DNA from: Pseudomonas sp. 10S4
Lineage (GTDB): Bacteria; Pseudomonadota; Gammaproteobacteria; Pseudomonadales; Pseudomonadaceae
NCBI RefSeq assembly: GCF_034344865.1
Contig: NZ_CP133774.1
Location: forward strand, 1,178,001 to 1,242,000
Length of the DNA: 64,000 nucleotides
Direction: 5' to 3'
Shown here: one piece after another, positions 1-64,000 of the stretch
Layout: each line of letters starts with the position of its first letter
Position numbering within the stretch: the stretch's first letter is position 1
The notes under the pieces: generated by a model
Told to the model about the DNA's origin: nothing
Seen by the model: only the letters and a program-made list of their open reading frames with translations
The model's database searches: none
Made by a program: the position numbers and the translations under genes

Positions 1-76
1 TTTTGAAGTGAGTCAGCGGCCTTCGATGTTGGCGACGATGCCGAAGGTTTAGCTCTTCATAGGCTGGACCGGCCTC

Positions 77-169
77 TTCGCGAGCAAGCCCGCTCCCACA
101 TTTGATCGGTGGTTTGCACATATATTGTGTTCACTGGAGATCCCTTGTGGGAGCGGGCTTGCTCGCGAA
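77..169. repeat. REP pair, type A (A1)
   Basis: Two inverted copies of the REP core GAGCGGGCTTGCTCGCGAA face each other across about 45 bases. It lies downstream of creD. No gene is apparent in 1-262; open frames there run through the repeat. Confidence 0.85.
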
Positions 170-262
170 TGCACCACACCGGATCTAACGGAAACAACCC
201 AAAGATAAGCGTCGCCAACACCTCCCCTTCCCGCTGATCCTCACGCAACCCCAACGACCGGC

Positions 263-1633
263 TCATTCCACCGCTCCAATATCAAACGCCAACGGCTTGG
301 CCGACTTCTGCCCAATCCCGTACCAGTCCAGCTTGCGGGTCAGCACCATGAACACACCCAGCAACCCGAACAGCAACAACGAGCCCATCAACAGCGCGTA
401 ATCCTCGGCACTCAACAAGCCATAAAGCAAACCGTACAACGCCGCCAACCCCGCCGAAAAACTCAAGCCGTGACGCACGCTGCGCAGTACGTGGCAGACA
501 TAGAACCCGATCAACAACACACATCCGCTCGCCGACAACACATACGCCAAGGCAAAACCGATGTGCTCGGACAACGACAGCAACAACAGGTAGAAAAACG
601 CCAGGGCCACGCCCACCAACGCATATTGCACCGGGTGCACCGCCAGGCTTTTCATCACTTCGAACAGGAAGAAACCGGCGAAGGTCAGGACAATGAACAG
701 CAGCGCATATTTGATCGCCCGATCGCTTTTGAGGTACTGGTCCACCGGGTCGATGAAGCTCACGCCGAAGCTGCGACCGTTGAACGCGTCACAGCCAGCG
801 CCGGAGACACAACTGTTCAAGGCTTCTTGCAGGTTGGTGGAGAAAAACGTGGTCTGCCAATTCGCGGTGAAGCCCTGATCGGTGACTTCACGCTGGGCCG
901 GCAGGTAGTTGCCGATAAAGCTGGGGTGCGGCCAGTTGGCGGCCAACGCTACTTTGCTGGTCTTGCCCACCGGCAGCACTTGCAACTGACCGGTGCCTTG
1001 CAAACGCAGGTCGAAACCGAAGGCCAGTTCCGTGGCTTGTCTGGTATTCAACGCCGGCAGCATCACGTGCACGCCCTCCCCCAAGAAGCCGACCTGGCTG
1101 CCAGGTACGAAGTCCAGGCGCTGACCATCGAGTTCCAGTTTCAGCGCGTTTTCGATGCCGCGGATGTCGCTGATGCCCACAGCCAGAAACGGCTGGTCGA
1201 ACTGATAGTCGGCGAAGTCTTCCTTGATGCCCAGTTGTTCAGGGATCGTGAAATGGCCGCTGATGCGGTTGTCGGCATGGAACAGCCGCGCTTCATAAAT
1301 GCCCCGGGAACGCAGCTCGGTCTGAACCTGGCCATCCAGTTCGAAGTGTTCCGGGAGGAAGTACAGACGACCGCGTTCTTCACCGACTTCCTGGTAACGC
1401 TCGTTGGTTTTCTCGTTGAGTTTCCAGGTGCGCACCACTTTGCGATACGGCACCACCATCAGCGGCCCGCTCAACTGCTGGCTGTAGCTGGAACTGCGGG
1501 CGATGTCTTCGAGCACACCGTCGCGCAGTTGCTGACGGTCCTGGATCACGCCGTTGATCATCAGCAACGGAATCATCAATAACAGAATCATTAGGGCAAT
1601 CGCCCCGAGTTTTATGGTCAGGTTGCGGTTCAT
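263..1633 (-). CDS. creD: Inner membrane protein CreD
   Basis: 456 residues, the usual CreD length. A hydrophobic segment at about residues 8-28 is followed by a large periplasmic domain (about 30-300) and a C-terminal block of several membrane segments (about 310-440), the CreD layout. In enterobacteria creD is the main target of the CreBC two-component system and affects envelope integrity and beta-lactam response; its biochemical activity is unknown. A GGGAG ribosome site lies 6 bases before the ATG. creC and creB lie further along on the same strand, but an oppositely oriented acyltransferase gene separates them from creD. A possible cre-type direct repeat lies 65-80 bases upstream. Confidence 0.93.
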   Translation of the reverse strand: MNRNLTIKLGAIALMILLLMIPLLMINGVIQDRQQLRDGVLEDIARSSSYSQQLSGPLMVVPYRKVVRTWKLNEKTNERYQEVGEERGRLYFLPEHFELDGQVQTELRSRGIYEARLFHADNRISGHFTIPEQLGIKEDFADYQFDQPFLAVGISDIRGIENALKLELDGQRLDFVPGSQVGFLGEGVHVMLPALNTRQATELAFGFDLRLQGTGQLQVLPVGKTSKVALAANWPHPSFIGNYLPAQREVTDQGFTANWQTTFFSTNLQEALNSCVSGAGCDAFNGRSFGVSFIDPVDQYLKSDRAIKYALLFIVLTFAGFFLFEVMKSLAVHPVQYALVGVALAFFYLLLLSLSEHIGFALAYVLSASGCVLLIGFYVCHVLRSVRHGLSFSAGLAALYGLLYGLLSAEDYALLMGSLLLFGLLGVFMVLTRKLDWYGIGQKSAKPLAFDIGAVE

Positions 1634-1697
1634 GGGACTCTCCCTGTTTGGATGGGGGAAGTCTGGGATGGGTGTGTGGGGGTTTCGTGGAGGCTAT

Positions 1698-1713
1698 GTG
1701 GGGATTGTGTGGA
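1698..1713 (-). promoter_or_regulatory. Possible CreB-binding direct repeat upstream of creD
   Basis: Read on the minus strand the sequence is TCCAC-N6-CCCAC, 65-80 bases before the creD start. The enterobacterial cre tag is TTCAC-N6-TTCAC, so the spacing is identical and the half-sites have one and two mismatches. The assignment is inferred from spacing and position only. Confidence 0.3.
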
Positions 1714-1860
1714 AATGCCTGTAAAAGCCGATTGCACCTAGGCACACTGCGGCCCCTTAAGGCCATCTCCGGGTATTTACCGGAGTATTTTCCGGCCAAG
1801 TACAGCTCAATATTTTGGCCGTTGGTTTGCTCCAAAGCAGACCAGACAAGGAGCGCTCCA

Positions 1861-2871
1861 TTGCGAAACAACTCGTTTGACCTGATCAGGCACCTTGCCG
1901 CCCTTATGGTCCTGGTAAGTCATCACTATGTGTTAGCGGGTATGAACGAGCCCGTCATTCAAGGTTACAACTCGCTGGGCGGTGTGGCGGTGCTTTGTTT
2001 TTTTGCCATTTCCGGGTTGTTGATTACCCTCAGCTATTTGAATGCCGCCAGCCTTCAGGACTATCTGGTGAAACGCGTCGCCCGGATCTTTCCTGCGCTC
2101 ATCGTTTGCTCATTCGTAATGACTTATGTAGCCGGGGCTTTTTTTGCCAGCGACTATGTCTCGGGGAAAGAAGCCCTCATCGACTTTCTGCGAATTTCAG
2201 CGTTCGGGCGGGCAACTATTGATGAAATAACCAGCGATTTCGTATTCAGCGAATCCTTCAATGGAAGCCTGTGGACATTAAAAATCGAGTTCGCTTTTTA
2301 TATTCTGCTCGCACTAGTGCTGACCCTATACCGCAAAGCCATGATGCCTTGGACGCTGCTCTTGCTATTTTGCATAGCGACTTATGTGCTGGGCAACTAC
2401 CCGATGAATGCCCTGGCACAGAAGCTTCTGGCCTACTGCGCAGCCGGCATCGCGTTTTTCGCCGGGTCATTGATAGCGTTTTATAAAGACCGCTTCAGTG
2501 GCGTGCGCACAAAGGCAATAACCCTGGTGGCTTGCTGTCTTCTGGTATTCGCATCACTGGGTACTTCGATGGTCTGGGTTCTGGCAACTCTGGGGATCAG
2601 CCTGGCAACCCTCAGTCTGGGTTTGTTGTACGTTGATAAAAACATCAGAGGACGGTTCGATATCTCCTATGGCATGTACCTGTATGCCTTTCCCGTACAG
2701 CAATTGGTCATCAATAAAACACAACTGGCCTTCTTCCCTTCCATGGCCGTTTCAACCGTCATTGTCATTAGCCTGGCAACTCTTTCATGGTTGCTCATCG
2801 AACGGCCGGTACTTGCCTTGGCCCACCGAAACAAGCCTCGTAAATCAGTACCTGATTCGGCGGTGTCTTGA
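1861..2871 (+). CDS. Acyltransferase 3 family (OafA/YrhL-like) membrane O-acyltransferase
   Basis: 336 residues from a TTG start at 1861, chosen because AAGGAG lies 7 bases before it; the longer frame from 1648 has no comparable site and adds a tail that does not look like protein. The N-terminus (about residues 4-25) has the RxLAALxVxxxH pattern with a catalytic-type histidine, and the rest is about ten hydrophobic segments, typical of enzymes that acetylate surface polysaccharide or lipid. The substrate is unknown. The gene is visibly more AT-rich than its neighbours, converges on creC with a 13-base gap, and interrupts the usual creC-creD adjacency, which suggests later acquisition. Confidence 0.85.
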   Translation: MRNNSFDLIRHLAALMVLVSHHYVLAGMNEPVIQGYNSLGGVAVLCFFAISGLLITLSYLNAASLQDYLVKRVARIFPALIVCSFVMTYVAGAFFASDYVSGKEALIDFLRISAFGRATIDEITSDFVFSESFNGSLWTLKIEFAFYILLALVLTLYRKAMMPWTLLLLFCIATYVLGNYPMNALAQKLLAYCAAGIAFFAGSLIAFYKDRFSGVRTKAITLVACCLLVFASLGTSMVWVLATLGISLATLSLGLLYVDKNIRGRFDISYGMYLYAFPVQQLVINKTQLAFFPSMAVSTVIVISLATLSWLLIERPVLALAHRNKPRKSVPDSAVS

Positions 2872-2884
2872 GTTACCAAGGACC

Positions 2885-4303
2885 TCAAGGCAAGCGAACC
2901 CGAGCCTCGACGCCACCGCCCACATTGCCAACCCATAATTGCCCTCCATGCAACTTAACCACCTCTTCAACGAAGTTAAGCCCCAACCCAGTACTTTTGC
3001 GCCCACTGTCCGGCCGCGGCAGCGAGTAAAACCGCTCACTCAAGCGTGGCAACGCATAGTCGGGAATCGCCTGAGCCTGGTTGAACAACCTGAACTCAAC
3101 CTGCTCACCAACCCGCTCGGCACTGAATCGCAAAACACCCTGCGCCGGCGTGAAATCCAGCGCGTTCTCCAGCAAGTTGCCCAACGCCTGACGTAACAGG
3201 AACGGCTCACCGATCAAAACCAGATCCTCGGCAATCCTCTGTTCAACACACAATTGTTTGCCTTCAATCCGCGCAGCCTGAGCGTCCAGCAGTTCTTCCA
3301 CTAACGCCGCCAACGGCACTTCAACTCGTTCTTCCAACCCTTGACGCTGCTCGACCTGAGCCAGGTTCAGCAACCGCTCGATCAACTGTTGCATCCGCGC
3401 ACTTTCGCTGTCGATGTTGCTGACAAAACGCTGCTGCTGGGCCAACGGCATCTCGCCCTGAAGCAACTCCGCCGCGCCGCGAATCGCCGCCAATGGGCTT
3501 TTCAATTCATGGGTCAGGGTGTGCACGTAGCGCTCGACGTAGGCCTTGCCTTCGAGTTGCGTGCGCATCTGCTCCACGGCTGTCGCCAGTTGCTCCAGTT
3601 CGCCGCCGCGATAATGCGGCACCTCGACCCGTCGACCTTCACTGACCGCCTGGGCATAAGCAGTCAACCGTCGCAGCGCCGCGCTCAGCCACCACGACAG
3701 CAGCGCGCCAAACAGCAGACCGAGGCCGATCAGCCCGGCACCGTAATAGACCAATCGCCGTTCAGTGCGGTCGACGTAGGGTTGCAGCGAACTGTTGGGC
3801 TTGGCCACGGTGACCACGCCGATGATCTGGCCGTTGTCACGAATCGGCGCGCCTACGTGCATAACCGAGGAACTCGGGTCGTCGGGATCGCTGCGGGTCG
3901 AGCGCGCACCGTATTCGCCGCGCAGGGTCAGGTAAACATCGTTCCAGCGCGCGTAATCCTGGCCCACCGCTACACCGCTGGAATCCAGCACCACGATGCC
4001 TTTGGCATCCGTGACGTAGATGCGGTTGTTGACCTGATTCTTTGTCAGGCCCCAGATGCTTGCCTTCGGCTGCCGCTCGCCGTAGGCGTTGAGCAGTTCT
4101 GGCCAGTGATTCTGGTTGAGAGTGCCGGCCTTGAAGTCATCGCGCAGGATCTCGGCCATCAGGTTGGCCGTGTCTACCAGGGTTTCTTCGGTGGTCTGGC
4201 GCACACCGGGGCGGATTTCCTGCATCACGGTGTTGAGCACGAAGTAACCGGTCAGGCCGATAAACAGCACATAGACCAGAAAGATCCGGATGCCCAGCGC
4301 CAT
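2885..4303 (-). CDS. creC: Two-component sensor histidine kinase CreC
   Basis: 472 residues from the ATG at 4303. A first membrane segment (about 5-25) and a second (about 180-205) flank a periplasmic sensor domain; HAMP-like sequence follows, then the phosphoacceptor motif THELKSPL (histidine near residue 265) and an ATPase domain with the N box (NLLENAL) and G box (GLGLNFV). It is predicted to phosphorylate CreB. The start overlaps the expected creB stop as TGATG, so the pair is translationally coupled. As read here, the reading frame of creB runs straight into creC with no stop, giving a 699-codon frame; this results from one extra base near 4337-4339. Confidence 0.93.
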   Translation of the reverse strand: MALGIRIFLVYVLFIGLTGYFVLNTVMQEIRPGVRQTTEETLVDTANLMAEILRDDFKAGTLNQNHWPELLNAYGERQPKASIWGLTKNQVNNRIYVTDAKGIVVLDSSGVAVGQDYARWNDVYLTLRGEYGARSTRSDPDDPSSSVMHVGAPIRDNGQIIGVVTVAKPNSSLQPYVDRTERRLVYYGAGLIGLGLLFGALLSWWLSAALRRLTAYAQAVSEGRRVEVPHYRGGELEQLATAVEQMRTQLEGKAYVERYVHTLTHELKSPLAAIRGAAELLQGEMPLAQQQRFVSNIDSESARMQQLIERLLNLAQVEQRQGLEERVEVPLAALVEELLDAQAARIEGKQLCVEQRIAEDLVLIGEPFLLRQALGNLLENALDFTPAQGVLRFSAERVGEQVEFRLFNQAQAIPDYALPRLSERFYSLPRPDSGRKSTGLGLNFVEEVVKLHGGQLWVGNVGGGVEARVRLP

Positions 4304-4984
4304 CAGCTGTGCCCCGGACTGTAGCTGTAGCCGAGGCCCGCGATGGGTCTGGATCGGTTCGGCGTCGGCTCGCACCAGCCGCAGCTTGGCGCGCACGCTT
4401 TTGATATGGCTGTCGATGCTGCGCTCGTAACCGGCATCGGCCGGCACACCCAGGGCGTCGAGCAATAGCTCGCGGCTGAACACCCGTTCGGGTTGTTCCA
4501 GCAGGCATTGCAGCAGACGGAATTCGTGGCGGGTCAGGCTCAGGGGCTCGCCGCGATAGCTAATCTGCACCCGTTCGCTGTCGACGCGAAACAGCACCGG
4601 TGAAACTTCGGCCACGGCACGGGGTGCCATGCGCTTTAGAATCGCCCGGACCCGCGCCGCCACTTCTCGCGGGCTGAACGGCTTGACCACGTAATCGTCG
4701 GCGCCAATCTCCAGGCCCACCACCCGGTCGATTTCGCCGTCGCGGGCGCTGAGGAAGATCACCGGAACCTCGCTGAAGCGGCGCAATTGCTTACAAGTCT
4801 CGAAGCCGCTGATGTCCGGCAGGCCGATGTCGAGAATGATCAGATCGGCCGGGGTCTGGCGTTGATGCTCAAGCGCGGCCTCGCCGAGGCTCACCCAGGT
4901 CGTGGTGAAGCCTTCACCCTGCAACGCAAAAATCAACGTGTCGGCAATGGCCGCTTCGTCTTCGACAATCAGGATATGAGGCAT
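4303..4984 (-). CDS. creB: Response regulator CreB (frame disturbed at its 3' end)
   Basis: OmpR/PhoB-type regulator: receiver domain (acidic E8/D9, phosphoacceptor D52, S79, K101) and a winged-helix DNA-binding domain (about 130-222). With one C removed from the CCC at 4337-4339 the tail reads THRGLGYSYSPGHS and stops at 4305-4303, giving 226 residues, overlapping the creC ATG. As written, the frame instead reads THRGPRLQLQSG and continues into CreC. The restored tail contains the conserved HRGxGY signature of the family, so the extra base is probably an error. It is expected to activate creD. Confidence 0.9.
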
Positions 4985-5043
4985 AGCGTCCGAGCACGGC
5001 AGTTAAGTTGCGCAACGGTGGCCCAAGCCTCACATCCCGTCAA

Positions 5044-5550
5044 TCAGCAGTCAGGTTTATCCGCGGTAAAGCGACGTGCCGGGTTCACCGCAGCGCCAAA
5101 CTCGCGCAAGGCCTTGGCGCCGATCAGCAACGGATAGTTGAAGCTGCTGCGGTCGGTGAGATTAACCTCGACCGTGCGTTTGACGTTGCCCAGGCACAAT
5201 TCCAGATCAACCACCGGACGCTTGGTCGGGGCGCTCACGTCCTTGTCGTCTTCGTCTTCTTCGGCGCGGGTCTTGATCTTGCTGATCCGCGCGATCTTGT
5301 GCTCGTAGACCTTGTTGCTCGCGTCCTTGGTGCCGAGACGGAAGCGCACCCAGTCTTCGCCATCACGGGTGAAGGTTTCGATGTCCTTGGCCGACAGCGA
5401 CGCGGTCAGGGCGCCGGTGTCCATCTTGGCCTTGAGGACTTCACCGCCGATTTCCGGCAGCGCGATGTATTCGTAACGCCCGTACAGGGTCGGCTCGGCG
5501 GCCATGACCGGCAGGGCCACGAGGGTCAGCAGTGCAAGGAGGGATTTCAC
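5044..5550 (-). CDS. RimB-like retropepsin family protein (PF05618, formerly 'ATP-dependent zinc protease')
   Basis: 168 residues with a clear signal peptide (MKSLLALLTLVALPVMAA). The motif MDTGALTASLSA at about residues 42-53 contains the single DTGA active-site signature of pepsin-like aspartic proteases that work as dimers. Family members are linked to RimK-type ATP-grasp ligases, but no such ligase gene lies in this window, and the substrate here is unknown. The signal peptide places it in the periplasm. An acidic stretch (EEDEDDKD, about 95-102) is probably a surface loop. It lies 59 bases upstream of creB on the same strand. Confidence 0.8.
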   Translation of the reverse strand: MKSLLALLTLVALPVMAAEPTLYGRYEYIALPEIGGEVLKAKMDTGALTASLSAKDIETFTRDGEDWVRFRLGTKDASNKVYEHKIARISKIKTRAEEDEDDKDVSAPTKRPVVDLELCLGNVKRTVEVNLTDRSSFNYPLLIGAKALREFGAAVNPARRFTADKPDC

Positions 5551-5887
5551 GTAATGGGCTTCCTTGGGGAATTGGGGCGCATAGGCCGAATTCTAGACCG
5601 CAAAAAACAATGATAGTTGAACTGGCACAGACCTTTGTGGCGAGGGAGCTTGCTCCCGTTCGGCTGCGAAGCAGCCGTAAATCCAATTCACTCGGTACAC
5701 CTGAAACAGCGTGGTGTTTGGTTTTGGGGCTGCTTCGCAACCCAGCGGGAGCAAGCTCCCTCGCCACAGGTTATTTCATATGGCCTGAAGCATAACGCCG
5801 TAAAGGTGAAACATTCGTCACCCCCGATTTGGCCTGCCGCCCGAAGCTGCTTATCATGGCGCGCCAAAATTCGTCCAAGAGTTACTT
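5551..5887. other. Divergent intergenic region
   Basis: This 337-base gap must hold the promoters of the retropepsin gene (minus) and the acyltransferase gene (plus). Most of it is the type B repeat at 5636-5768. I see no ORF worth calling. Confidence 0.6.
5636..5768. repeat. REP pair, type B (B1)
   Basis: Left arm TGTGGCGAGGGAGCTTGCTC and GGCTGCGAAGCAG; the right arm is its reverse complement ending CCCTCGCCACA. It forms a long imperfect hairpin. Confidence 0.85.
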
Positions 5888-6775
5888 ATGCGCCGCCTGC
5901 TCACCGGCTGTTTCGTTACCCTGCTGCTGTTACTCAACACCCTGGTCCTGTTCGGCCCGCTGATGGTGTTTGCCCTGCTCAAACTGGTCCTGCCCGGCCG
6001 TTATCGCGACTACGCCTCATGGTCGGTGATGTGGATCGCCGAAACCTGGGCCGAAATCGACAAGCTGATCTTCCGGCTGTGCATCCCAACCCAATGGGAC
6101 ATTCGCGGTGGCGATGACCTGCGTGGCGATACGTCTTATCTGGTGATCAGCAACCACCAATCCTGGGTCGACATCCCAGCGCTGATCCAGACCCTGAACC
6201 GGCGCACGCCGTTCTTCAAATTCTTCCTCAAGAGAGAATTGATCTGGGTGCCGTTCCTGGGCCTGGCCTGGTGGGCGCTGGATTATCCGTTCATGAAGCG
6301 TTACACCAAGGCGTTTCTGGCGAAGAACCCTGAACTGGCCGGCAAGGATCTGGAGATCACCAAAGCCGCGTGCGAGCTGTACAAACGCCAGCCGGTAACG
6401 GTGGTGAATTATCTGGAAGGCACACGGTTTACCGCGGCAAAAAGCGCTCAGCAGCAATCACCGTTCAGGCACCTGCTCAAGCCGAAGGCCGGCGGTGTGG
6501 CGTTTGTACTGGCGGCGATGGGCGAACAGCTGGACGCCATTCTGGATGTGACGATGGTGTATCCGCAGCAACGGATTCCGGGGTTTTGGGATTTGATCAG
6601 CGGCAATGTGCCGAAGGTCATCATCGATATCCAGACCCGCGAACTGGACCCGGCGTTGTGGCAGGGGGATTACGAAAACGATCCGGTGTTTCGCGAAACG
6701 ATCCAGAACTGGGTCAACCAGCTCTGGATCGAAAAGGATCAGCGCATCGACGCGTTGCGCGCCGAGAGCCGCTGA
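5888..6775 (+). CDS. 1-acyl-glycerol-3-phosphate acyltransferase family protein (PlsC/YihG-like)
   Basis: 295 residues. An N-terminal membrane segment (about 7-35) precedes the acyltransferase domain with the catalytic NHQSWVD (NHX4D, about residue 89), the FFLKREL region, and EGTRF (about 178-182), the substrate-binding EGTR motif of this family. It probably transfers an acyl group to lysophosphatidate at the inner membrane. Length and the WVDIPAL/VPFLGLAWWALDYPF region resemble the YihG-type paralogue rather than PlsC itself, so this is probably an auxiliary enzyme tuning phospholipid acyl composition. It converges on the DUF2780 gene. Confidence 0.87.
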   Translation: MRRLLTGCFVTLLLLLNTLVLFGPLMVFALLKLVLPGRYRDYASWSVMWIAETWAEIDKLIFRLCIPTQWDIRGGDDLRGDTSYLVISNHQSWVDIPALIQTLNRRTPFFKFFLKRELIWVPFLGLAWWALDYPFMKRYTKAFLAKNPELAGKDLEITKAACELYKRQPVTVVNYLEGTRFTAAKSAQQQSPFRHLLKPKAGGVAFVLAAMGEQLDAILDVTMVYPQQRIPGFWDLISGNVPKVIIDIQTRELDPALWQGDYENDPVFRETIQNWVNQLWIEKDQRIDALRAESR

Positions 6776-6776
6776 A

Positions 6777-7328
6777 TCAGCTGCCAGCGCCCCAGATCCC
6801 GCCCAGGCTTTTCAGCAGTGGACCGCCAACGCCTTGGCCACCGAGGTACTGGAGGATCACCGGGGCAAATTTGCCGACCATCCCGCTGTCCATGCCCAGG
6901 GCGCCAAACGCGCTGTTCATGTCGCTGGTGCTTTTTACATTGCCCAAGGCATTTTCCAGACCGGCCGATTTACCGGACGAACCGAGCATCCCGGCCAACG
7001 CCCCCATCTGACCGCCGCCGGACAGTTTGTCCAACCCCGGCACGTCTTTGGCCAGTTGCGAGTAATCGGTGGAGCTCAGTTGATTCTTCGCCAGCCCCAG
7101 CATTGCCCCGGTGCCGCCGACGGCTTGTTGCGGGGTGACGTTCAGTTGCGAAGTCAGCGCACCGAGCAGGCCCGCTGTTTGCGAGGTCGGCGCGGCATTA
7201 GTGGCCGCATCGCCGCCCTGCATGCTCGAAGCCGCTTTGGTCACATCGTCCAGGCTGAATGCTGCGAAGACCGGGCTGGCGGCCAGGGTCATGAGCGAAG
7301 CCAGTGCAAAACCGCGTGAAATCTTCAT
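6777..7328 (-). CDS. DUF2780 domain protein, secreted
   Basis: 183 residues from the ATG at 7328, preferred over upstream ATGs because AGAGG lies at good spacing and the protein then begins with a signal peptide (MKISRGFALASLMTLAASPVFA). The mature protein is rich in Gly, Ala and Ser, with a LLGALTSQLNVTPQQAVGGTGAM segment typical of DUF2780 (shown in part: LNVTPQQAVGGTGAM). The family has no established function; the signal peptide indicates periplasmic or extracellular location. It ends 1 base from the convergent acyltransferase stop. Confidence 0.8.
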   Translation of the reverse strand: MKISRGFALASLMTLAASPVFAAFSLDDVTKAASSMQGGDAATNAAPTSQTAGLLGALTSQLNVTPQQAVGGTGAMLGLAKNQLSSTDYSQLAKDVPGLDKLSGGGQMGALAGMLGSSGKSAGLENALGNVKSTSDMNSAFGALGMDSGMVGKFAPVILQYLGGQGVGGPLLKSLGGIWGAGS

Positions 7329-7672
7329 CGAGACAACCTCTTTAGGCATAAAACCGCCCACCCATGGACGGCGAAAAACTGTGTGTTGGACTGGCACCCC
7401 AGAGGATTGTTCCCTGTCCCCTGTAGGAGCGGGCTTTATGTGGCGAGGGGGCTTGCCCCCGTTCGGCTGCGAAGCAGTCGTCGGCCCGTTGAATGCGATC
7501 AGCCTGGAAAATGCGGGGGCCGCTTCGCGACCCAACGGGGGCAAGCCCCCTCGCCACAATTGACCACAGTCAGAAAAGAATTCCGTTGTGCTGCATCCAG
7601 TCTAGCCGCCCCTGCGTATATCAAGCACGGACAGACACTCCTGGCCGATTCTCCCCCACAAGGATCACCCCC
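7329..7672. other. Divergent intergenic region
   Basis: 344 bases between the DUF2780 gene and the fasciclin gene. It contains a type A repeat stub (7422-7436) fused to a complete type B repeat (7439-7558). The remaining 110 bases before the fasciclin start presumably hold its promoter; I could not pick convincing -35/-10 boxes. Confidence 0.5.
7439..7558. repeat. REP pair, type B, GC variant (B2)
   Basis: Arms TGTGGCGAGGGGGCTTGCCC and its complement, with the GGCTGCGAAGCAG inner block. It abuts a 15-base remnant of the type A repeat at 7422-7436. Confidence 0.85.
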
Positions 7673-8266
7673 ATGAAACGCACTTCGATCAAAACCCCGT
7701 TGATTGCCAGCCTGCTGACCCTGGCCCTTGGCGGCGGATTCGCCCTGAACAGCGTGCAAGCGGCGAGCATGAGTCATGACAGCGTAATGGTTGGCGGCCA
7801 AGCCATGATGCCTAGCAAAGACATCATCGATAACGCCGTGAATTCCGCCGACCACACCACCCTGGTGGCCGCAGTCAAAGCCGCCGGCCTGGTCGACACC
7901 CTCAAAGGCAAAGGCCCGTTCACCGTGTTCGCCCCGGTCAACTCAGCGTTTACCGCCCTGCCCGCCGGCACTGTCGATACCCTGCTCAAACCAGCCAACA
8001 AAGCGACCCTGACCCACATCCTCACCTATCACGTGGTCGCCGGTAAGCTCGACATGATGACCCTGGCCGAGAAGATCAAGGCCGGCGGCGGCACCGCCGA
8101 ACTCACCACCGTCGCCGGCGGCAAGCTGTGGGCGATGATGAATGGCCCGCACAACATCGTGATCAAGGATGAAAAAGGCGACGTCGCCGACATCACCACC
8201 TATGACGTGAACCAGTCCAACGGGGTAATTCAGGTCATCGACAAAGTGCTGATGCCCAAAGGTTGA
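7673..8266 (+). CDS. Fasciclin (FAS1) domain protein, secreted
   Basis: 197 residues; AAGGA precedes the ATG at 7673. A signal peptide (about 1-30, ending VQA) is followed by one FAS1 domain with both hallmark blocks, FTVFAPVNSAF (H1) and a GVIQVIDKVLMP ending (H2), plus the central YHVV. FAS1 domains mediate adhesion in bacteria and eukaryotes; single-domain secreted forms are common beside ECF sigma operons. It is directly followed by a terminator and then the sigma/anti-sigma pair, so it may be a target of that sigma factor. Confidence 0.88.
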   Translation: MKRTSIKTPLIASLLTLALGGGFALNSVQAASMSHDSVMVGGQAMMPSKDIIDNAVNSADHTTLVAAVKAAGLVDTLKGKGPFTVFAPVNSAFTALPAGTVDTLLKPANKATLTHILTYHVVAGKLDMMTLAEKIKAGGGTAELTTVAGGKLWAMMNGPHNIVIKDEKGDVADITTYDVNQSNGVIQVIDKVLMPKG

Positions 8267-8274
8267 GCAGTGCT

Positions 8275-8305
8275 CGCCGACCCCGCGCATCGGGGTCGGC
8301 GTTTT
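8275..8305 (+). terminator. Intrinsic terminator after the fasciclin gene
   Basis: Stem CGCCGACCCC / CGGGGTCGGCG with loop GCGCAT followed by TTTT, starting 9 bases after the fasciclin stop. Confidence 0.75.
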
Positions 8306-8321
8306 CCTGAGGTATCCGCCC

Positions 8322-8966
8322 GTGAATGGAACAACTGCGCGCCGTGAACTAACCTCTGCCTGCAACCGGCACCGCTCGCAGCCAACCACCGCTATCTCGA
8401 TTGCCCGGAGAACCGTTATTTCCATCGCCGACACCGATCAGCTCAGGCAGCTTCTGGCCCAGTGTTCATTGGGTGACCGCCGCGCGTTCGAGACGCTTTA
8501 CCGCAGCGTCGGCCCGCGCTTGCACGGTGTCGCCCTGCGTTTCATGGGTCGGCATGACCTGGCCGAAGAGGTGCTGCAGGAAAGCTTCGTACGGATCTGG
8601 AACAACGCCTCGCGCTATGAATCGCACCTGTCGGCACCGCTGACCTGGATGATCAACATCACCCGCAATCAAGCCATCGACCAATTGCGCAAACACCGCG
8701 ACCGGCCGCTGACCGATCTTGAAGAACAGGCCCTGGAGGATGAAAGCCCTTCGGCCCATGAATTGTTAAACCGCGCCCGCGAAGCCAAGGCCCTGAACCA
8801 GTGCCTGGAAAGCCTCGAAGGCATGCAGCGCCAATCGATCACCGTCGCCTATTTTCAGGGGCTGTCCTGCGCTGAACTGGCCGAACACCTGGCCGCGCCG
8901 CTGGGCTCGGTCAAATCCTGGATCCGCCGCGGTATGGAGCGCCTGCGCAGGTGCCTGGAATCATGA
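8322..8966 (+). CDS. ECF-type RNA polymerase sigma factor
   Basis: 214 residues from a GTG at 8322 preceded by TGAGGT. Region 2 (about 40-110) includes FETLYRSVGPRL and the ADLAEEVLQESF-like block (here HDLAEEVLQESFVRIW); region 4 (about 150-212) has the LPxxxR-like SLEGMQRQSITVAYFQGLS helix-turn-helix. The first about 30 residues are not typical of the family, so translation could begin later; no in-frame ATG exists between 8322 and the conserved region. The stop overlaps the anti-sigma start as ATGA, as expected for a sigma/anti-sigma pair. Confidence 0.85.
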   Translation: MNGTTARRELTSACNRHRSQPTTAISIARRTVISIADTDQLRQLLAQCSLGDRRAFETLYRSVGPRLHGVALRFMGRHDLAEEVLQESFVRIWNNASRYESHLSAPLTWMINITRNQAIDQLRKHRDRPLTDLEEQALEDESPSAHELLNRAREAKALNQCLESLEGMQRQSITVAYFQGLSCAELAEHLAAPLGSVKSWIRRGMERLRRCLES

Positions 8967-9637
8967 ACTATCAAACCCCGACCTTGCGCCGCGCCCTTGC
9001 CGCCGATTACGCCATCGGCTTGATGCCTGCTGCGGCTCGCCGGCGTTTTGAACAGTTGTTGCTGGAGGACGCCGCTCTGCGTGCGGAACTGGCGAACTGG
9101 CAGGACAGCCTCACCAGCCTGACCGAAGCATTACCTGAACAACCGGTGCCGGATCGCGTGTGGCAAGGCATCACCGCACGCATCGATCCGCAAGAACTGC
9201 ACGTGCCAGAGAAGCGTTCGTTCTGGAACTGGATGCGGGTCACGGTCGCGGTGTGTTCACTGGCGGTGATTATGTTCCTGAGCGTGCTTTATAACCGTGA
9301 TGAAGCACGTTACAGCGCGACCCTGCTGACGGCCGATGCGCAACCGGCGCTCAAGGTACAAGCGCACGAGAATTACCTGCAAGTTGAGCCGTTGACGTTG
9401 GCGGCAGTTGATCCGGGACGCAGCCTGGAACTGTGGGCGATACCGGCGAACGGCAAGCCGATTTCCCTGGGGGTGATTCCGGCGGGCGGCAAGGGCAAGG
9501 TTGAGCTGAGCGAGGCGCAGAAGGCGCTGATCGGCAAGCCGATTGCGTTGGCGGTGAGCCTGGAGCCGAAGGGTGGTTCGCCGACCGGGCAACCGACGGG
9601 GCCGGTGTTGTATCAGGGGGCGTTGGCGGCACTCTGA
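8963..9637 (+). CDS. Anti-sigma factor, RskA/ChrR-like membrane protein
   Basis: 224 residues from the ATG at 8963, which overlaps the sigma factor stop. The N-terminus (about 8-45, DYAIGLMPAAARRRFEQLL) is the zinc-less anti-sigma domain that binds the sigma factor. A single membrane segment (about 95-113, VTVAVCSLAVIMFLSVLY) leads to a periplasmic RskA-type domain (SLELWAIP, GKPISLGVIP, VSLEPKGGSP). It probably holds the cognate sigma factor inactive until an envelope signal triggers release. Co-transcribed with the sigma gene. Confidence 0.85.
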   Translation: MNYQTPTLRRALAADYAIGLMPAAARRRFEQLLLEDAALRAELANWQDSLTSLTEALPEQPVPDRVWQGITARIDPQELHVPEKRSFWNWMRVTVAVCSLAVIMFLSVLYNRDEARYSATLLTADAQPALKVQAHENYLQVEPLTLAAVDPGRSLELWAIPANGKPISLGVIPAGGKGKVELSEAQKALIGKPIALAVSLEPKGGSPTGQPTGPVLYQGALAAL

Positions 9638-9654
9638 AAGTACCGATGAGCTTT

Positions 9655-9787
9655 TGTGGCGAGGGAGCTCGCTCCCGCTCGGCTGCGCAGCAGTCGTAAA
9701 ACCACCAGACACGTTCAGCCTGAAACAAAGCGGTGTGTGGTTTTGGGGTTGCTTCGCAACCCAGCGGGAGCAAGCTCCCTCGCCACA
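9655..9787. repeat. REP pair, type B (B3)
   Basis: Arms begin TGTGGCGAGGGAGCTCGCTC and end GAGCAAGCTCCCTCGCCACA. It sits between the convergent anti-sigma and fdhA genes. Confidence 0.85.
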
Positions 9788-9806
9788 GGGTTTGTGTTCT
9801 ACCAAT

Positions 9807-9834
9807 AAAAAACGGCGACCCGAGGGTCGCCGTT
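9807..9834. terminator. Intrinsic terminator of fdhA (possibly bidirectional)
   Basis: Perfect stem AACGGCGACCC / GGGTCGCCGTT with a 2-base loop. It is flanked by an A run on the left (a U run for the minus-strand transcript) and TT on the right. It lies 18 bases after the fdhA stop. Confidence 0.85.
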
Positions 9835-9851
9835 TTGCATTGCGTGAAGCC

Positions 9852-11052
9852 TTACGCCGCGCTGAACAGCTTGTGCGGATCGATCACAAACTTCTTCGGT
9901 ACGCCGGCATCGAACTCGCCGTAGCCACGTGGTGCGTCATCCAGGCTGATGACTTCCACGCCAACGATGTCGGCAATGTGGATACGGTCCCACATGATTG
10001 CCTGCATCAGTTGGCGGTTGTACTTCATCACAGGCGTCTGGCCGGTGTGGAAGCTGTGGGATTTGGCCCAGCCCAGACCAAAGCGAATGCTCAGGCTGCC
10101 CATTTTCGCGGCAGCGTCCACAGCACCCGGATCTTCAGTCACGTACAGGCCCGGAATACCGATTTTGCCCGCCACGCGAACCACGCCCATCAGCGAGTTG
10201 AGCACGGTAGCCGGTGCCTCGTGTTTCACGCCGTCATGACCGTGACCGCGCGCTTCGAAGCCTACGGCGTCGACGGCGCAATCCACTTCTGGCTCGCCCA
10301 GCAATGCAGCGATTTGTTCGTGCAGCGGAGTGTCGAGGGACAGGTCAGCGATTTCGAAACCCTGAGCCTTGGCATGCGCCAGGCGTACGGTGTTGACGTC
10401 ACCGATGATCACCACCGCCGCGCCCAGCAGGCGAGCCGAAGCGGCAGCCGCCAGACCTGACCGGGCCGGCACCGGCGATGTACACGGTGCTGCCTGGACC
10501 AACGCCAGCCGTCACGGCGCCGTGGTAACCGGTCGGCAGGATGTCGGAGAGGCAAGTCAGGTCGCGGATTTTTTCCATCGCGCGATCGCGATCCGGAAGT
10601 TTCAGCAGGTTGAAGTCAGCGTACGGCACCATCGCGTATTCAGCCTGGCCGCCGGTCCAGTCACCCATGTCGACATAACCGTAAGCACCGCCGGGACGGG
10701 CCGGGTTAACGCTCAAGCAAACACCGGTGTGCATCTCTTTGCAGGAACGGCAGCGCCCGCAAGCGACGTTGAACGGTACGGACACCAGGTCGCCGATTTG
10801 CAGGTTTTCGACGTCGCTGCCCTTCTCAATCACTTCACCAGTGATTTCATGCCCCAGCACCAGGCCGGTTTGAGCCGTGGTACGACCGCGCACCATGTGC
10901 TGATCGGAACCACAGATGTTGGTGGACACCACACGCAGGATGACAGCGTGATTAATCTTCCTGCCGCGCGGGTCCTGCATTTTCGGATAGTCGATTTTCT
11001 GTATTTCGACCTTGCCATTGCCGAGATACACCACACCACGATTGCCAGACAT
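9852..11052 (-). CDS. fdhA: Glutathione-independent formaldehyde dehydrogenase FdhA (frameshifted)
   Basis: Oxidises formaldehyde, released when betaine-derived methyl groups are removed, to formate with NAD. It is a zinc-dependent medium-chain dehydrogenase: catalytic-zinc Cys in NICGSDQHM (about residue 47), GHE at about 68-70, structural-zinc cysteines in CGRCRSCKEMHTGVC (about 98-112). The frame breaks in the NAD-binding loop: an extra T at 10458 turns GAGPVGLAAAASARLLG into GAGPVRSGG. Removing it gives 399 residues, the family length, with both halves intact. It is the last gene of the glyA-sox-purU run and has a terminator. Confidence 0.92.
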
Positions 11053-11159
11053 GCTTTCACCTCGCTGTTGTTTTTATGTAGCGGTCGCGTCGCCATGGAG
11101 CGGCGGCGCGTTGATTGCTCGGGTTAGTGCTTGTGTCTTTTGTTGTTTGTTATGGCCTC

Positions 11160-11253
11160 TTCGCGAGCAAGCCCGCTCCCACATTGGTTTTGCGGTGTAC
11201 CCGAGATTTGTGGGCAGACACAAATCCCCTGTGGGAGCGGGCTTGCTCGCGAA
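11160..11253. repeat. REP pair, type A (A2)
   Basis: Inverted copies of GAGCGGGCTTGCTCGCGAA about 50 bases apart, lying between purU and fdhA inside the one-carbon gene run. Confidence 0.85.
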
Positions 11254-11259
11254 GGCGTC

Positions 11260-12117
11260 CTAAAGAACGACCGTGCGATTGGCGTTCAAAAACACTCGTC
11301 GTTCAATGTGATAACCAACCGCTCGGGCCAGGGTCAGGCCTTCGATATCCCGCCCCTTGGCGATCAAATCTTCCGGGTAATGGCTGTGGTCCACCGCTTC
11401 CACGCCTTGGGCGATGATCGGGCCTTCGTCCAGGTCGTTGTTGATGTAGTGCGCCGTCGCGCCGACCAGTTTCACGCCTTTGTTGTAGGCCTGGTGATAC
11501 GGCTTGGCGCCCTTGAAACCCGGCAGCAGGGAGTGGTGAATGTTGATCGCCTTGCCGTCGAGTTTGCGGCACAGTTCCGGCGACAGGACCTGCATGTAAC
11601 GGGCAAGGATCACCAGTTCGGCGCCGGACTCTTCGATCACCTGCCACACCTGACGCTCTTGCGACGGTTTGTCGTTCGGGTCGAGCGGGAAGTGGTAGTA
11701 CGGAATCTGGTGCCAGTCGGCCAACGGTTTGAGGTCCGGGTGGTTGGAGACCACGGCGGCCACGTCCATCGACAATTGACCGATGCGCTGGCGGTAGAGC
11801 AAATCGTTGAGGCAGTGATCGGCCTTGGAGACCATGATCACCACTTTTGGCCGATAGTTCGGCGCGGTGAGTTCGAAGATCATGCCGAAGGCCTGGCCAC
11901 GCTCTGCCAGGCCGGCGCGGAAGGCGAGTTCGTCGAAGCCGTCGGGCTGGCGGAATTCCACGCGAATGAAGAAACGGCCCGAGAGTCGGTCATCGAAGGA
12001 ATGATGCTCGGTGACGTAGCAGCCCTGCTCGAACAGAAAGCGGGTCACCGCATCCACGGTGCCGAGGACGCTTGGGCAGTCGGCGGTCAGAATCCATGTG
12101 TCTGGGGCGCGGCTCAT
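11260..12117 (-). CDS. purU: Formyltetrahydrofolate deformylase PurU
   Basis: Hydrolyses 10-formyl-THF to THF and formate, returning folate after the sarcosine oxidase step. 285 residues: N-terminal ACT domain (about 8-85) and a formyltransferase-fold catalytic domain with NIHHSLLPGFKGAKPYHQAY (about 208-227, catalytic His) and the DEGPII block with its conserved Asp (about 250). The frame is intact. It corresponds to the purU2 copy of the betaine locus. REP repeats separate it from both neighbours, but all genes remain co-oriented. Confidence 0.93.
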   Translation of the reverse strand: MSRAPDTWILTADCPSVLGTVDAVTRFLFEQGCYVTEHHSFDDRLSGRFFIRVEFRQPDGFDELAFRAGLAERGQAFGMIFELTAPNYRPKVVIMVSKADHCLNDLLYRQRIGQLSMDVAAVVSNHPDLKPLADWHQIPYYHFPLDPNDKPSQERQVWQVIEESGAELVILARYMQVLSPELCRKLDGKAINIHHSLLPGFKGAKPYHQAYNKGVKLVGATAHYINNDLDEGPIIAQGVEAVDHSHYPEDLIAKGRDIEGLTLARAVGYHIERRVFLNANRTVVL

Positions 12118-12163
12118 AGTGCGGTGACTCCTGTTCGAAAATACCTACGCGACTGCGAAGACC

Positions 12164-12295
12164 TGTGGCGAGGGGGCTTGCCCCCGTTCGGCTGCGAAGC
12201 AGTCGTAAAACCGGCAAACGCGGTGTGTCAGTCAAACCGCGTCTTGAGGATTTGGGGCTGCTGCGCAGCCCAACGGGGCAAGCCCCCTCGCCACA
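12164..12295. repeat. REP pair, type B, GC variant (B4)
   Basis: Left arm TGTGGCGAGGGGGCTTGCCC; the right arm is complementary. It lies between soxG and purU. Confidence 0.85.
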
Positions 12296-12313
12296 GGTGG
12301 GAACGATCATCCA

Positions 12314-12945
12314 TCAGGCCTGAACGCTAAGCCCGTATTCAGCCGCCGCATCCTGCAACCACAACCACCAGTAATCCGAGAAGCTGCGACGAATCAGCAG
12401 TTCCCAGGTGTCTTCGGCGGTGTGGCGGATCACCAGTTGCGACTTGGCAAACACGGTGCCAACAGCCTTGCCCACCGGGAAGCTGTTGGGGTGTACGTCG
12501 TAGCTGGTGGATTTCATCAGCACCTGGCGCACATTCGGGCCGCTCAGTTCGAGGATCTGCTGGCCGCCGCTGACGTTGACGATCTGAATGTGCAGGTCGC
12601 CCAGCGCTTCACGGAGTTTTTGCTCGGCGGCGAATTCTTCACCGCTCGGCACGATCAGCAGCCACTCGTCCGGCCCCATCCATTGCAGGCTGGTTTCGCC
12701 TTTGACGATGACGGTCAGGGCGCCCGGCAACTCGATGCCCAAGGCCTTGTGCACGCCAGCGCTGAACGCGGCATCGTGGCCATCGCCTCGGATGGTCAGG
12801 TGGCCGAGGAGTTTTTCTCACGCACGATCACGCCGGCGTTTTTGCGACCCTTGCCCACCAGGTTGGCGAGGTCGGCATGATGCAGCGACGACTCGGCCTT
12901 GGCCCCGGTGGTTGGGCGTTGTTGGTAAACATTGGCTGCGGTCAT
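12314..12945 (-). CDS. soxG: Sarcosine oxidase gamma subunit SoxG (frameshifted)
   Basis: Small subunit of heterotetrameric sarcosine oxidase, which demethylates sarcosine to glycine and passes the methyl group to THF. The gene starts at 12945 (MTAANVYQQRP) and one T is missing from the five-T run at 12812-12816. Restoring it gives REKKLLGHLTIRGDG and 210 residues; as written only the last 146 codons are open. The C-terminal part keeps the GcvT-like fold segments (GPDEWLLI, SGPNVRQVLMK). It follows soxA with a REP in between. Confidence 0.9.
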
Positions 12946-13001
12946 AAAGCACCTTTATCAATTCTGTTGGTTCCGGCCCCTGTGGTGGCTGGACTGACGC
13001 C

Positions 13002-13065
13002 TTCGCGAGCAAGCCCGCTCCCACATTTGACCGCGTTCCCCTGTGGGAGCGGGCTTGCTCGCGAA
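13002..13065. repeat. REP pair, type A, short loop (A3)
   Basis: Two inverted GAGCGGGCTTGCTCGCGAA cores separated by only about 20 bases, between soxA and soxG. Confidence 0.85.
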
Positions 13066-13113
13066 TCGCTCAGACGACTCGGTGCAACCGCCCGCCCACA
13101 GGACTCGAGGCCA

Positions 13114-16100
13114 TTAGATGTTCTGGCGATCACCCTTCGGATCGAAGAACACCGAAGAAACAATCTCCGCCTCGATCACGCTACCGTCGGCCAGCGGTGC
13201 GAACACCCGCTCACCGATGCGTTTCAAGCCGCCCTTCACCACACCCATGGCAAACGAATAGCCGAGGGAGTTGTGCGCGTAGCTGGAGGTCACGTGACCA
13301 ACCATGGTCATCGGGATGGTTTGCTTGGTGTTGAACACCAGTTGCGCCCCTTCCGGCAGCCATTTGGTCGGATCGATCGGCTTCAGGCCCACCAACTGTT
13401 TACGTTGATCACGCACGCAGTCTTCGCGGTTCATGCCACGCTGGCCGATCCACGAGAACGGTTTGGTGCGACCGACACACCAACCCATGTTCAGGTCGTC
13501 AGGGGTCATCGAGCCGTCAGTGTCCTGGCCGACGATGATGAAACCCTTCTCCGCCCGCAGTACGTGCATGGTTTCAGTGCCGTACGGAGTCAGGTTGTAC
13601 TGCTTGCCAGCCGCGACGATTTTCTCGAGCACGCCCATGGCGTAGTCGGCTTGCACGTTGACTTCGTACGACAGCTCACCGGTAAACGAAATCCGGAACA
13701 CCCGCGCCGGCACACCGCCCACCAGGCCTTCTTTCCAGGTCATGAACGGGAACGCTTCGTTGCTCAGATCAATGTCGGTAACTTCGCTGAGCAGCTTGCG
13801 GCTGTTCGGCCCGGACAGGGTCATGGTTGCCCAGTGATCCGTCACGGAAGTGAAGTACACCTTCAGGTCTGGCCATTCAGTCTGTTGGTAGATTTCCAGC
13901 CATTGCAGCACGCGTGCAGCGCCGCCGGTGGTGGTGGTCATCACGAAATGGTTGTCGGCGAGACATGCGGTTACGCCGTCGTCGAACACCATGCCGTCTT
14001 CTTTGCACATCAGGCCGTAGCGGGCTTTGCCCACGTCGAGCTTGGTCCAGGCGTTGGTGTAGATGCGGTTCAGGAACTCCCGCGCATCCGGGCCTTGAAT
14101 GTCGATCTTGCCGAGGGTCGACGCGTCCAGCAGGCCGACGCTGTCGCGCACGGCTTTGCATTCGCGCTTGATCGCGGCGTGCAGGTCTTCGCCGTTTTTC
14201 GGGAAGTACCACGGACGTTTCCACTGACCGACGTCTTCGAATTCAGCACCGTTCTTCACGTGCCAGTGATGCAGCGCGGTGAAACGTACTGGTTCGAAGA
14301 TGTGCCCACAGTGACGACCGGCCACAGCGCCGAAAGTCACCGGCGTGTAGTTCGGGCGGAACATCGTGGTGCCCATCTGCGGGATGGTCACGTTCAACGA
14401 ACGGGCGGCGATGGCCAGACCGTTGACGTTGCCGAGCTTGCCCTGATCGGTGCCGAAGCCCAGCGCGGTGTAGCGTTTGACGTGCTCGACCGACTCGAAA
14501 CCTTCGCGGGTCGCCAGTTCGATGGCGGCGGCGGTGACGTCGTTTTGCAGGTCGACGAATTGCTTCGGCGCCCGTGCGGTCGCTTTTTCGTGCGGCACCT
14601 GGAACAGCGCCAGAGTCGGCTCTTCATGACGAGTCAGGGCTTTGGGCAGTACGCCCTCGACCACACTGAAACCGGCTTCGCTGGCAGCGCGAGCGCCCCC
14701 TTCAAAACCATCGGCCAGGGAATCGCCGAGACCATAGACACCGTTGATGCCACCGACGCACACGCGTTTCTGCGGTGCTTCGCCCGGTACGAAACCGAGG
14801 ATGTCTTCACGCCAGGTCGGCTTGCCGCCCAGGTGCGAAGCCAAGTGGACCACCGGGCTGTAACCACCGGAGGTGGCAACCAGATCGCAATCCAGCCATT
14901 CGCCAGGACTGGTCACAGCGTGGGCTTTGACATCAATCGCCGCCACGCGAGCCGCGGTAACGTGCTTGCTGCCACGGGCTTCGATCACGGCGCTGCCGGT
15001 CAGGATGCGGATGCCTTTGGCGCGTGCCTCTTCAACCAACGCACCGCGCGGGTTGCTGCGGGCATCGGCGATGGCCACCACTTGCAGGCTGGCGTCGAGC
15101 CAATCCAATGCAACGCGGTAGGCGTGGTCGTTGTTGGTCGACAGCACCAGTTTCTTGCCCGGTGCCACGCCGTAACGACGAACGTAAGTCGACACAGCGC
15201 CGGCGAGCATGTTGCCCGGCACGTCGTTGTTGCCGTAAACCAGTGGACGCTCGCAAGCGCCGGTCGCCAGTACTACGCGTTTGGCGCGAACCCGGTGAAT
15301 ACGCTGACGGACCTGGCCAATCGGAGCGCGGTCGCCGAGGTGATCAGTCAGGCGTTCGTGAATGGTCAGGAAGTTATGGTCGTGGTAACCGTTGACGGTG
15401 GCGCGCGGCAACAGCAGCACGTCCGGGGTGTCTTTCAGTTCCGCGATGACGCTGGCAACCCATTCGGTCGCCGCTTTGCCGTCGAGGCTTTCGCGGGAAT
15501 CGAGCAGGCTGCCGCCGAACTCTTCCTGCTCATCGGCCAGGATTACACGAGCACCGCTGCGCGCAGCGGCCAATGCAGCGGCCAGGCCAGCAGGGCCGGC
15601 GCCGACGATCAGCACGTCACAGTGCTGGTTCATGTAGTCGTAGGTGTCCGGATCGTTCTCGGTCGGCGAGCGGCCAAGACCGGCAGCCTTACGAATGTAC
15701 TTCTCGTAAGTCATCCAGAACGATTGCGGGTACATGAAGGTTTTGTAGTAGAAGCCCGGCGGCATCAGCTTGCCGCCGACCTTGCCGAGAATCCCCATCA
15801 TGTCGTTGTTCACGCTCGGCCAGCCGTTGGTGCTGGTGGCGACCAAACCTTGGTACAGCGCTTGTTGCGTGGCGCGCACGTTCGGGATTTGCGTAGCTTC
15901 GGTGGCGCCGATCTGCAGCACCGCGTTCGGCTCTTCGGCACCGGCGGCGAAGATGACCGCGTGGCCGGGAATACTTGAAGCTGCGACCGATGATGTCGAC
16001 ACCGTTGGCCAGCAAGGCTGCAGCCAGGGAATCGCCTTCAAAGCCTTTGTAGATCTGGCCGTTGAAGGTGAAGCTCAGCACTTTGTTGCGGTCGATCCGT

Positions 16101-16132
16101 CCGCCGTTGGACAGGCGATTGATCTGGCTCAT
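13114..16132 (-). CDS. soxA: Sarcosine oxidase alpha subunit SoxA (frameshifted)
   Basis: Large catalytic/electron-transfer subunit. The restored protein has 1005 residues: N-terminal 2Fe-2S-like/hydrogen-cyanide-synthase-type domain (about 20-110), a NAD-binding Rossmann region (CDVLIVGAGPAGLAAALAAA), a middle SoxA domain, and a C-terminal GcvT-like folate domain ending DPKGDRQNI. An extra A at 15956 breaks the frame after KYSRPRG; removing it restores SRPRGIFAAGAEEPNAV. The start at 16132 overlaps the soxD stop as ATGA, showing translational coupling. Acts with SoxBDG in the cytoplasm on sarcosine made from dimethylglycine. Confidence 0.93.
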
Positions 16133-16458
16133 ACCTTCTCTCCCAGAGCCGTGGCGGCCGCTTTCGGGCTGTCGGTCTTGTCGGTGAATTGTGGCTTGGT
16201 GCCGATCTTGTAGGTTTCGAGAATCTCGTAGGTCACGGTGTCGCGGGTCGCGTTGAAGTACTGACGGCAACCGGCGGCGTGAATCCACAGTTCGTGGTGC
16301 AGACCGCGAGGGTTATCGCGGAAGAACATGTAGTCGCCCCACTCCTCGTCGGTGCAGGTAGTCGGATCCAGTGGACGCGGGATGTGCGCCTGACCGGATG
16401 CGTGGAATTCCTCTTCGGAGCGCAGTTCGCCGCAGTGAGGACAGAAGATATGCAACAT
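16129..16458 (-). CDS. soxD: Sarcosine oxidase delta subunit SoxD
   Basis: 109 residues, matching the zinc-binding delta subunit: MLHIFCPHCGELR at the start supplies two cysteines, with a further His and Cys in HHELWIHAAGCRQYF (about 54-68). WGDYMFFRDNPRG is the family signature. It is structural, tying the alpha, beta and gamma subunits together. Between soxB (14 bases) and soxA (4-base overlap). Confidence 0.95.
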   Translation of the reverse strand: MLHIFCPHCGELRSEEEFHASGQAHIPRPLDPTTCTDEEWGDYMFFRDNPRGLHHELWIHAAGCRQYFNATRDTVTYEILETYKIGTKPQFTDKTDSPKAAATALGEKV

Positions 16459-16472
16459 GGGGATTTCTCCTG

Positions 16473-17724
16473 TTAGTGGGCAACCGCAGCAGCGCCGTGT
16501 TCATCGATCAACGCACCGTTGTGGAAACGGTCGATGGAGAAAGGTGCAGCCAATGGGTGCATTTCACCCTTGGCCAGGCTCGCGGCAAATACGTTGCCCG
16601 AGCCAGGTGTTGCCTTGAAGCCGCCGGTGCCCCAACCGCAGTTGAAGAACATGTTCGGTACCGGGGTTTTCGAGATGATCGGGCATGCATCCGGGGTGGT
16701 GTCGACGATGCCGCCCCACTGACGGTTCATACGTACGCGGGACAGCACCGGGAACATCTCGACGATGGCCTGGATGGTGTGCTCGATCACCGGGTACGAA
16801 CCGCGCTGGCCGTAACCGTTGTAGCCGTCGATGCCGGCGCCGATCACCAGGTCGCCCTTGTCGGACTGGCTGATATAACCGTGCACGGCGTTGGACATGA
16901 TCACGCTGTCGATAATCGGCTTGATCGGCTCGGACACCAGCGCTTGCAGCGGGTGGGATTCGATCGGCAGGCGGAAACCGGCAAGTTTGGCCATGTGCCC
17001 GGAGTTACCGGCGGTCACTACGCCGACGCGCTTGGCGCCGATGAAACCCTTGTTGGTTTCAACACCGATGCACACGCCGTTTTCCTTGCGGAAACCGATC
17101 ACTTCGGTCTGCTGGATCAAGTCCACGCCCAAGGCGTCGGCGGCACGGGCAAAGCCCCAGGCCACGGCATCGTGACGAAGCCACGCCGCCACGGCGCTGA
17201 ACGGTTGCGCCCAGCACCGGGTAGCGGGTGTTCCTGGAGCAGTCGAGGTACGGAATCTCGTCGGCCACTTGCTTGGCATCGAGCAGTTCGCCATCGACGC
17301 CGTTGAGGCGGTTGGCGCTGACCCGACGCTCGGAATCACGAATGTCTTGCAGGGTGTGGCACAGGTTGTAAACGCCACGCTGGGAGAACATCACGTTGTA
17401 GTTCAGGTCCTGGGACAGGCCTTCCCACAGTTTCATCGCGTGTTCGTACAGGTGCGCCGACTCGTCCCACAGGTAGTTGGAGCGAACAATGGTGGTGTTG
17501 CGCGCGGTATTACCGCCGCCCAGCCAGCCTTTCTCGACCACGGCCACGTTGGTGATGCCGTGCTCCTTGGCGAGGTAGTAGGCGGTCGCCAGACCATGCC
17601 CGCCACCGCCGACGATGACCACGTCATAGACCTTTTTAGGGGTCGGCGTGCGCCACATTTTCTGCCAGTTTTCGTGATGGCTGAGGGAGTGTTTGAAGAG
17701 GCCGAAGCCCGAATAGCGTTGCAT
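16473..17724 (-). CDS. soxB: Sarcosine oxidase beta subunit SoxB (frameshifted)
   Basis: FAD/FMN-binding subunit of the DAO family that oxidises sarcosine. GGAG lies 9 bases before the ATG at 17724 but only 3 before the ATG at 17730, so 17724 ([13 protein letters not shown]) is the better start. The dinucleotide motif is [19 protein letters not shown] (about 34-52). An extra A at 17178-17179 breaks the frame in [20 protein letters not shown]; removing it gives 416 residues, the normal length. First of soxBDAG, 23 bases after the glyA stop. Confidence 0.93.
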
Positions 17725-17747
17725 AGTCATTTACTCCAAAACCGCGC

Positions 17748-19001
<1,254 letters not shown>

Positions 19002-19194
19002 CGCGTCTCTCCCAGCGGCGGCTTGTGCGCCTTTCGTCTCGGTGAGGCACGTACCTTTCGGCAGTGCCCTTTGGATGCGATGGTATGACCGGCGCAGACA
19101 GGTCAAATGCCTATGGACGCCACGCAAAGGTGCGTTTACGACATGGGCTGAAATGGCTGGCCGAACACGGTCATCGAATCAGCTGAGATCCCCT

Positions 19195-19282
19195 GTGGGA
19201 GCGGGCTTGCTCGCGAATGCGTCAGGTCAGTCAACATCGTTGGTGGATGACAAACCGCATTCGCGAGCAAGCCCGCTCCCAC
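19195..19282. repeat. REP pair, type A (A4)
   Basis: Facing copies of GAGCGGGCTTGCTCGCGAA between glyA and the TraX gene, immediately after the TraX stop. Confidence 0.85.
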
Positions 19283-19292
19283 AGGGAATGTG

Positions 19293-20009
19293 TCAGGCGA
19301 TGAGTTGGCGCAAGGCCAACAGTGCGAGGAAATGCGCGGGGTAGAGCACATACGCCCAGCGGCGCATCGGCGGCGGCTTGAGGCGCCCGGCGTGACGCAA
19401 CAGAAGTACGCCGGCCAGTGGCGCGATCAGACAAGCGGCGATCCCGAAGATCGCCACACTGTTGCCCAACTGCGCCGCCTCATATAGCACCTGCCACTGA
19501 TTCGCCGCCAGACACACCAACCCCGGCAACAGGCTGAAATACCACGGCCGGCGGATCACCAGCAGCATCGTCAACGGCAACAGCACGCCGAAGAAACCGA
19601 ACATCAGTCGCTCCGGGAACAGCACCGCGAGCAACACGCAAGCGACCGCCAGCAGTCGCGATTGAAGCGTCGGACTTTGCCAGCCCCGCGCCACCAACAG
19701 GCCCAGCGCCAACGTCGGCAGCACGTTCAACGTGTCGGGATCAGGAATGAACAACCGATAGGGAATTTCACTAATCGCACTAAACAGCATCAACCAACCC
19801 AGATAGCGCCACTGACCGTCAGTCGTTACCGCACGCATGCGCGCCAGATTCGCCGCCATCGCCAGACAGAACCAGGGAAACGCCAACCTGCCCGGCACAT
19901 ACAGAAAATCGAGGGAGTAACCGACATATCGCAGGTGATCGAGCACCATGCTCAGCAGCGCCAGCCACTTGAGCAGATCCAGCGCGCCGTCCCGTTGCGT
20001 CATGTGCAT
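19293..20009 (-). CDS. TraX family membrane protein
   Basis: 238 residues with about seven hydrophobic segments. The start MTQRDGALDLLKWLALLSMVLDHL carries the conserved ALDLLKWLAL...MxxDHLRY signature of the TraX (F-pilin acetylase-like) family. Chromosomal members have no conjugation partners and no known substrate; none of the neighbours is a pilus or transfer gene. The ATG codons at 20009 and 20003 are both possible. It sits between glyA and ltaE in the betaine region, but no functional link is evident. Confidence 0.82.
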   Translation of the reverse strand: MHMTQRDGALDLLKWLALLSMVLDHLRYVGYSLDFLYVPGRLAFPWFCLAMAANLARMRAVTTDGQWRYLGWLMLFSAISEIPYRLFIPDPDTLNVLPTLALGLLVARGWQSPTLQSRLLAVACVLLAVLFPERLMFGFFGVLLPLTMLLVIRRPWYFSLLPGLVCLAANQWQVLYEAAQLGNSVAIFGIAACLIAPLAGVLLLRHAGRLKPPPMRRWAYVLYPAHFLALLALRQLIA

Positions 20010-20099
20010 AATTGCCCGTCAATTGTGTAATTTTCTGACAGCATCATCGCGTGTGCTCTCCGGACGATCTTCGGTAAAGTGCGCACCATCATTGACCAC

Positions 20100-20123
20100 A
20101 AAACCCTTCACCATAGGGGTTTT
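20100..20123 (+). promoter_or_regulatory. Hairpin in the ltaE leader
   Basis: AAAACCCT / AGGGGTTTT arms around TCACCAT, 18 bases before the ltaE start. It resembles a weak terminator or a leader hairpin; no function can be read from it. Confidence 0.35.
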
Positions 20124-20140
20124 GAACACGGAATCAGGCC

Positions 20141-21181
20141 ATGACCGATAAGAGCCAACAATTTGCCAGCGACAACTATTCCGGTATCTGCCCTGAAGCC
20201 TGGGCGGCCATGGAACAGGCCAACCACGGCCACCAACGCGCTTACGGCGACGACGAGTGGACCGCCCGCGCATCCGACGATTTCCGCAAACTGTTTGAAA
20301 CCGACTGCGAAGTGTTCTTCGCCTTCAACGGCACCGCAGCCAACTCGCTGGCCCTGTCGTCGCTGTGCCAGAGTTACCACAGCGTGATCTGCTCGGAAAC
20401 CGCCCACGTCGAAACCGACGAATGCGGCGCGCCGGAATTCTTTTCCAACGGTTCCAAACTGCTGGTCGCACGCACCGAAAACGGCAAGCTGACCCCGGAA
20501 TCGATCCGCGAAGTCGCGCTCAAGCGCCAGGACATTCACTACCCCAAACCCCGCGTCGTGACCCTGACCCAAGCCACTGAAGTCGGCAGCGTCTACACCC
20601 CGGAAGAAATCCGCGCCATCAGCGCCACCTGCAAAGAGCTCGGCCTGAACCTGCACATGGACGGCGCACGATTCTCCAACGCCTGCGCATTCCTCGGCTG
20701 CTCCCCGGCCGACCTGACCTGGAAGGCCGGCGTCGACGTACTGTGCTTCGGCGGCACGAAAAACGGCATGGCGGTGGGAGAGGCGATTCTGTTCTTCAAC
20801 CACAAACTGGCTGAAGACTTCGACTACCGCTGCAAACAGGCCGGGCAACTGGCTTCGAAAATGCGCTTCCTGTCCGCCCCGTGGGTCGGCATCCTGGAAA
20901 ACGACGCCTGGCTCAAATACGCCAAACACGCCAACCATTGCGCGCAACTGCTGGCGGAACTGGTCAGCGACATCCCAGGCGTGGAACTGATGTTCCCGGT
21001 ACAAGCCAACGGCGTGTTCTTGCAACTCTCGGAGCCGGCCATCGCCGCACTGACCGCCAAGGGCTGGCGCTTCTACACCTTCATCGGCAACGGCGGCGCA
21101 CGCTTCATGTGCTCGTGGGACACCGAAGAAGAGCGCGTGCGGGAATTGGCGGCGGATATCCGCGAAGTCATGTCCCGCTAA
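20141..21181 (+). CDS. ltaE: Low-specificity L-threonine aldolase
   Basis: Cleaves L-threonine and L-allo-threonine to glycine and acetaldehyde, and related beta-hydroxy amino acids. 346 residues of the PLP fold-type I aldolase family. The PLP lysine is in VLCFGGTKNGMAVGEA (about K207), with LHMDGARFSNAC before it as in this family. It supplies or consumes glycine, fitting beside the glyA and betaine genes. REP B5 follows. Confidence 0.93.
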   Translation: MTDKSQQFASDNYSGICPEAWAAMEQANHGHQRAYGDDEWTARASDDFRKLFETDCEVFFAFNGTAANSLALSSLCQSYHSVICSETAHVETDECGAPEFFSNGSKLLVARTENGKLTPESIREVALKRQDIHYPKPRVVTLTQATEVGSVYTPEEIRAISATCKELGLNLHMDGARFSNACAFLGCSPADLTWKAGVDVLCFGGTKNGMAVGEAILFFNHKLAEDFDYRCKQAGQLASKMRFLSAPWVGILENDAWLKYAKHANHCAQLLAELVSDIPGVELMFPVQANGVFLQLSEPAIAALTAKGWRFYTFIGNGGARFMCSWDTEEERVRELAADIREVMSR

Positions 21182-21196
21182 GAGCAACCTGCCCCC

Positions 21197-21344
21197 TGTG
21201 GCGAGAGAGCTTGTCGAAACGTCGCACCGTCCCGCTCGGCGGCGCAGCCGTCGTAAAACCAGCCAATGCGGTCTGCCTGACAGACCGCATTCTCAGTAGT
21301 TGGGGCCGCTTCGCAGCCCAGCGGGAGCAAGCTCCCTCGCCACA
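21197..21344. repeat. REP pair, type B with an enlarged left arm (B5)
   Basis: The right arm is a normal type B half. In the left arm the usual GCTTGCTCCC hairpin tip is replaced by GCTTGTCGAAACGTCGCACC followed by GTCCCGCTCGG. A second copy of the same variant, inverted, is at 56594-56740. Confidence 0.8.
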
Positions 21345-21429
21345 GTGACCGCGTACACCTGAAGACTTCGTCTACATTGTCTGGCGAGCCGTTCCATCTG
21401 CTCAGACAATAATAATCAGGAGCGCACGC

Positions 21430-22254
21430 ATGTCCTTACAAGGCAAAACCCTGTTCATCACCGGCGCCAGCCGGGGCATTGGTCGCGAGATCGCACTGAG
21501 GGCCGCGCGGGATGGGGCCAATATTGTGATTGCCGCCAAGAGCGCCGAGCCGCATCCCAAGTTGCCGGGCACGATTTTCAGCGTGGCCAAGGAAGTCGAG
21601 GCGGCGGGTGGCAAGGCGTTGGCGTTACAGGTGGATGTGCGCGATGAAGTGGCGGTGCGTGAGGCGCTGGCCCGGGCCAATGAGCATTTCGGCGGGATTG
21701 ATGCACTGATCAACAATGCCGGGGCGATCAAGTTGACGGGTGTTCAGCACGTCGAGCTTAAGCGCTTCGACCTGATGCATCAGATCAACACCCGCGCGGT
21801 ATTGCTCTGCAGCCAGGCTGCCCTGCCCTATCTGAAGAAAAGCAGCGGACACATTCTCAGCATTTCCCCACCGTTGAACCTGGCGAGCAAATGGTTCGCG
21901 CAATACAGCCCTTACACCGTGACCAAGTACGGCATGAGCATGCTGACCCTGGGCATGAGTGAGGAATTCGCCAGTTACGGCATCAGCGTCAACTCGCTGT
22001 GGCCGCAGACCATGATCGCCACCGCTGCCATCGAATTTCAGCTCGGTTCGCGGGAATCCTTCAAACACGCACGAACGCCGGCGATCATGGCGGATGCTGC
22101 TTACGCGATTCTGAGCAGCAGCGGTCGCAGCATTACCGGGCGGTTGCTGATCGATGAAGAGATTCTCGGAGAAAATGGGGTGACGGATTTTGAAGGCTAT
22201 CGGTTTGAACCGGGCTCAACCGACAAACTGATGCCGGACCTGTTTGTCGACTGA
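21430..22254 (+). CDS. Short-chain dehydrogenase/reductase (HSDL2-like)
   Basis: 274 residues, classical SDR: cofactor motif TGASRGIG (about 12-19), NNAG (about 97-100), and the active-site Tyr and Lys in YSPYTVTKYGMSM (YxxxK, about 158-170). The overall pattern, with SPPLNLASKWF before the catalytic block, resembles hydroxysteroid-dehydrogenase-like 2 proteins, but the substrate is unknown. AGGA lies at good spacing before the ATG. No operon partner; flanked by REP elements. Confidence 0.85.
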   Translation: MSLQGKTLFITGASRGIGREIALRAARDGANIVIAAKSAEPHPKLPGTIFSVAKEVEAAGGKALALQVDVRDEVAVREALARANEHFGGIDALINNAGAIKLTGVQHVELKRFDLMHQINTRAVLLCSQAALPYLKKSSGHILSISPPLNLASKWFAQYSPYTVTKYGMSMLTLGMSEEFASYGISVNSLWPQTMIATAAIEFQLGSRESFKHARTPAIMADAAYAILSSSGRSITGRLLIDEEILGENGVTDFEGYRFEPGSTDKLMPDLFVD

Positions 22255-22268
22255 AAACACCGACCCAT

Positions 22269-22356
22269 GTGGGAGCGGGCTTGCTCGCGAAGGCGGCGTG
22301 TCATTCGACATCAATGTTGACTGATCCGACGCCTTCGCGAGCAAGCCCGCTCCCAC
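22269..22356. repeat. REP pair, type A (A5)
   Basis: Facing GAGCGGGCTTGCTCGCGAA cores between the convergent SDR and gbcB genes. Confidence 0.85.
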
Positions 22357-22376
22357 ATTAGGTTTTGCGCAGTGCG

Positions 22377-23477
22377 TTAGAACTCAATCCGCACATCGCC
22401 CTTCGGCACGCTGCAGCACGACAAAATAAACCCTTCGGCCTCGTCTTCCTCGGTAATCCCGCCGTTGTGATCCATTTCGACCTCGCCGCCCAGCTTCATC
22501 ACCTTGCACGTGCCGCAAATCCCCATCCCGCACGCCTTCGGAATCAGCAGACCAAGCTTGGCCGCCGCCGCATGCACCGTCTCACCCGGCGCCACGCGAA
22601 TGCTCTTGCCGGATGCAGTGAATTCCACTTGATGCAGGTCCGCCACGTCGATGTCTGGTGCGTCGGCGGCGATTTCGGCTTGTTCCACCGCATCGGCACG
22701 GGCTTCCGGTGGCGTCGCACCGAAGGATTCCTCGTGATAACGGCTCATGTCGAAGCCGACCGCTTCGAGCATGCGCTTGACCGCGTTCATGTACGGCGTC
22801 GGGCCGCAGCAGAAAACTTCGCGTTCCAGGAAGTCCGGCGCCATCAGCTCCAGCATCTTGTGGTTCAGGTAACCGCGATAACCGGCCCACGGTTCGCCCA
22901 GACCATGCTTCTCGCAGATCAGGTGCAGGCTGAAGTTGTCGATCCGCGACGCCATGTGTTCCAGCTCGCGGTGGTAGATGATGTCTTTCGGTGAGCGGGC
23001 GCTGTGGATAAACACCATGTCGACGTTGCCGTTGGTGTCGTAGAACCAGCGCGCCATCGACATGACTGGCGTAATACCAACGCCGCCGCTGAGGTACAAA
23101 ACCTTCGGCGCGGTGAAGTCCATGGCGTTGAACAGCCCGACCGGCCCGTGCACCGCCAGCTCCTGGCCTTCATGCAAGGTGTCGTGCAGCCAGTTGGAGA
23201 CCTTGCCCCCCGGCACACGCTTGATCGTCACCGAAAAGCTGTACGGCACCGACGGTGAGCTGGAAATGGTGTAGGAGCGCATGATCGGCACGCCGTCGAT
23301 TTCCAACTCCAGGGTGACAAACTGCCCCGGCTTGAAGAAGAACAGGATTGGCTGATCGGCCATAAAACAGAAGGTGCGCACGTCCCAGGTTTCCTGGATG
23401 ACTTTGACGCAACGGACGATGTGTCGACCATTGGCCCAGGTCTGGGTGGTTACCGGATTCAGGAAGCTGTTGGACAT
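22377..23477 (-). CDS. gbcB: Glycine betaine monooxygenase reductase GbcB
   Basis: Transfers electrons from NAD(P)H via FAD and a 2Fe-2S centre to GbcA, which demethylates glycine betaine. 366 residues from the ATG at 23477 (MSNSFLNPVTT), where GGAG is 6 bases upstream. FAD domain with MRSYTISSSP (about 72-81), NAD domain with GGVGITPVMSMARWF, and a C-terminal plant-type ferredoxin domain with CGMGICGTCKVM and a fourth Cys in ILSCCS. Divergent from gbcA across a 285-base promoter region. Confidence 0.96.
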   Translation of the reverse strand: MSNSFLNPVTTQTWANGRHIVRCVKVIQETWDVRTFCFMADQPILFFFKPGQFVTLELEIDGVPIMRSYTISSSPSVPYSFSVTIKRVPGGKVSNWLHDTLHEGQELAVHGPVGLFNAMDFTAPKVLYLSGGVGITPVMSMARWFYDTNGNVDMVFIHSARSPKDIIYHRELEHMASRIDNFSLHLICEKHGLGEPWAGYRGYLNHKMLELMAPDFLEREVFCCGPTPYMNAVKRMLEAVGFDMSRYHEESFGATPPEARADAVEQAEIAADAPDIDVADLHQVEFTASGKSIRVAPGETVHAAAAKLGLLIPKACGMGICGTCKVMKLGGEVEMDHNGGITEEDEAEGFILSCCSVPKGDVRIEF

Positions 23478-23548
23478 GCTGTTCTCCACCGCCGATGGTC
23501 GGCCTTATGTTGGCGATTCTGCGTATAGCGCGAGCCACCCATTTACCT

Positions 23549-23577
23549 ATCTGCGACATTCACATACTTATCGCGAC
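23549..23577. promoter_or_regulatory. Candidate activator site between gbcB and gbcA
   Basis: ATCTGCGACA at 23549-23558 and TTATCGCGAC at 23568-23577 put two GCGAC motifs 20 bases apart, about two helical turns, as AraC-type activators prefer. ATCTGCGACA followed by TTATCG also occurs upstream of the dimethylglycine operon. GbdR is known to control both loci; that this is its site is inference. Confidence 0.4.
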
Positions 23578-23762
23578 CAGCCCCCAATTACCGGGGGTTG
23601 CGCGTCGGGAACAGATTGGGCCATGTCGCCCATGGATAAGGTTCTGGGCAGCGCCGGGCCCACACTCGCTTCACACAAAGACAGATTCTTTACACCTTGC
23701 GTAGCAAACCGTATCAGCCACTTTTCGCCGGCCACACAGAAATGGCCTTGAGGATCAAATCG

Positions 23763-25057
23763 ATGGACGTCACCGCAAAAATCAGCCTGGGCGATCCGCT
23801 GGAACCCGCACGCAAGGCAACCGCGCAGATGCTGCAAGAACGCGAGCGCACTTACTCGCTGCCGCAGCCGTTTTACTCTGACGAGCGGCTGTTTGATATC
23901 GATATGCAGGAGATCTTCCAGAAAGAGTGGCTGATCGCCGGCATGACCTGCGAAATCCCGACCAAGGGCAACTACCTGACCCTGCAAGTCGGCAAGAACC
24001 CGATCATCGTGATTCGCGGCGCCGAAGGCGTGGTGCATGCGTTCCACAACGTCTGCCGCCACCGCGGCTCGCGTCTGTGCACCAGTGAAAAAGGCAAAGT
24101 CGCCAAACTGGTCTGCCATTACCACCAGTGGACCTACGAGCTGGACGGTCGCCTGCTGTTCGCCGGCACCGAAATGGGCGCCGACTTCGACATGAAGCAG
24201 TACGGCCTCAAACCTGTAAATGTGAAGACTGCCGGCGGTTACATCTTCATCAGCTTGTCGGAGAACCCGCCGGCGATTGATGACTTCCTGCAGACGCTGA
24301 ACCATTACATGGAACCGTACGACATGGAGAACACCAAGGTGGCGATTACCACCACCTTGATGGAAAAGGCCAACTGGAAACTGGTGCTGGAAAACAACCG
24401 CGAGTGCTACCACTGCAACGCGTCGCACCCGGAACTGCTGAAAACCCTGCTGGAATGGGACGACGTCACCGACCCGCGCGCCGACCAGGGCTTCAAGGAC
24501 CACGTCGCTGCTTCCGCCGCTGCCTGGGAAGCCGAGAAGATTCCTTACGCTCACGCCAGCTTCGGCCTGCGGAACCGTATCGTGCGCATGCCGCTGCTCA
24601 AGGGCACCGTGTCGATGACCATGGACGGCAAACAGGGCTGCGCCAAACTCATGGGCAGGATCAAAACCCGGACCTCGGTTCGATGCGCATCCTGCACCTG
24701 CCGCACTCGTGGAACCACTGCATGGGCGACCACATCATCGTGTTCACCGTGTGGCCGATCAGCGCTCAGGAAACCATGGTCACCACCAAGTGGGTCGTGC
24801 ACAAGGACGCCGTCGAAGGCGTGGACTACGACGTGGAGCGCATGCGCCAGGTCTGGGATGCCACCAACGATCAGGACCGTCGCCTGGCCGAAGAGAACCA
24901 GCGCGGGATCAACTCCACCGCTTACCAGCCTGGGCCTTACTCCAAAACCTATGAGTTTGGCGTGGTGAACTTTGTGGATTGGTACAGCGAGCGCCTGCTG
25001 AACAACCTTGGGGCTGAGCCTGCGCCTTACCTCAAAGGTGTGCCGGTACAGGGCTAA
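23763..25057 (+). CDS. gbcA: Glycine betaine monooxygenase oxygenase component GbcA (frameshifted)
   Basis: Rieske-type oxygenase removing one methyl group from glycine betaine as formaldehyde to give dimethylglycine. Start at 23763 (MDVTAKISLGDPLEP). Rieske centre CRHRGSRLC...CHYHQW (about 94-122), mononuclear iron ligands in NRECYHCNASHPE (about 211-223). One A is missing from the AAAA at 24663-24666: restoring it reads MGRIKNPDLGSMRILHLP and gives 431 residues; as written, the frame goes wrong after MGRIK and the true C-terminus continues in another frame to 25057. All catalytic motifs lie before the break. Confidence 0.95.
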
Positions 25058-25076
25058 CATCAAAGCTTCGCGAGCA

Positions 25077-25158
25077 AGCCCGCTCCCACAGTTGACCGTG
25101 TTGTTCACAGATGTTGTGCACGACACAGATCCAATGTGGGAGCGGGCTTGCTCGCGAA
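25077..25158. repeat. REP pair, type A (A6)
   Basis: Facing GAGCGGGCTTGCTCGCGAA cores between the convergent gbcA and metallophosphoesterase genes. Confidence 0.85.
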
Positions 25159-25179
25159 AGCGGTTTCACATTCACCCAA

Positions 25180-26424
25180 TCATTTTGAAGACCACCGCAC
25201 CGACCCATCCTCACCAATAAACGTCTCTTCGATGTTCTCCCCCACCAGCCGTACCTTCACGTAACCGTTCAATACCCGATCCGGGTACGCTTCATCCTGC
25301 GCATTTTGGGTTTCCGACCACAGCACCCGCGAATGCCCGTCCAGCTCGCTGGCATTGCCGTATGGAATCGCCCCATGCCCGGCGCAGCGTGCATGCAACC
25401 CGCCCTGGGCCGCATAGCAAATGCCGTTGTGCAAATGCCCCCAATACCAGTAATCCGGCTCCCGTCCCAGCGCATCACACACCGGTTGATACAGCGCGGT
25501 TTTGTTGTGCCCGGAAATATCGAAGCCCTGATGATGACTGAGCACCATGATCTTTTTGCGCTGGGGCAGCTCTTTCATCCAGGCGATCTGTTCCTTGTTC
25601 AGCGTGCCGTCCATGTACAGGTTCATCGCATCCGAGGCATAGGCGCTGTCGAGGCCGATCACCAGCCAGTCGTCGTTGTACAGCGCGAAATAGCTGGTGC
25701 CCTGCTGCGTCGGAAAACGCTTGGCCAGTTCCTTGAAGTAACCGTGGGCGCCGCTGTACATCTCGTGGTTGGAATTGAGCGTGAACGAACCGTGCTTGCC
25801 CATCGGCCAGCCGACCATATCGACATCTTCCTGAGAGTGCGAGCCGGCGTAGTACACGTCCCCCAAGTGAATGGTGAAATCAGCCTGGGCGAGCTGCATT
25901 TGATTGGCCACTGCCACCGCCGGAGCGTGGGTATCGAACGGCCCGGTGCCCCAGTCGCCGGCAATCGCCAGGGTCACGTCGCTGTCCATTTTCATCAGCG
26001 CCGGGGTGGTGGCGAACGGTGCGTGATGGCGCAGGTTTTCAATCCACTTCAGCAGCGCCTCGCTCCACAGCAGGTCCAGCAGCTCCCATTTTCGACAACC
26101 GAGCAAGCTGCCGTCCTTGAGCACTTGGGTTTGCAACTCGTCGGTCGATTGCGGCAACGGCGTGGCATTGCCGATGTGCAGGATCGACAAACCGTGGGAC
26201 AACTCCCACGGCACGCTCGGTTCATCGTCCGGCAGTTCGCCGTGTTTGAGCACGTATTGCGCCTGATCGTGACCGCGTTGCAGCAGCGTGACAATGGCCT
26301 CGAACTCTTCGGGCTCGATGTCGCTGATGAGTTTTTTCCAGGCCATGTCCAGCCGTGTATACAACCCGTGCAGGCGAACCTTGACCTTGTCGTACTCATG
26401 TTCCCAATGAGCGACTAGTGACAT
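25180..26424 (-). CDS. Calcineurin-like metallophosphoesterase with an unassigned N-terminal domain
   Basis: 414 residues; GGAGGAA precedes the start. The phosphoesterase domain (about 148-400) has the metal-binding blocks AIAGDWGTG (GDxG), HLGDVYYAG (GDxxY), NSNHEMYSG (in place of GNHE), SHHQGFD and GHLHNG. The first about 145 residues are helical and charged and match no domain I recognise. No signal peptide, so cytoplasmic. It ends a same-strand cluster with the di-haem cytochrome (27-base gap) and the GMC fusion. Substrate unknown. Note GNHE is replaced by NSNHE. Confidence 0.82.
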   Translation of the reverse strand: MSLVAHWEHEYDKVKVRLHGLYTRLDMAWKKLISDIEPEEFEAIVTLLQRGHDQAQYVLKHGELPDDEPSVPWELSHGLSILHIGNATPLPQSTDELQTQVLKDGSLLGCRKWELLDLLWSEALLKWIENLRHHAPFATTPALMKMDSDVTLAIAGDWGTGPFDTHAPAVAVANQMQLAQADFTIHLGDVYYAGSHSQEDVDMVGWPMGKHGSFTLNSNHEMYSGAHGYFKELAKRFPTQQGTSYFALYNDDWLVIGLDSAYASDAMNLYMDGTLNKEQIAWMKELPQRKKIMVLSHHQGFDISGHNKTALYQPVCDALGREPDYWYWGHLHNGICYAAQGGLHARCAGHGAIPYGNASELDGHSRVLWSETQNAQDEAYPDRVLNGYVKVRLVGENIEETFIGEDGSVRWSSK

Positions 26425-26451
26425 GTTGGCATTCCTCCATCCGTAGTGGGA

Positions 26452-28311
26452 TCACAGGGTTTTCATGAATTCGATGAGCGCCCGTTTATCGACGTCCGAC
26501 AGTTGCGTGCCATACAGGTGGCCGCTGTTGTGATTGCCTTCAAGTCGAGTGTCGAATTTGAAACCGCCCGGTGTTTGACCCGTGGTGACGAAGCCAACCT
26601 TCTGTTGGTCGTAGACGTCGGAACCGGTGAAGAACACCTGCGGCCGCTGTTCCGGCGGTTGCAGCAAATCCCACAGCGTCGGCACCGAGCCGTTGTGCAG
26701 GTAAGGCGCGCGCATCCAGATGCCGTCGGTGGGGGTGTTGCTGTAGCTCTGGGTCTTGCGGTAGGCGTTGAAGTCGAACGGCGGTTTCTTGAAGCCGTGG
26801 AAGGCGTCGACTAAACCGGTGGTGAACGAGTCCAGTCGATGAGGATCGGTGCCCAGTTCATCGATGCTGGTGGTGACCTGGCCGGTGTCGGTGCGGCCGA
26901 ATTCATGGCAACTGGCGCAGTTTTTGTCCCAGATCGGTTTGCCTTGGGCGACCTTGGCCTGATCCAGCGCCCACGGCCACGCCGGTGGCTTGGTACCGAG
27001 CAGCCAGTTGGTCACGCGGTTGAAGCTTTCGGGCAGTACCGATTCCGGCGTCGCACCCACGGCCATGGCCGCTGCGTAGTTACGCTCGTGGATGTCGTTG
27101 TTGTTGCCGTCCCAGTGCAGGTACAGCGACTCCCGGGGTTTCTGGTTCCAGACTTGCGGCAAGTCGACGGTGCCGATGGTCGAGTCATCCGGGAAGCCGA
27201 ACACCACCATTTTCGTCGGGTTGAAGGTGTCGGTACGCCCCGGTCCTTGGGGTGGCCGCAGTTTTTGCCAGGCGTAGGCCTGTTTCTGTTTGAGCAACGC
27301 GCTCTTGGCCATCGGGATGATCAGGTAGCGGTTGTACAACCGTTCGAAAAAACCGAGCTGGAACTTGCTATTGATCGCCGTCATCACCGCATCGGTGGTG
27401 AATTTCGGATCACTGGCGCAATCGTAGGCGAACCACTGGAACGCTTGCAGTTGCAGGGTGTTGGCCGGTGCGGTGGCCACTGTTGTGGCGACGTCGCTGG
27501 CATTCGCCCGGTAGGAACCGGTGTGGCACAAGGCGCAGTTCGGCTCGACCGTCGGGTAGCCGATCTGCCGCTTGGCCATGCCGATGGGCAGGTCCTTGCC
27601 GTTTTCGTAGAGGAAGCCGAAGACTTCGTAGCTGCCGGGTTTCGGCAGTTTCTCCGGGCACATCTGCGGCAGCACGGCGAACAGGTAATACGGGATTCGC
27701 GCTTCGATGCCGAGGCCGATGGCGGCGTATTTGTAGTGGTCTTCGTCGGAGGCATATTTCTGCGCTGGCACCACTCGCAGCATCTGATACCAGGTTTCGT
27801 AGCCGATGAATCCGAGCAGCAGCACCACGATCAGCGTGCCGACTTTGAACCCATGACTTTGCCAACGCCGCGCCCAGCCCCCGCGCCATTCCCGCCAGCC
27901 GTCGCAGAGCAGCGCCAGCGGTCGATTGGCCGGCGATGTGCCGAGGTACAGCAGAATCCCGAGGATCAGAAAGAAGCTCAAATCCCCCATCAGCATCGGC
28001 ACAAATACCGTGGCCTGGTTGCTGGTGTTGATCAGATAAATCCAGAACGCCACGGCGATCAGCCGCGTCAGCACGCACAACCAGGAATGCACCACGAAGC
28101 GCGGCGCGTTGAAGCCCGACGGCATGTAGAACACGCTGATGCCGACCAGCAACATGCCAGCGTTTTCCAGCCAGGGATCGGAGAGTTGCGGCGCCAGGCC
28201 GAGCATCGATGTCAGCAGCGCCGGGGCGAACAGGGCCGGCAACGCGAAGAACATATTCATCACGATGCCTAGCCAGATGAAGCGTTGAAACCAGCGGATG
28301 TAAGTGTCCAT
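26452..28311 (-). CDS. Membrane-anchored di-haem cytochrome c (RoxA/cytochrome-c-peroxidase-like)
   Basis: 619 residues from the ATG at 28311, favoured over 28320 because AAGGA is then about 10 bases away. The first about 150 residues contain four hydrophobic segments and a further one lies at about 172-195 (VGTLIVVLLLGFIGY). The rest is a large domain with two haem motifs, CALCH (about 259-263) and CASCH (about 465-469), and APYLHNGSVPTLWDLL near the C-terminus, a signature of the di-haem peroxidase/rubber-oxygenase-like group. It is predicted to carry electrons in the periplasm, plausibly for the GMC oxidoreductase encoded just upstream. Physiological role unknown. Confidence 0.8.
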   Translation of the reverse strand: MDTYIRWFQRFIWLGIVMNMFFALPALFAPALLTSMLGLAPQLSDPWLENAGMLLVGISVFYMPSGFNAPRFVVHSWLCVLTRLIAVAFWIYLINTSNQATVFVPMLMGDLSFFLILGILLYLGTSPANRPLALLCDGWREWRGGWARRWQSHGFKVGTLIVVLLLGFIGYETWYQMLRVVPAQKYASDEDHYKYAAIGLGIEARIPYYLFAVLPQMCPEKLPKPGSYEVFGFLYENGKDLPIGMAKRQIGYPTVEPNCALCHTGSYRANASDVATTVATAPANTLQLQAFQWFAYDCASDPKFTTDAVMTAINSKFQLGFFERLYNRYLIIPMAKSALLKQKQAYAWQKLRPPQGPGRTDTFNPTKMVVFGFPDDSTIGTVDLPQVWNQKPRESLYLHWDGNNNDIHERNYAAAMAVGATPESVLPESFNRVTNWLLGTKPPAWPWALDQAKVAQGKPIWDKNCASCHEFGRTDTGQVTTSIDELGTDPHRLDSFTTGLVDAFHGFKKPPFDFNAYRKTQSYSNTPTDGIWMRAPYLHNGSVPTLWDLLQPPEQRPQVFFTGSDVYDQQKVGFVTTGQTPGGFKFDTRLEGNHNSGHLYGTQLSDVDKRALIEFMKTL

Positions 28312-28355
28312 ATCATCCATTTCCTTGTTGTCACCAAAACCCGAGGTAACACACC

Positions 28356-28501
28356 TGTGGCGAGGGGCTTGCCCCCGTTCGGCTGCGAAGCAGTCGTAAA
28401 CCTGCGAATGCGGTTTCTCCTGATGGACCGCATACACCGGTTTGGGGCCGCTTCGCGACCCAACGGGGCAAGCCCCTCGCCACAAAAGCTCCCTCGCCAC
28501 A
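28356..28501. repeat. REP pair, type B, GC variant with an extra right half (B6)
   Basis: A complete inverted pair at 28356-28484 is followed directly by an additional type B right half ending CCCTCGCCACA. It separates the GMC fusion gene from the cytochrome gene. Confidence 0.8.
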
Positions 28502-28512
28502 GGGGATTTGCG

Positions 28513-31500
28513 TTAGCCGAGGGCGGTCTTCTCCAGGTGTTGCAGGATGATCGGGTACACATCCACCACCGCGTCCTTGCCGAACATGCAGTCGATATGG
28601 CCATAACCCGGCACCACCTGCCGGCTATAGCGTTCCGGCCCGTGGACCTTGCACACCCGCTCATAGGTCCTGAGCGTGCTCTCCGGCAGGTAGCACTGGT
28701 TGTCCGCCCCGCTGATAAAGCAGATCGGCATGCTCAACCGGTCGAAGTGCGACATGTAAACGTCTTCACCCTTGAAGTTCACCAGATGACCTTTGCGCAC
28801 GATCAGCGCCAGGTGCTCGAAGGTCTGCATGTTCGACTCGCCAAACAGCTCGTGCAGGTTGTCGTGCAAGGTTTCATTGAGGGTGTCGTGGCGGTACAAC
28901 GACGCGTACATGAAGGTGATGCGGTGGCACACCGGGTTGGTGCAGTAGCCCTGGGCCTCGATCCGGGCGTAGCCGTTGAGGGCTTTGTCGTAGAGTTTGT
29001 TGAACCAGTTCTCCTTGTTGTCGGCGTAGGCGGTAAGGGATTTGACCCCGATGGCATCGAGCATCCCCGGCAAGTGCAAACCGGCCTTGAGCCCGGTGGC
29101 CGTGGCCACGACGGTATCGGCGGCTATCTGCGAGCAAACCACTGACCGCACACCTTGCAGCCCGGCCAGCAGCGACATGAAGAAGGTCGTCGCGCCGTAG
29201 CAATGCACCACGCACTGCACGTCGGCGGCCTTGGTCGCTTGCTGAATCTGGCCGATGGCAGCCTTGAAGTCGTACTCGGCGATCTGGTCGCCATTCCATT
29301 CCTTCTTGCTCGCCGGCAGCAGGATGCTCACCCGCAAATCCAGCAACCAGACGTCGTACTCGTGCTTGCACAGGTACTCCAGCAGGTTGGTCTGGATGGT
29401 GTCGGTGGAGAAAATATTCGAGCCCACACCCAGCCCGTGCACCAGCATCACCGGGCCTTTGGTGCCACCCTGATAACGGGTCAGGCGCAGTTCGACGTTG
29501 TCCTCGGTCGGGAAGAAATGCACGCTCGGAGTTGGCGCATCCAGCGGTCGTTTCAGCCGCGGTGGTGCGTCGGGGTTGAAGTAGATGTCGCCGGCAAACA
29601 CGCCGCCATAACTCTCCCAGAGAATCCCGGCGAAGAACTTGCCGAAGCGTGCCAGGCCTTCAATGCGCTCGCGCTCGTTGCGGGCGTTGAGCACCTTCAT
29701 GGTGGTCATTTGCTTGGCGAAATCGGTCGGGTGAATATGCATCACCCCGGAACCGATCACTGCACCGGTCTTGTCCGGCCCGCGATACAGCGTGACGTAC
29801 AGCGTGCTGGTGTCGTGCCAGATGTTCAGCACGCCGTTGTCTTCCGGCACGGTTTTGAAGGCGCTGAAGAAATAGTCCTGGCCGTCCTCGGCGGTCAGCT
29901 TCATGTCGTATTTCATGTGGCGCACGCCGACCTGTTCTTCGTATTGCTCGAACAGGTTGAACACGCCATTGCTGGCAGTCGCGGCTGCGGCGACAGGCCG
30001 GCGCATCCAGCGTGCCAACCAGGGTGGCGGCGTGTTCCGGTTCCTTGATCATGCGGTTGAGGTCGTTGGCGGTGATGGTCAGGGTGAACTCGATGGGCGA
30101 GTTTTCCGATTCGCCGCGAGTGGCTGCTGCTTCATACAACGGCAGGTCGGTGCCCTGAGGCTGGGTGAAGTCCTTGGAGAAGTAGCCCTTCATGGTTTCG
30201 GTGAACTGCACGCCGAGGGTCGGCGGTGCGACTTGTTTGCGCGGCGCTGAAGGCAACGTGTAATCGATCTGCCAGCCACGATCAGCCGCCAGCAGGCCCA
30301 TGTTGCGCTCGCTTACTGCCGAGATGGTCAGCAGCGGATTGACCGCCAGGGATGTCGGAATCACTGCGCCGTCGGTCACGTACAAACTGGCATACACGTC
30401 AGTGCCGCTGACACCGCTGAACACCTGGCCCTTGTGGTTGACCACGCCCTGCCCCGCATCCTCGCCCATCACGCAACCGCCCAACGGGTGGACCGAAACG
30501 ATGCTGTGTTTGAGCAACTCGGTCCAGATCGGATTCTCGACCCAAACCCCGCCCAACGCCTTGGTGCTCAGGTGTAGGCGCTCATTGCCGAGTTTGACGT
30601 TTTCCTGCTCGCCAACACCGGGCCAATCGATGCGCAACTGATCCTTGCTGTCGAGCACCATCCGGCCCTTGCCGTCATCGTGGCTCATGATCAGGTAGGT
30701 CTGCATGTTGTGCAGCGCGCCGTAATACGGCCCACGCAGGAAACTTTCGGCTTCGCGCTCCTTGTATTTCATCTTGCCGGTGAAGCTGTCGTCGGTCGCC
30801 ACGCCGATCAGCTCGGCGAACCCGGCCATGCTCGGTACCATCGGCCGGCCGAGGGCGCCGGGGATCGAGCCTTCTTCGATGACCATGCGGCTGCGCCAGT
30901 CGCCTTCGGTGCGCATGTCGATGACCGAGGTGATGCACGGGCCGACCGGGTGCAGCTCCTTGGCCGGATGCGCGCCGAAACCAATGCCGTTGATCGGCTG
31001 TTCGCAGTTATGGCCGAAGCCGAGGATGTCGACCGTTGCCGCTCATGTTTTCGCCGAGCTGGTTGGAGGTCGACAGGCCTTTGTCCCGGGAACGCAGGAG
31101 GATTTCGGTGGAACCCAGGGTCCCGGCGGACACCACCACGATGTCGGCTTTGACGAACAGCGTCGGCGCCGAGAACGTCTCGCGACCGCTGTCCAGGTAT
31201 TGGAAGTGCACGATCCAGCCATCGCCGTCGCGCTCCAGGTGCCGCACTTCGGCCTGGCAGAAAATCTCCGCGCCGTGGTTCGAGGCGTCTGGCAGATAGT
31301 TCATCAGCGTGGTGTTCTTGGCCTTGTTGTTACAGCCCGAGACGCAGTCGCCGCAGTGGTTGCAAGGCAGTTGTTCGACGCCGACGTGGTTGAGGTTGTT
31401 CGGCAGCTTGTCGAAGGTCACGTTGATCGGCGGCCGGTAAAAGTGCGCGCCTTGCTTGAGGTAATCCGCCGATTTTTTGTTGGCTTCGAGTTTGGGCAAT

Positions 31501-31964
31501 ACCGGCGAGGTGCTGGGATACGGCATGGGCTTGAGCATTTCCCGGGCCCGGGCGTAGCCGTCCTTGAGCAAGGTGTCGCGATGTTCGCGCACCGCCAGCG
31601 GCCAGCGCGGATCGTCGAACACACCGGGTTCCGGTTCCAGGGCGACGTTGGCGTTGATCAGCGAGGTGCCGCCCAAGCCACAACCGACCACCACGTTCTG
31701 CTGGGCATTGACGTGCAGGTCGAACAACCCGGTACGCGAGCCGATGTGGCCGTCCGGGTCATGCACCTGCAACTCCTCGGTGGCCGCGATCATGGTGTTG
31801 GGGTACTCGCCGGGCTGCATTTCCCGACCGCGCTCCAGCAGGCACACCCGCTTACCGGCCCGGGACAGGCGCGAAGCCGCGATCCCGCCGCCATAGCCGG
31901 AGCCGATGACGATCACGTCGTAGTGTTCCTTGATGTCGCTGATGGGCGTTGCGATCCGGGTCAT
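28513..31964 (-). CDS. GMC oxidoreductase fused to an alpha/beta hydrolase (two frameshifts)
   Basis: Removing an extra A at 31032 and another at 29995 joins three open frames into one 1149-residue protein. N-terminal FAD motif VIVIGSGYGGG (about 18-28); cholesterol-oxidase-like cysteine block CNHCGDCVSGCNNKAKNT (about 199-216); GMC C-terminal HPLGGC near the end of the oxidoreductase part. A linker of about 150 residues leads to a hydrolase domain with VHGLGVG, a nucleophile elbow HCYGA (Cys at about 921 rather than Ser), ISGADNQCY and GYGHIDC (probable Asp and His). No signal peptide is obvious. The substrate may be a sterol, terpenoid or other alcohol/ester; this is inference. First gene of the cluster with the cytochrome. 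Confidence 0.82.
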
Positions 31965-32230
31965 GGGTTTTTCCTCTCTCAGGCTGATGGGGCAACTCTG
32001 CGGTTGCCTGCTATCAATGGGCGAACGGACACCTGGCCACTGAGCGAACTCAGCGACAGCAAAGCTGTGGCGTTGGAGGGGTCAAGCGCTATAGACGGGC
32101 ACGCTGATTGGCCGCTCGGCGATGGATGCGCTTACGCAGCGAAGTCGCAGGAACCGGGACGCAGGCCGTGCAGGGAGTGGGGTGCAGGTGGTGTGGCTGG
32201 CTATCCATCACGCGTTCTCCCTGAACCAGA

Positions 32231-32239
32231 TGTGGATAA
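32231..32239 (-). other. DnaA box (perfect TTATCCACA)
   Basis: TGTGGATAA on the plus strand, the complement of the consensus. It is the only inverted member of the array. Confidence 0.7.
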
Positions 32240-32377
32240 GTAACGGTTGTCCTTGGTAAATGGTTAGTGAAGACAGGCGGCAGATTGAAGTCAAGGAAGT
32301 GCCTTAGACCTGTATGAAATCTGATCTATTACGTTCAGGCCTATGCGGGGCGTGGCTTGTAGGGTTTAGCGAACAAG

Positions 32378-32386
32378 TTATCCACA
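32378..32386 (+). other. DnaA box (perfect TTATCCACA)
   Basis: Preceded by GCGAACA and two bases, the extended motif shared by four boxes of the array. A near-consensus TTATCCAGA follows at 32464. Confidence 0.7.
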
Positions 32387-32494
32387 CCTCCACCCACAGC
32401 AAATGGGGACAAGTATGGATTTACTGGGAATACGCTTGAAAATTAGTGAAGAAAAACCGTGACTTATCCAGAAGCAGGGTTCTGGATGGCAATT

Positions 32495-32632
32495 GGTTGT
32501 TTTTTGATCTACAGCCTACAAGCCATGTTTTATATGGGCTGCAGAGGATGGCGAACACCTTATCCACAGAAGCGCCAACAGACTTTGGGGGCAACTTTGA
32601 CGGCTCTGTGGAAAACCTGCCTAAGGCTTGAT
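32495..32632 (+). repeat. Tandem DnaA-box unit 1
   Basis: Begins GGTTGTTTTTT; TTTATATGGGCTGCAG follows, then GCGAACA-CC-TTATCCACAGAAG (box at 32560-32568). The box begins exactly 65 bases after the unit start, as in units 2 and 3. Confidence 0.75.
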
Positions 32633-32676
32633 AAATCGGGGTTTACAGGCGGTTTGTCGGCGTAAAACAGTGATTT

Positions 32677-32837
32677 GGTTGTTTTTTAATCAGACGCGTC
32701 ACAACCCCGGTTTATATGGCCTGCAGCGGACAGCGAACATCTTATCCACAGAAGCGCCAACAGAGATTGGGGGCAAGTATTGGCGCGCGGGCAAAGTTAT
32801 CCTCGGGAAAAAGCTCGAAAAAACCACGGGTTAGGCT
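32677..32837 (+). repeat. Tandem DnaA-box unit 2
   Basis: Begins GGTTGTTTTTT, 182 bases after unit 1; TTTATATGGCCTGCAG follows, then GCGAACA-TC-TTATCCACAGAAG (box at 32742-32750). A degenerate TTATCCTCG is at 32797. Confidence 0.75.
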
Positions 32838-32950
32838 GGTTGTTTTTTGTACGAAGGGTTGCGGGGCTTGATTGGCGTGGGGTGTAGCGAGGGGCGAACA
32901 TGTTATCCACAGAAGGACTAACAGGGATTGTGGGTAAATCCAAAAATCCC
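32838..32950 (+). repeat. Tandem DnaA-box unit 3
   Basis: Begins GGTTGTTTTTT, 161 bases after unit 2; the middle has diverged, then GCGAACA-TG-TTATCCACAGAAG (box at 32903-32911). Confidence 0.7.
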
Positions 32951-32997
32951 TGGGGATTGTGGGTATGGCCATAACCTTTGATCGACATCGAACAAAT

Positions 32998-33085
32998 GTG
33001 GGAGCGAGTTTGCTCGCGAAGGCGGTGAATCAGGCGACATTGATGTTGGATGTGACGGCCTCTTCGCGAGCAAGCCCGCTCCCAC
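32998..33085. repeat. REP pair, type A (A7)
   Basis: Left arm has GAGCGAGTTTGCTCGCGAA (two changes), right arm the standard core inverted. It follows the DnaA-box array. Confidence 0.8.
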
Positions 33086-33105
33086 AGGGATTGGGTTCAC
33101 ATGCC

Positions 33106-33672
33106 TTATGGCCGATACATCAGATAAGCCTTGCCGGTAACCCGAATCATCGGGTGCGGTGTGATCTGGCAGGTGTCGACGATACGGAAGCCATGCCGTT
33201 GATAGAACCGACAGGCGCCGGTATTGGCCGCGTAGTCGATCAAGCTCAAGCCGTTGAGCCCCAGCTGATTGGCCCGGTCGTACGCGTAGGCGAGGAATTG
33301 TTGGCCCAAGCCCTGATTGCGCCAGCCTTCATGCAGCGCCAGGCTCGAAATATAAAGGGTGTCGGGGATTTCCATCGTGGCATACGGCGCCAGGACCGGA
33401 TCGGTGACGGGAGCGGCCAGCGGGTCGTAACGCATCACGTAGCTGTGCAGCATGCCGATGACGTTCCCCTCAGCCTGCGCGATCAGGCAGTTCTGCCAGG
33501 AGAAGTCGACGTCGTCACGGGCGTAGCGACTGGCACCGACATCCAGCAAGTCCTGGCCGGGCTGCGCCAGTTGGCTCCAGATGTAATCCGCGGCACCTTC
33601 CGATGAAATCTGAAACAAGCGAGCAATCTCCCGCGCATCCGCGCGCAGGGCCGAACGAAATTCAACTGCCAT
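33106..33672 (-). CDS. GNAT family N-acetyltransferase
   Basis: 188 residues from the ATG at 33672; the longer frame from 33729 would translate the REP. Typical GNAT layout: IRxA-like start (FRSALRADAREIARLF), the beta-strand/arginine loop LALHEGWRNQGLGQQFL with the acetyl-CoA pyrophosphate-binding Q/RxxGxG/A pattern (about 125-140), and YQRHGFRIVDT near the C-terminus. Substrate unknown. It is between REP A7 and A8 and not obviously in an operon with the downstream betaine genes. Confidence 0.85.
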   Translation of the reverse strand: MAVEFRSALRADAREIARLFQISSEGAADYIWSQLAQPGQDLLDVGASRYARDDVDFSWQNCLIAQAEGNVIGMLHSYVMRYDPLAAPVTDPVLAPYATMEIPDTLYISSLALHEGWRNQGLGQQFLAYAYDRANQLGLNGLSLIDYAANTGACRFYQRHGFRIVDTCQITPHPMIRVTGKAYLMYRP

Positions 33673-33683
33673 TATTTCCCCCT

Positions 33684-33771
33684 GTGGGAGCGGGCTTGCT
33701 CGCGAAAGCGGTGACTCAGTCGACATCAATGTTGAATGTCAGTCCGCTTTCGCGAGCAAGCCCGCTCCCAC
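33684..33771. repeat. REP pair, type A (A8)
   Basis: Facing GAGCGGGCTTGCTCGCGAA cores between the etfB-like gene and the GNAT gene, 11 bases before the GNAT start. Confidence 0.85.
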
Positions 33772-33797
33772 ATTATTAGATCTACGCTGGTTATCTG

Positions 33798-34568
33798 TTA
33801 GCGGACGACGCCTTCTTCAATCAACAACTTCAGAATTGCTTCGGCCCCGGCTTGCGCAGTGACGCCTTTAAGCACCTGCCCGCCCCCACCGCTGGCCTTG
33901 GCCGTCGCGGCTTTCATGCGGTCTGCGCCGCTTTTGGCCTTGATCACTTTCAGGCGTTTAGGCCGTGGTTTGGCCGGTTGCAGGGTTGCGACCGCCAGCA
34001 GTTCATCGTCGATGACTTCGACGTCTTCAGCCTGCAACACCCCACGCCGGGCTGGGCCGTAAGCGCTTTGCCGAGGCTTCGGCGCTGCGTTATCCACAGT
34101 CGCCAGAAACGGCAGCCGTACTTTCAAGCGACGGCGTTGACCACGTGGCAACGCTTGCAACACCAGGGCCGAATTACCGTCGATGGATTCGACCTGAGCC
34201 AGTCCCACCACCAGCGGCCAGCCGAGGCTTTCAGCCAGCAGGAACGGCAACATGCCAGAGCCCTCACCGGTTTCAGCCTGGCTGCCGGTCAGCACGACCT
34301 GCGCCCCGGCATCGCGAAGATAAGCAGTCAACGCCGGCAGCGCGTCGGCGCCTTCCGGCTGTTCCAGAACATGCAGTTGTTCCAGGCCCATGCCCAAATA
34401 GGCACGCAATGCAGGTTCCGCGACGTCGCCGGCATGCAGCACTTGCAGGTTATCCCCAGCCAGTTGCAGGCCCAGTTCCACGGCGCGCGCGTCCTGTTCG
34501 GCGCGGCGTGGCCGGCCGGAGGTCGGGTGGGCGCCGATGGACACCAGGCTGATGACGTTAGTACTCAT
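33798..34568 (-). CDS. etfB: Electron transfer flavoprotein beta-subunit-like protein of the dimethylglycine operon
   Basis: 256 residues, ETF-beta fold (VSIGAHPTSGRPRR...AVELGLQLAG; GSQAETGEGSGMLPFLLAESLGW at about 98-120, shown in part as TGEGSGMLPFLLAESLGW). It pairs with the downstream-numbered EtfA-like protein to pass electrons from DgcAB towards the quinone pool. It is the last gene of the minus-strand run dipeptidase-DUF5943-dgcA-dgcB-etfA-etfB. It is a specialised copy rather than the housekeeping EtfB. A perfect TTATCCACA lies within the gene at 34090. Confidence 0.88.
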   Translation of the reverse strand: MSTNVISLVSIGAHPTSGRPRRAEQDARAVELGLQLAGDNLQVLHAGDVAEPALRAYLGMGLEQLHVLEQPEGADALPALTAYLRDAGAQVVLTGSQAETGEGSGMLPFLLAESLGWPLVVGLAQVESIDGNSALVLQALPRGQRRRLKVRLPFLATVDNAAPKPRQSAYGPARRGVLQAEDVEVIDDELLAVATLQPAKPRPKRLKVIKAKSGADRMKAATAKASGGGGQVLKGVTAQAGAEAILKLLIEEGVVR

Positions 34569-34583
34569 AACCCTTTCCTTCCC

Positions 34584-35804
34584 TTAAGCCGCATCGCGCT
34601 TGGCGTCGTTGCGATAAGCCGCTATCGCATCGATCAAGGCTTGAAGAATCTCGGCGCTCTCGCCGATCACCGACAGGTCGGCCCGTTTGATCATGTCGCA
34701 GCCAGGATCGAGGTTGATCGCCACCACCTTGTCGCAGGCACCGATGCCTTGCAGGTGCTGAATCGCCCCGGAAATCCCCACGGCCACATAAACCCGTGCG
34801 GTGACCCAGGTGCCCGACGCACCGACCTGACGGTCGCGGGCCATGAACCCATCGTCCACCGCCACCCGCGATGCGCCTTCGGTAGCGCCCAATGCTTCGG
34901 CTGTCCTGTGGAAAAGTCCCCAGTCCTTGACCCCGTTGCCGCCAGAGAAAATGAACTCAGCTTCGGCCATTGGAATCGCCGCCGGGTCCACCGCCACCGC
35001 GCCCAAATCTTCGATACGTGACAGGCTACGAACCACGGCTGTGGATAACTCCACCGGCAAGGCTTCGTGACGGGTTTCGCTGACAGGTTCGGCGCATTCA
35101 ACAGCGGCCAGAATCAAGCGTGCTACCGGGCGCGCAAGGTCTTGCAAGCCCGCACCGGCGCGGCCGATGCATTCCTGGTCCTTGACCTGCCAGACCCGCG
35201 TGGCCGGGCGTTCGCCCAGTGCCGCGGCAAAGCGTCGACCGAGTTCGCCACCACCGCTGCGGCTGTCCGGCAGCAACCAGTGACGCGGGTTGAACTGGTT
35301 ATCCACAGCCCGCAGGCCCTGGACGCGTTGTTCCGGTGCATAACCGCTGAATTCATCACCATCGAGCACCAGCAAGCGATCGACACCTGCGGTGGCGAAA
35401 GCGTTTTCTTTGTGTTCGCCGAAAACCACTGCCAGCACCGCGCCGTCGTTGCCGGCCAACTGATGAGCGAGGCCGAGCAAGTCGCGGTCGTGGCTGCTCA
35501 AGCGACCGCCGACCATGTCCGGCACCACGCAGATGTAAAACGCTGGTGCAGGCACTTGATGCAGCGGCAGTTGCACTTCAACGGCGGCCGAACGTTTGGT
35601 CGCCCCGCCCTGCTGTGCGCCGCTGCGGTCGATGCGCTTGATGCCGTTAGGCCCGATAAAACCAATGCCATGCAGATTCTTGCGGATGACGCCGTTCGGG
35701 CCCATCCAGCTGTGTTGCGCCGGTTGCATCGCCGCGTGCAGCGGGTGCAAACGGTTACGGGCAATCCATTCGGCGCGGGGGTCGCGGCGGATAATGTCGC
35801 TCAT
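34584..35804 (-). CDS. etfA: Electron transfer flavoprotein alpha-subunit-like protein of the dimethylglycine operon
   Basis: 406 residues, longer than housekeeping EtfA (about 310) because of an N-terminal extension of about 90 residues. The C-terminal FAD-binding domain is clear: SRIEDLGAVAVDPAAIPMAEAEFIFSGGNGV region, GASGTWVTARVYVAVGISGAIQH and NLDPGCDMIKRADLSVIGES (quoted in part). Start at 35804 overlaps the dgcB stop by one base (TGATG), with GGAGG upstream, so the two are coupled. Expected to dimerise with the EtfB-like protein and accept electrons from DgcB or DgcA. Confidence 0.88.
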   Translation of the reverse strand: MSDIIRRDPRAEWIARNRLHPLHAAMQPAQHSWMGPNGVIRKNLHGIGFIGPNGIKRIDRSGAQQGGATKRSAAVEVQLPLHQVPAPAFYICVVPDMVGGRLSSHDRDLLGLAHQLAGNDGAVLAVVFGEHKENAFATAGVDRLLVLDGDEFSGYAPEQRVQGLRAVDNQFNPRHWLLPDSRSGGGELGRRFAAALGERPATRVWQVKDQECIGRAGAGLQDLARPVARLILAAVECAEPVSETRHEALPVELSTAVVRSLSRIEDLGAVAVDPAAIPMAEAEFIFSGGNGVKDWGLFHRTAEALGATEGASRVAVDDGFMARDRQVGASGTWVTARVYVAVGISGAIQHLQGIGACDKVVAINLDPGCDMIKRADLSVIGESAEILQALIDAIAAYRNDAKRDAA

Positions 35805-37753
35805 CAGTGGGCCTCCGCAGGTTCACGTTTGGCCGGGGTGCTCGGCTTGCTCGGTGCGGCGTCTTCGAGCAATGCATCGGCCACCAGTTCGGCGATGTCC
35901 TTGATCAGCGGACGCGGTTCGACCACGCCTTCGAGCATCGCGGTGCATTGTGGGCAACCCACAGCTACCAGTTCGGCGCCGGTTTCACGAATGTCGTCCA
36001 TGCGCATGTCGGGGATCCGTTGCTTGCCCGGAATGTCGGTGATCGGCGCACCGCCACCGCCACCGCAGCAGCGCGAGCGGAAACCGGAGCGTTGCATTTC
36101 CTTCACTTCAATCCCGAGGGCGCGCAACACTTCACGCGGCGCCTCGTATTCACCGTTGTAGCGACCGAGGTAGCACGGGTCGTGATAAGTCACGCTGGTG
36201 CCTTTGTGCTGGCCGAGGTTCAGGGCGCCAGCGTCGATGATTTCGGCCATGTAGGTGCTGTGGTGCTGCACGAGGTAGTTGCCGTCGAAGGCGCCGTACT
36301 CGTTTTTCAGCACGTGGAAGCTGTGCGGGTCGCAGGTGACGATGCGGTTGAAGCTGTATTTGGCCAGGGTCTGGATGTTGCGTTTGGCCAACAACTGGAA
36401 GGTCGCTTCGTCGCCCAGGCGTCGGGCCACGTCACCGCTGTCGCGTTCTTCAAGACCGAGCACCGCGAAGTCGACCTTGGCCGCTTTCAGCACTTTGACG
36501 AAGGCGCGCAAAGTGCGCTGGTTGCGCATGTCGAAGGCACCGTCGCCGGCCCAGAACAGCACGTCGACCGACTTCTTCTCGCTGAGCAGGTTGAGGTTCA
36601 AGTCCGCCGCCCAGTTCATCCGCCCGCCTGGGGCGAAGCCGCCAGGGTTGTCAGTGGCGATCAGGTTTTCCAGGACTTCGGCGCCCTTGTTTGGCGTGGC
36701 GCCTTTTTCCAGCGTCAGATGGCGGCGCATGTCGACGATGGCGTCGACGTGCTCGATCATCATCGGGCATTCCTCGACGCAGGCGCGGCAGGTGGTGCAG
36801 GACCAGAGGGTTTCGGCGTCCACCAGACCGTTAACGATCGGTTGATGCGGGTTACCGGCGTGTTCACCGATGGCTTTGCCTGGGTACGGGCTGCCGGCGA
36901 AGTTGGCGTCGGTGCCACCGGCCAGGCCAACGACCATGTCTTGAATCAGTTTTTTCGGGTTCAGCGGCTGGCCGGCGGCGAACGCCGGGCACGCTGCTTC
37001 GCATTTACCGCACTGTACGCAGGCGTCGAAACCGAGCAGTTGGTTCCAGGTGAAATCCTTGGGTTTTTCCACGCCCAGCGGCGCGGTCGGGTCGCTCAGG
37101 TCCAGCGGTTTCAAACCGGTGGAACGGCCACCATTAAAGCGTTCAGCGCGACGGTGCCAGGCCAGGTGCAGGGCACCAGCGAAGGCGTGCTTCATCGGTC
37201 CGCCCCAGGTCATGCCGAAGAACAATTCCGAGACGCCCCAGAGCACGCCGACACCGAGGATTGCCGCCAACAGCCAACCGCCGAAGTTTTCCGGGAGGAT
37301 GCCGGCGACCGGCAGGGTCAACAGGAAGAAGCTCGCGGAGAATGCCAACAGGCTTTTGGGCAAACGCATCCATGGCCCTTTGGACAGGCGGGCCGGTGGG
37401 TGGCGACGGCGCAGGAACATGAAAATCGCACCGACGAACATCACCGCCGTCATCAGCAACAGTGCATAGCCGAGGAAGCGGTTATGCAGGCCAAAACCGT
37501 GCACCAGAATTGCCAGCACGATGGACGCCACCGCACCACCGGCCGTGGCCACGTGGGTGTTGGCGATGTATTTGTCCCGCGCGACCACGTGGTGCAAGTC
37601 GACCATGTAGCGCTTGGGCATGGCCAGCAGGCCGCCGATCAGGTCGACTTTCGAAGCCCGGCCCCGGCGCCACATAGCCACCCGCCGCAACGCGCCCAGG
37701 ACACCCAGGCCCAGGGCAGCGAACAGCAGGATTGGAAGAAGGGTGTTCAACAT
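35804..37753 (-). CDS. dgcB: Dimethylglycine demethylation Fe-S protein DgcB
   Basis: 649 residues. About five N-terminal membrane segments (residues 5-200) are followed by two ferredoxin-like 4Fe-4S motifs, CVQCGKCEAACP (about 246-257) and CTTCRACVEECP (about 318-329), and two CCG domains (CYLGRYNGEY; CCGGGGGAP). This heterodisulfide-reductase-like layout indicates a membrane electron-transfer subunit. With DgcA it is required for conversion of dimethylglycine to sarcosine in Pseudomonas. Starts 218 bases after dgcA, with a REP between. Confidence 0.93.
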   Translation of the reverse strand: MLNTLLPILLFAALGLGVLGALRRVAMWRRGRASKVDLIGGLLAMPKRYMVDLHHVVARDKYIANTHVATAGGAVASIVLAILVHGFGLHNRFLGYALLLMTAVMFVGAIFMFLRRRHPPARLSKGPWMRLPKSLLAFSASFFLLTLPVAGILPENFGGWLLAAILGVGVLWGVSELFFGMTWGGPMKHAFAGALHLAWHRRAERFNGGRSTGLKPLDLSDPTAPLGVEKPKDFTWNQLLGFDACVQCGKCEAACPAFAAGQPLNPKKLIQDMVVGLAGGTDANFAGSPYPGKAIGEHAGNPHQPIVNGLVDAETLWSCTTCRACVEECPMMIEHVDAIVDMRRHLTLEKGATPNKGAEVLENLIATDNPGGFAPGGRMNWAADLNLNLLSEKKSVDVLFWAGDGAFDMRNQRTLRAFVKVLKAAKVDFAVLGLEERDSGDVARRLGDEATFQLLAKRNIQTLAKYSFNRIVTCDPHSFHVLKNEYGAFDGNYLVQHHSTYMAEIIDAGALNLGQHKGTSVTYHDPCYLGRYNGEYEAPREVLRALGIEVKEMQRSGFRSRCCGGGGGAPITDIPGKQRIPDMRMDDIRETGAELVAVGCPQCTAMLEGVVEPRPLIKDIAELVADALLEDAAPSKPSTPAKREPAEAH

Positions 37754-37823
37754 GTGGAGCTCCCAAAGACCTCGGGGTCTTGCACGGGTTCATGTGCGTG
37801 CCGATGAAGGCCTGGCACCTACC

Positions 37824-37953
37824 TGTGGCGAGGGGCTTGCCCCCGTTCGGCTGCGAAGCAGTCGTAAACCGGCCAACGCGTTCTTACTGACAGACCGCAT
37901 TGGCTGATTTTGGGGCCGCTTCGCAGCCCAACGGGGCAAGCCCCCTCGCCACA
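37824..37953. repeat. REP pair, type B, GC variant (B7)
   Basis: Inverted arms TGTGGCGAGGGGCTTGCCCC and complement, between dgcA and dgcB inside the dimethylglycine operon. Confidence 0.85.
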
Positions 37954-37971
37954 GTGATGGTGGTGATGCGC

Positions 37972-40032
37972 TTAGAAATCCTTGCACAACCGCAGGGCGT
38001 CGTAGATCGCCGCGTGGGTGTTGCGCTGGGCCACGCAGTCGCCGATGCGGAACAGCAAGTAGCCGTCACCCGCCTGGCTCAGCGATGGCTGCGGCTTGAT
38101 CGCGAACAAGGCTTCGATGTCCATCTGGCCTTTGTTGCGCGACGCTTCCTTCAGCGCGTAATAGATTTCTTCGTCCGGACGCACGCCGTTTTCGACGACG
38201 ACCTGGTCCACCACCCGCTCCTCTTTGGCGCCGGTGTATTCGTTTTCCAGCACCGCCACCAACTTGTCGCCTTCGCGGTAGACCTTCTCCAGCATCATGT
38301 CGCCGGTCATGATCACTTCTTTGGGGTACATGCTGCGGTAGTACGTCGGGAACGATGTGCCGCCAATCGCCACGCCCGGTTTGATGTCGTCGGTGACGAT
38401 CTCGACCTGGCTGCCCTTGTCGGCGAGGAAGTCGGCAGTGGACATCCCGGTGAATTCGCAAATGGTGTCGTAGACCAGCACGTTCTTGCCCGGCGCTACT
38501 TTGCCGTCAAGGATGTCCCAACTGCTGACCACCAGGCCTTCCGCCGCGCCCCAGTGTTCGTTCTGCTCCAGGAATGGATGGCCGCCAACCGCGAGCACCA
38601 CCACGTCCGGACGCAGGTCGAGAATGGTCGCCGCATCGGCGGCCACGCCCAGGCGCAGGTCGACTTTCAGCCGCGCCAGCTCAAGCTGGAACCAGCGAGT
38701 GATACCGGCAATCTGGTCCCGTTGCGGGGCTTTCGAAGCAGTGGTGATCTGCCCGCCGATGAATTCTTTCTTCTCGAACAGGGTCACGTCGTGGCCACGT
38801 TCGGCCGACACGCGAGCCGCTTCCATCCCGGCAGGACCGGCACCGACCACCACGACTTTGCGTTTCACACCGGTCGATTTCTCGATGATGTGCGGCACGC
38901 CCATGTATTCACGGGAGGTCGCGGCGTTCTGGATGCACAGTACGTCCAGGCCCTGGTACTGACGGTCGATGCAATAGTTGGCACCGACGCATTGTTTGAT
39001 CTGGTCGACCTGGCCCATTTTGATCTTGGCGATCAGGTGCGGGTCAGCGATGTGGGCGCGGGTCATGCCGACCATGTCGACGTAGCCGCCCTCCAGAATC
39101 CGCGTTGCCTGGTTCGGGTCCTTGATGTTCTGCGCGTGCAGCACCGGAGCCTTCACCACTTCCTTGATACCGGCCGCCAAATGCAGGAATGGCTCCGGTG
39201 GATAACTCATGTTCGGGATAACGTTGGCCAGGGTGTTGTGGGTGTCGCAACCCGAACCGACCACGCCGATGAAGTCGATCATGCCAGTGTCGTCGTAGTA
39301 CTTGGCGATCTGCTTCATGTCCTCGTGGGACAAGCCGTCCGGGTGGAACTCGTCACCGCACAGACGGATGCCGACGCAGAAATCCGGGCCGACTTCCTTG
39401 CGAACAGCCTTCAGGACTTCCAGGCCGAAACGCATGCGATTCTCGAAGCTGCCGCCCCATTCGTCGGTACGCTTGTTGACGCGCGGGCTCCAGAACTGGT
39501 CGATCATGTGCTGGTGCACCGCCGACAGTTCAACGCCGTCCAGGCCACCGGCCTTGGCGCGACCAGCCGCGGTGGCGTAGTTGCCGATCACCCGCCAGAT
39601 TTCTTCCGGCTCGATGGTTTTGCACGTCGCACGGTGCACCGGTTCACGGATGCCCGATGGCGACAGCAGGGTTGGCCAATGCTCGCCGTCCCAACGCGAG
39701 CGTCGGCCCATGTGGGTAATCTGGATCATGATCTTGGCGCCATGCTTGTGCATGGCATCGGCCAGATTCTGGAAGTGCGGGATAATCCGGTCATCGGCCA
39801 GGTTGACCGATTTCCACCAGCCTTGCGGGCTGTCGATGGCCACGCTGGAGGAACCGCCGCAAATCGCCAGGCCGATCCCGCCCTTGGCTTTCTCTTCGTA
39901 ATACTTGACGTACCGGTCGGTGGTCATGCCGCCGTCGGTGGCATAAACCTCGGCGTGCGCGGTGCTGAGCACGCGGTTACGGATGGTCAGTTTGCCGATC
40001 TGGATCGGCTGGAACATTGCTTCGAAAGCCAT
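37972..40032 (-). CDS. dgcA: Dimethylglycine demethylation flavoprotein DgcA
   Basis: 686 residues of the trimethylamine-dehydrogenase/2,4-dienoyl-CoA-reductase type: N-terminal old-yellow-enzyme TIM barrel (FMN; MFQPIQIGKLTIRNRV, HxxxH region ELSAVHQHMIDQF), a 4Fe-4S cysteine group (CVGANYCIDRQYQG...CIQN, about 345-370), then an FAD/NAD Rossmann domain (VVVVGAGPAGMEAARV, about 394-409). Catalyses oxidative demethylation of dimethylglycine with DgcB and the ETF-like pair. GAGGA precedes the ATG. The frame is intact. Confidence 0.95.
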   Translation of the reverse strand: MAFEAMFQPIQIGKLTIRNRVLSTAHAEVYATDGGMTTDRYVKYYEEKAKGGIGLAICGGSSSVAIDSPQGWWKSVNLADDRIIPHFQNLADAMHKHGAKIMIQITHMGRRSRWDGEHWPTLLSPSGIREPVHRATCKTIEPEEIWRVIGNYATAAGRAKAGGLDGVELSAVHQHMIDQFWSPRVNKRTDEWGGSFENRMRFGLEVLKAVRKEVGPDFCVGIRLCGDEFHPDGLSHEDMKQIAKYYDDTGMIDFIGVVGSGCDTHNTLANVIPNMSYPPEPFLHLAAGIKEVVKAPVLHAQNIKDPNQATRILEGGYVDMVGMTRAHIADPHLIAKIKMGQVDQIKQCVGANYCIDRQYQGLDVLCIQNAATSREYMGVPHIIEKSTGVKRKVVVVGAGPAGMEAARVSAERGHDVTLFEKKEFIGGQITTASKAPQRDQIAGITRWFQLELARLKVDLRLGVAADAATILDLRPDVVVLAVGGHPFLEQNEHWGAAEGLVVSSWDILDGKVAPGKNVLVYDTICEFTGMSTADFLADKGSQVEIVTDDIKPGVAIGGTSFPTYYRSMYPKEVIMTGDMMLEKVYREGDKLVAVLENEYTGAKEERVVDQVVVENGVRPDEEIYYALKEASRNKGQMDIEALFAIKPQPSLSQAGDGYLLFRIGDCVAQRNTHAAIYDALRLCKDF

Positions 40033-40047
40033 GGCGGGGTCCTCGAC

Positions 40048-40578
40048 TTACAACGGCTTGACGGTGAACAAACCGTCGTCGTGGCCTTCTTCGGAGCCAC
40101 CGTAGACTTGCTCGGCAACGGTGCGGATGCTGCTGCCGCGGGCTTGCAGAATCTGGTCCATGGCACCGGCAAACCAACCAGTGAACATGTAGTCGACCTT
40201 GCGGCCGACCTTGCCGTACACGTAGACGAACGCCGAGTGTTCAAGCTTGACGCTGGCGGTGCCTTTGTCGAGGTCGATGTCCTGGATCTTGAACAGGCCC
40301 CAGCCGCGTTGCGACAGGCGTTTCATGTAGTGTTCGAACACCGCGACGCCTTCCAGACCGTGGCATTCAGCTTCTTTTTCACACCAGTGCCAGGCGGATT
40401 TGTAGCCGGCCTTGTAGAGAATTTCGGCGTAGGCGTCGCTGCCCAGCACTTCCTCGATGCCCATGTGGTTGTTGACGAAGAAGTGACGCGGTACGTACAG
40501 CATTGGCAGGGCGTCGGAGGTCCAGACACCGGTTTCGCTGTCGACTTCGATTGGCAATTGCGGGGCGATCTTGGCCAT
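40048..40578 (-). CDS. DUF5943 protein of the dimethylglycine operon
   Basis: 176 residues, no signal peptide or membrane segment. The fold resembles the V4R/4-vinyl-reductase type of small ligand-binding domain only loosely (PRHFFVNNHMGIEEVLG, HWCEKEAECHGLEG), so I do not assign activity. The gene is conserved between the dipeptidase and dgcA in Pseudomonas (PA5397 in P. aeruginosa), which suggests a helper role in dimethylglycine demethylation. GGAG lies 9 bases before the ATG; 15 bases separate it from dgcA. Confidence 0.85.
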   Translation of the reverse strand: MAKIAPQLPIEVDSETGVWTSDALPMLYVPRHFFVNNHMGIEEVLGSDAYAEILYKAGYKSAWHWCEKEAECHGLEGVAVFEHYMKRLSQRGWGLFKIQDIDLDKGTASVKLEHSAFVYVYGKVGRKVDYMFTGWFAGAMDQILQARGSSIRTVAEQVYGGSEEGHDDGLFTVKPL

Positions 40579-40609
40579 GGAAACTTAACTCCAGAAAATT
40601 TGGGTGTTG

Positions 40610-40632
40610 CCCCCGGCGCGGACGGCCGGGGG
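40610..40632 (-). promoter_or_regulatory. Intercistronic hairpin between the dipeptidase and DUF5943 genes
   Basis: Strong stem CCCCCGGC / GCCGGGGG with a short loop and no U run, 25 bases after the dipeptidase stop. More likely an mRNA-stability or processing element than a terminator. Confidence 0.5.
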
Positions 40633-40656
40633 AAAGGATTCTTCAGATGCGGCGGC

Positions 40657-41633
40657 TTATTCGCCCCAGACGTCTTTGAGGACGTTGACCCAGTTCTCGC
40701 CCATGATCTTGCGGACCACGCGCTCGGAGTGGCCGCGCTTGAGCAGCGTCTCGGTCAGGTTCGGGAACTCGCCGACGGTGCGGATGCCCAGCGGGTTGAT
40801 GATCTTGCCGAAGCTGGTCAGACGGCGGGCGTAGCCCTTGTCGTGGGTCAGCATTTCGAAAAATCCTGGCCATGACCCTGGGTGAAGTCGGTGCCGATGC
40901 CGATGGCGTCTTCGCCGACGATGTTCATGGTGTATTCGATGGCTTCGGCGTAGTCGTCGATGGTCGAATCGATGCCCTTGGCGAGGAACGGCGCGAACAT
41001 GGTCACGCCGACAAAACCGCCGTGGTCAGCAATGAACTTCAGTTCTTCATCGGACTTGTTGCGCGGGTGCTCTTTAAGACCCGACGGCAGGCAGTGGGAG
41101 TAGCAGACTGGCTTTTTGGATTCGAGGATGACTTCTTCGGAAGTCTTGGAACCCACGTGGGACAGGTCGCACATGATGCCCACGCGGTTCATCTCGGCGA
41201 CGATCTCGCGACCGAAGCCCGACAACCCACCATCACGCTCGTAGCAACCGGTGCCGACGAGGTTCTGGGTGTTGTAGCACATCTGCACCACGCCAACGCC
41301 GAGCTGCTTGAAGATCTCGACATAGCCGAGTTGGTCTTCAAAGGCATGGGCGTTCTGGAAACCGAAAATGATCCCGGTCTTACCCTGCTCCTTGGCTTTA
41401 CGGATGTCAGCGGTGGTTTTCACCGGGATCACCAGATCGCTGTTCTCGCGGATCAGCTTCTGGCTCGCGGCGATGTTATTGATAGTGGCCTGGAAGCCTT
41501 CCCACACCGACACAGTGCAGTTGGCTGCGGTCAAACCGCCCTTGCGCATGTCTTCGAACAGTTCGCGGTTCCACTTGGCGATAATCAGCCCGTCGATAAC
41601 GATGCTGTCGGCGTGCAATTCGGCTGGGCTCAT
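40657..41633 (-). CDS. Membrane dipeptidase (peptidase M19) family protein (frameshifted)
   Basis: 325 residues when one base is restored to the run of five at 40859-40863: the frame then reads QGHGQDFFEMLTHDKGYARR instead of stopping after DFSKC. M19 features: DGLIIAKW near the N-terminus (variant of DGHxD), GFQNAHAFED (Glu ligand region), MCDLSHVG (His ligand), YSHC (second His) and IGIGTDFTQG near the end. The usual metal ligand pair HxD at the start is DGLI here, so the metal site may be altered. First gene of the dgc operon; a real link to dimethylglycine metabolism is inferred from conserved position only. Confidence 0.88.
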
Positions 41634-41754
41634 CAGGCAGTCCCCTATTAGCGATTCATGCGCCGAATCGTGTGCCGGCGCTTTGGGGCCAGCATATGCC
41701 TGAGGACCGGGGCAGCCGGGTGCAAAAACGACAGGGGGTTTGCCGAAAGCGTCA

Positions 41755-41782
41755 ATCTGCGACAAAGGGTCGTTATCGAGTC
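41755..41782. promoter_or_regulatory. Candidate activator site upstream of the dgc operon
   Basis: ATCTGCGACA (41755-41764) followed after 8 bases by TTATCG (41773-41778), about 120 bases before the dipeptidase start. The same two blocks with a 9-base gap occur between gbcB and gbcA. Probable GbdR target; the site itself is inference. Confidence 0.4.
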
Positions 41783-41864
41783 TCATCACCCGGCTGTTCA
41801 ATGCCGTCCGCTTGGGCCAGAATTCGGCGCATTACTGGATGCTTACTGGATTTAGGGCGACGCA

Positions 41865-42266
41865 ATGAAATCGATCTTCCTGGCTTTGGCACTGATAGCG
41901 ACCGGCGTACAGGCGGCTGAAGAGTCCGACAACAACCCCTGCGATGCCGTCGAAAACGACGTCCAGACCCTGGAGTGCTCGGCCTACAGCAGAACCACCG
42001 CCGAACAACTGCTCAAGGACAACTTCCAGGGGCTGAACGAGCGCTTGCAGTCGGTTTATGGCAAAAACAAGGCGCAGTTGGGTGATATCACCGAAAAACT
42101 CAAGGTTGCCCAGCAGCAATGGTTGAAGACTCGGGATGCGGATTGCGCGGTGGAAGCGTTTCCGGCGACGAGTGGTAGCAAGGCGTTCACGATTGCGCAG
42201 AATGATTGCGTGGCACGGATGAGTGATGAACGGTCGGAGTTTTTGGAGTCGATTTCGCAGGAGTGA
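41865..42266 (+). CDS. Secreted LprI-like (DUF1311) protein
   Basis: 133 residues with a signal peptide (MKSIFLALALIATGVQA). The mature domain has four cysteines (NPCDAVENDVQTLECS, DADCAVE, QNDCVARM) and the QQQWLKTRDADC pattern of lysozyme-inhibitor LprI-like DUF1311 proteins. Probably periplasmic. Function not established in Pseudomonas. Followed 7 bases later by a broken XRE gene. Confidence 0.82.
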   Translation: MKSIFLALALIATGVQAAEESDNNPCDAVENDVQTLECSAYSRTTAEQLLKDNFQGLNERLQSVYGKNKAQLGDITEKLKVAQQQWLKTRDADCAVEAFPATSGSKAFTIAQNDCVARMSDERSEFLESISQE

Positions 42267-42273
42267 GGCTGTA

Positions 42274-42504
42274 ATGGAAAACAATATGATCCCCCACGAA
42301 GTAGTCATCCGTATCACCGACGGCGCGCTCCCGGTTCAGGCTTGGCGTGTATACCTGAACCTTACTCAGGATGAAGTTGCCGAACGCATGGGCGTTTCGC
42401 AATCGGCCTTTGCCGAGCTAGAAAGCGTTTCGAAGCCCCGCAAGTAAACCCGCGAGAAGATTGCATCCGCATTTGGCATCAACGCCGATCAGCTTGAGCT
42501 GTAA
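42274..42504 (+). pseudogene. XRE-family helix-turn-helix regulator interrupted by a stop codon
   Basis: The frame from 42274 encodes a Cro/CI-type helix-turn-helix (LNLTQDEVAERMGVSQSAF) and then meets TAA at 42445-42447. The same frame continues after it as TREKIASAFGINADQLEL and stops at 42504, exactly the usual end of such antitoxin-like regulators. So the gene is one substitution from a 76-residue protein. No toxin gene is adjacent. The 57-residue product would keep the recognition helices but lose the last helix. Either a true nonsense mutation or a sequence error. Confidence 0.7.
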
Positions 42505-42536
42505 GCTGCACGCCATCAGCCAGTTAAGGGATTCAA

Positions 42537-42953
42537 ATGAAAATCTGCGGCATCGAAATCAAAGGCAGCGAAGCGATCATCGCCGTGGCCTCCCTCGACG
42601 GTCAGGCGCTGAGCCACGTCGCCCTGGCCACCAAGAAAATTGCTTTGGACGATGACGACGAGGCCGCCAACGTCAAAGTCTTCGCCGCTCAGGTCGCCTC
42701 GTTTGTGCGTGAGAATGCCATTGATCGGATTGCGATCAAGAAGCGCAGCAAGAAAGGTGAGTTTGCCGGTGGGCCGACCACGTTCAAGATCGAGGGCGTT
42801 TTCCAGTTACTGGACAATTGCGAGGTGACGCTGCTGTCGCCGCAGACGATCAATGCGCAGAACAAGAAGTTTGATTTTGAACTGCCGGGGTCGCTGAACA
42901 AGTATCAGCATGAGGCGTTCAAAGCGGCGTGTTCTGCGCTGATGAAGAAATAA
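42537..42953 (+). CDS. DUF3010 family protein
   Basis: 138 residues, soluble, no signal peptide. KICGIEIKGSEAIIAV at the start and KRSKKGEFAGGPTTFKIEGVFQL (about 67-89, quoted in part as KRSKKGEFAGGPTTFKIEG) are typical of DUF3010, an RNase H-like fold group of unknown function. AAGGGA lies before the start. Stands alone before REP A9. Confidence 0.85.
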   Translation: MKICGIEIKGSEAIIAVASLDGQALSHVALATKKIALDDDDEAANVKVFAAQVASFVRENAIDRIAIKKRSKKGEFAGGPTTFKIEGVFQLLDNCEVTLLSPQTINAQNKKFDFELPGSLNKYQHEAFKAACSALMKK

Positions 42954-42982
42954 TCCTCTCTCCCAGACAATGAAGATCAACT

Positions 42983-43070
42983 GTGGGAGCGGGCTTGCTC
43001 GCGAATGCGGTGGGTCAGTCACTTCAAATCTCGACTGATGCACCGCATTCGCGAGCAAGCCCGCTCCCAC
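42983..43070. repeat. REP pair, type A (A9)
   Basis: Facing GAGCGGGCTTGCTCGCGAA cores between the convergent DUF3010 and cdhR genes. Confidence 0.85.
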
Positions 43071-43088
43071 ATTGGTTTTGTGTCTGGC

Positions 43089-44033
43089 TCAGACCTTCGC
43101 GGTACGCCGGTCTTCCCGCGGACACCGCTCAAACCGCGCCCGATAACTGCGGGTGAAATACGACGGCGATTCAAACCCGCACGCGATGCTCACTTCCAGC
43201 ACGCTCATATCCGTCTGGCGCAACAACTGCCGGGCCTTCTCCAGCCGTAGCCGCAGATAAAAGTTGCTCGGCGTATCGTTCAGGTGCAGGCGAAACAGGC
43301 GTTCCAGTTGGCGCCGGGTCACCTTTATTGACTCCGCCAAATCCAGCGTGCTCAGCGGCGGTTCGCTGTGTTGCTCCATCTCTCCAATCACATGCACAAG
43401 CTTCTTGTTGCTGATGCCATAACGCGTGGCGACTTCCATGCGCTGGTGGTCTTTGCGTGGGCGGATGCGGCCGAGCACGAATTGTTCGCTGACCTGGATC
43501 GCCAGTTCCGGGCCGTGGGCCTGGCCGATGAGGTCGAGCATCAGGTCGATGGACGCGGTGCCGCCCGCCGAGGTGATGCGGCGGCGATCGATCTCGAACA
43601 GTTCCTGGGTGACGCTGAGCTGTGGATAAGATTCCTTGAACGCGTCGATGGCTTCCCAGTGCAGGGTCAGGCGATGGCCGTCGAGCAAGCCAGCTTCGGC
43701 AAGGACGAAGCTGCCGGTGTCGATGGCGCCGAGGGTCACGCCTTCGTTGTCCAGCCGGCGCAGCCAGTGCTCCAGCGCCGGGGTAGCGAATTTCAGCGGT
43801 TCGAAACCGGCGATCACCAACAGCGTCGCGCCTTTCTTCAGCGGCTCCAGCGCCGCGTCGGCGTTGACCGACATGCCGTTGCTGGCCAACACCGCGCCGC
43901 CATCGGCACTCAATACATGCCAGCGATACAGCTCGCCACGAAAGCGATTGGCGACCCGTAGCGGCTCAATTGCCGAGATAAAACCGATGGCCGAGAAACC
44001 CGGCATCAACATGAAGTAGAAATCCTGGGACAT
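43089..44033 (-). CDS. cdhR: Carnitine catabolism transcriptional activator CdhR
   Basis: GATase1-like AraC family activator. 314 residues from the ATG at 44033 (MSQDFYFMLMPGFSAIGF); upstream starts at 44042 (GTG) and 44111 (ATG) are possible but lie in sequence that does not fit the family. N-terminal DJ-1/PfpI-like ligand-binding domain (about 1-190) and C-terminal double helix-turn-helix (VTRRQLERLFRLHLNDTPSN, CGFESPSYFTRSYRARF). It activates the divergent caiX-cdhCAB operon in response to carnitine. A perfect TTATCCACA (reverse) is inside the gene at 43621. Confidence 0.93.
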   Translation of the reverse strand: MSQDFYFMLMPGFSAIGFISAIEPLRVANRFRGELYRWHVLSADGGAVLASNGMSVNADAALEPLKKGATLLVIAGFEPLKFATPALEHWLRRLDNEGVTLGAIDTGSFVLAEAGLLDGHRLTLHWEAIDAFKESYPQLSVTQELFEIDRRRITSAGGTASIDLMLDLIGQAHGPELAIQVSEQFVLGRIRPRKDHQRMEVATRYGISNKKLVHVIGEMEQHSEPPLSTLDLAESIKVTRRQLERLFRLHLNDTPSNFYLRLRLEKARQLLRQTDMSVLEVSIACGFESPSYFTRSYRARFERCPREDRRTAKV

Positions 44034-44118
44034 GGAGCGCACTCGACTGGCAGGTAACGAGAGGGCGGGAAGCGTGTGGACGTTGATACGCCAGTTGTCC
44101 ACGGCATTCAAGAGGTCA

Positions 44119-44153
44119 GGTCGCTGCAGTGCAAGAGCTGGTCGCCGCAGTGC
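44119..44153. promoter_or_regulatory. Direct repeat, probable CdhR binding site
   Basis: GGTCGCTGCAGTGC (44119-44132) and GGTCGCCGCAGTGC (44140-44153) are direct repeats with 13 of 14 bases identical and a 21-base period, two helical turns. This is the usual geometry of AraC-family sites. They lie in the cdhR-caiX divergent region, 90-124 bases before caiX. Confidence 0.55.
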
Positions 44154-44242
44154 GCTTTCATGGGGGCTTAGCTGCGTAACTTGGCATCACCGGCGCACGA
44201 AGACACCGGGACCCACAATAACGACCTGCCGAGGAACCCACC

Positions 44243-45187
44243 ATGAAACGACTGATCAGCAGCTGTGTTCTTGCACTCAGCGGTACCGCTTTCTTGAGCG
44301 CCAGTGTCATGGCCGCCGACCCCGCCGCGTGCCAGAACGTACGCATGGGTGTAGTGAACTGGACCGATGTGATCGCCACCAGCGCCATGACTCAGGTATT
44401 GCTCGATGGCCTCGGCTACAACACCAAACAAACCAGCGCGTCCCAGCAAATCATCTTCGCCGGGATCCGCGACCAGCGCCTGGACATGTTCCTGGGCTAC
44501 TGGAACCCGCTGATGACCCAGACCATCACCCCGTTCGTTGATGGCAAGCAGGTCAAAGTGCTGGAAGCGCCGAGCCTGAAAGACGCCCGCGCGACCCTCG
44601 CCGTACCGACTTACCTCGCCGACAAAGGCCTGAAAACCTTCGCCGACATCGCCAAGTTCGAAAAAGAACTGGGCGGCAAGATCTACGGCATCGAGCCAGG
44701 CTCGGGCGCCAACACCCAGATCAAGGCAATGATCGCCAAGAACCAGTTTGGCCTCGGCAAATTCCAGCTGGTCGAGTCCAGCGAGGCCGGCATGCTCGCG
44801 GCGGTGGATCGCGCCGTGCGCCGCAACGAAGCCGTGGTGTTCTTCGGCTGGGCGCCGCACCCGATGAACGTCAACGTGAAAATGACCTACCTCACCGGCA
44901 GCGACGACGCCCTGGGCCCGAACGAAGGCATGGCCACGGTCTGGACCGTCACCGCACCGAAATACGCCGAACAATGCCCGAACGTCAGCCGTTTGCTGAA
45001 CAACCTGACGTTCACCGCCGCCGATGAGAGCCGGATGATGCAGCCGCTGCTGGATCACAAGGACGCCTTCGCATCAGCCAAGCAATGGCTGCAAGATCAC
45101 CCGCAAGACAAGCAGCGCTGGCTCGAAGGTGTGACCACCTTCGATGGCAAACCGGCCGCCGACAACCTGCAATTGACCAGTAAATAA
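44243..45187 (+). CDS. caiX: Carnitine-binding periplasmic protein CaiX
   Basis: 314 residues with a signal peptide ending VMAA. OpuAC/ProX-type substrate-binding protein with the quaternary-amine pattern: [32 protein letters not shown] and [10 protein letters not shown] supply the aromatic cage residues. CaiX has no transporter of its own here; in P. aeruginosa it delivers carnitine to the CbcWV permease/ATPase, whose genes lie at 54.5-56.5 kb. Paralogue of CbcX in this window. First gene of the carnitine operon, followed by an intercistronic hairpin. Confidence 0.93.
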
Positions 45188-45208
45188 ATCCGACATCAAT
45201 AACCGACT

Positions 45209-45229
45209 CGCAGCCCGTGAAGGGCTGCG
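45209..45229 (+). promoter_or_regulatory. Intercistronic hairpin after caiX
   Basis: CGCAGCCC / GGGCTGCG stem with loop GTGAA and no U run, 22 bases after the caiX stop. It probably stabilises the binding-protein message, as seen after cbcX. Confidence 0.55.
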
Positions 45230-45263
45230 TCCGGACACATCACGCCTGCAAGGAACTCGCCTC

Positions 45264-46151
45264 ATGAACCACGACGTCATCATCACCTGCGCACTCACCG
45301 GTGCTGGCGACACGACCGCCAGAAGCCCACACGTGCCGGTCACCCCGAAACAAATCGCGGCCGCCGCCGTGGAAGCCGCCAAGGCTGGCGCCACCGTGGT
45401 CCACTGCCACGTTCGCGACCCCGAAACCGGCAAGTTCAGCCGTGACGTGGCGCTGTACCGCGAAGTGATGGAGCGTATCCGCGAGGCGGACGTCGACATC
45501 ATCGTCAACCTCACCGCCGGCATGGGCGGCGACCTGGAAATCGGCGCGGGCGAAAATCCGATGGAGTTCGGCCCGAACACTGACCTGGTCGGCCCGTTGA
45601 CCCGTCTGGCCCACGTTGAAGCACTGCTGCCGGAAATCTGCACCCTCGATTGCGGCACCCTGAACTTCGGCGATGGCGACACCATTTACGTCTCCACCCC
45701 GGCCCAGCTGCGCGCTGGCGCCAAACGCATTCAAGAGCTTGGCGTGAAAGCCGAGCTGGAAATCTTCGACACCGGTCACCTGTGGTTCGCCAAGCAGATG
45801 ATCAAGGAAGGCTTGCTCGACAACCCGCTGTTCCAGCTGTGCCTAGGCATCCCGTGGGGCGCGCCGGCCGACACCACCACCATGAAAGCCATGGTCGACA
45901 ACTTGCCGGCCGACGCAGTCTGGGCCGGGTTTGGCATCGGTCGCATGCAAATGCCGATGGCCGCACAAGCGGTGCTGCTCGGCGGCAACGTACGGGTCGG
46001 GCTGGAAGACAACCTGTGGCTGGACAAAGGCGTGCTGGCGACTAACGGCCAGCTGGTCGAACGCGCCAGCGAAATCCTCAGCCGCCTCGGCGCTCGTGTC
46101 CTGACCCCAGCGGAAGGCCGGGCAAAAATGGGCCTGACCAAGCGCGGTTAA
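45264..46151 (+). CDS. cdhC: Dehydrocarnitine-cleaving enzyme CdhC (BKACE family)
   Basis: 295 residues of the beta-keto acid cleavage enzyme family (DUF849). Metal-binding [12 protein letters not shown] (His-x-His, about 46-56) and [17 protein letters not shown] at the start are family signatures. It condenses 3-dehydrocarnitine with acetyl-CoA to give glycine betaine-CoA (betainyl-CoA) and acetoacetate. The second step after CdhA in carnitine breakdown. AAGGA precedes the start. Confidence 0.93.
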
Positions 46152-46169
46152 CCCCCACACACCTCACCT

Positions 46170-46314
46170 GTGGGAGCGGGCTTGCGTGGCGAGGGGCTTG
46201 CCCCCGTTGGGTCGCGAAGCGGCCCTAAAACCTGCAACCGCGGTGTGTCAGGCATACCGCATGCGATGGTTTACGACTGCTTCGCAGCCGAACGGGGCAA
46301 GCCCCCTCGCCACA
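46170..46314. repeat. REP type A half fused to a type B pair (B8)
   Basis: GTGGGAGCGGGCTTGC at 46170-46185 is a truncated type A arm; at 46186 it passes directly into a complete type B GC-variant pair ending CCACA at 46314. It lies between cdhC and cdhA. Confidence 0.8.
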
Positions 46315-46360
46315 AAAGTCCGCCCCACAGGGGTTCACTGAATCTCTTTAGGAAGTCGCC

Positions 46361-47326
46361 ATGAGCTTTATCACCGAAATCAAAACCTTCGCCGCGCTGG
46401 GCAGCGGTGTCATCGGCAGCGGTTGGGTCTCCCGCGCCCTCGCCCACGGCCTCGACGTGGTGGCGTGGGACCCGGCGCCCGGTGCCGAAGCGGCCCTGCG
46501 CAAGCGTGTCGCCAATGCCTGGGGCGCTCTGGAAAAACAAGGCCTGGCACCGGGTGCATCACAGGATCGTCTGCGCTTTGTCGCGACGATTGAAGAGTGC
46601 GTGCGCGACGCGGATTTCATCCAGGAAAGTGCCCCTGAACGCCTGGAACTGAAACTCGAATTGCACGGCAAAATCAGCGCGGCGGCCAAGCCCAACGCAC
46701 TGATCGGCTCCAGCACCTCGGGGCTTTTACCGAGCGAGTTCTACGAAGGTTCGACCCACCCGGAACGTTGCGTGGTCGGGCATCCGTTTAACCCGGTTTA
46801 TCTGCTGCCGTTGGTGGAAGTGGTCGGTGGCAAAAACACCGCGCCAGACGCCATTCAAGCGGCGATAAAAGTCTATGAATCCTTGGGCATGCGCCCGCTG
46901 CATGTACGCAAGGAAGTGCCGGGTTTTATCGCCGACCGTTTACTCGAAGCGCTATGGCGTGAGGCGCTGCACCTGGTCAACGACGGTGTGGCGACCACCG
47001 GTGAAATCGACGATGCGATTCGCTTTGGCGCCGGGTTGCGTTGGTCGTTTATGGGCACTTTCCTGACCTACACATTGGCGGGTGGTGATGCTGGCATGCG
47101 GCACTTCATGGCGCAGTTCGGACCGGCGTTGCAGTTACCGTGGACGTATCTGCCGGCGCCGGAGCTGACGGACAAGTTAATTGATGATGTGGTGGATGGG
47201 ACCAGTGATCAGTTGGGTACGCACAGCATTTCGGCACTGGAGCGCTATCGTGATGATTGCCTGCTGGCGGTGCTGGAGGCGGTGAAGACCACCAAAGAGA
47301 AGCATGGAATGGCCTTCAGCGAGTAA
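46361..47326 (+). CDS. cdhA: L-carnitine 3-dehydrogenase CdhA
   Basis: 321 residues of the 3-hydroxyacyl-CoA-dehydrogenase-like fold. N-terminal NAD motif [20 protein letters not shown] (about 8-27), the catalytic His in [20 protein letters not shown] (about 140), and [17 protein letters not shown] at the domain boundary. Oxidises L-carnitine to 3-dehydrocarnitine with NAD. In the same operon as cdhC, although a REP lies between them. Confidence 0.94.
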
Positions 47327-47347
47327 CCAGTCAGCAGGCCTGGCCCC

Positions 47348-47441
47348 TTCGCGAGCAAGCCCGCTCCCACATTGGTTCTGCGTTGTGACATAGACAGTGT
47401 TCACACCACAAATCCCCTGTGGGAGCGGGCTTGCTCGCGAA
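47348..47441. repeat. REP pair, type A (A10)
   Basis: Facing GAGCGGGCTTGCTCGCGAA cores between cdhA and cdhB. Confidence 0.85.
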
Positions 47442-47480
47442 GGCGACAGCTCAGTCACCACCAACATCGGAACCTCACCC

Positions 47481-47957
47481 ATGCCCACCCTCACCACCTA
47501 CCAAACCAAAATCCTCCCCGACTGGGTCGACTACAACGGCCACTTGCGCGACGCCTTCTACCTGCTGATCTTCAGCTACGCCACCGACGCGCTGATGGAT
47601 CGCCTGGGGATGGACAGCAACAACCGCGAAGCCAGCGGTCATTCGCTGTTCACCCTCGAACTGCACCTCAATTACCTGCACGAAGTGAAGCTCGACGCCG
47701 ACGTCGAAGTGCACACCCAGATCATCGCTCACGACCAAAAACGCCTGCACCTCTACCACAGCCTCCACTTGGTAGGCGGTGACAAGGAACTGGCCGGCGA
47801 CGAACAAATGCTGCTGCACGTCGATCTCGCCGGGCCGCGCTCCGCACCGTTCAGCGCAGAAACCTTGAGCAAACTGCAAGCCATCGTCGCCGAGCAAACC
47901 GATCTGCCAACCCCTGACTACATTGGCCGAGTGATCGCACTGCCCACACAAAAATAA
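47481..47957 (+). CDS. cdhB: Betainyl-CoA thioesterase CdhB
   Basis: 158 residues from the ATG at 47481 (MPTLTTYQTKILPDWVDYNGH); the longer frame translates REP DNA. Hot-dog fold 4-hydroxybenzoyl-CoA-thioesterase type with VDYNGHLRDAFYLLIFSYATD (quoted in part: VDYNGHLRDAFYLLIF), the Asp-x-x-Gly-His active-site loop. Hydrolyses glycine betaine-CoA to betaine and CoA, completing conversion of carnitine to betaine. 13 bases before the dioxygenase gene, so co-transcribed. Confidence 0.92.
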   Translation: MPTLTTYQTKILPDWVDYNGHLRDAFYLLIFSYATDALMDRLGMDSNNREASGHSLFTLELHLNYLHEVKLDADVEVHTQIIAHDQKRLHLYHSLHLVGGDKELAGDEQMLLHVDLAGPRSAPFSAETLSKLQAIVAEQTDLPTPDYIGRVIALPTQK

Positions 47958-47970
47958 CAAGGAGCCCGTC

Positions 47971-49134
47971 ATGAACACCGCCGCTGCATTTGCCGATTTC
48001 CGTACCTACCCGTTGATCAGCGCATTGGCCGGCGCGCAGACGCTGGCGGACCGCGTCCTGGTGAAATGGGCCGATGGCCGGGCCAGCCCCTTTCATCATC
48101 AATGGCTGCGGGATAACTGCCCGTGTCCGCAATGCGTCTACACCGTGACCCGCGAACAAGTACTGGAAATCGTTGATGTCGCTGAAGACCTGACACCGAC
48201 CCAGGCGCGCATCGATGCTGAGGGTTGTCTGTGCATCGATTGGCAGGACGGTCATCTCAGCCGCTTCGATCCGGGCTGGCTGCGGGCGCATGCGTATGAC
48301 GACGAATCCCGTGCCGAGCGTCAGGCAGGCAAGCCAAAATCCAGATTATGGAACAGCGAGCTGAAGCTGCCGGTGTTCGAGTATCAAGCACTGATGGACG
48401 ACAGCGACGCCTTGTTGCAATGGCTGCTGGCGGTGCGCGATATCGGTCTGACTCAGGTGCGCGGCATACCCACCGAACCCGGCTCGTTAAAGCTGATCGC
48501 CCAGCGGATTTCCTTCATCCGCGAGAGTAATTTCGGCGTGCTGTTCAACGTGCAATCCAAAGCCAATGCCGACAGCAATGCCTACACCGCTTTCAACCTG
48601 CCGCTGCACAGCGACCTGCCGACTCGCGAGTTACAACCGGGGCTGCAATTTCTGCATTGCCTGGTCAATGACGCCGAGGGTGGCGAGAGTATTTTTGTCG
48701 ACGGTTTTGCGATTGCCGAGGCGTTGCGCCAGGAAGATCCCGAGTCGTTCAAAGCTCTGTGTGAAATCCCCGTGGAGTTCCGCAACAAGGACCGCCACAG
48801 CGACTACCGCTGCCTGGCGCCGATCATTGCGCTGGATGCGTTGGGGCAGGTGTCAGAGATCCGCATGGCGAACTTTTTGCGTGGGCCGTTCGATGCTTCG
48901 GCGGAGCAGATGCCCAAGCTGTATCGCGCCTACCGACGCTTTATTGCAATGACCCGCGAGGCGCGGTTCCGGGTGATGACGCGGCTTAATCCCGGCGAGT
49001 TGTGGTGCTTCGACAATCGTCGCACGCTCCATGCCCGCAACGCGTTTGACCCAGCTACCGGCGCCCGGCATTTCCAGGGGTGTTATGTGGATCGGGATGA
49101 GTTGTTGTCGCGCATCCTCGTGTTACAGCGCTAA
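47971..49134 (+). CDS. Gamma-butyrobetaine hydroxylase-like dioxygenase
   Basis: 387 residues, Fe(II)/2-oxoglutarate enzyme of the BBOX/TauD group. N-terminal zinc-binding-type domain with WLRDNCPCPQCVY (about 45-57) as in gamma-butyrobetaine hydroxylases; iron ligands in LPLHSDLPTREL (HxD, about 211-213) and a distal His in NRRTLHARNAF (about 355) with Arg of the oxoglutarate site. Makes L-carnitine from gamma-butyrobetaine, feeding CdhA. AAGGAG precedes the ATG. Last gene of the carnitine operon. Confidence 0.9.
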   Translation: MNTAAAFADFRTYPLISALAGAQTLADRVLVKWADGRASPFHHQWLRDNCPCPQCVYTVTREQVLEIVDVAEDLTPTQARIDAEGCLCIDWQDGHLSRFDPGWLRAHAYDDESRAERQAGKPKSRLWNSELKLPVFEYQALMDDSDALLQWLLAVRDIGLTQVRGIPTEPGSLKLIAQRISFIRESNFGVLFNVQSKANADSNAYTAFNLPLHSDLPTRELQPGLQFLHCLVNDAEGGESIFVDGFAIAEALRQEDPESFKALCEIPVEFRNKDRHSDYRCLAPIIALDALGQVSEIRMANFLRGPFDASAEQMPKLYRAYRRFIAMTREARFRVMTRLNPGELWCFDNRRTLHARNAFDPATGARHFQGCYVDRDELLSRILVLQR

Positions 49135-49150
49135 ACCGCGTCATCGTTCA

Positions 49151-49232
49151 TTCGCGAGCAAGCCCGCTCCCACAGTTGACCGCATTCTTCTGATAGAACT
49201 CGGTCAACTGTGGGAGCGGGCTTGCTCGCGAA
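49151..49232. repeat. REP pair, type A (A11)
   Basis: Facing GAGCGGGCTTGCTCGCGAA cores 17 bases after the dioxygenase stop. Confidence 0.85.
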
Positions 49233-49273
49233 AGCGGTCTCTGAATCCACACAAAACCTCCTGACTGAAAGGC

Positions 49274-49310
49274 AAAAAAAGCCCCGATCAAGCCGTCACA
49301 GGATCGGGGC
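49274..49310 (-). terminator. Intrinsic terminator on the minus strand
   Basis: Stem GCCCCGATC / GATCGGGGC followed, on the minus strand, by seven T. On the plus strand the hairpin has no U run, so it stops leftward transcription. The nearest minus-strand gene is gbdR, whose stop is 645 bases away with an oppositely oriented small ORF between. Confidence 0.75.
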
Positions 49311-49520
49311 AGAGGGTACTGTTGAGGAGCTGTTGCGCGAGGGTGACCAAACCTTCGTGAAGCCAGCTGAATCCAGTGTGCCTACTCCCTGCCCCGGCGA
49401 GTTAGCCGAAAACGACCTGTTCATAGGTATTGCGGCCATTGCGACAAATCGTCCTTGCCGACACCCCGTGCCCCTACCAGAATCGAGCCACGACACCGTT
49501 CCCTGAAGAAGGATTGCGTC

Positions 49521-49785
49521 ATGATGTACGCCGATTTGATTGACCAGGAAGACCTGCTGGGCCAACTGAAGTCGTTAGGATTTCAAGTGCCGAGCGGCGC
49601 AACAGCGGAGCAGGCATGCGAGTGTGCAGTGCGAGGTTTGAACGATGAGCGGGCGATGACGCTGCGCACCATGGTCAAGCAAATGTACACCAGCAGCGCG
49701 ACCATCCTGCCGGCCGTGCTGCCAGGCGATCGACAAGCAATTGCTGCCGGCGTTGGCCGTTTACCAGCAGAGCCGTAGTGCCTGA
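49521..49785 (+). CDS. Small protein of unknown function (possible frameshift)
   Basis: AAGGA 8 bases before the ATG supports a real gene. As written it gives 85 residues ending at 49778. If one C of the CC at 49722-49723 is extra, the C-terminus becomes LQAIDKQLLPALAVYQQSRSA with a stop at 49785 (87 residues), a much more protein-like helix than the written tail GDRQAIAAGVGRLPAEP. Soluble, mostly helical; no family recognised. It lies between the carnitine operon and gbdR, on the opposite strand to gbdR. Confidence 0.55.
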
Positions 49786-49807
49786 ATATCAGCACTGAGC
49801 AGCTTCA

Positions 49808-49940
49808 TGTGGCGAGGGAGCTTGCTCCCGCTCGACCGCGAAGCGGTCGCAAAACCAGCGAATGCGGATTGTCTGAACGACCGCACATACCGGTTTTGGG
49901 GCTGCTTCGCAGCCCAACGGGAGCAAGCTCCCTCGCCACA
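49808..49940. repeat. REP pair, type B (B9)
   Basis: Arms TGTGGCGAGGGAGCTTGCTC and complement, 14 bases after the gbdR stop. Confidence 0.85.
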
Positions 49941-49954
49941 GTAGCCCGTGCGGT

Positions 49955-51058
49955 TTAGAGCCTTACGCTGGCGAAGGTCGACTCATTACGCGCCTGACTC
50001 AACGCCGACGAACGGCCCGGACAACGGCGCAGCACCAGCGCTTGCGGCAATGGCATCATCGCCACCTGTTGCGTGGTGTTCGACCCTACGCGCTCGTCAC
50101 GCGGCGGAATGCCGAAGTATTCGCGGTAGCACTTGGAGAAGTGCGGCGTGGAAACAAACCCGCACACCGACGCCACTTCGATGATCGACATCGGCGTTTG
50201 CTTGAGCAACTGCCGGGCACGGATCAAGCGCAGTTTCAGGTAGTAGCGCGACGGCGAGCAGTGCAGGTATTTCTGGAACAGCCGCTCCAGCTGACGGCGT
50301 GAAACGGCGACGTACACCGCCAGTTCGTCGAGGTCGATCGGCTCTTCCAGGTTGGCTTCCATCAGCGCAACGATTTCCTGCAACTTCGGCTGATTGGTGC
50401 CGAGCATGTGCTTGAGCGGTACGCGCTGGTGATCCTGCTCGTTGCGGATGCGCTCGTAGACGAACATCTCCGAGATCGCAGCCGACAACTCACGACCGTG
50501 ATCACGGCTGATCAGGTGCAGCATCATGTCCAGCGGCGCGGTGCCACCGGAGCTGGTGAAGCGGTTACGGTCGAGGGTGAACAACCGGGTGCTCATGGCC
50601 ACGCGCGGGAAAGCTTCCTGCATCGAGGCCAGGCATTCCCAGTGCACGCTGCAATCGAAGCCGTCCAGCAGACCGGCGCAGGCCAAGGCCCAACTGCCGG
50701 TGCAGACCGCGCCGAGGCGACGGGACTGACGGGCCTGGCTTTGCAGCCACGACACGTGTTCGCGGGTCACGGTGCGCTGGATACCGATACCGCCACAGAC
50801 GATGATGGTGTCCAGGGCCGGCGCTTTGTGCATGGAGCAATCGGGGGTGATCTGCAGACCGTCACTGGCCCAGACCTGGCCGCCGTCGACGGTGAGTGTG
50901 GTCCAGCGATACAGCTCGCGGCCGGACAATTGGTTGGCCATGCGCAGGGGTTCTACTGCGGAGGCCAGAGAAATCAGCGTGAAATTGTCCAGCAGCAAAA
51001 AGCCGATGGATTGAGGCGCACGGTTCTGGGGTTGAGCCCCGGAGTTGAACGTCGTCAT
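49955..51058 (-). CDS. gbdR: Glycine betaine/dimethylglycine-responsive activator GbdR
   Basis: 367 residues, GATase1-like AraC family: N-terminal DJ-1/PfpI-like sensor (about 15-210, SIGFLLLDNFTLISLASAVEPL) and C-terminal double helix-turn-helix (VSRRQLERLFQKYLHCSPSR; CGFVSTPHFSKCYREYFGIP). In Pseudomonas it senses betaine and dimethylglycine and activates gbcAB, dgcAB, the sox run, cbcXWV and others. AGGAGA precedes the ATG. Intact, about 36-residue low-complexity tail after the DNA-binding domain. Confidence 0.95.
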   Translation of the reverse strand: MTTFNSGAQPQNRAPQSIGFLLLDNFTLISLASAVEPLRMANQLSGRELYRWTTLTVDGGQVWASDGLQITPDCSMHKAPALDTIIVCGGIGIQRTVTREHVSWLQSQARQSRRLGAVCTGSWALACAGLLDGFDCSVHWECLASMQEAFPRVAMSTRLFTLDRNRFTSSGGTAPLDMMLHLISRDHGRELSAAISEMFVYERIRNEQDHQRVPLKHMLGTNQPKLQEIVALMEANLEEPIDLDELAVYVAVSRRQLERLFQKYLHCSPSRYYLKLRLIRARQLLKQTPMSIIEVASVCGFVSTPHFSKCYREYFGIPPRDERVGSNTTQQVAMMPLPQALVLRRCPGRSSALSQARNESTFASVRL

Positions 51059-51671
51059 CGCGGTATCTCCTCACACAAAGCGGGTGATGGCCTCAGGCGG
51101 AGGCTCTTGTTATTGCCATCGTTCTCGCGTGGGAGACGGGCTTTGTAATGACAGAGCAATTGCCATGCCTAAAGTTGAATGGTCATTCAATAACTCCTGA
51201 AAACGACGTCGCGGCGTGTCTATATAAGCCGTGCGCAGAATGGGGGTTATAAGTGCCATCAACGCGAGCAAATGCGCTGCGCCGCAGGCTGTGAGCAAAT
51301 CGGTAGCACTTGTGGGAACAGGGGCTGCGACGTGCTGGAGAAGAGTGTCACCGCAAGCACAGGTGACAGGCGGTAATGGCCAACATGGATCCCGGATCCG
51401 GGGAAAGTGGCTTGTCTGATTACGACGCGCTAAAAGGTGGCGCGTTTTGGAGCGGGTGTTCACTTAGCGCGCAGTTTTGACTGGTCTTCTCTGGCAACAG
51501 GGATTTCTGTGGCGAGGGAGCTTGCTCCCGCTGGGGCGCGAAGCGGCCCTGAAACCTGCAACCCAGTTCTTTCAGATGAACCGCGCTGGCTGGCTTTGCG
51601 GCTGCTGCGCAGTCGAGCGGGAGCGAGCTCCCTCGCCACAGAAAATCACTTCACCAGTGAACCAAGTGGCC
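51059..51671. other. Intergenic region between gbdR and sdaB
   Basis: 613 bases upstream of gbdR and downstream of sdaB (both minus strand), so it must contain the gbdR promoter. REP B10 is at 51508-51640. An antisense-like frame of about 117 codons at 51110-51463 has no ribosome site and no protein-like composition. I see no other structure. Confidence 0.55.
51508..51640. repeat. REP pair, type B (B10)
   Basis: Arms TGTGGCGAGGGAGCTTGCTC and complement with GAGCGAGCTCCC, 32 bases after the sdaB stop. Confidence 0.85.
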
Positions 51672-53048
51672 TCAACACTCCACCGCACTAACCGCCAACC
51701 CACCGCGCGATGTCTCTTTATATTTGTCATGCATGTCGGCACCGGTATCGCGCATGGTGCGGATCACCCGATCCAGCGAGATAAAGTGCTGACCATCACC
51801 ACGCAACGCCATCTGCGCCGCGTTGATCGCTTTCACTGCGGCAATCGCATTGCGCTCGATGCATGGCACTTGCACCAGACCGCCGACCGGGTCGCAGGTC
51901 AGGCCAAGGTTGTGTTCCAGACCGATTTCCGCCGCGTTGCACAACTGCTCAGGCGTAGCGCCAAGAATCTCCGCCAACCCGGCCGCCGCCATGGCGCACG
52001 CCGAGCCGACTTCACCCTGGCACCCGACTTCGGCCCCAGAGATCGATGCGTTCTTTTTGCAGAGAATCCCCACCGCGGCGGCACTGAGGAAATAGTCGAC
52101 GACGTTGGCCTCGGTCACCACCTCGCTGAACTTCATAAAGTAGTGCAACACCGCCGGAATGATCCCCGCCGCGCCATTGGTCGGCGCCGTGACCATACGC
52201 CCGCCGGCCGCGTTCTCTTCGTTGACCGCCAGGGCGAACAGGTTGACCCATTCCATCGCGCTCAACGTCGAGCCGATCACGTTAGGCTTACCCAGCTCTT
52301 GCAGGCTGCGATGCAACTTGGCCGCCCGCCGACGCACATTCAATCCGCCGGGCAAGATGCCTTCGTGCTTGAGGCCCTGATCGACGCAATCCTGCATGGC
52401 GCGCCAGAGTTTCATCAGGCCGCTGCGGATTTCCTCTTCGCTGCGCCAGACCTTCTCGTTGGCCATCATCAACTCGGCCACGCGCAGATTGTGCTTCTGG
52501 CAGAGCTCAAGCAGCTCTACTGCACTGGAAAAGTCGTAGGGCAACACGGTGCGATCCAGGTCCACCACACCGCTGGAGGCTTGCGCCTCATCGACGACAA
52601 AACCGCCGCCAATCGAATAGTAGGTGTCACGGTGCAGTTCACCGTGATCGCCTTCTACAATTAAAGTCATGGCATTCGGGTGAAACGGCAGGTTCTCGTC
52701 GATCAGGCGCATGTCCCGAGCCCAAATGAATGGCACTGACAAGCGTCCGTCGAGCAACAAGGTGTGGGTTTCGCGCAGGCTCTCGATGCGGATACCGATT
52801 TGCGACGGGTCGATCGCGTCCGGCCACTCGCCCATCAGGCCCATGATCACGGCGTTATCGCTGCCGTGACCGATGCCGGTGGCCGACAACGAACCGTAAA
52901 GCTGAACTTCGACGCGTCTTACTTGTTCCAAAAGACCCTGCTCACGCAAACCTTGCACGAACAACGCCGCTGCCCGCATAGGCCCGACGGTGTGCGAACT
53001 GGAAGGGCCAATGCCGATTTTGAACAGGTCGAAAACGCTGATAGCCAT
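51672..53048 (-). CDS. sdaB: L-serine ammonia-lyase SdaB
   Basis: Converts serine to pyruvate and ammonia, the exit of betaine carbon into central metabolism. 458 residues from the ATG at 53048 ([20 protein letters not shown]); the longer frame is unsupported. Single-chain iron-sulfur type: [13 protein letters not shown] near the start, the 4Fe-4S cysteines in [18 protein letters not shown] (about 340-357) and CDPVGG (about 395), and a C-terminal Cys (SAVEC) that in this family caps the iron. Divergent from cbcX. Confidence 0.95.
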
Positions 53049-53481
53049 TACTGCCGAACTCCTGGATGTGCCAACTCCGGACGCAAAAGCGCCCAGTGAC
53101 GGAGCTGCTACGCTCAAGCTGCAATCCGCCGAGATGGCCGCATCATCAGGCTTTTGTCATGTCGTTCGACGTCTCACACCGACGCACTCATGTCCACCAA
53201 CGCCGCGTGTCTTTTACGTAGCGCTTTCGCCGTTTTTTGCGGTTCAGAGGGGCAAACAGGGCTTAAAAAAGCTGTAAACGACGTCACTGACACTGGATGC
53301 GACCATCCCTGTACTGGTTACGACGCACCCTGTAGGCGTCAGATTTTCACTGGTACATGATCGTATCGACTCGATTGCAAGGCGCCGTGGTAGAGCTGTC
53401 TCCAAAACGCCATCCAACCGCAACCCATAAGTGCGGTGGTCCAATCGGAACACTGCCAAAAAAACACAAAGGAGTCCACCC
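53049..53481. other. Divergent promoter region sdaB / cbcX
   Basis: 433 bases with no supported ORF. It must hold both promoters. The only structured element I found is the direct repeat at 53298-53324. Confidence 0.5.
53298..53324. promoter_or_regulatory. Candidate activator site upstream of cbcX
   Basis: TGCGAC at 53298-53303 and TACGAC at 53319-53324 form a direct repeat with a 21-base period. It resembles the GCGAC pair between gbcB and gbcA. Possible GbdR site; inference. Confidence 0.35.
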
Positions 53482-54429
53482 ATGAAAGGTTCCCCGTCGT
53501 TGTTGTTGGCCGCCATGCTGAGTCTGCCGTTACTGGCTCAAGCCGCAGAACCCGCTCAATGCAGCACCGTAAACTTCTCTGATGTCGGCTGGACCGACAT
53601 CACCGCCACCACCGCAACCACCAGCGTTGTACTCGACGCCCTGGGTTACAAAACCAAGACCACCATGATTTCCGTGCCCGTGACCTACAAGTCCCTGGCC
53701 GACGGCAAGAACATGGACGTGTTCCTCGGTAACTGGATGCCGACCATGGAAAACGACATCAAGGCCTACCGCGATGCCGGTAGCGTTGACGTCGTTCGCA
53801 CCAACCTCGTCGGCGCCAAGTACACCCTCGCCGTGCCGCAGGCGCTGTACGACAAAGGGCTGCATGACTTCGCCGACATCGCCAAATTCAAGAAAGAACT
53901 CGACGGCAAGATCTACGGCATCGAACCGGGTAACGACGGTAACCGCCTGATCCAGACCATGATCGACAAGAACGCCTTCGGCCTCAAAGACGCTGGCTTC
54001 AAAGTCGTCGAGTCCAGCGAAGCGGGGATGCTGTCGCAGGTCGACCGCGCCCAGAAACGCGATACCGCCGTGGTCTTCCTCGGCTGGGCACCGCACCCGA
54101 TGAACAAGCGCTTCAAGATTCAATACCTGACCGGTGGCGATGACTTCTTTGGCCCGGACTTCGGTGCGGCCACGGTGGCCACTAACACCCGCAAGGGCTA
54201 CGTCCAGGAATGCAGCAACGTCGGCACTCTGCTGAAGAACCTGGAATTTACCGTGGACATGGAAAGCTCGCTGATGGGCAACATCCTGGACGACAAGATG
54301 AAGCCTGACGCAGCTGCCAAGGCCTGGCTGAAAAAGAATCCAAAGGTGCTTGATACCTGGCTCGCTGGCGTGACCACCATTGACGGTAAACCAGGCCTGG
54401 AGGCCGTGAAAGCCAAGCTCGCGCAGTAA
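53482..54429 (+). CDS. cbcX: Choline ABC transporter substrate-binding protein CbcX
   Basis: 315 residues; AAAGGAG precedes the ATG at 53482. Signal peptide (MKGSPSLLLAAMLSLPLLAQA). OpuAC/ProX fold with VGWTDITATTATTSVVLDALGY, VFLGNWMPTM and [10 protein letters not shown], the aromatic and Asn/Asp residues that cage a trimethylammonium group. In Pseudomonas CbcX binds choline; the CbcWV core also serves CaiX (carnitine) and BetX (betaine). First gene of cbcXWV. Confidence 0.95.
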   Translation: MKGSPSLLLAAMLSLPLLAQAAEPAQCSTVNFSDVGWTDITATTATTSVVLDALGYKTKTTMISVPVTYKSLADGKNMDVFLGNWMPTMENDIKAYRDAGSVDVVRTNLVGAKYTLAVPQALYDKGLHDFADIAKFKKELDGKIYGIEPGNDGNRLIQTMIDKNAFGLKDAGFKVVESSEAGMLSQVDRAQKRDTAVVFLGWAPHPMNKRFKIQYLTGGDDFFGPDFGAATVATNTRKGYVQECSNVGTLLKNLEFTVDMESSLMGNILDDKMKPDAAAKAWLKKNPKVLDTWLAGVTTIDGKPGLEAVKAKLAQ

Positions 54430-54438
54430 TCGCTTACG

Positions 54439-54459
54439 CCGGGCGAGTTCGCTCGCCCG
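54439..54459 (+). promoter_or_regulatory. Intercistronic hairpin between cbcX and cbcW
   Basis: GCCGGGCGAG-like stem CCGGGCGAG / CTCGCCCGG with a 3-base loop, 10 bases after the cbcX stop, no strong U run. It probably protects the binding-protein message and lowers read-through to cbcWV. Confidence 0.6.
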
Positions 54460-54495
54460 GGCTGTTTATTTCCTTGCATGCGGACGTTCACTACC

Positions 54496-55341
54496 ATGCT
54501 GATTGATCAGAAAATCCCCTTAGGCCAGTACATCGCGAGCTTCGTTGAATGGTTGACGCAACACGGCGCCAGCACATTCGACGCGATCGCCGTGACACTG
54601 GAAACGATGATCCACGGCGTGACGTTCGCGTTGACCTGGTTCAACCCGTTTGCATTGATCGGCCTCATCGCACTACTGGCCCACTTCATTCAACGAAAGT
54701 GGGGACTGACCGTTTTCGTCATCCTCTCCTTTCTGCTGATCCTCAATCTGGGGTACTGGCAGGAAACCATGGAAACCCTGGCCCAGGTGCTGTTTGCCAC
54801 CTTCGTCTGCGTGATCATCGGCGTGCCGTTGGGCATCGTCGCCGCGCACAAACCGATGTTCTACACACTGATGCGTCCGGTGCTCGATCTGATGCAGACC
54901 GTGCCGACCTTCGTGTACCTCATTCCGACCCTGACCCTCTTCGGGCTGGGCGTGGTCCCGGGTCTGATCTCGACGGTAGTGTTCGCGATTGCCGCGCCTA
55001 TCCGCCTGACCTACCTGGGTATCCGTGATGTTCCCGCAGAACTGATGGACGCCGGCAAAGCCTTTGGCTGCTCGCGCCGTCAACTGCTCTCTCGTATCGA
55101 ACTGCCCCACGCGATGCCAAGCATTGCGGCCGGTATCACCCAGTGCATCATGCTGTCGTTGTCGATGGTGGTGATCGCGGCACTGGTGGGCGCCGATGGC
55201 CTGGGCAAACCCGTGGTCAACGCACTGAACACCGCCGATATCGCCCTGGGCTTCGAAGCCGGGTTGGCAATCGTACTGCTGGCGATCATGCTCGACCGTA
55301 TCTGCAAACAACCCGACGCTAAAGTAGGGGGTGACGCATGA
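54496..55341 (+). CDS. cbcW: Choline/betaine/carnitine ABC transporter permease CbcW
   Basis: 281 residues from the ATG at 54496 (MLIDQKIPLGQYIASF); an in-frame ATG at 54478 is possible. About six membrane segments and the permease EAA-type loop DAGKAFGCSRRQLLSRIELPHAMPSI (quoted in part: DAGKAFGCSRRQLLSRIELP, about 195-214) that contacts the ATPase. Belongs to the OpuAB/ProW family. The stop overlaps the cbcV start as ATGA. Confidence 0.94.
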   Translation: MLIDQKIPLGQYIASFVEWLTQHGASTFDAIAVTLETMIHGVTFALTWFNPFALIGLIALLAHFIQRKWGLTVFVILSFLLILNLGYWQETMETLAQVLFATFVCVIIGVPLGIVAAHKPMFYTLMRPVLDLMQTVPTFVYLIPTLTLFGLGVVPGLISTVVFAIAAPIRLTYLGIRDVPAELMDAGKAFGCSRRQLLSRIELPHAMPSIAAGITQCIMLSLSMVVIAALVGADGLGKPVVNALNTADIALGFEAGLAIVLLAIMLDRICKQPDAKVGGDA

Positions 55342-56515
55342 GCATTATTCGCTTCGAAGACGTCGACGTCGTCTTCTCCAAAGACCCGCGCGAGGCGCTC
55401 AAGCTCCTCGATCAGGGCATGACCCGCGACCAGATCCTGAAAAAACCGGCCAGATCGTCGGTGTTGAAAAAGCCAGCCTGGACATCGAAAAAGGCGAAAT
55501 CTGCGTGCTGATGGGCCTGTCCGGCTCCGGCAAATCCAGCCTGCTGCGTTGCATCAACGGTCTCAACACCGTCAGCCGTGGCAAGTTGTTCGTCGAGCAC
55601 GAAGGCAAGCAGATCGATATCGCTTCCTGTACCCCGGCAGAACTGAAAATGATGCGCACCAAGCGCATCGCGATGGTGTTCCAGAAGTTCGCCCTGATGC
55701 CTTGGCTGACGGTGCGCGAGAACATCAGTTTCGGTCTGGAAATGCAGGGTCGTCCTGAGAAAGAACGGCGTAAATTGGTGGACGACAAGCTTGAGCTGGT
55801 GGGCCTGACCCAGTGGCGCAACAAGAAGCCCGACGAGCTCTCCGGCGGTATGCAGCAACGTGTCGGCCTGGCCCGTGCACTGGCGATGGACGCCGATATT
55901 CTGCTCATGGACGAACCGTTCTCGGCCCTCGACCCGCTGATCCGCCAAGGCCTGCAAGACGAATTGCTGGAACTGCAAAGCAAGCTCAACAAGACCATCG
56001 TTTTCGTCAGCCACGACCTTGATGAAGCGCTGAAACTCGGCAGCCGTATCGCCATCATGAAAGACGGCCGCATCGTGCAGTACAGCGTGCCGGAAGAAAT
56101 CGTGCTGAACCCTGCGGACGATTACGTGCGGACCTTCGTGGCCCACACCAACCCGTTGAACGTGCTGTGCGGTCGCAGCCTGATGCGCACCCTCGACAAC
56201 TGCAAACGCATCAACGGTTCGGTGTGCCTCGATCCGGGCGGCGATTCGTGGCTGGACCTGGCCGAAGGCAACACCATCAAGGGCGCACGCCAGAACGGTG
56301 CCAGCCTGGACCTGCAGAACTGGGCGCCGGGGCAAGCGGTTGAAGCCTTGGGTCGTCGGCCAACGCTGGTGGACTCCAACATCGGCATGCGTGATGCGCT
56401 GCAGATTCGTTACCAGACCGGCAACAAACTGGTGCTGCACGACAACAACAAAGTGGTGGGGATTCTGGGCGACAGCGAGCTGTACCACGCGCTGCTCGGC
56501 AAGAACCTGGGCTAA
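55338..56515 (+). CDS. cbcV: Choline/betaine/carnitine ABC transporter ATPase CbcV (frameshifted)
   Basis: Start at 55338 (MSIIRFEDVDVVFSKDP), overlapping the cbcW stop. One A is missing from the six-A run at 55440-55445: restoring it reads DQILKKTGQIVGVEKASLDI and gives 392 residues; as written the first 34 codons are in a different frame from the rest. Walker A GLSGSGKSS, signature LSGGMQQRV, Walker B DILLMDEPFSALD, then a C-terminal CBS-like regulatory region (about 280-390), as in ProV/OpuAA. Confidence 0.93.
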
Positions 56516-56527
56516 GGCAACAGACAC

Positions 56528-56558
56528 AAAAACGCCGCGAGAGGATCGCGGCGTTTTT
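56528..56558. terminator. Bidirectional intrinsic terminator between cbcV and betT
   Basis: Stem AAAAACGCCGCGA / TCGCGGCGTTTTT with loop GAGGA. A and T runs on both sides make it work for either strand. 12 bases after the cbcV stop. Confidence 0.85.
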
Positions 56559-56593
56559 GTTAGTACAGATATTTGGCTGTAAACACGGACCAC

Positions 56594-56740
56594 TGTGGCG
56601 AGGGGGCTTGCCCCGTTGGGTCGCGCAGCGGCCCCATAGCCAGATAATACGGTCGTTCAGATACACCGCATTATCCGGATTTACGACTGCTTCGCAGCCG
56701 AACGGGGTGATGCGGCGTTCCGACAAGCCCCCTCGCCACA
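56594..56740. repeat. REP pair, type B with an enlarged right arm (B11)
   Basis: Left arm normal. In the right arm the hairpin tip carries the inserted block TGATGCGGCGTTCCGACAAG; its complement, CTTGTCGGAACGCCGCATCA, matches the enlarged arm of B5 at 15 or more of 20 positions. Confidence 0.8.
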
Positions 56741-56781
56741 ATAGAGCCGCGGTGCATTCACTGCACCGCAGACCTCAAGTC

Positions 56782-58788
56782 TCAGCTATAGACACGGCCA
56801 AGGAGCTGCCGATGGCTTTCAAACTGATCGAGCACGTCACGGGTGATCTGATCCTGAGCGAAGCCCATCAAGTCGTAGTCCTGGCTGCCGTTGTGCAGGT
56901 ACACCTCGGCGCGGTAGTAACGTGCACGCGGTTCATCGGCACTATGCGCCGGCACCGTCTCGCTCGCTGCTGCCAAGTAACCGTCCAGGCTGACTTCGTA
57001 GACAAAAGGGTTGCCCTCTTCCATCTCGATCCGCAGGCCCATGCAACGCTTGGACTTGCCCAGCAACGTTTGCACGTCCAGGCCCTGAGCACGCAATTGC
57101 ACCGCGGCATCTTCCAGCGCCGGGCTGACTTGCTTGTCCATGAAACGCTGAACGATCGACTGGTTCGGTTGCAGGTCCAGCTGAGTCAAACGCTCACTGA
57201 AACCACGACGACCGCGCGCGGCCAACTCCGCTTGCTCCTGCTCGATCTGCACGTCCTGGCGCATCGCCTTGTGCAAGCCGAACATAAAGAACACCAGCAC
57301 CACCGAGAACGGCAGACCGGCCAGCACCACCATGGTTTGCATGGCTTCGAAGTTACCGGCGAACAACAGGCCGATGGTCACCAGGGTAATCACCGCCGAC
57401 CAGAAGATCCGCAGCCAGTGCGGGGCATCTTCATCAACGTTGCCGCCCTTGCAGGAAAGGTTGGCCATCATCACCGCGCCGGAATCCGCCGGGGTCAGGA
57501 ACAACACGAAACCAACAAAAATCGACACGCCGATGACGATTTTCGAGGCCGGGTAATGCTCAAGCAATTGGTAGATCGCCATGGACGGCTGTTCGAGTGC
57601 CGTCTTCCCGAGCTCCACCGCCCCATGGTTCATCACCAGGTCCAGGGCCGAGTTACCGAAGATCGACAACCACGCCAGGGTGAAACCCAGCGGGATCAGC
57701 AGCACACCAGCAACCAGTTCACGCACCGTGCGACCACGGGAAATACGCGCGATAAACATGCCGACAAATGGGGCCCAGGAAATCCACCAGGCCCAGTAGA
57801 ACAGGGTCCACAGGCCCATCCAGCGTTCGGTCTTGTCGGCGCTGCCTTCGTACACATAGAGATCGAAGGTTTTCAGCACGATACCGTTCAGGTAGTCACC
57901 GATGTTCTGCACGAAGCCGTTGAGCAGGTGCAGCGTGGGGCCGAACAGCAGCACGAAAATCAGCAGACCGCTGAACAGCACGATGTTCAGGTTGGACAGA
58001 CGACGGATGCCGTTTTCCACACCGGACACGGCAGCAATGGTCGCCACGGTGCTCATCACGATGATCACGATCAACAGGTTGGTGTTGCTGTGTTCCATGC
58101 CGAACAGATTTTCAAGGCCCGACGACACTTGCAGCGAACCAATCCCCAGGTTCGTCACCAGCCCCAGCAGGGTTACGAACATGCCGAAGCCGTCCACCGC
58201 ATGACCAGCCGCGCCTTTGACCCAACGCTCGCCCACCAGCGGATACAGCGCCGAACGCAACGCCAGCGGCTGGTTATGACGGTAAGCAAAGTAAGCAACG
58301 GCCAGACCGACCAATGCGTAGATCGCCCAGCCGTGCAGGCCCCAGTGCAGGAATGTCAGTTGCACTGCCTGACGGGCAGCCATGTTGCTGGCGGCCACGC
58401 CTTCCGGCGGGTTGAAGTAGTGGTCCAGCGGCTCGGACGCACCGAAGTACAGCAGCGAGATGCCGATACCCGAGGAGAACAGCATCCCCGCCCAGGCGCC
58501 GTAGCTGAAGTCCGGGGTGTCGTCCTTGCTGCCCAGTTTGAGCTTGCCGTAGGACGAAAACGCCAGGCCGACCACGAACACCAGGTAAGCAGCGATCACC
58601 ACCATGTAGTACCAGCCGAAGCTGCGGGACAACCAGGCTTGGGCGATACCGAGCAATCTGCCGGCCTCTTGCGGGGCAATGATCAGAATGGCGGTCAACA
58701 ACAGGATCAACGCGGTAGAGGTGTAGAACACCCAACCGTTGACCGTCACCTTCTCGGGTGGGGTCTTTATAAGAGAGGCAGAACTCAT
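56782..58788 (-). CDS. betT: High-affinity choline transporter BetT (BCCT family)
   Basis: 668 residues from the ATG at 58788 (MSSASLIKTPPEKVTVNGWVF). Twelve membrane segments (about 18-510) with BCCT signatures: GIGISLLYFGASEPL in TM3 region, WGLHGWAIYALVGLAVAYF, and FYWAWWISWAPFVGMFIA in TM8 (aromatic substrate box). A cytoplasmic C-terminal domain of about 150 residues, as in osmoregulated BetT proteins. Takes up choline with protons or sodium to feed BetBA. Divergent from betIBA, sharing the 322-base control region with the BetI palindrome. Confidence 0.95.
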   Translation of the reverse strand: MSSASLIKTPPEKVTVNGWVFYTSTALILLLTAILIIAPQEAGRLLGIAQAWLSRSFGWYYMVVIAAYLVFVVGLAFSSYGKLKLGSKDDTPDFSYGAWAGMLFSSGIGISLLYFGASEPLDHYFNPPEGVAASNMAARQAVQLTFLHWGLHGWAIYALVGLAVAYFAYRHNQPLALRSALYPLVGERWVKGAAGHAVDGFGMFVTLLGLVTNLGIGSLQVSSGLENLFGMEHSNTNLLIVIIVMSTVATIAAVSGVENGIRRLSNLNIVLFSGLLIFVLLFGPTLHLLNGFVQNIGDYLNGIVLKTFDLYVYEGSADKTERWMGLWTLFYWAWWISWAPFVGMFIARISRGRTVRELVAGVLLIPLGFTLAWLSIFGNSALDLVMNHGAVELGKTALEQPSMAIYQLLEHYPASKIVIGVSIFVGFVLFLTPADSGAVMMANLSCKGGNVDEDAPHWLRIFWSAVITLVTIGLLFAGNFEAMQTMVVLAGLPFSVVLVFFMFGLHKAMRQDVQIEQEQAELAARGRRGFSERLTQLDLQPNQSIVQRFMDKQVSPALEDAAVQLRAQGLDVQTLLGKSKRCMGLRIEMEEGNPFVYEVSLDGYLAAASETVPAHSADEPRARYYRAEVYLHNGSQDYDLMGFAQDQITRDVLDQFESHRQLLGRVYS

Positions 58789-59110
58789 GGCACAGATGCT
58801 CCGGGCAGTGCGGGAGAAGAACACAAGGCAACGCGTTACCCGACCAATCGGTTAGTTGGCAGCCGACCGGCGGGTGATATAAAGACAGCCCGAAAAAAGC
58901 CCGAAGCCCCGGAGCGCCAGTGCGCGGGGGTTTCGAGCGTTTTCAGATGTCGTTTTTCCGCCAGCTACACGTAGGAAAAACCTGTAGGCAGCGACGAATT
59001 GTCGCAGATCTTATTCTTTGTTGATTGAACGTTCAATCAAAACAAAATAGACTGGCCTTCAATCCGATAGACGTTTTTCGTCCGTCGGAAGGCCTAAGGA
59101 GATGTGCAAG
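58789..59110. other. Divergent control region betT / betIBA
   Basis: 322 bases without an ORF. It contains the BetI operator palindrome at 59021-59040. The left 200 bases presumably hold the betT promoter; I cannot place its boxes with confidence. Confidence 0.6.
59021..59040. promoter_or_regulatory. BetI operator
   Basis: TTGATTGAACGTTCAATCAA is a perfect 20-base palindrome, 71-90 bases before betI. The core TTGAACGTTCAA-type palindrome is the established BetI target in Enterobacteria and Pseudomonas (here ATTGAACGTTCAAT). BetI would repress betIBA and perhaps betT from here until choline is present. Confidence 0.85.
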
Positions 59111-59704
59111 ATGCCCAAGGTCGGTATGCAACCCATCCGCCGTCAGCAATTGATCGAAGCCACATTACAGGCTGTCGATCAGGTCGGAATGGGGGACGCC
59201 AGCATTGCGCTGATCGCCCGTTTGGCCGGTGTCTCGAATGGCATCATCAGTCACTATTTTCAGGACAAGAATGGCCTGATCGCCGCCACGATGCGGTATC
59301 TGATGAGCGTCCTCAGCGAGAGCGTCACCGCGCGCCGCCAGGCGCTGGCAGATGACAGCCCACGGGCCCATCTGCAGGTGATTATCGAAGGCAACTTCGA
59401 CGCCAGCCAGGTCAATGGCCCGGCAATGAAAACCTGGTTGGCCTTTTGGGCCACCAGCATGCACCAGCCGTCATTGCACAGGTTGCAGCGGATCAACGAT
59501 CACCGTCTGTATTCCAACCTGTGCTGCCAGTTCCGCCGTGTATTGCCGCTTGATCAAGCGCGCAGTGCCGCCCGTGGCCTGGCAGCCCTCATTGATGGCT
59601 TGTGGTTGCGCGGCGCGCTGTCGGGAGACGCTTTCGACACCGAGCAGGCGCAACAGATCGCTTACGAATACATGGATTTCCAATTGGCCAAGCAGGTGAG
59701 TTAG
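59111..59704 (+). CDS. betI: TetR-family choline-responsive repressor BetI
   Basis: 197 residues from the ATG at 59111 ([19 protein letters not shown]), the standard BetI length; AAGGAG lies 9 bases upstream. N-terminal TetR helix-turn-helix (about 10-55: [22 protein letters not shown]), C-terminal BetI ligand domain ([21 protein letters not shown], quoted in part). Autoregulates the operon through the palindrome upstream. Confidence 0.96.
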
Positions 59705-59813
59705 AGCACACATAAACGCTCAACCCCTGAACTGCTGCTGATCGGTGTTGCCACAACCTAATGGCATCACCCCAGTGGCCTACGCCAACCACTTATGCAC
59801 TTGCGAGGACACT

Positions 59814-61285
59814 ATGGCCCGTTTCGAACTGCAAAAACTCTACATCGATGGCGGTTACTCCGACGCCAGCAGCGACGCCACCTTCGAAGCCATTAACCCG
59901 GCTAACGGTGAAGTCCTCGCAACCGTACAGCGTGCGACGAAAGAAGACGTCGAACGCGCTGTGGTCAGCGCTGAAAAGGGCCAGAAAATCTGGGCTGCCA
60001 TGACCGCCATGGAGCGTTCGCGCATCCTGCGTCGTGCCGTTGATATCCTGCGCGAGCGCAACGATGAACTGGCCGCGCTGGAAACGTTGGACACCGGCAA
60101 GTCGTTCTCCGAAACCAAGTACGTCGACATCGTTACCGGCGCTGACGTGCTGGAGTACTACGCAGGTCTGGTTCCGGCCATCGAAGGCGAGCAGATCCCG
60201 CTGCGCACCACTTCGTTCGTCTACACCCGTCGCGAGCCACTGGGCGTCGTGGCCGGTATCGGCGCGTGGAACTATCCGATCCAGATCGCCCTGTGGAAAT
60301 CCGCACCGGCCCTGGCGGCCGGCAACGCGATGATCTTCAAGCCAAGCGAAGTCACCTCCCTGACCACCCTGAAACTGGCCGAGATCTACACCGAAGCCGG
60401 CGTTCCGGCTGGCGTGTTCAACGTCCTGACCGGCAGCGGCCGTGAAGTCGGCACCTGGTTGACCGAACACCCACGCATCGAAAAAATCTCCTTCACCGGC
60501 GGCACCGATACCGGCAAGAAGGTTATGGCCAGCGCTTCGGCCTCGTCACTCAAAGACGTGACCATGGAACTGGGCGGCAAATCCCCGCTGATCATTTTCG
60601 ACGACGCCGACCTCGATCGCGCCGCCGACACCGCGATGATGGCCAACTTCTACAGCTCCGGCCAGGTCTGCACCAACGGCACTCGCGTGTTCGTACCGAC
60701 TCACCTGAAAGCTGCTTTCGAAGCCAAGATTGCCGAGCGCGTTGCGCCATCCGCATCGGCAACCCGGAAGACGAAAACACCAACTTCGGCCCGCTGGTCA
60801 GCTTCGCCCACATGGAAAGCGTGTTGGGCTACATCGCCAAAGGTAAGGAAGAAGGCGCTCGCGTGCTGTGCGGCGGCTCCCGCCTGACAGACGGCGACTT
60901 TGCCAAAGGTGCATTCGTGGCACCGACCGTGTTCACCGACTGCACCGACGAGATGACCATCGTGCGCGAAGAAATCTTCGGCCCGGTCATGGCCATCCTG
61001 ACCTACGACACCGAAGAAGAAGTGATCCGTCGTGCCAACGACACCGACTTCGGCCTGGCGGCCGGCATCGTCACCAAAGACCTGAACCGCGCTCACCGCG
61101 TGATTCATCAACTGGAAGCCGGTATCTGCTGGATCAACGCCTGGGGCGAGTCCGACGCCAAGATGCCGGTCGGCGGCTACAAGCAATCGGGTGTTGGCCG
61201 TGAGAACGGCATCAGCTCGCTGAACAACTTCACACGCATCAAATCGGTACAGGTCGAACTGGGCGATTACGCCTCGGTTTTCTGA
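59814..61285 (+). CDS. betB: Betaine aldehyde dehydrogenase BetB (frameshifted)
   Basis: Oxidises betaine aldehyde to glycine betaine with NAD(P). Start at 59814 ([19 protein letters not shown]). One G is missing at 60746-60748: restoring it reads [19 protein letters not shown] and gives 490 residues. All catalytic parts are before the break: cofactor motif [10 protein letters not shown] (about 226-235), [11 protein letters not shown] with the general-base Glu (about 252), and the nucleophile Cys in [12 protein letters not shown] (about 286). The C-terminal oligomerisation part continues in the second frame from 60750 to 61285. Confidence 0.95.
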
Positions 61286-61313
61286 TCCACGCGAAGTCTG
61301 GAGTGAACGCCAT

Positions 61314-61444
61314 TGTGGCGAGGGGTTTACCCCCGTTGGGCTGCGAAGCGGCCCCATCCCAGACACCGCATGTCTTCAGATAGAAAGCGGTCGCTGATTT
61401 TGCGACTGCTGCGCAGCCGAGCGGGAGCAAGCTCCCTCGCCACA
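61314..61444. repeat. REP pair, type B, mosaic (B12)
   Basis: Left arm is the GC variant with one change (GAGGGGTTTACCCCC), right arm the AT variant (GGGAGCAAGCTCCC). It lies between betB and betA, inside the operon. Confidence 0.8.
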
Positions 61445-61501
61445 AGTTAAGTGGCAGCTCGGCCACCCGCGACCTGACCACTTTCAAAGAGGGTGCATTT
61501 A

Positions 61502-63205
61502 ATGTCCCAAGAATACGATTACATCATCATCGGTGCCGGCTCGGCCGGTAACACCCTGGCGACCCGTTTGACTGAAGACGAAGGCGTCACCGTCCTGCTG
61601 CTCGAAGCGGGCGGCCCGGACTACCGTTTCGACTTCCGCACGCAAATGCCGGCCGCTTTGGCGTTCCCGCTGCAAGGCCGTCGCTACAACTGGGCCTACG
61701 AAACCGATCCAGAGCCACACATGGACGGTCGCCGGATGGAATGCGGTCGCGGCAAAGGCCTCGGCGGTTCCTCGCTGATCAACGGCATGTGCTACATCCG
61801 CGGCAACGCGATGGACTACGACAACTGGTCGAAACTGCCAGGCCTGGAAGACTGGGACTACCTGAACTGCCTGCCGTATTTCCGCAAGGCTGAAACCCGC
61901 GACATCGGCCCGAACGACTACCACGGTGGCGAAGGTCCGGTCAGCGTGACCACGCCAAAGGCCGGCAACAACCCGCTGTTCCACGCGATGGTTGAAGCAG
62001 GCGTGCAAGCCGGTTACCCGCGCACCGAAGACCTGAACGGTTACCAGCAGGAAGGCTTCGGCCCGATGGACCGTACCGTGACGCCGAACGGCCGTCGCGC
62101 CAGCACCGCTCGCGGTTACCTGGACACAGCCAAGAAGCGTTCGACCCTGACCATCGTTACCCACGCTCTGACCGACAAGATTCTGTTTGAAGGCAAGCGT
62201 GCAGTCGGCGTGCGTTACTTGATCGGCGCCGCTGAAGAGCGCGTTGAAGCCAAGGCCCGCAAAGAAGTGCTGCTGTGCTCCGGCGCCATCGCTTCGCCGC
62301 AGATTCTGCAACGCTCCGGCGTCGGCCCGGCCGAACTGCTGAACAAGCTCGACATCCCGGTGGTCCACGATCTGCCAGGCGTCGGCGAAAACCTACAGGA
62401 TCACCTTGAGCTGTACCTGCAATACGCTTGCACCCAACCGGTCTCGCTGTACCCGTCGCTGCTCTGGTACAACCAGCCAGCCATCGGTGCCGAGTGGCTG
62501 TTCAACGGTACCGGTATCGGCGCCAGCAACCAGTTCGAAGCCGGCGGTTTCATCCGTACCCGCGAAGAATTCGATTGGCCGAACATCCAGTACCACTTCC
62601 TGCCGGTCGCGATTAACTACAACGGCAGCAACGGTGTGAAAGAGCACGGCTTCCAGGCGCACATGGGTTCCATGCGTTCGCCGAGTCGCGGTCGAATCCA
62701 GGCCAAGTCCAAGGATCCGCGCGAGTACCCAAGCATCCTGTTCAACTACATGGCCACCGAGCAAGACTGGCAGGAGTTCCGCGATGGCATCCGCCTGACC
62801 CGTGAAATCATGCAGCAGCCTGCACTGGACGCCTACCGTGGCCGCGAAATCAGCCCGGGCATCGACGTGCAAACCGATGAGCAGCTCGACCAGTTCATCC
62901 GCGAACACGCCGAGACCGCGTTCCACCCGTCCTGCTCCTGCAAAATGGGCACCGACGACATGGCCGTGGTTGACGCTGAAGGTCGCGTACACGGCATGCA
63001 GAGCCTGCGGGTGGTCGATGCCTCGATCATGCCGATCATCACTACCGGCAACCTGAACGCACCAACGATCATGATTGCCGAGAAAATCGCCGACAAGATC
63101 CGTGGTCGTCAGCCATTGCCGCGTAGCAAGGCTGCTTACTTCGTGGCCGGTGATGCACCGGTGCGTGGCAAGCCGCTGCGGGATGTGAGCCCTACTGCCC
63201 AGTAA
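61502..63205 (+). CDS. betA: Choline dehydrogenase BetA
   Basis: 567 residues of the GMC family from the ATG at 61502 ([20 protein letters not shown]), FAD motif included. [22 protein letters not shown] (quoted in part: [16 protein letters not shown], about 89-104) is the GMC signature; active-site His in [12 protein letters not shown] (about 476) and a second His/Asn near the C-terminus ([18 protein letters not shown]). Membrane-associated, oxidises choline to betaine aldehyde and aldehyde to betaine, giving electrons to the respiratory chain. Frame intact. Confidence 0.96.
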
Positions 63206-63238
63206 GACCGTTACACCGCGGCGCAGCCTTCGCGAGCA

Positions 63239-63321
63239 AGCCCGCTCCCACATTGGATCTCCAGTGAACACAGCATTTGTGAACACAGATGATCCAACGT
63301 GGGAGCGGGCTTGCTCGCGAA
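63239..63321. repeat. REP pair, type A (A12)
   Basis: Facing GAGCGGGCTTGCTCGCGAA cores 33 bases after the betA stop. Confidence 0.85.
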
Positions 63322-63491
63322 GGGGCCCGACCAGACAGCACATCTTCTCCTGACCCACCTCGGGTAAACCTTTCCTACACCGTTTCAAGCTTGATCCTAC
63401 CCCCGCGCAGGCCTAATCTAGCGCCACGCAAACGTTTCACTCCCCCTCGCCACACCGATACGCCGCTTCTCCCTACCAAGGAGGTTCTCGA

Positions 63492-64000
63492 ATGTTCGAT
63501 TTCCACCCCCAGCTCAAGCAGCGTTTTGCTGCGTTGCGCACGGGCGCTGAATTCTTTTCGCTGCGTTATGTACGCGAGTCCGGCCAATACCTCTCGGTGC
63601 GCAAGAACGTCGCCGAGCCGCCGAGCCTGAGCCGTGACGAAGGCGCGATGCTGACCGTTCGAGTCAACGGCGTCGAAGCCTACGCCGCGACCAACGACCT
63701 CTCGCAACAAGGCCTGCAAGCTGCGCTGGAGAAGGCCGAGCAACAAGCCCGTCGACTCAAGCCCCACGCCTTGCTCGACCTGAGCACCCAAGTGCTCTCC
63801 AGCGACCGCGCCGACTACTTTTCGCCGAACTTCGACCAGCCCTTCCCGTCCCTGAGCGACTGCTACCAGCTACTCGGCGCCGAATCCGCTGCCGTGCCGA
63901 AGGACGAGCGACTGGTGAACTGGCAGGTCAGCATCGGCATCACCAACGTCGAGCAAATCTACCTCAGCAGCGCCGGCGCCGAATTGCGCCAGGCCCAGCG
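63492..64000 (+). CDS. TldD/PmbA family protease-like protein (5' part, runs off the window)
   Basis: AAGGAGG precedes the ATG at 63492 (MFDFHPQLKQRFAALRTGAEFFSLRY). The visible 169 codons have the N-terminal pattern of TldD/PmbA-type proteins: RYVRESGQYLSVRKNV, GAMLTVRVNGVEAYAATNDLSQQGLQAALEKAEQQA (quoted in part: GAMLTVRVNGVEAYAATND), and VNWQVSIGITNVEQIYLSSAG. The catalytic HExxxH lies further downstream outside the window. Members act as metalloproteases or in maturation of peptide-derived molecules. Not part of the bet operon by spacing. Confidence 0.8.
   Translation, partial: MFDFHPQLKQRFAALRTGAEFFSLRYVRESGQYLSVRKNVAEPPSLSRDEGAMLTVRVNGVEAYAATNDLSQQGLQAALEKAEQQARRLKPHALLDLSTQVLSSDRADYFSPNFDQPFPSLSDCYQLLGAESAAVPKDERLVNWQVSIGITNVEQIYLSSAGAELRQAQ

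Follow-up and report, generated by a model that had tools for sequence, protein, structure and literature searches.

A tandem array of putative Fis-linked DARS-type elements in the chromosome of Pseudomonas sp. 10S4

Within the window, the whole 64,000-nucleotide stretch of DNA analysed here (bases 1178001-1242000 of the single-contig 7.27-Mb chromosome of Pseudomonas sp. 10S4), a 700-bp stretch without a recognisable protein gene holds an array of DnaA boxes that, judged from its sequence, probably comprises four tandem Fis-linked DARS-type elements serving the DnaA pool and no neighbouring gene, with recharging of DnaA gated by Fis. In E. coli, DARS1 promotes the exchange of ADP for ATP on DnaA, as does DARS2 together with IHF and Fis; datA promotes hydrolysis, according to passages of PMC4245941, PMC8682772, PMC4585315 and PMC10380432. 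In the open-licence literature searched, as far as titles, opening abstract lines and passages go, accounts of this ATP/ADP cycle concern E. coli and its relatives; judged by title and start of abstract, none of the papers among the matches listed deals with DARS or datA in Pseudomonas, and the passages of PMC4285127 and PMC10218098, which contain both words, hold no DARS or datA in Pseudomonas. The DARS2 core is described as conserved among gamma-proteobacteria related to E. coli (a passage of PMC4245941), and a passage of PMC10380432, citing an earlier paper, places similar sequences in many proteobacteria. Because such sequences are stated for many proteobacteria, a Pseudomonas homologue may already figure in that earlier paper. 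The paper in question is presumably one of 2009.

The array opens with a reversed perfect DnaA box at 32231-32239 (minus strand), 147 bp ahead of the first unit box; many array loci, not all, likewise have a reversed box some 145-148 bp ahead of their first box. Four units follow on the plus strand. Unit 1 (32312-32412) carries a relaxed Fis-type site (32312-32326), a perfect box (provisionally III, 32378-32386), a weak box (provisionally II, 32390-32398, CCACCCACA) and a reversed box (provisionally I, 32404-32412, TGGGGACAA). Unit 2 (32495-32594) repeats this order with a Fis-type site at 32495-32509, GCGAACA at 32551-32557, a perfect box at 32560-32568, a weak box at 32572-32580 (GCGCCAACA) and a reversed box at 32586-32594 (TGGGGGCAA). 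The corresponding elements of unit 3 (32677-32776) are a Fis-type site at 32677-32691 and perfect, weak and reversed boxes at 32742-32750, 32754-32762 and 32768-32776, and those of unit 4 (32838-32937) a Fis-type site at 32838-32852 and boxes at 32903-32911, 32915-32923 and 32929-32937, the last with one mismatch to the consensus. The perfect boxes of successive units are 182, 182 and 161 bp apart. The preliminary description had listed five exact TTATCCACA boxes, at 32231 (minus) and at 32378, 32560, 32742 and 32903 (plus), and all five are present, as are the extended motif GCGAACA-N2-TTATCCACA at four of them (four copies genome-wide, all in the array) and the unit starts GGTTGTTTTTT at 32495, 32677 and 32838, exactly 65 bp ahead of their boxes and 182 and 161 bp apart. 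Of its two near matches, that at 32464 is TTATCCAGA; that at 32797 (TTATCCTCG) has two mismatches and is therefore weak. Small open reading frames across the array were considered and rejected, since unit spacings differ by 10-11 bp and reading frames are not kept from unit to unit.

A feature that links these units to DARS is the geometry of the core: beyond each of the four perfect boxes (offset 0) lie two partners, one at +12 that is forward and degenerate and one at +26 that is reversed. Among 216 non-redundant array units selected by the perfect box alone, +12 is the best extra forward offset (4.35 of 9; median 2.25) and +26 the best reverse offset (6.33; median 2.2). Two E. coli stretches, which from their map places we take to be DARS1 (bioD-uvrB) and DARS2, have the same 0/12/26 offsets, the first reading TAATACACA-TGG-TTATCCACA-GGAAT-AGTGGATAA and the second TCTTACACC-ATG-TTATCCACA-GAAAG-CTGGGATAA. 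Both fit the arrangement given in a passage of PMC10380432, in which the head-to-head box pair is called essential to and characteristic of DARS. The 169 kb of E. coli sequence examined contain 23 TTWTNCACA boxes, and both partner boxes occur only at the two DARS central boxes, by cut-offs fixed after DARS had been seen. An alternative outer DARS2 box on the plus strand, TTTTTCACA, was dropped; the core that DARS1 and DARS2 share lies on the opposite strand. In sequence terms the array units possess the three boxes of a DARS, two of them head-to-head, with a central box that is weak.

The resemblance is closer to DARS1 than to DARS2. In DARS1 the last of the three boxes is likewise reversed and head-to-head with the central one, but there is a single core per locus and it is the central box that is perfect, whereas the outer box is perfect in the Pseudomonas array; a passage of PMC4585315 states that DARS1 needs no protein factor. 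DARS2 shares the core offsets, with partner boxes matching at 5 and 6 of 9 positions, and differs in having one core and IHF sites; its fit is poorer than that of DARS1, the best reversed match being at +24 and the +12 partner tying with two other offsets. DARS2 also includes Fis and weak-box clusters, according to passages of PMC4245941 and PMC8682772.

Sequence models point the same way. The unit model (R1), made from sequence only, includes the +12 and +26 columns and units of this array; run on E. coli it gave no match at DARS, and a shorter core model did match. The 48-bp core model (R2) was built without any unit of this array and without E. coli sequence, from members found through R1, and in the window its top four matches are the four array units (core-model E-values of 9e-7, 5.5e-5, 4.1e-5 and 5.5e-5 for units 1 to 4). 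In the 169 kb of E. coli, a background that includes three 50-kb stretches, R2 places DARS1 at the top (17.7 bits, E 3.7e-4) and, joint second at 12.7 bits, the central part of DARS2 and a site at the edge of oriC, all with modest E-values. Within the source genome all 10 of the 10 unit boxes have a reversed partner and 9 have a Fis-type site, compared with 0 and 1 among 51 other boxes examined, in a unit set picked by R1 (five of its six units outside the array also being in R2). Eighteen further units, of which other families of the order supplied 16, score 8.44 at +12 and 7.5 at +26. These 18 units, the own-genome set and R2 are not wholly independent tests, because all were picked via R1 with its +12/+26 columns; the tests on array units and on E. 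coli are independent.

Outside the core, the unit consensus, built from 245 non-redundant units, has conserved blocks at -67 to -50, -24 to -16, -9 to -3, the box itself, +13 to +21 and +24 to +34. The block at -65 fits the Fis consensus, printed as GNNYANNNNNTRNNC in passages of PMC4585315 and PMC8682772; the three full Fis sites of the window each differ from this form by a single A to G change, and the site of unit 1, at -66, is looser. A relaxed, A/T-centred Fis pattern, picked after the consensus had been seen, occurs six times in the window, three of them in the array, and at 3.38 per kb within arrays vs 0.039 per kb outside. At -65/-66 the exact printed form is present in 159 of 444 units and the relaxed form in 391 of 444 (means at other offsets 0.29 and 1.47), and units outside the array carry the relaxed form in 15 and the exact form in 12 of 18 cases. 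As sequence, Fis-type sites near the core resemble what is found at DARS2, on a side that differs from E. coli: by our own reading of the source passages, the Fis region of DARS2 in E. coli is bordered by box V, and the array site lies opposite the box V side of the core. The exact IHF consensus is present in 7 of 110 arrays and absent in 103, and the same pattern is blank at E. coli DARS2 too.

The spacing of units is itself structured. Three or more chained boxes were present at 110 loci (probably including duplicates), which reduce to 57 spacing patterns with 17 spacing clusters, at 20, 55, 66, 106, 125, 129, 137, 150, 161, 171, 182, 192, 259, 320, 331, 365 and 387 bp. These clusters follow a period of 10.75 bp (R 0.74), and 6 of 20000 random sets were equally good. 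Helical phasing as a general rule was rejected, as it holds for the array family only; the other unit loci give R 0.15.

The concern that the boxes might be unconserved in related strains is set aside by the 78 of 119 genus genomes that carry the exact extended motif, with one to four copies among the matches listed; in a sample of the order it is found in 2 of 145 genomes, one being the source genome. Forty-one genus genomes and three from two other genera make up a motif-less set of 44, and 36 of these have EtfB. Around etfB, two or more forward boxes lie downstream in 11 of the 36, and in 18 the stretch fetched contains no exact box; of the remaining seven, four (G081, G065, G094 and G101) have model matches either at etfB or no more than about 12 kb away. 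In G026, another of the seven, the model matches are on another contig, next to a gbcA homologue.

A setting between a GMC gene and a GNAT gene had been proposed for the array, and the second part of it proves inessential, because EtfB is present in 28 of the 31 right flanks with enough sequence and GNAT in 11. Of 64 loci whose left flank is long enough, 18 have the GMC gene adjacent on that side, and in some lineages the arrays adjoin gbcA. In the window the GMC-oxidoreductase/hydrolase gene (28513-31964, minus strand) is split over three frames of 511, 460 and 330 codons. At L042, L056 and L095 it is one open stretch of about 1150-1200 codons; L091 has no such long GMC open stretch. The window copy may be a broken gene or may contain sequencing errors; the array beside it is intact. 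Flanking the GNAT gene of the window are two copies, 83% alike, of a 90-bp palindromic element (32997-33086 and 33683-33772), which we presume to be of the REP/REPIN kind.

The position of the array relative to oriC is also conserved. In agreement with the preliminary description, it is not the standard oriC, dnaA being 555 kb away, and it is oriC-proximal, at 7.6 centisomes, with its boxes pointing toward dnaA. On 13 chromosomes (the main contig of G052 and 12 single-contig assemblies whose length is known) the distance between array and dnaA is 8.41 +- 0.50 centisomes, about one twelfth of the chromosome, and all 13 arrays point toward dnaA; the survey covered 28 of the 78 motif genomes and left out five more single-contig assemblies with only rounded lengths. 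In G018, one of the 13, the array is mirrored on the other arm, and in five drafts with array and dnaA on one contig the two are 401-576 kb apart. A conserved distance from oriC, as in a DARS, is the rule from which one single-contig genome, G029, departs, its array lying 1.1 Mb from dnaA; general synteny may explain part of it. Two datA boxes of E. coli, at a place that we take to be beside the glyVXY tRNA genes, have no reversed partner at +14 (4 and 3 of 9). In centisomes from oriC the array, at about 8.4, comes nearer to datA (10.1) than to DARS2 (20.6) or DARS1 (32.9), and datA, as described in a passage of PMC4585315, likewise has several DnaA boxes about 10 centisomes from oriC, differing in its IHF site. 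Chromosomal position matters for the E. coli loci, according to a passage of PMC5010248. The array appears to be DARS-type by anatomy and datA-like by oriC distance. The earlier label of a datA/DARS-like locus was largely right, and the 0/12/26 core and Fis-type sites point to DARS over datA.

How far the clustering exceeds chance depends on the abundance of boxes in the genome as a whole, where exact TTATCCACA occurs 163 times and a reversed control pattern 24 times (about sevenfold fewer). The 0.2-0.5 perfect boxes per 64 kb allowed for at the outset was an understatement, 163 genome-wide corresponding to about 1.4. Boxes crowd near oriC and fall off steeply from it: of the 163, 31 lie within 25 kb and only 2 at the far end, 2.5-3.64 Mb away; E. 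coli boxes accumulate there likewise (a passage of PMC12371093). In simulations that retained this crowding (60-kb smoothing; 2000 runs), five boxes in 700 bp were reached in 2 of 2000 runs and eight in 3.1 kb also in 2 of 2000. At the 700-bp scale the array is the densest cluster of the genome, with five boxes vs four at oriC; at 300 bp oriC, with four, is the denser. The window has 21 matches at up to one mismatch vs 5.95 expected, the largest of 100 shuffles giving 13. A strand bias of the boxes suggested by a partial listing was gone once all 163 were counted. The genome's own oriC resembles the array in its perfect TTATCCACA boxes; it differs in that 0 of the 4 perfect boxes just upstream of dnaA have a +26 reversed partner, in having no strict Fis-type site and in possessing a strongly A/T-rich stretch.

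Five additional exact boxes lie in the window, three of them to the right of the array within its usual neighbours etfB (33798-34568) and etfA (34584-35804), both on the minus strand and named from their translated reading frames. The box in etfB (34090-34098, plus strand) is moderately conserved, the 9-mer being kept in 62 of 113 EtfB rows. In etfA the box at 35299-35307 (plus) is kept in 41 of 43 rows and that at 35040-35048 (minus), encoded by TTA TCC ACA with the rare codon TTA, in 36 of 43. When the 326 codons of 37 distinct EtfA sequences from array-bearing loci were scored by synonymous conservation times rarity, codons 252, 254 and 253 of the 35040 box ranked first, third and fourth, and codon 165 of the 35299 box second; the leucine codon TTA is kept in 92% of the sequences. 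Retention of both etfA boxes through rare synonymous codons points to selection at the DNA level within the gene.

Units are not confined to the array. R1 was run on 36 genomes, most of them motif-less, and all 36 match at E ≤ 0.01; because G124, from another family, also matches (best 5.7e-5), only matches at E ≤ 1e-6 were counted, and these occur in 33 of 35 family genomes, with none in G054 and G118. In the source genome, among the best 10 of 12 matches, further units lie at 0.861, 1.170, 2.49 and 2.67 Mb, making at least four sister loci within about 0.9 Mb of oriC. Two of these (G000:C1:860999 and 2671809) are almost exactly mirror-symmetric about oriC, at -905 and +906 kb, which may be coincidence. 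The loci fetched range from pairs up to seven or nine unit matches, and by best NCBIfam match their neighbours are ureG, ureE, livM, rarD and gbcA, with livF and yigZ below the curated cut-off. Across the order, 21 of 145 genomes match at E ≤ 1e-6 (five of five from the family and 16 of 140 others), and 15 of the 16 other-family genomes have a single match. Their units mostly read TTATCCACx-N3-TTATCCACA-N5-TGTGGxxAA. Individual loci vary in layout: L271 has seven unit matches with spacings alternating between about 166 and about 197, L276 six boxes mostly 225-227 bp apart, L277 nine unit matches with few perfect boxes, and L308, from another family of the order, three near-identical units about 670 bp apart.

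The main rival to a DARS-type function, which we judge unlikely, is that the array is a sink that titrates DnaA or, like datA, promotes hydrolysis of DnaA-ATP after its early replication, restraining initiation. A sink would suit the densest perfect-box cluster of the genome at 700 bp, the keeping of perfect boxes at the outer position with the central DARS box weak, the datA-like distance from oriC, and the rare-codon boxes in etfA, which add sites without a DARS core. Titration alone, however, fails to explain the +26 head-to-head box, the +12 box, the Fis-type sites and the orientation, and the scarcity of exact IHF sites in the arrays, set against the IHF site of datA (a passage of PMC4585315), is a weak negative.

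The remaining alternatives seem considerably less probable. That the array regulates a neighbouring gene, as a promoter or other control region governed by DnaA and Fis, is improbable: the start of the GMC-oxidoreductase gene does lie on one side of it and GNAT/etfB on the other, and DnaA and Fis also act as transcription factors, but the neighbours vary between lineages, the GMC gene is broken in three frames here beside an intact array, and an Rfam search of the array gave no structured-RNA match. A cryptic or secondary replication origin, the cryptic replicator of the preliminary description, would account for several DnaA boxes together with Fis-type sites; we consider it very improbable in view of a GC content of 0.485, the lack of a stretch as A/T-rich as the one at oriC (66% vs 82% A+T in the best 50 bp) and the spread of units across several loci per genome. 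Just as improbable is a dispersed repeat propagated by transposition or gene conversion with no role in replication, which several unit loci per genome and the REP-like elements close by might suggest, but against which stand the small number of fetched loci per genome, the synteny of many of them between species, the conserved core offsets, the conserved orientation and distance of the array and the rare-codon boxes in etfA.

If the array does function as a set of DARS-type elements, DnaA-ADP would bind the head-to-head box pair, the perfect outer box would hold the DnaA-ADP assembly together, and ADP would be released. Loss of ADP would leave more DnaA-ATP ahead of the next initiation. Fis, abundant during fast growth, would gate this recharging, and a site about 8 centisomes from oriC would keep the dosage of the array high in the early part of the cycle. 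The array units, with a perfect outer box and a weak central one, are the reverse of E. coli and other-family units, and for this reason the strength or the direction of the effect may have shifted.

A wider reading, which we offer tentatively and stop short of calling probable, is that Pseudomonadaceae may possess distributed, Fis-gated DARS-type elements at several loci per genome, many of them syntenic and most lying no more than about 1 Mb from oriC, one of which has multiplied into a tandem array (four units here, seven to nine elsewhere) that would bind DnaA as one large complex, helically phased in the array family and with extra boxes in neighbouring coding sequence. If so, recharging would hinge on how many copies of the core there are and where they lie, and not on a single DARS1 or DARS2. 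The sequences define a candidate tandem, multi-locus DARS-type system in Pseudomonas, which the core model ties to E. coli DARS1, and how Pseudomonas recharges or restrains DnaA becomes a directly testable question. The natural variation among these loci, from one to nine units with spacings in helical steps, offers material for the study of DnaA assembly.
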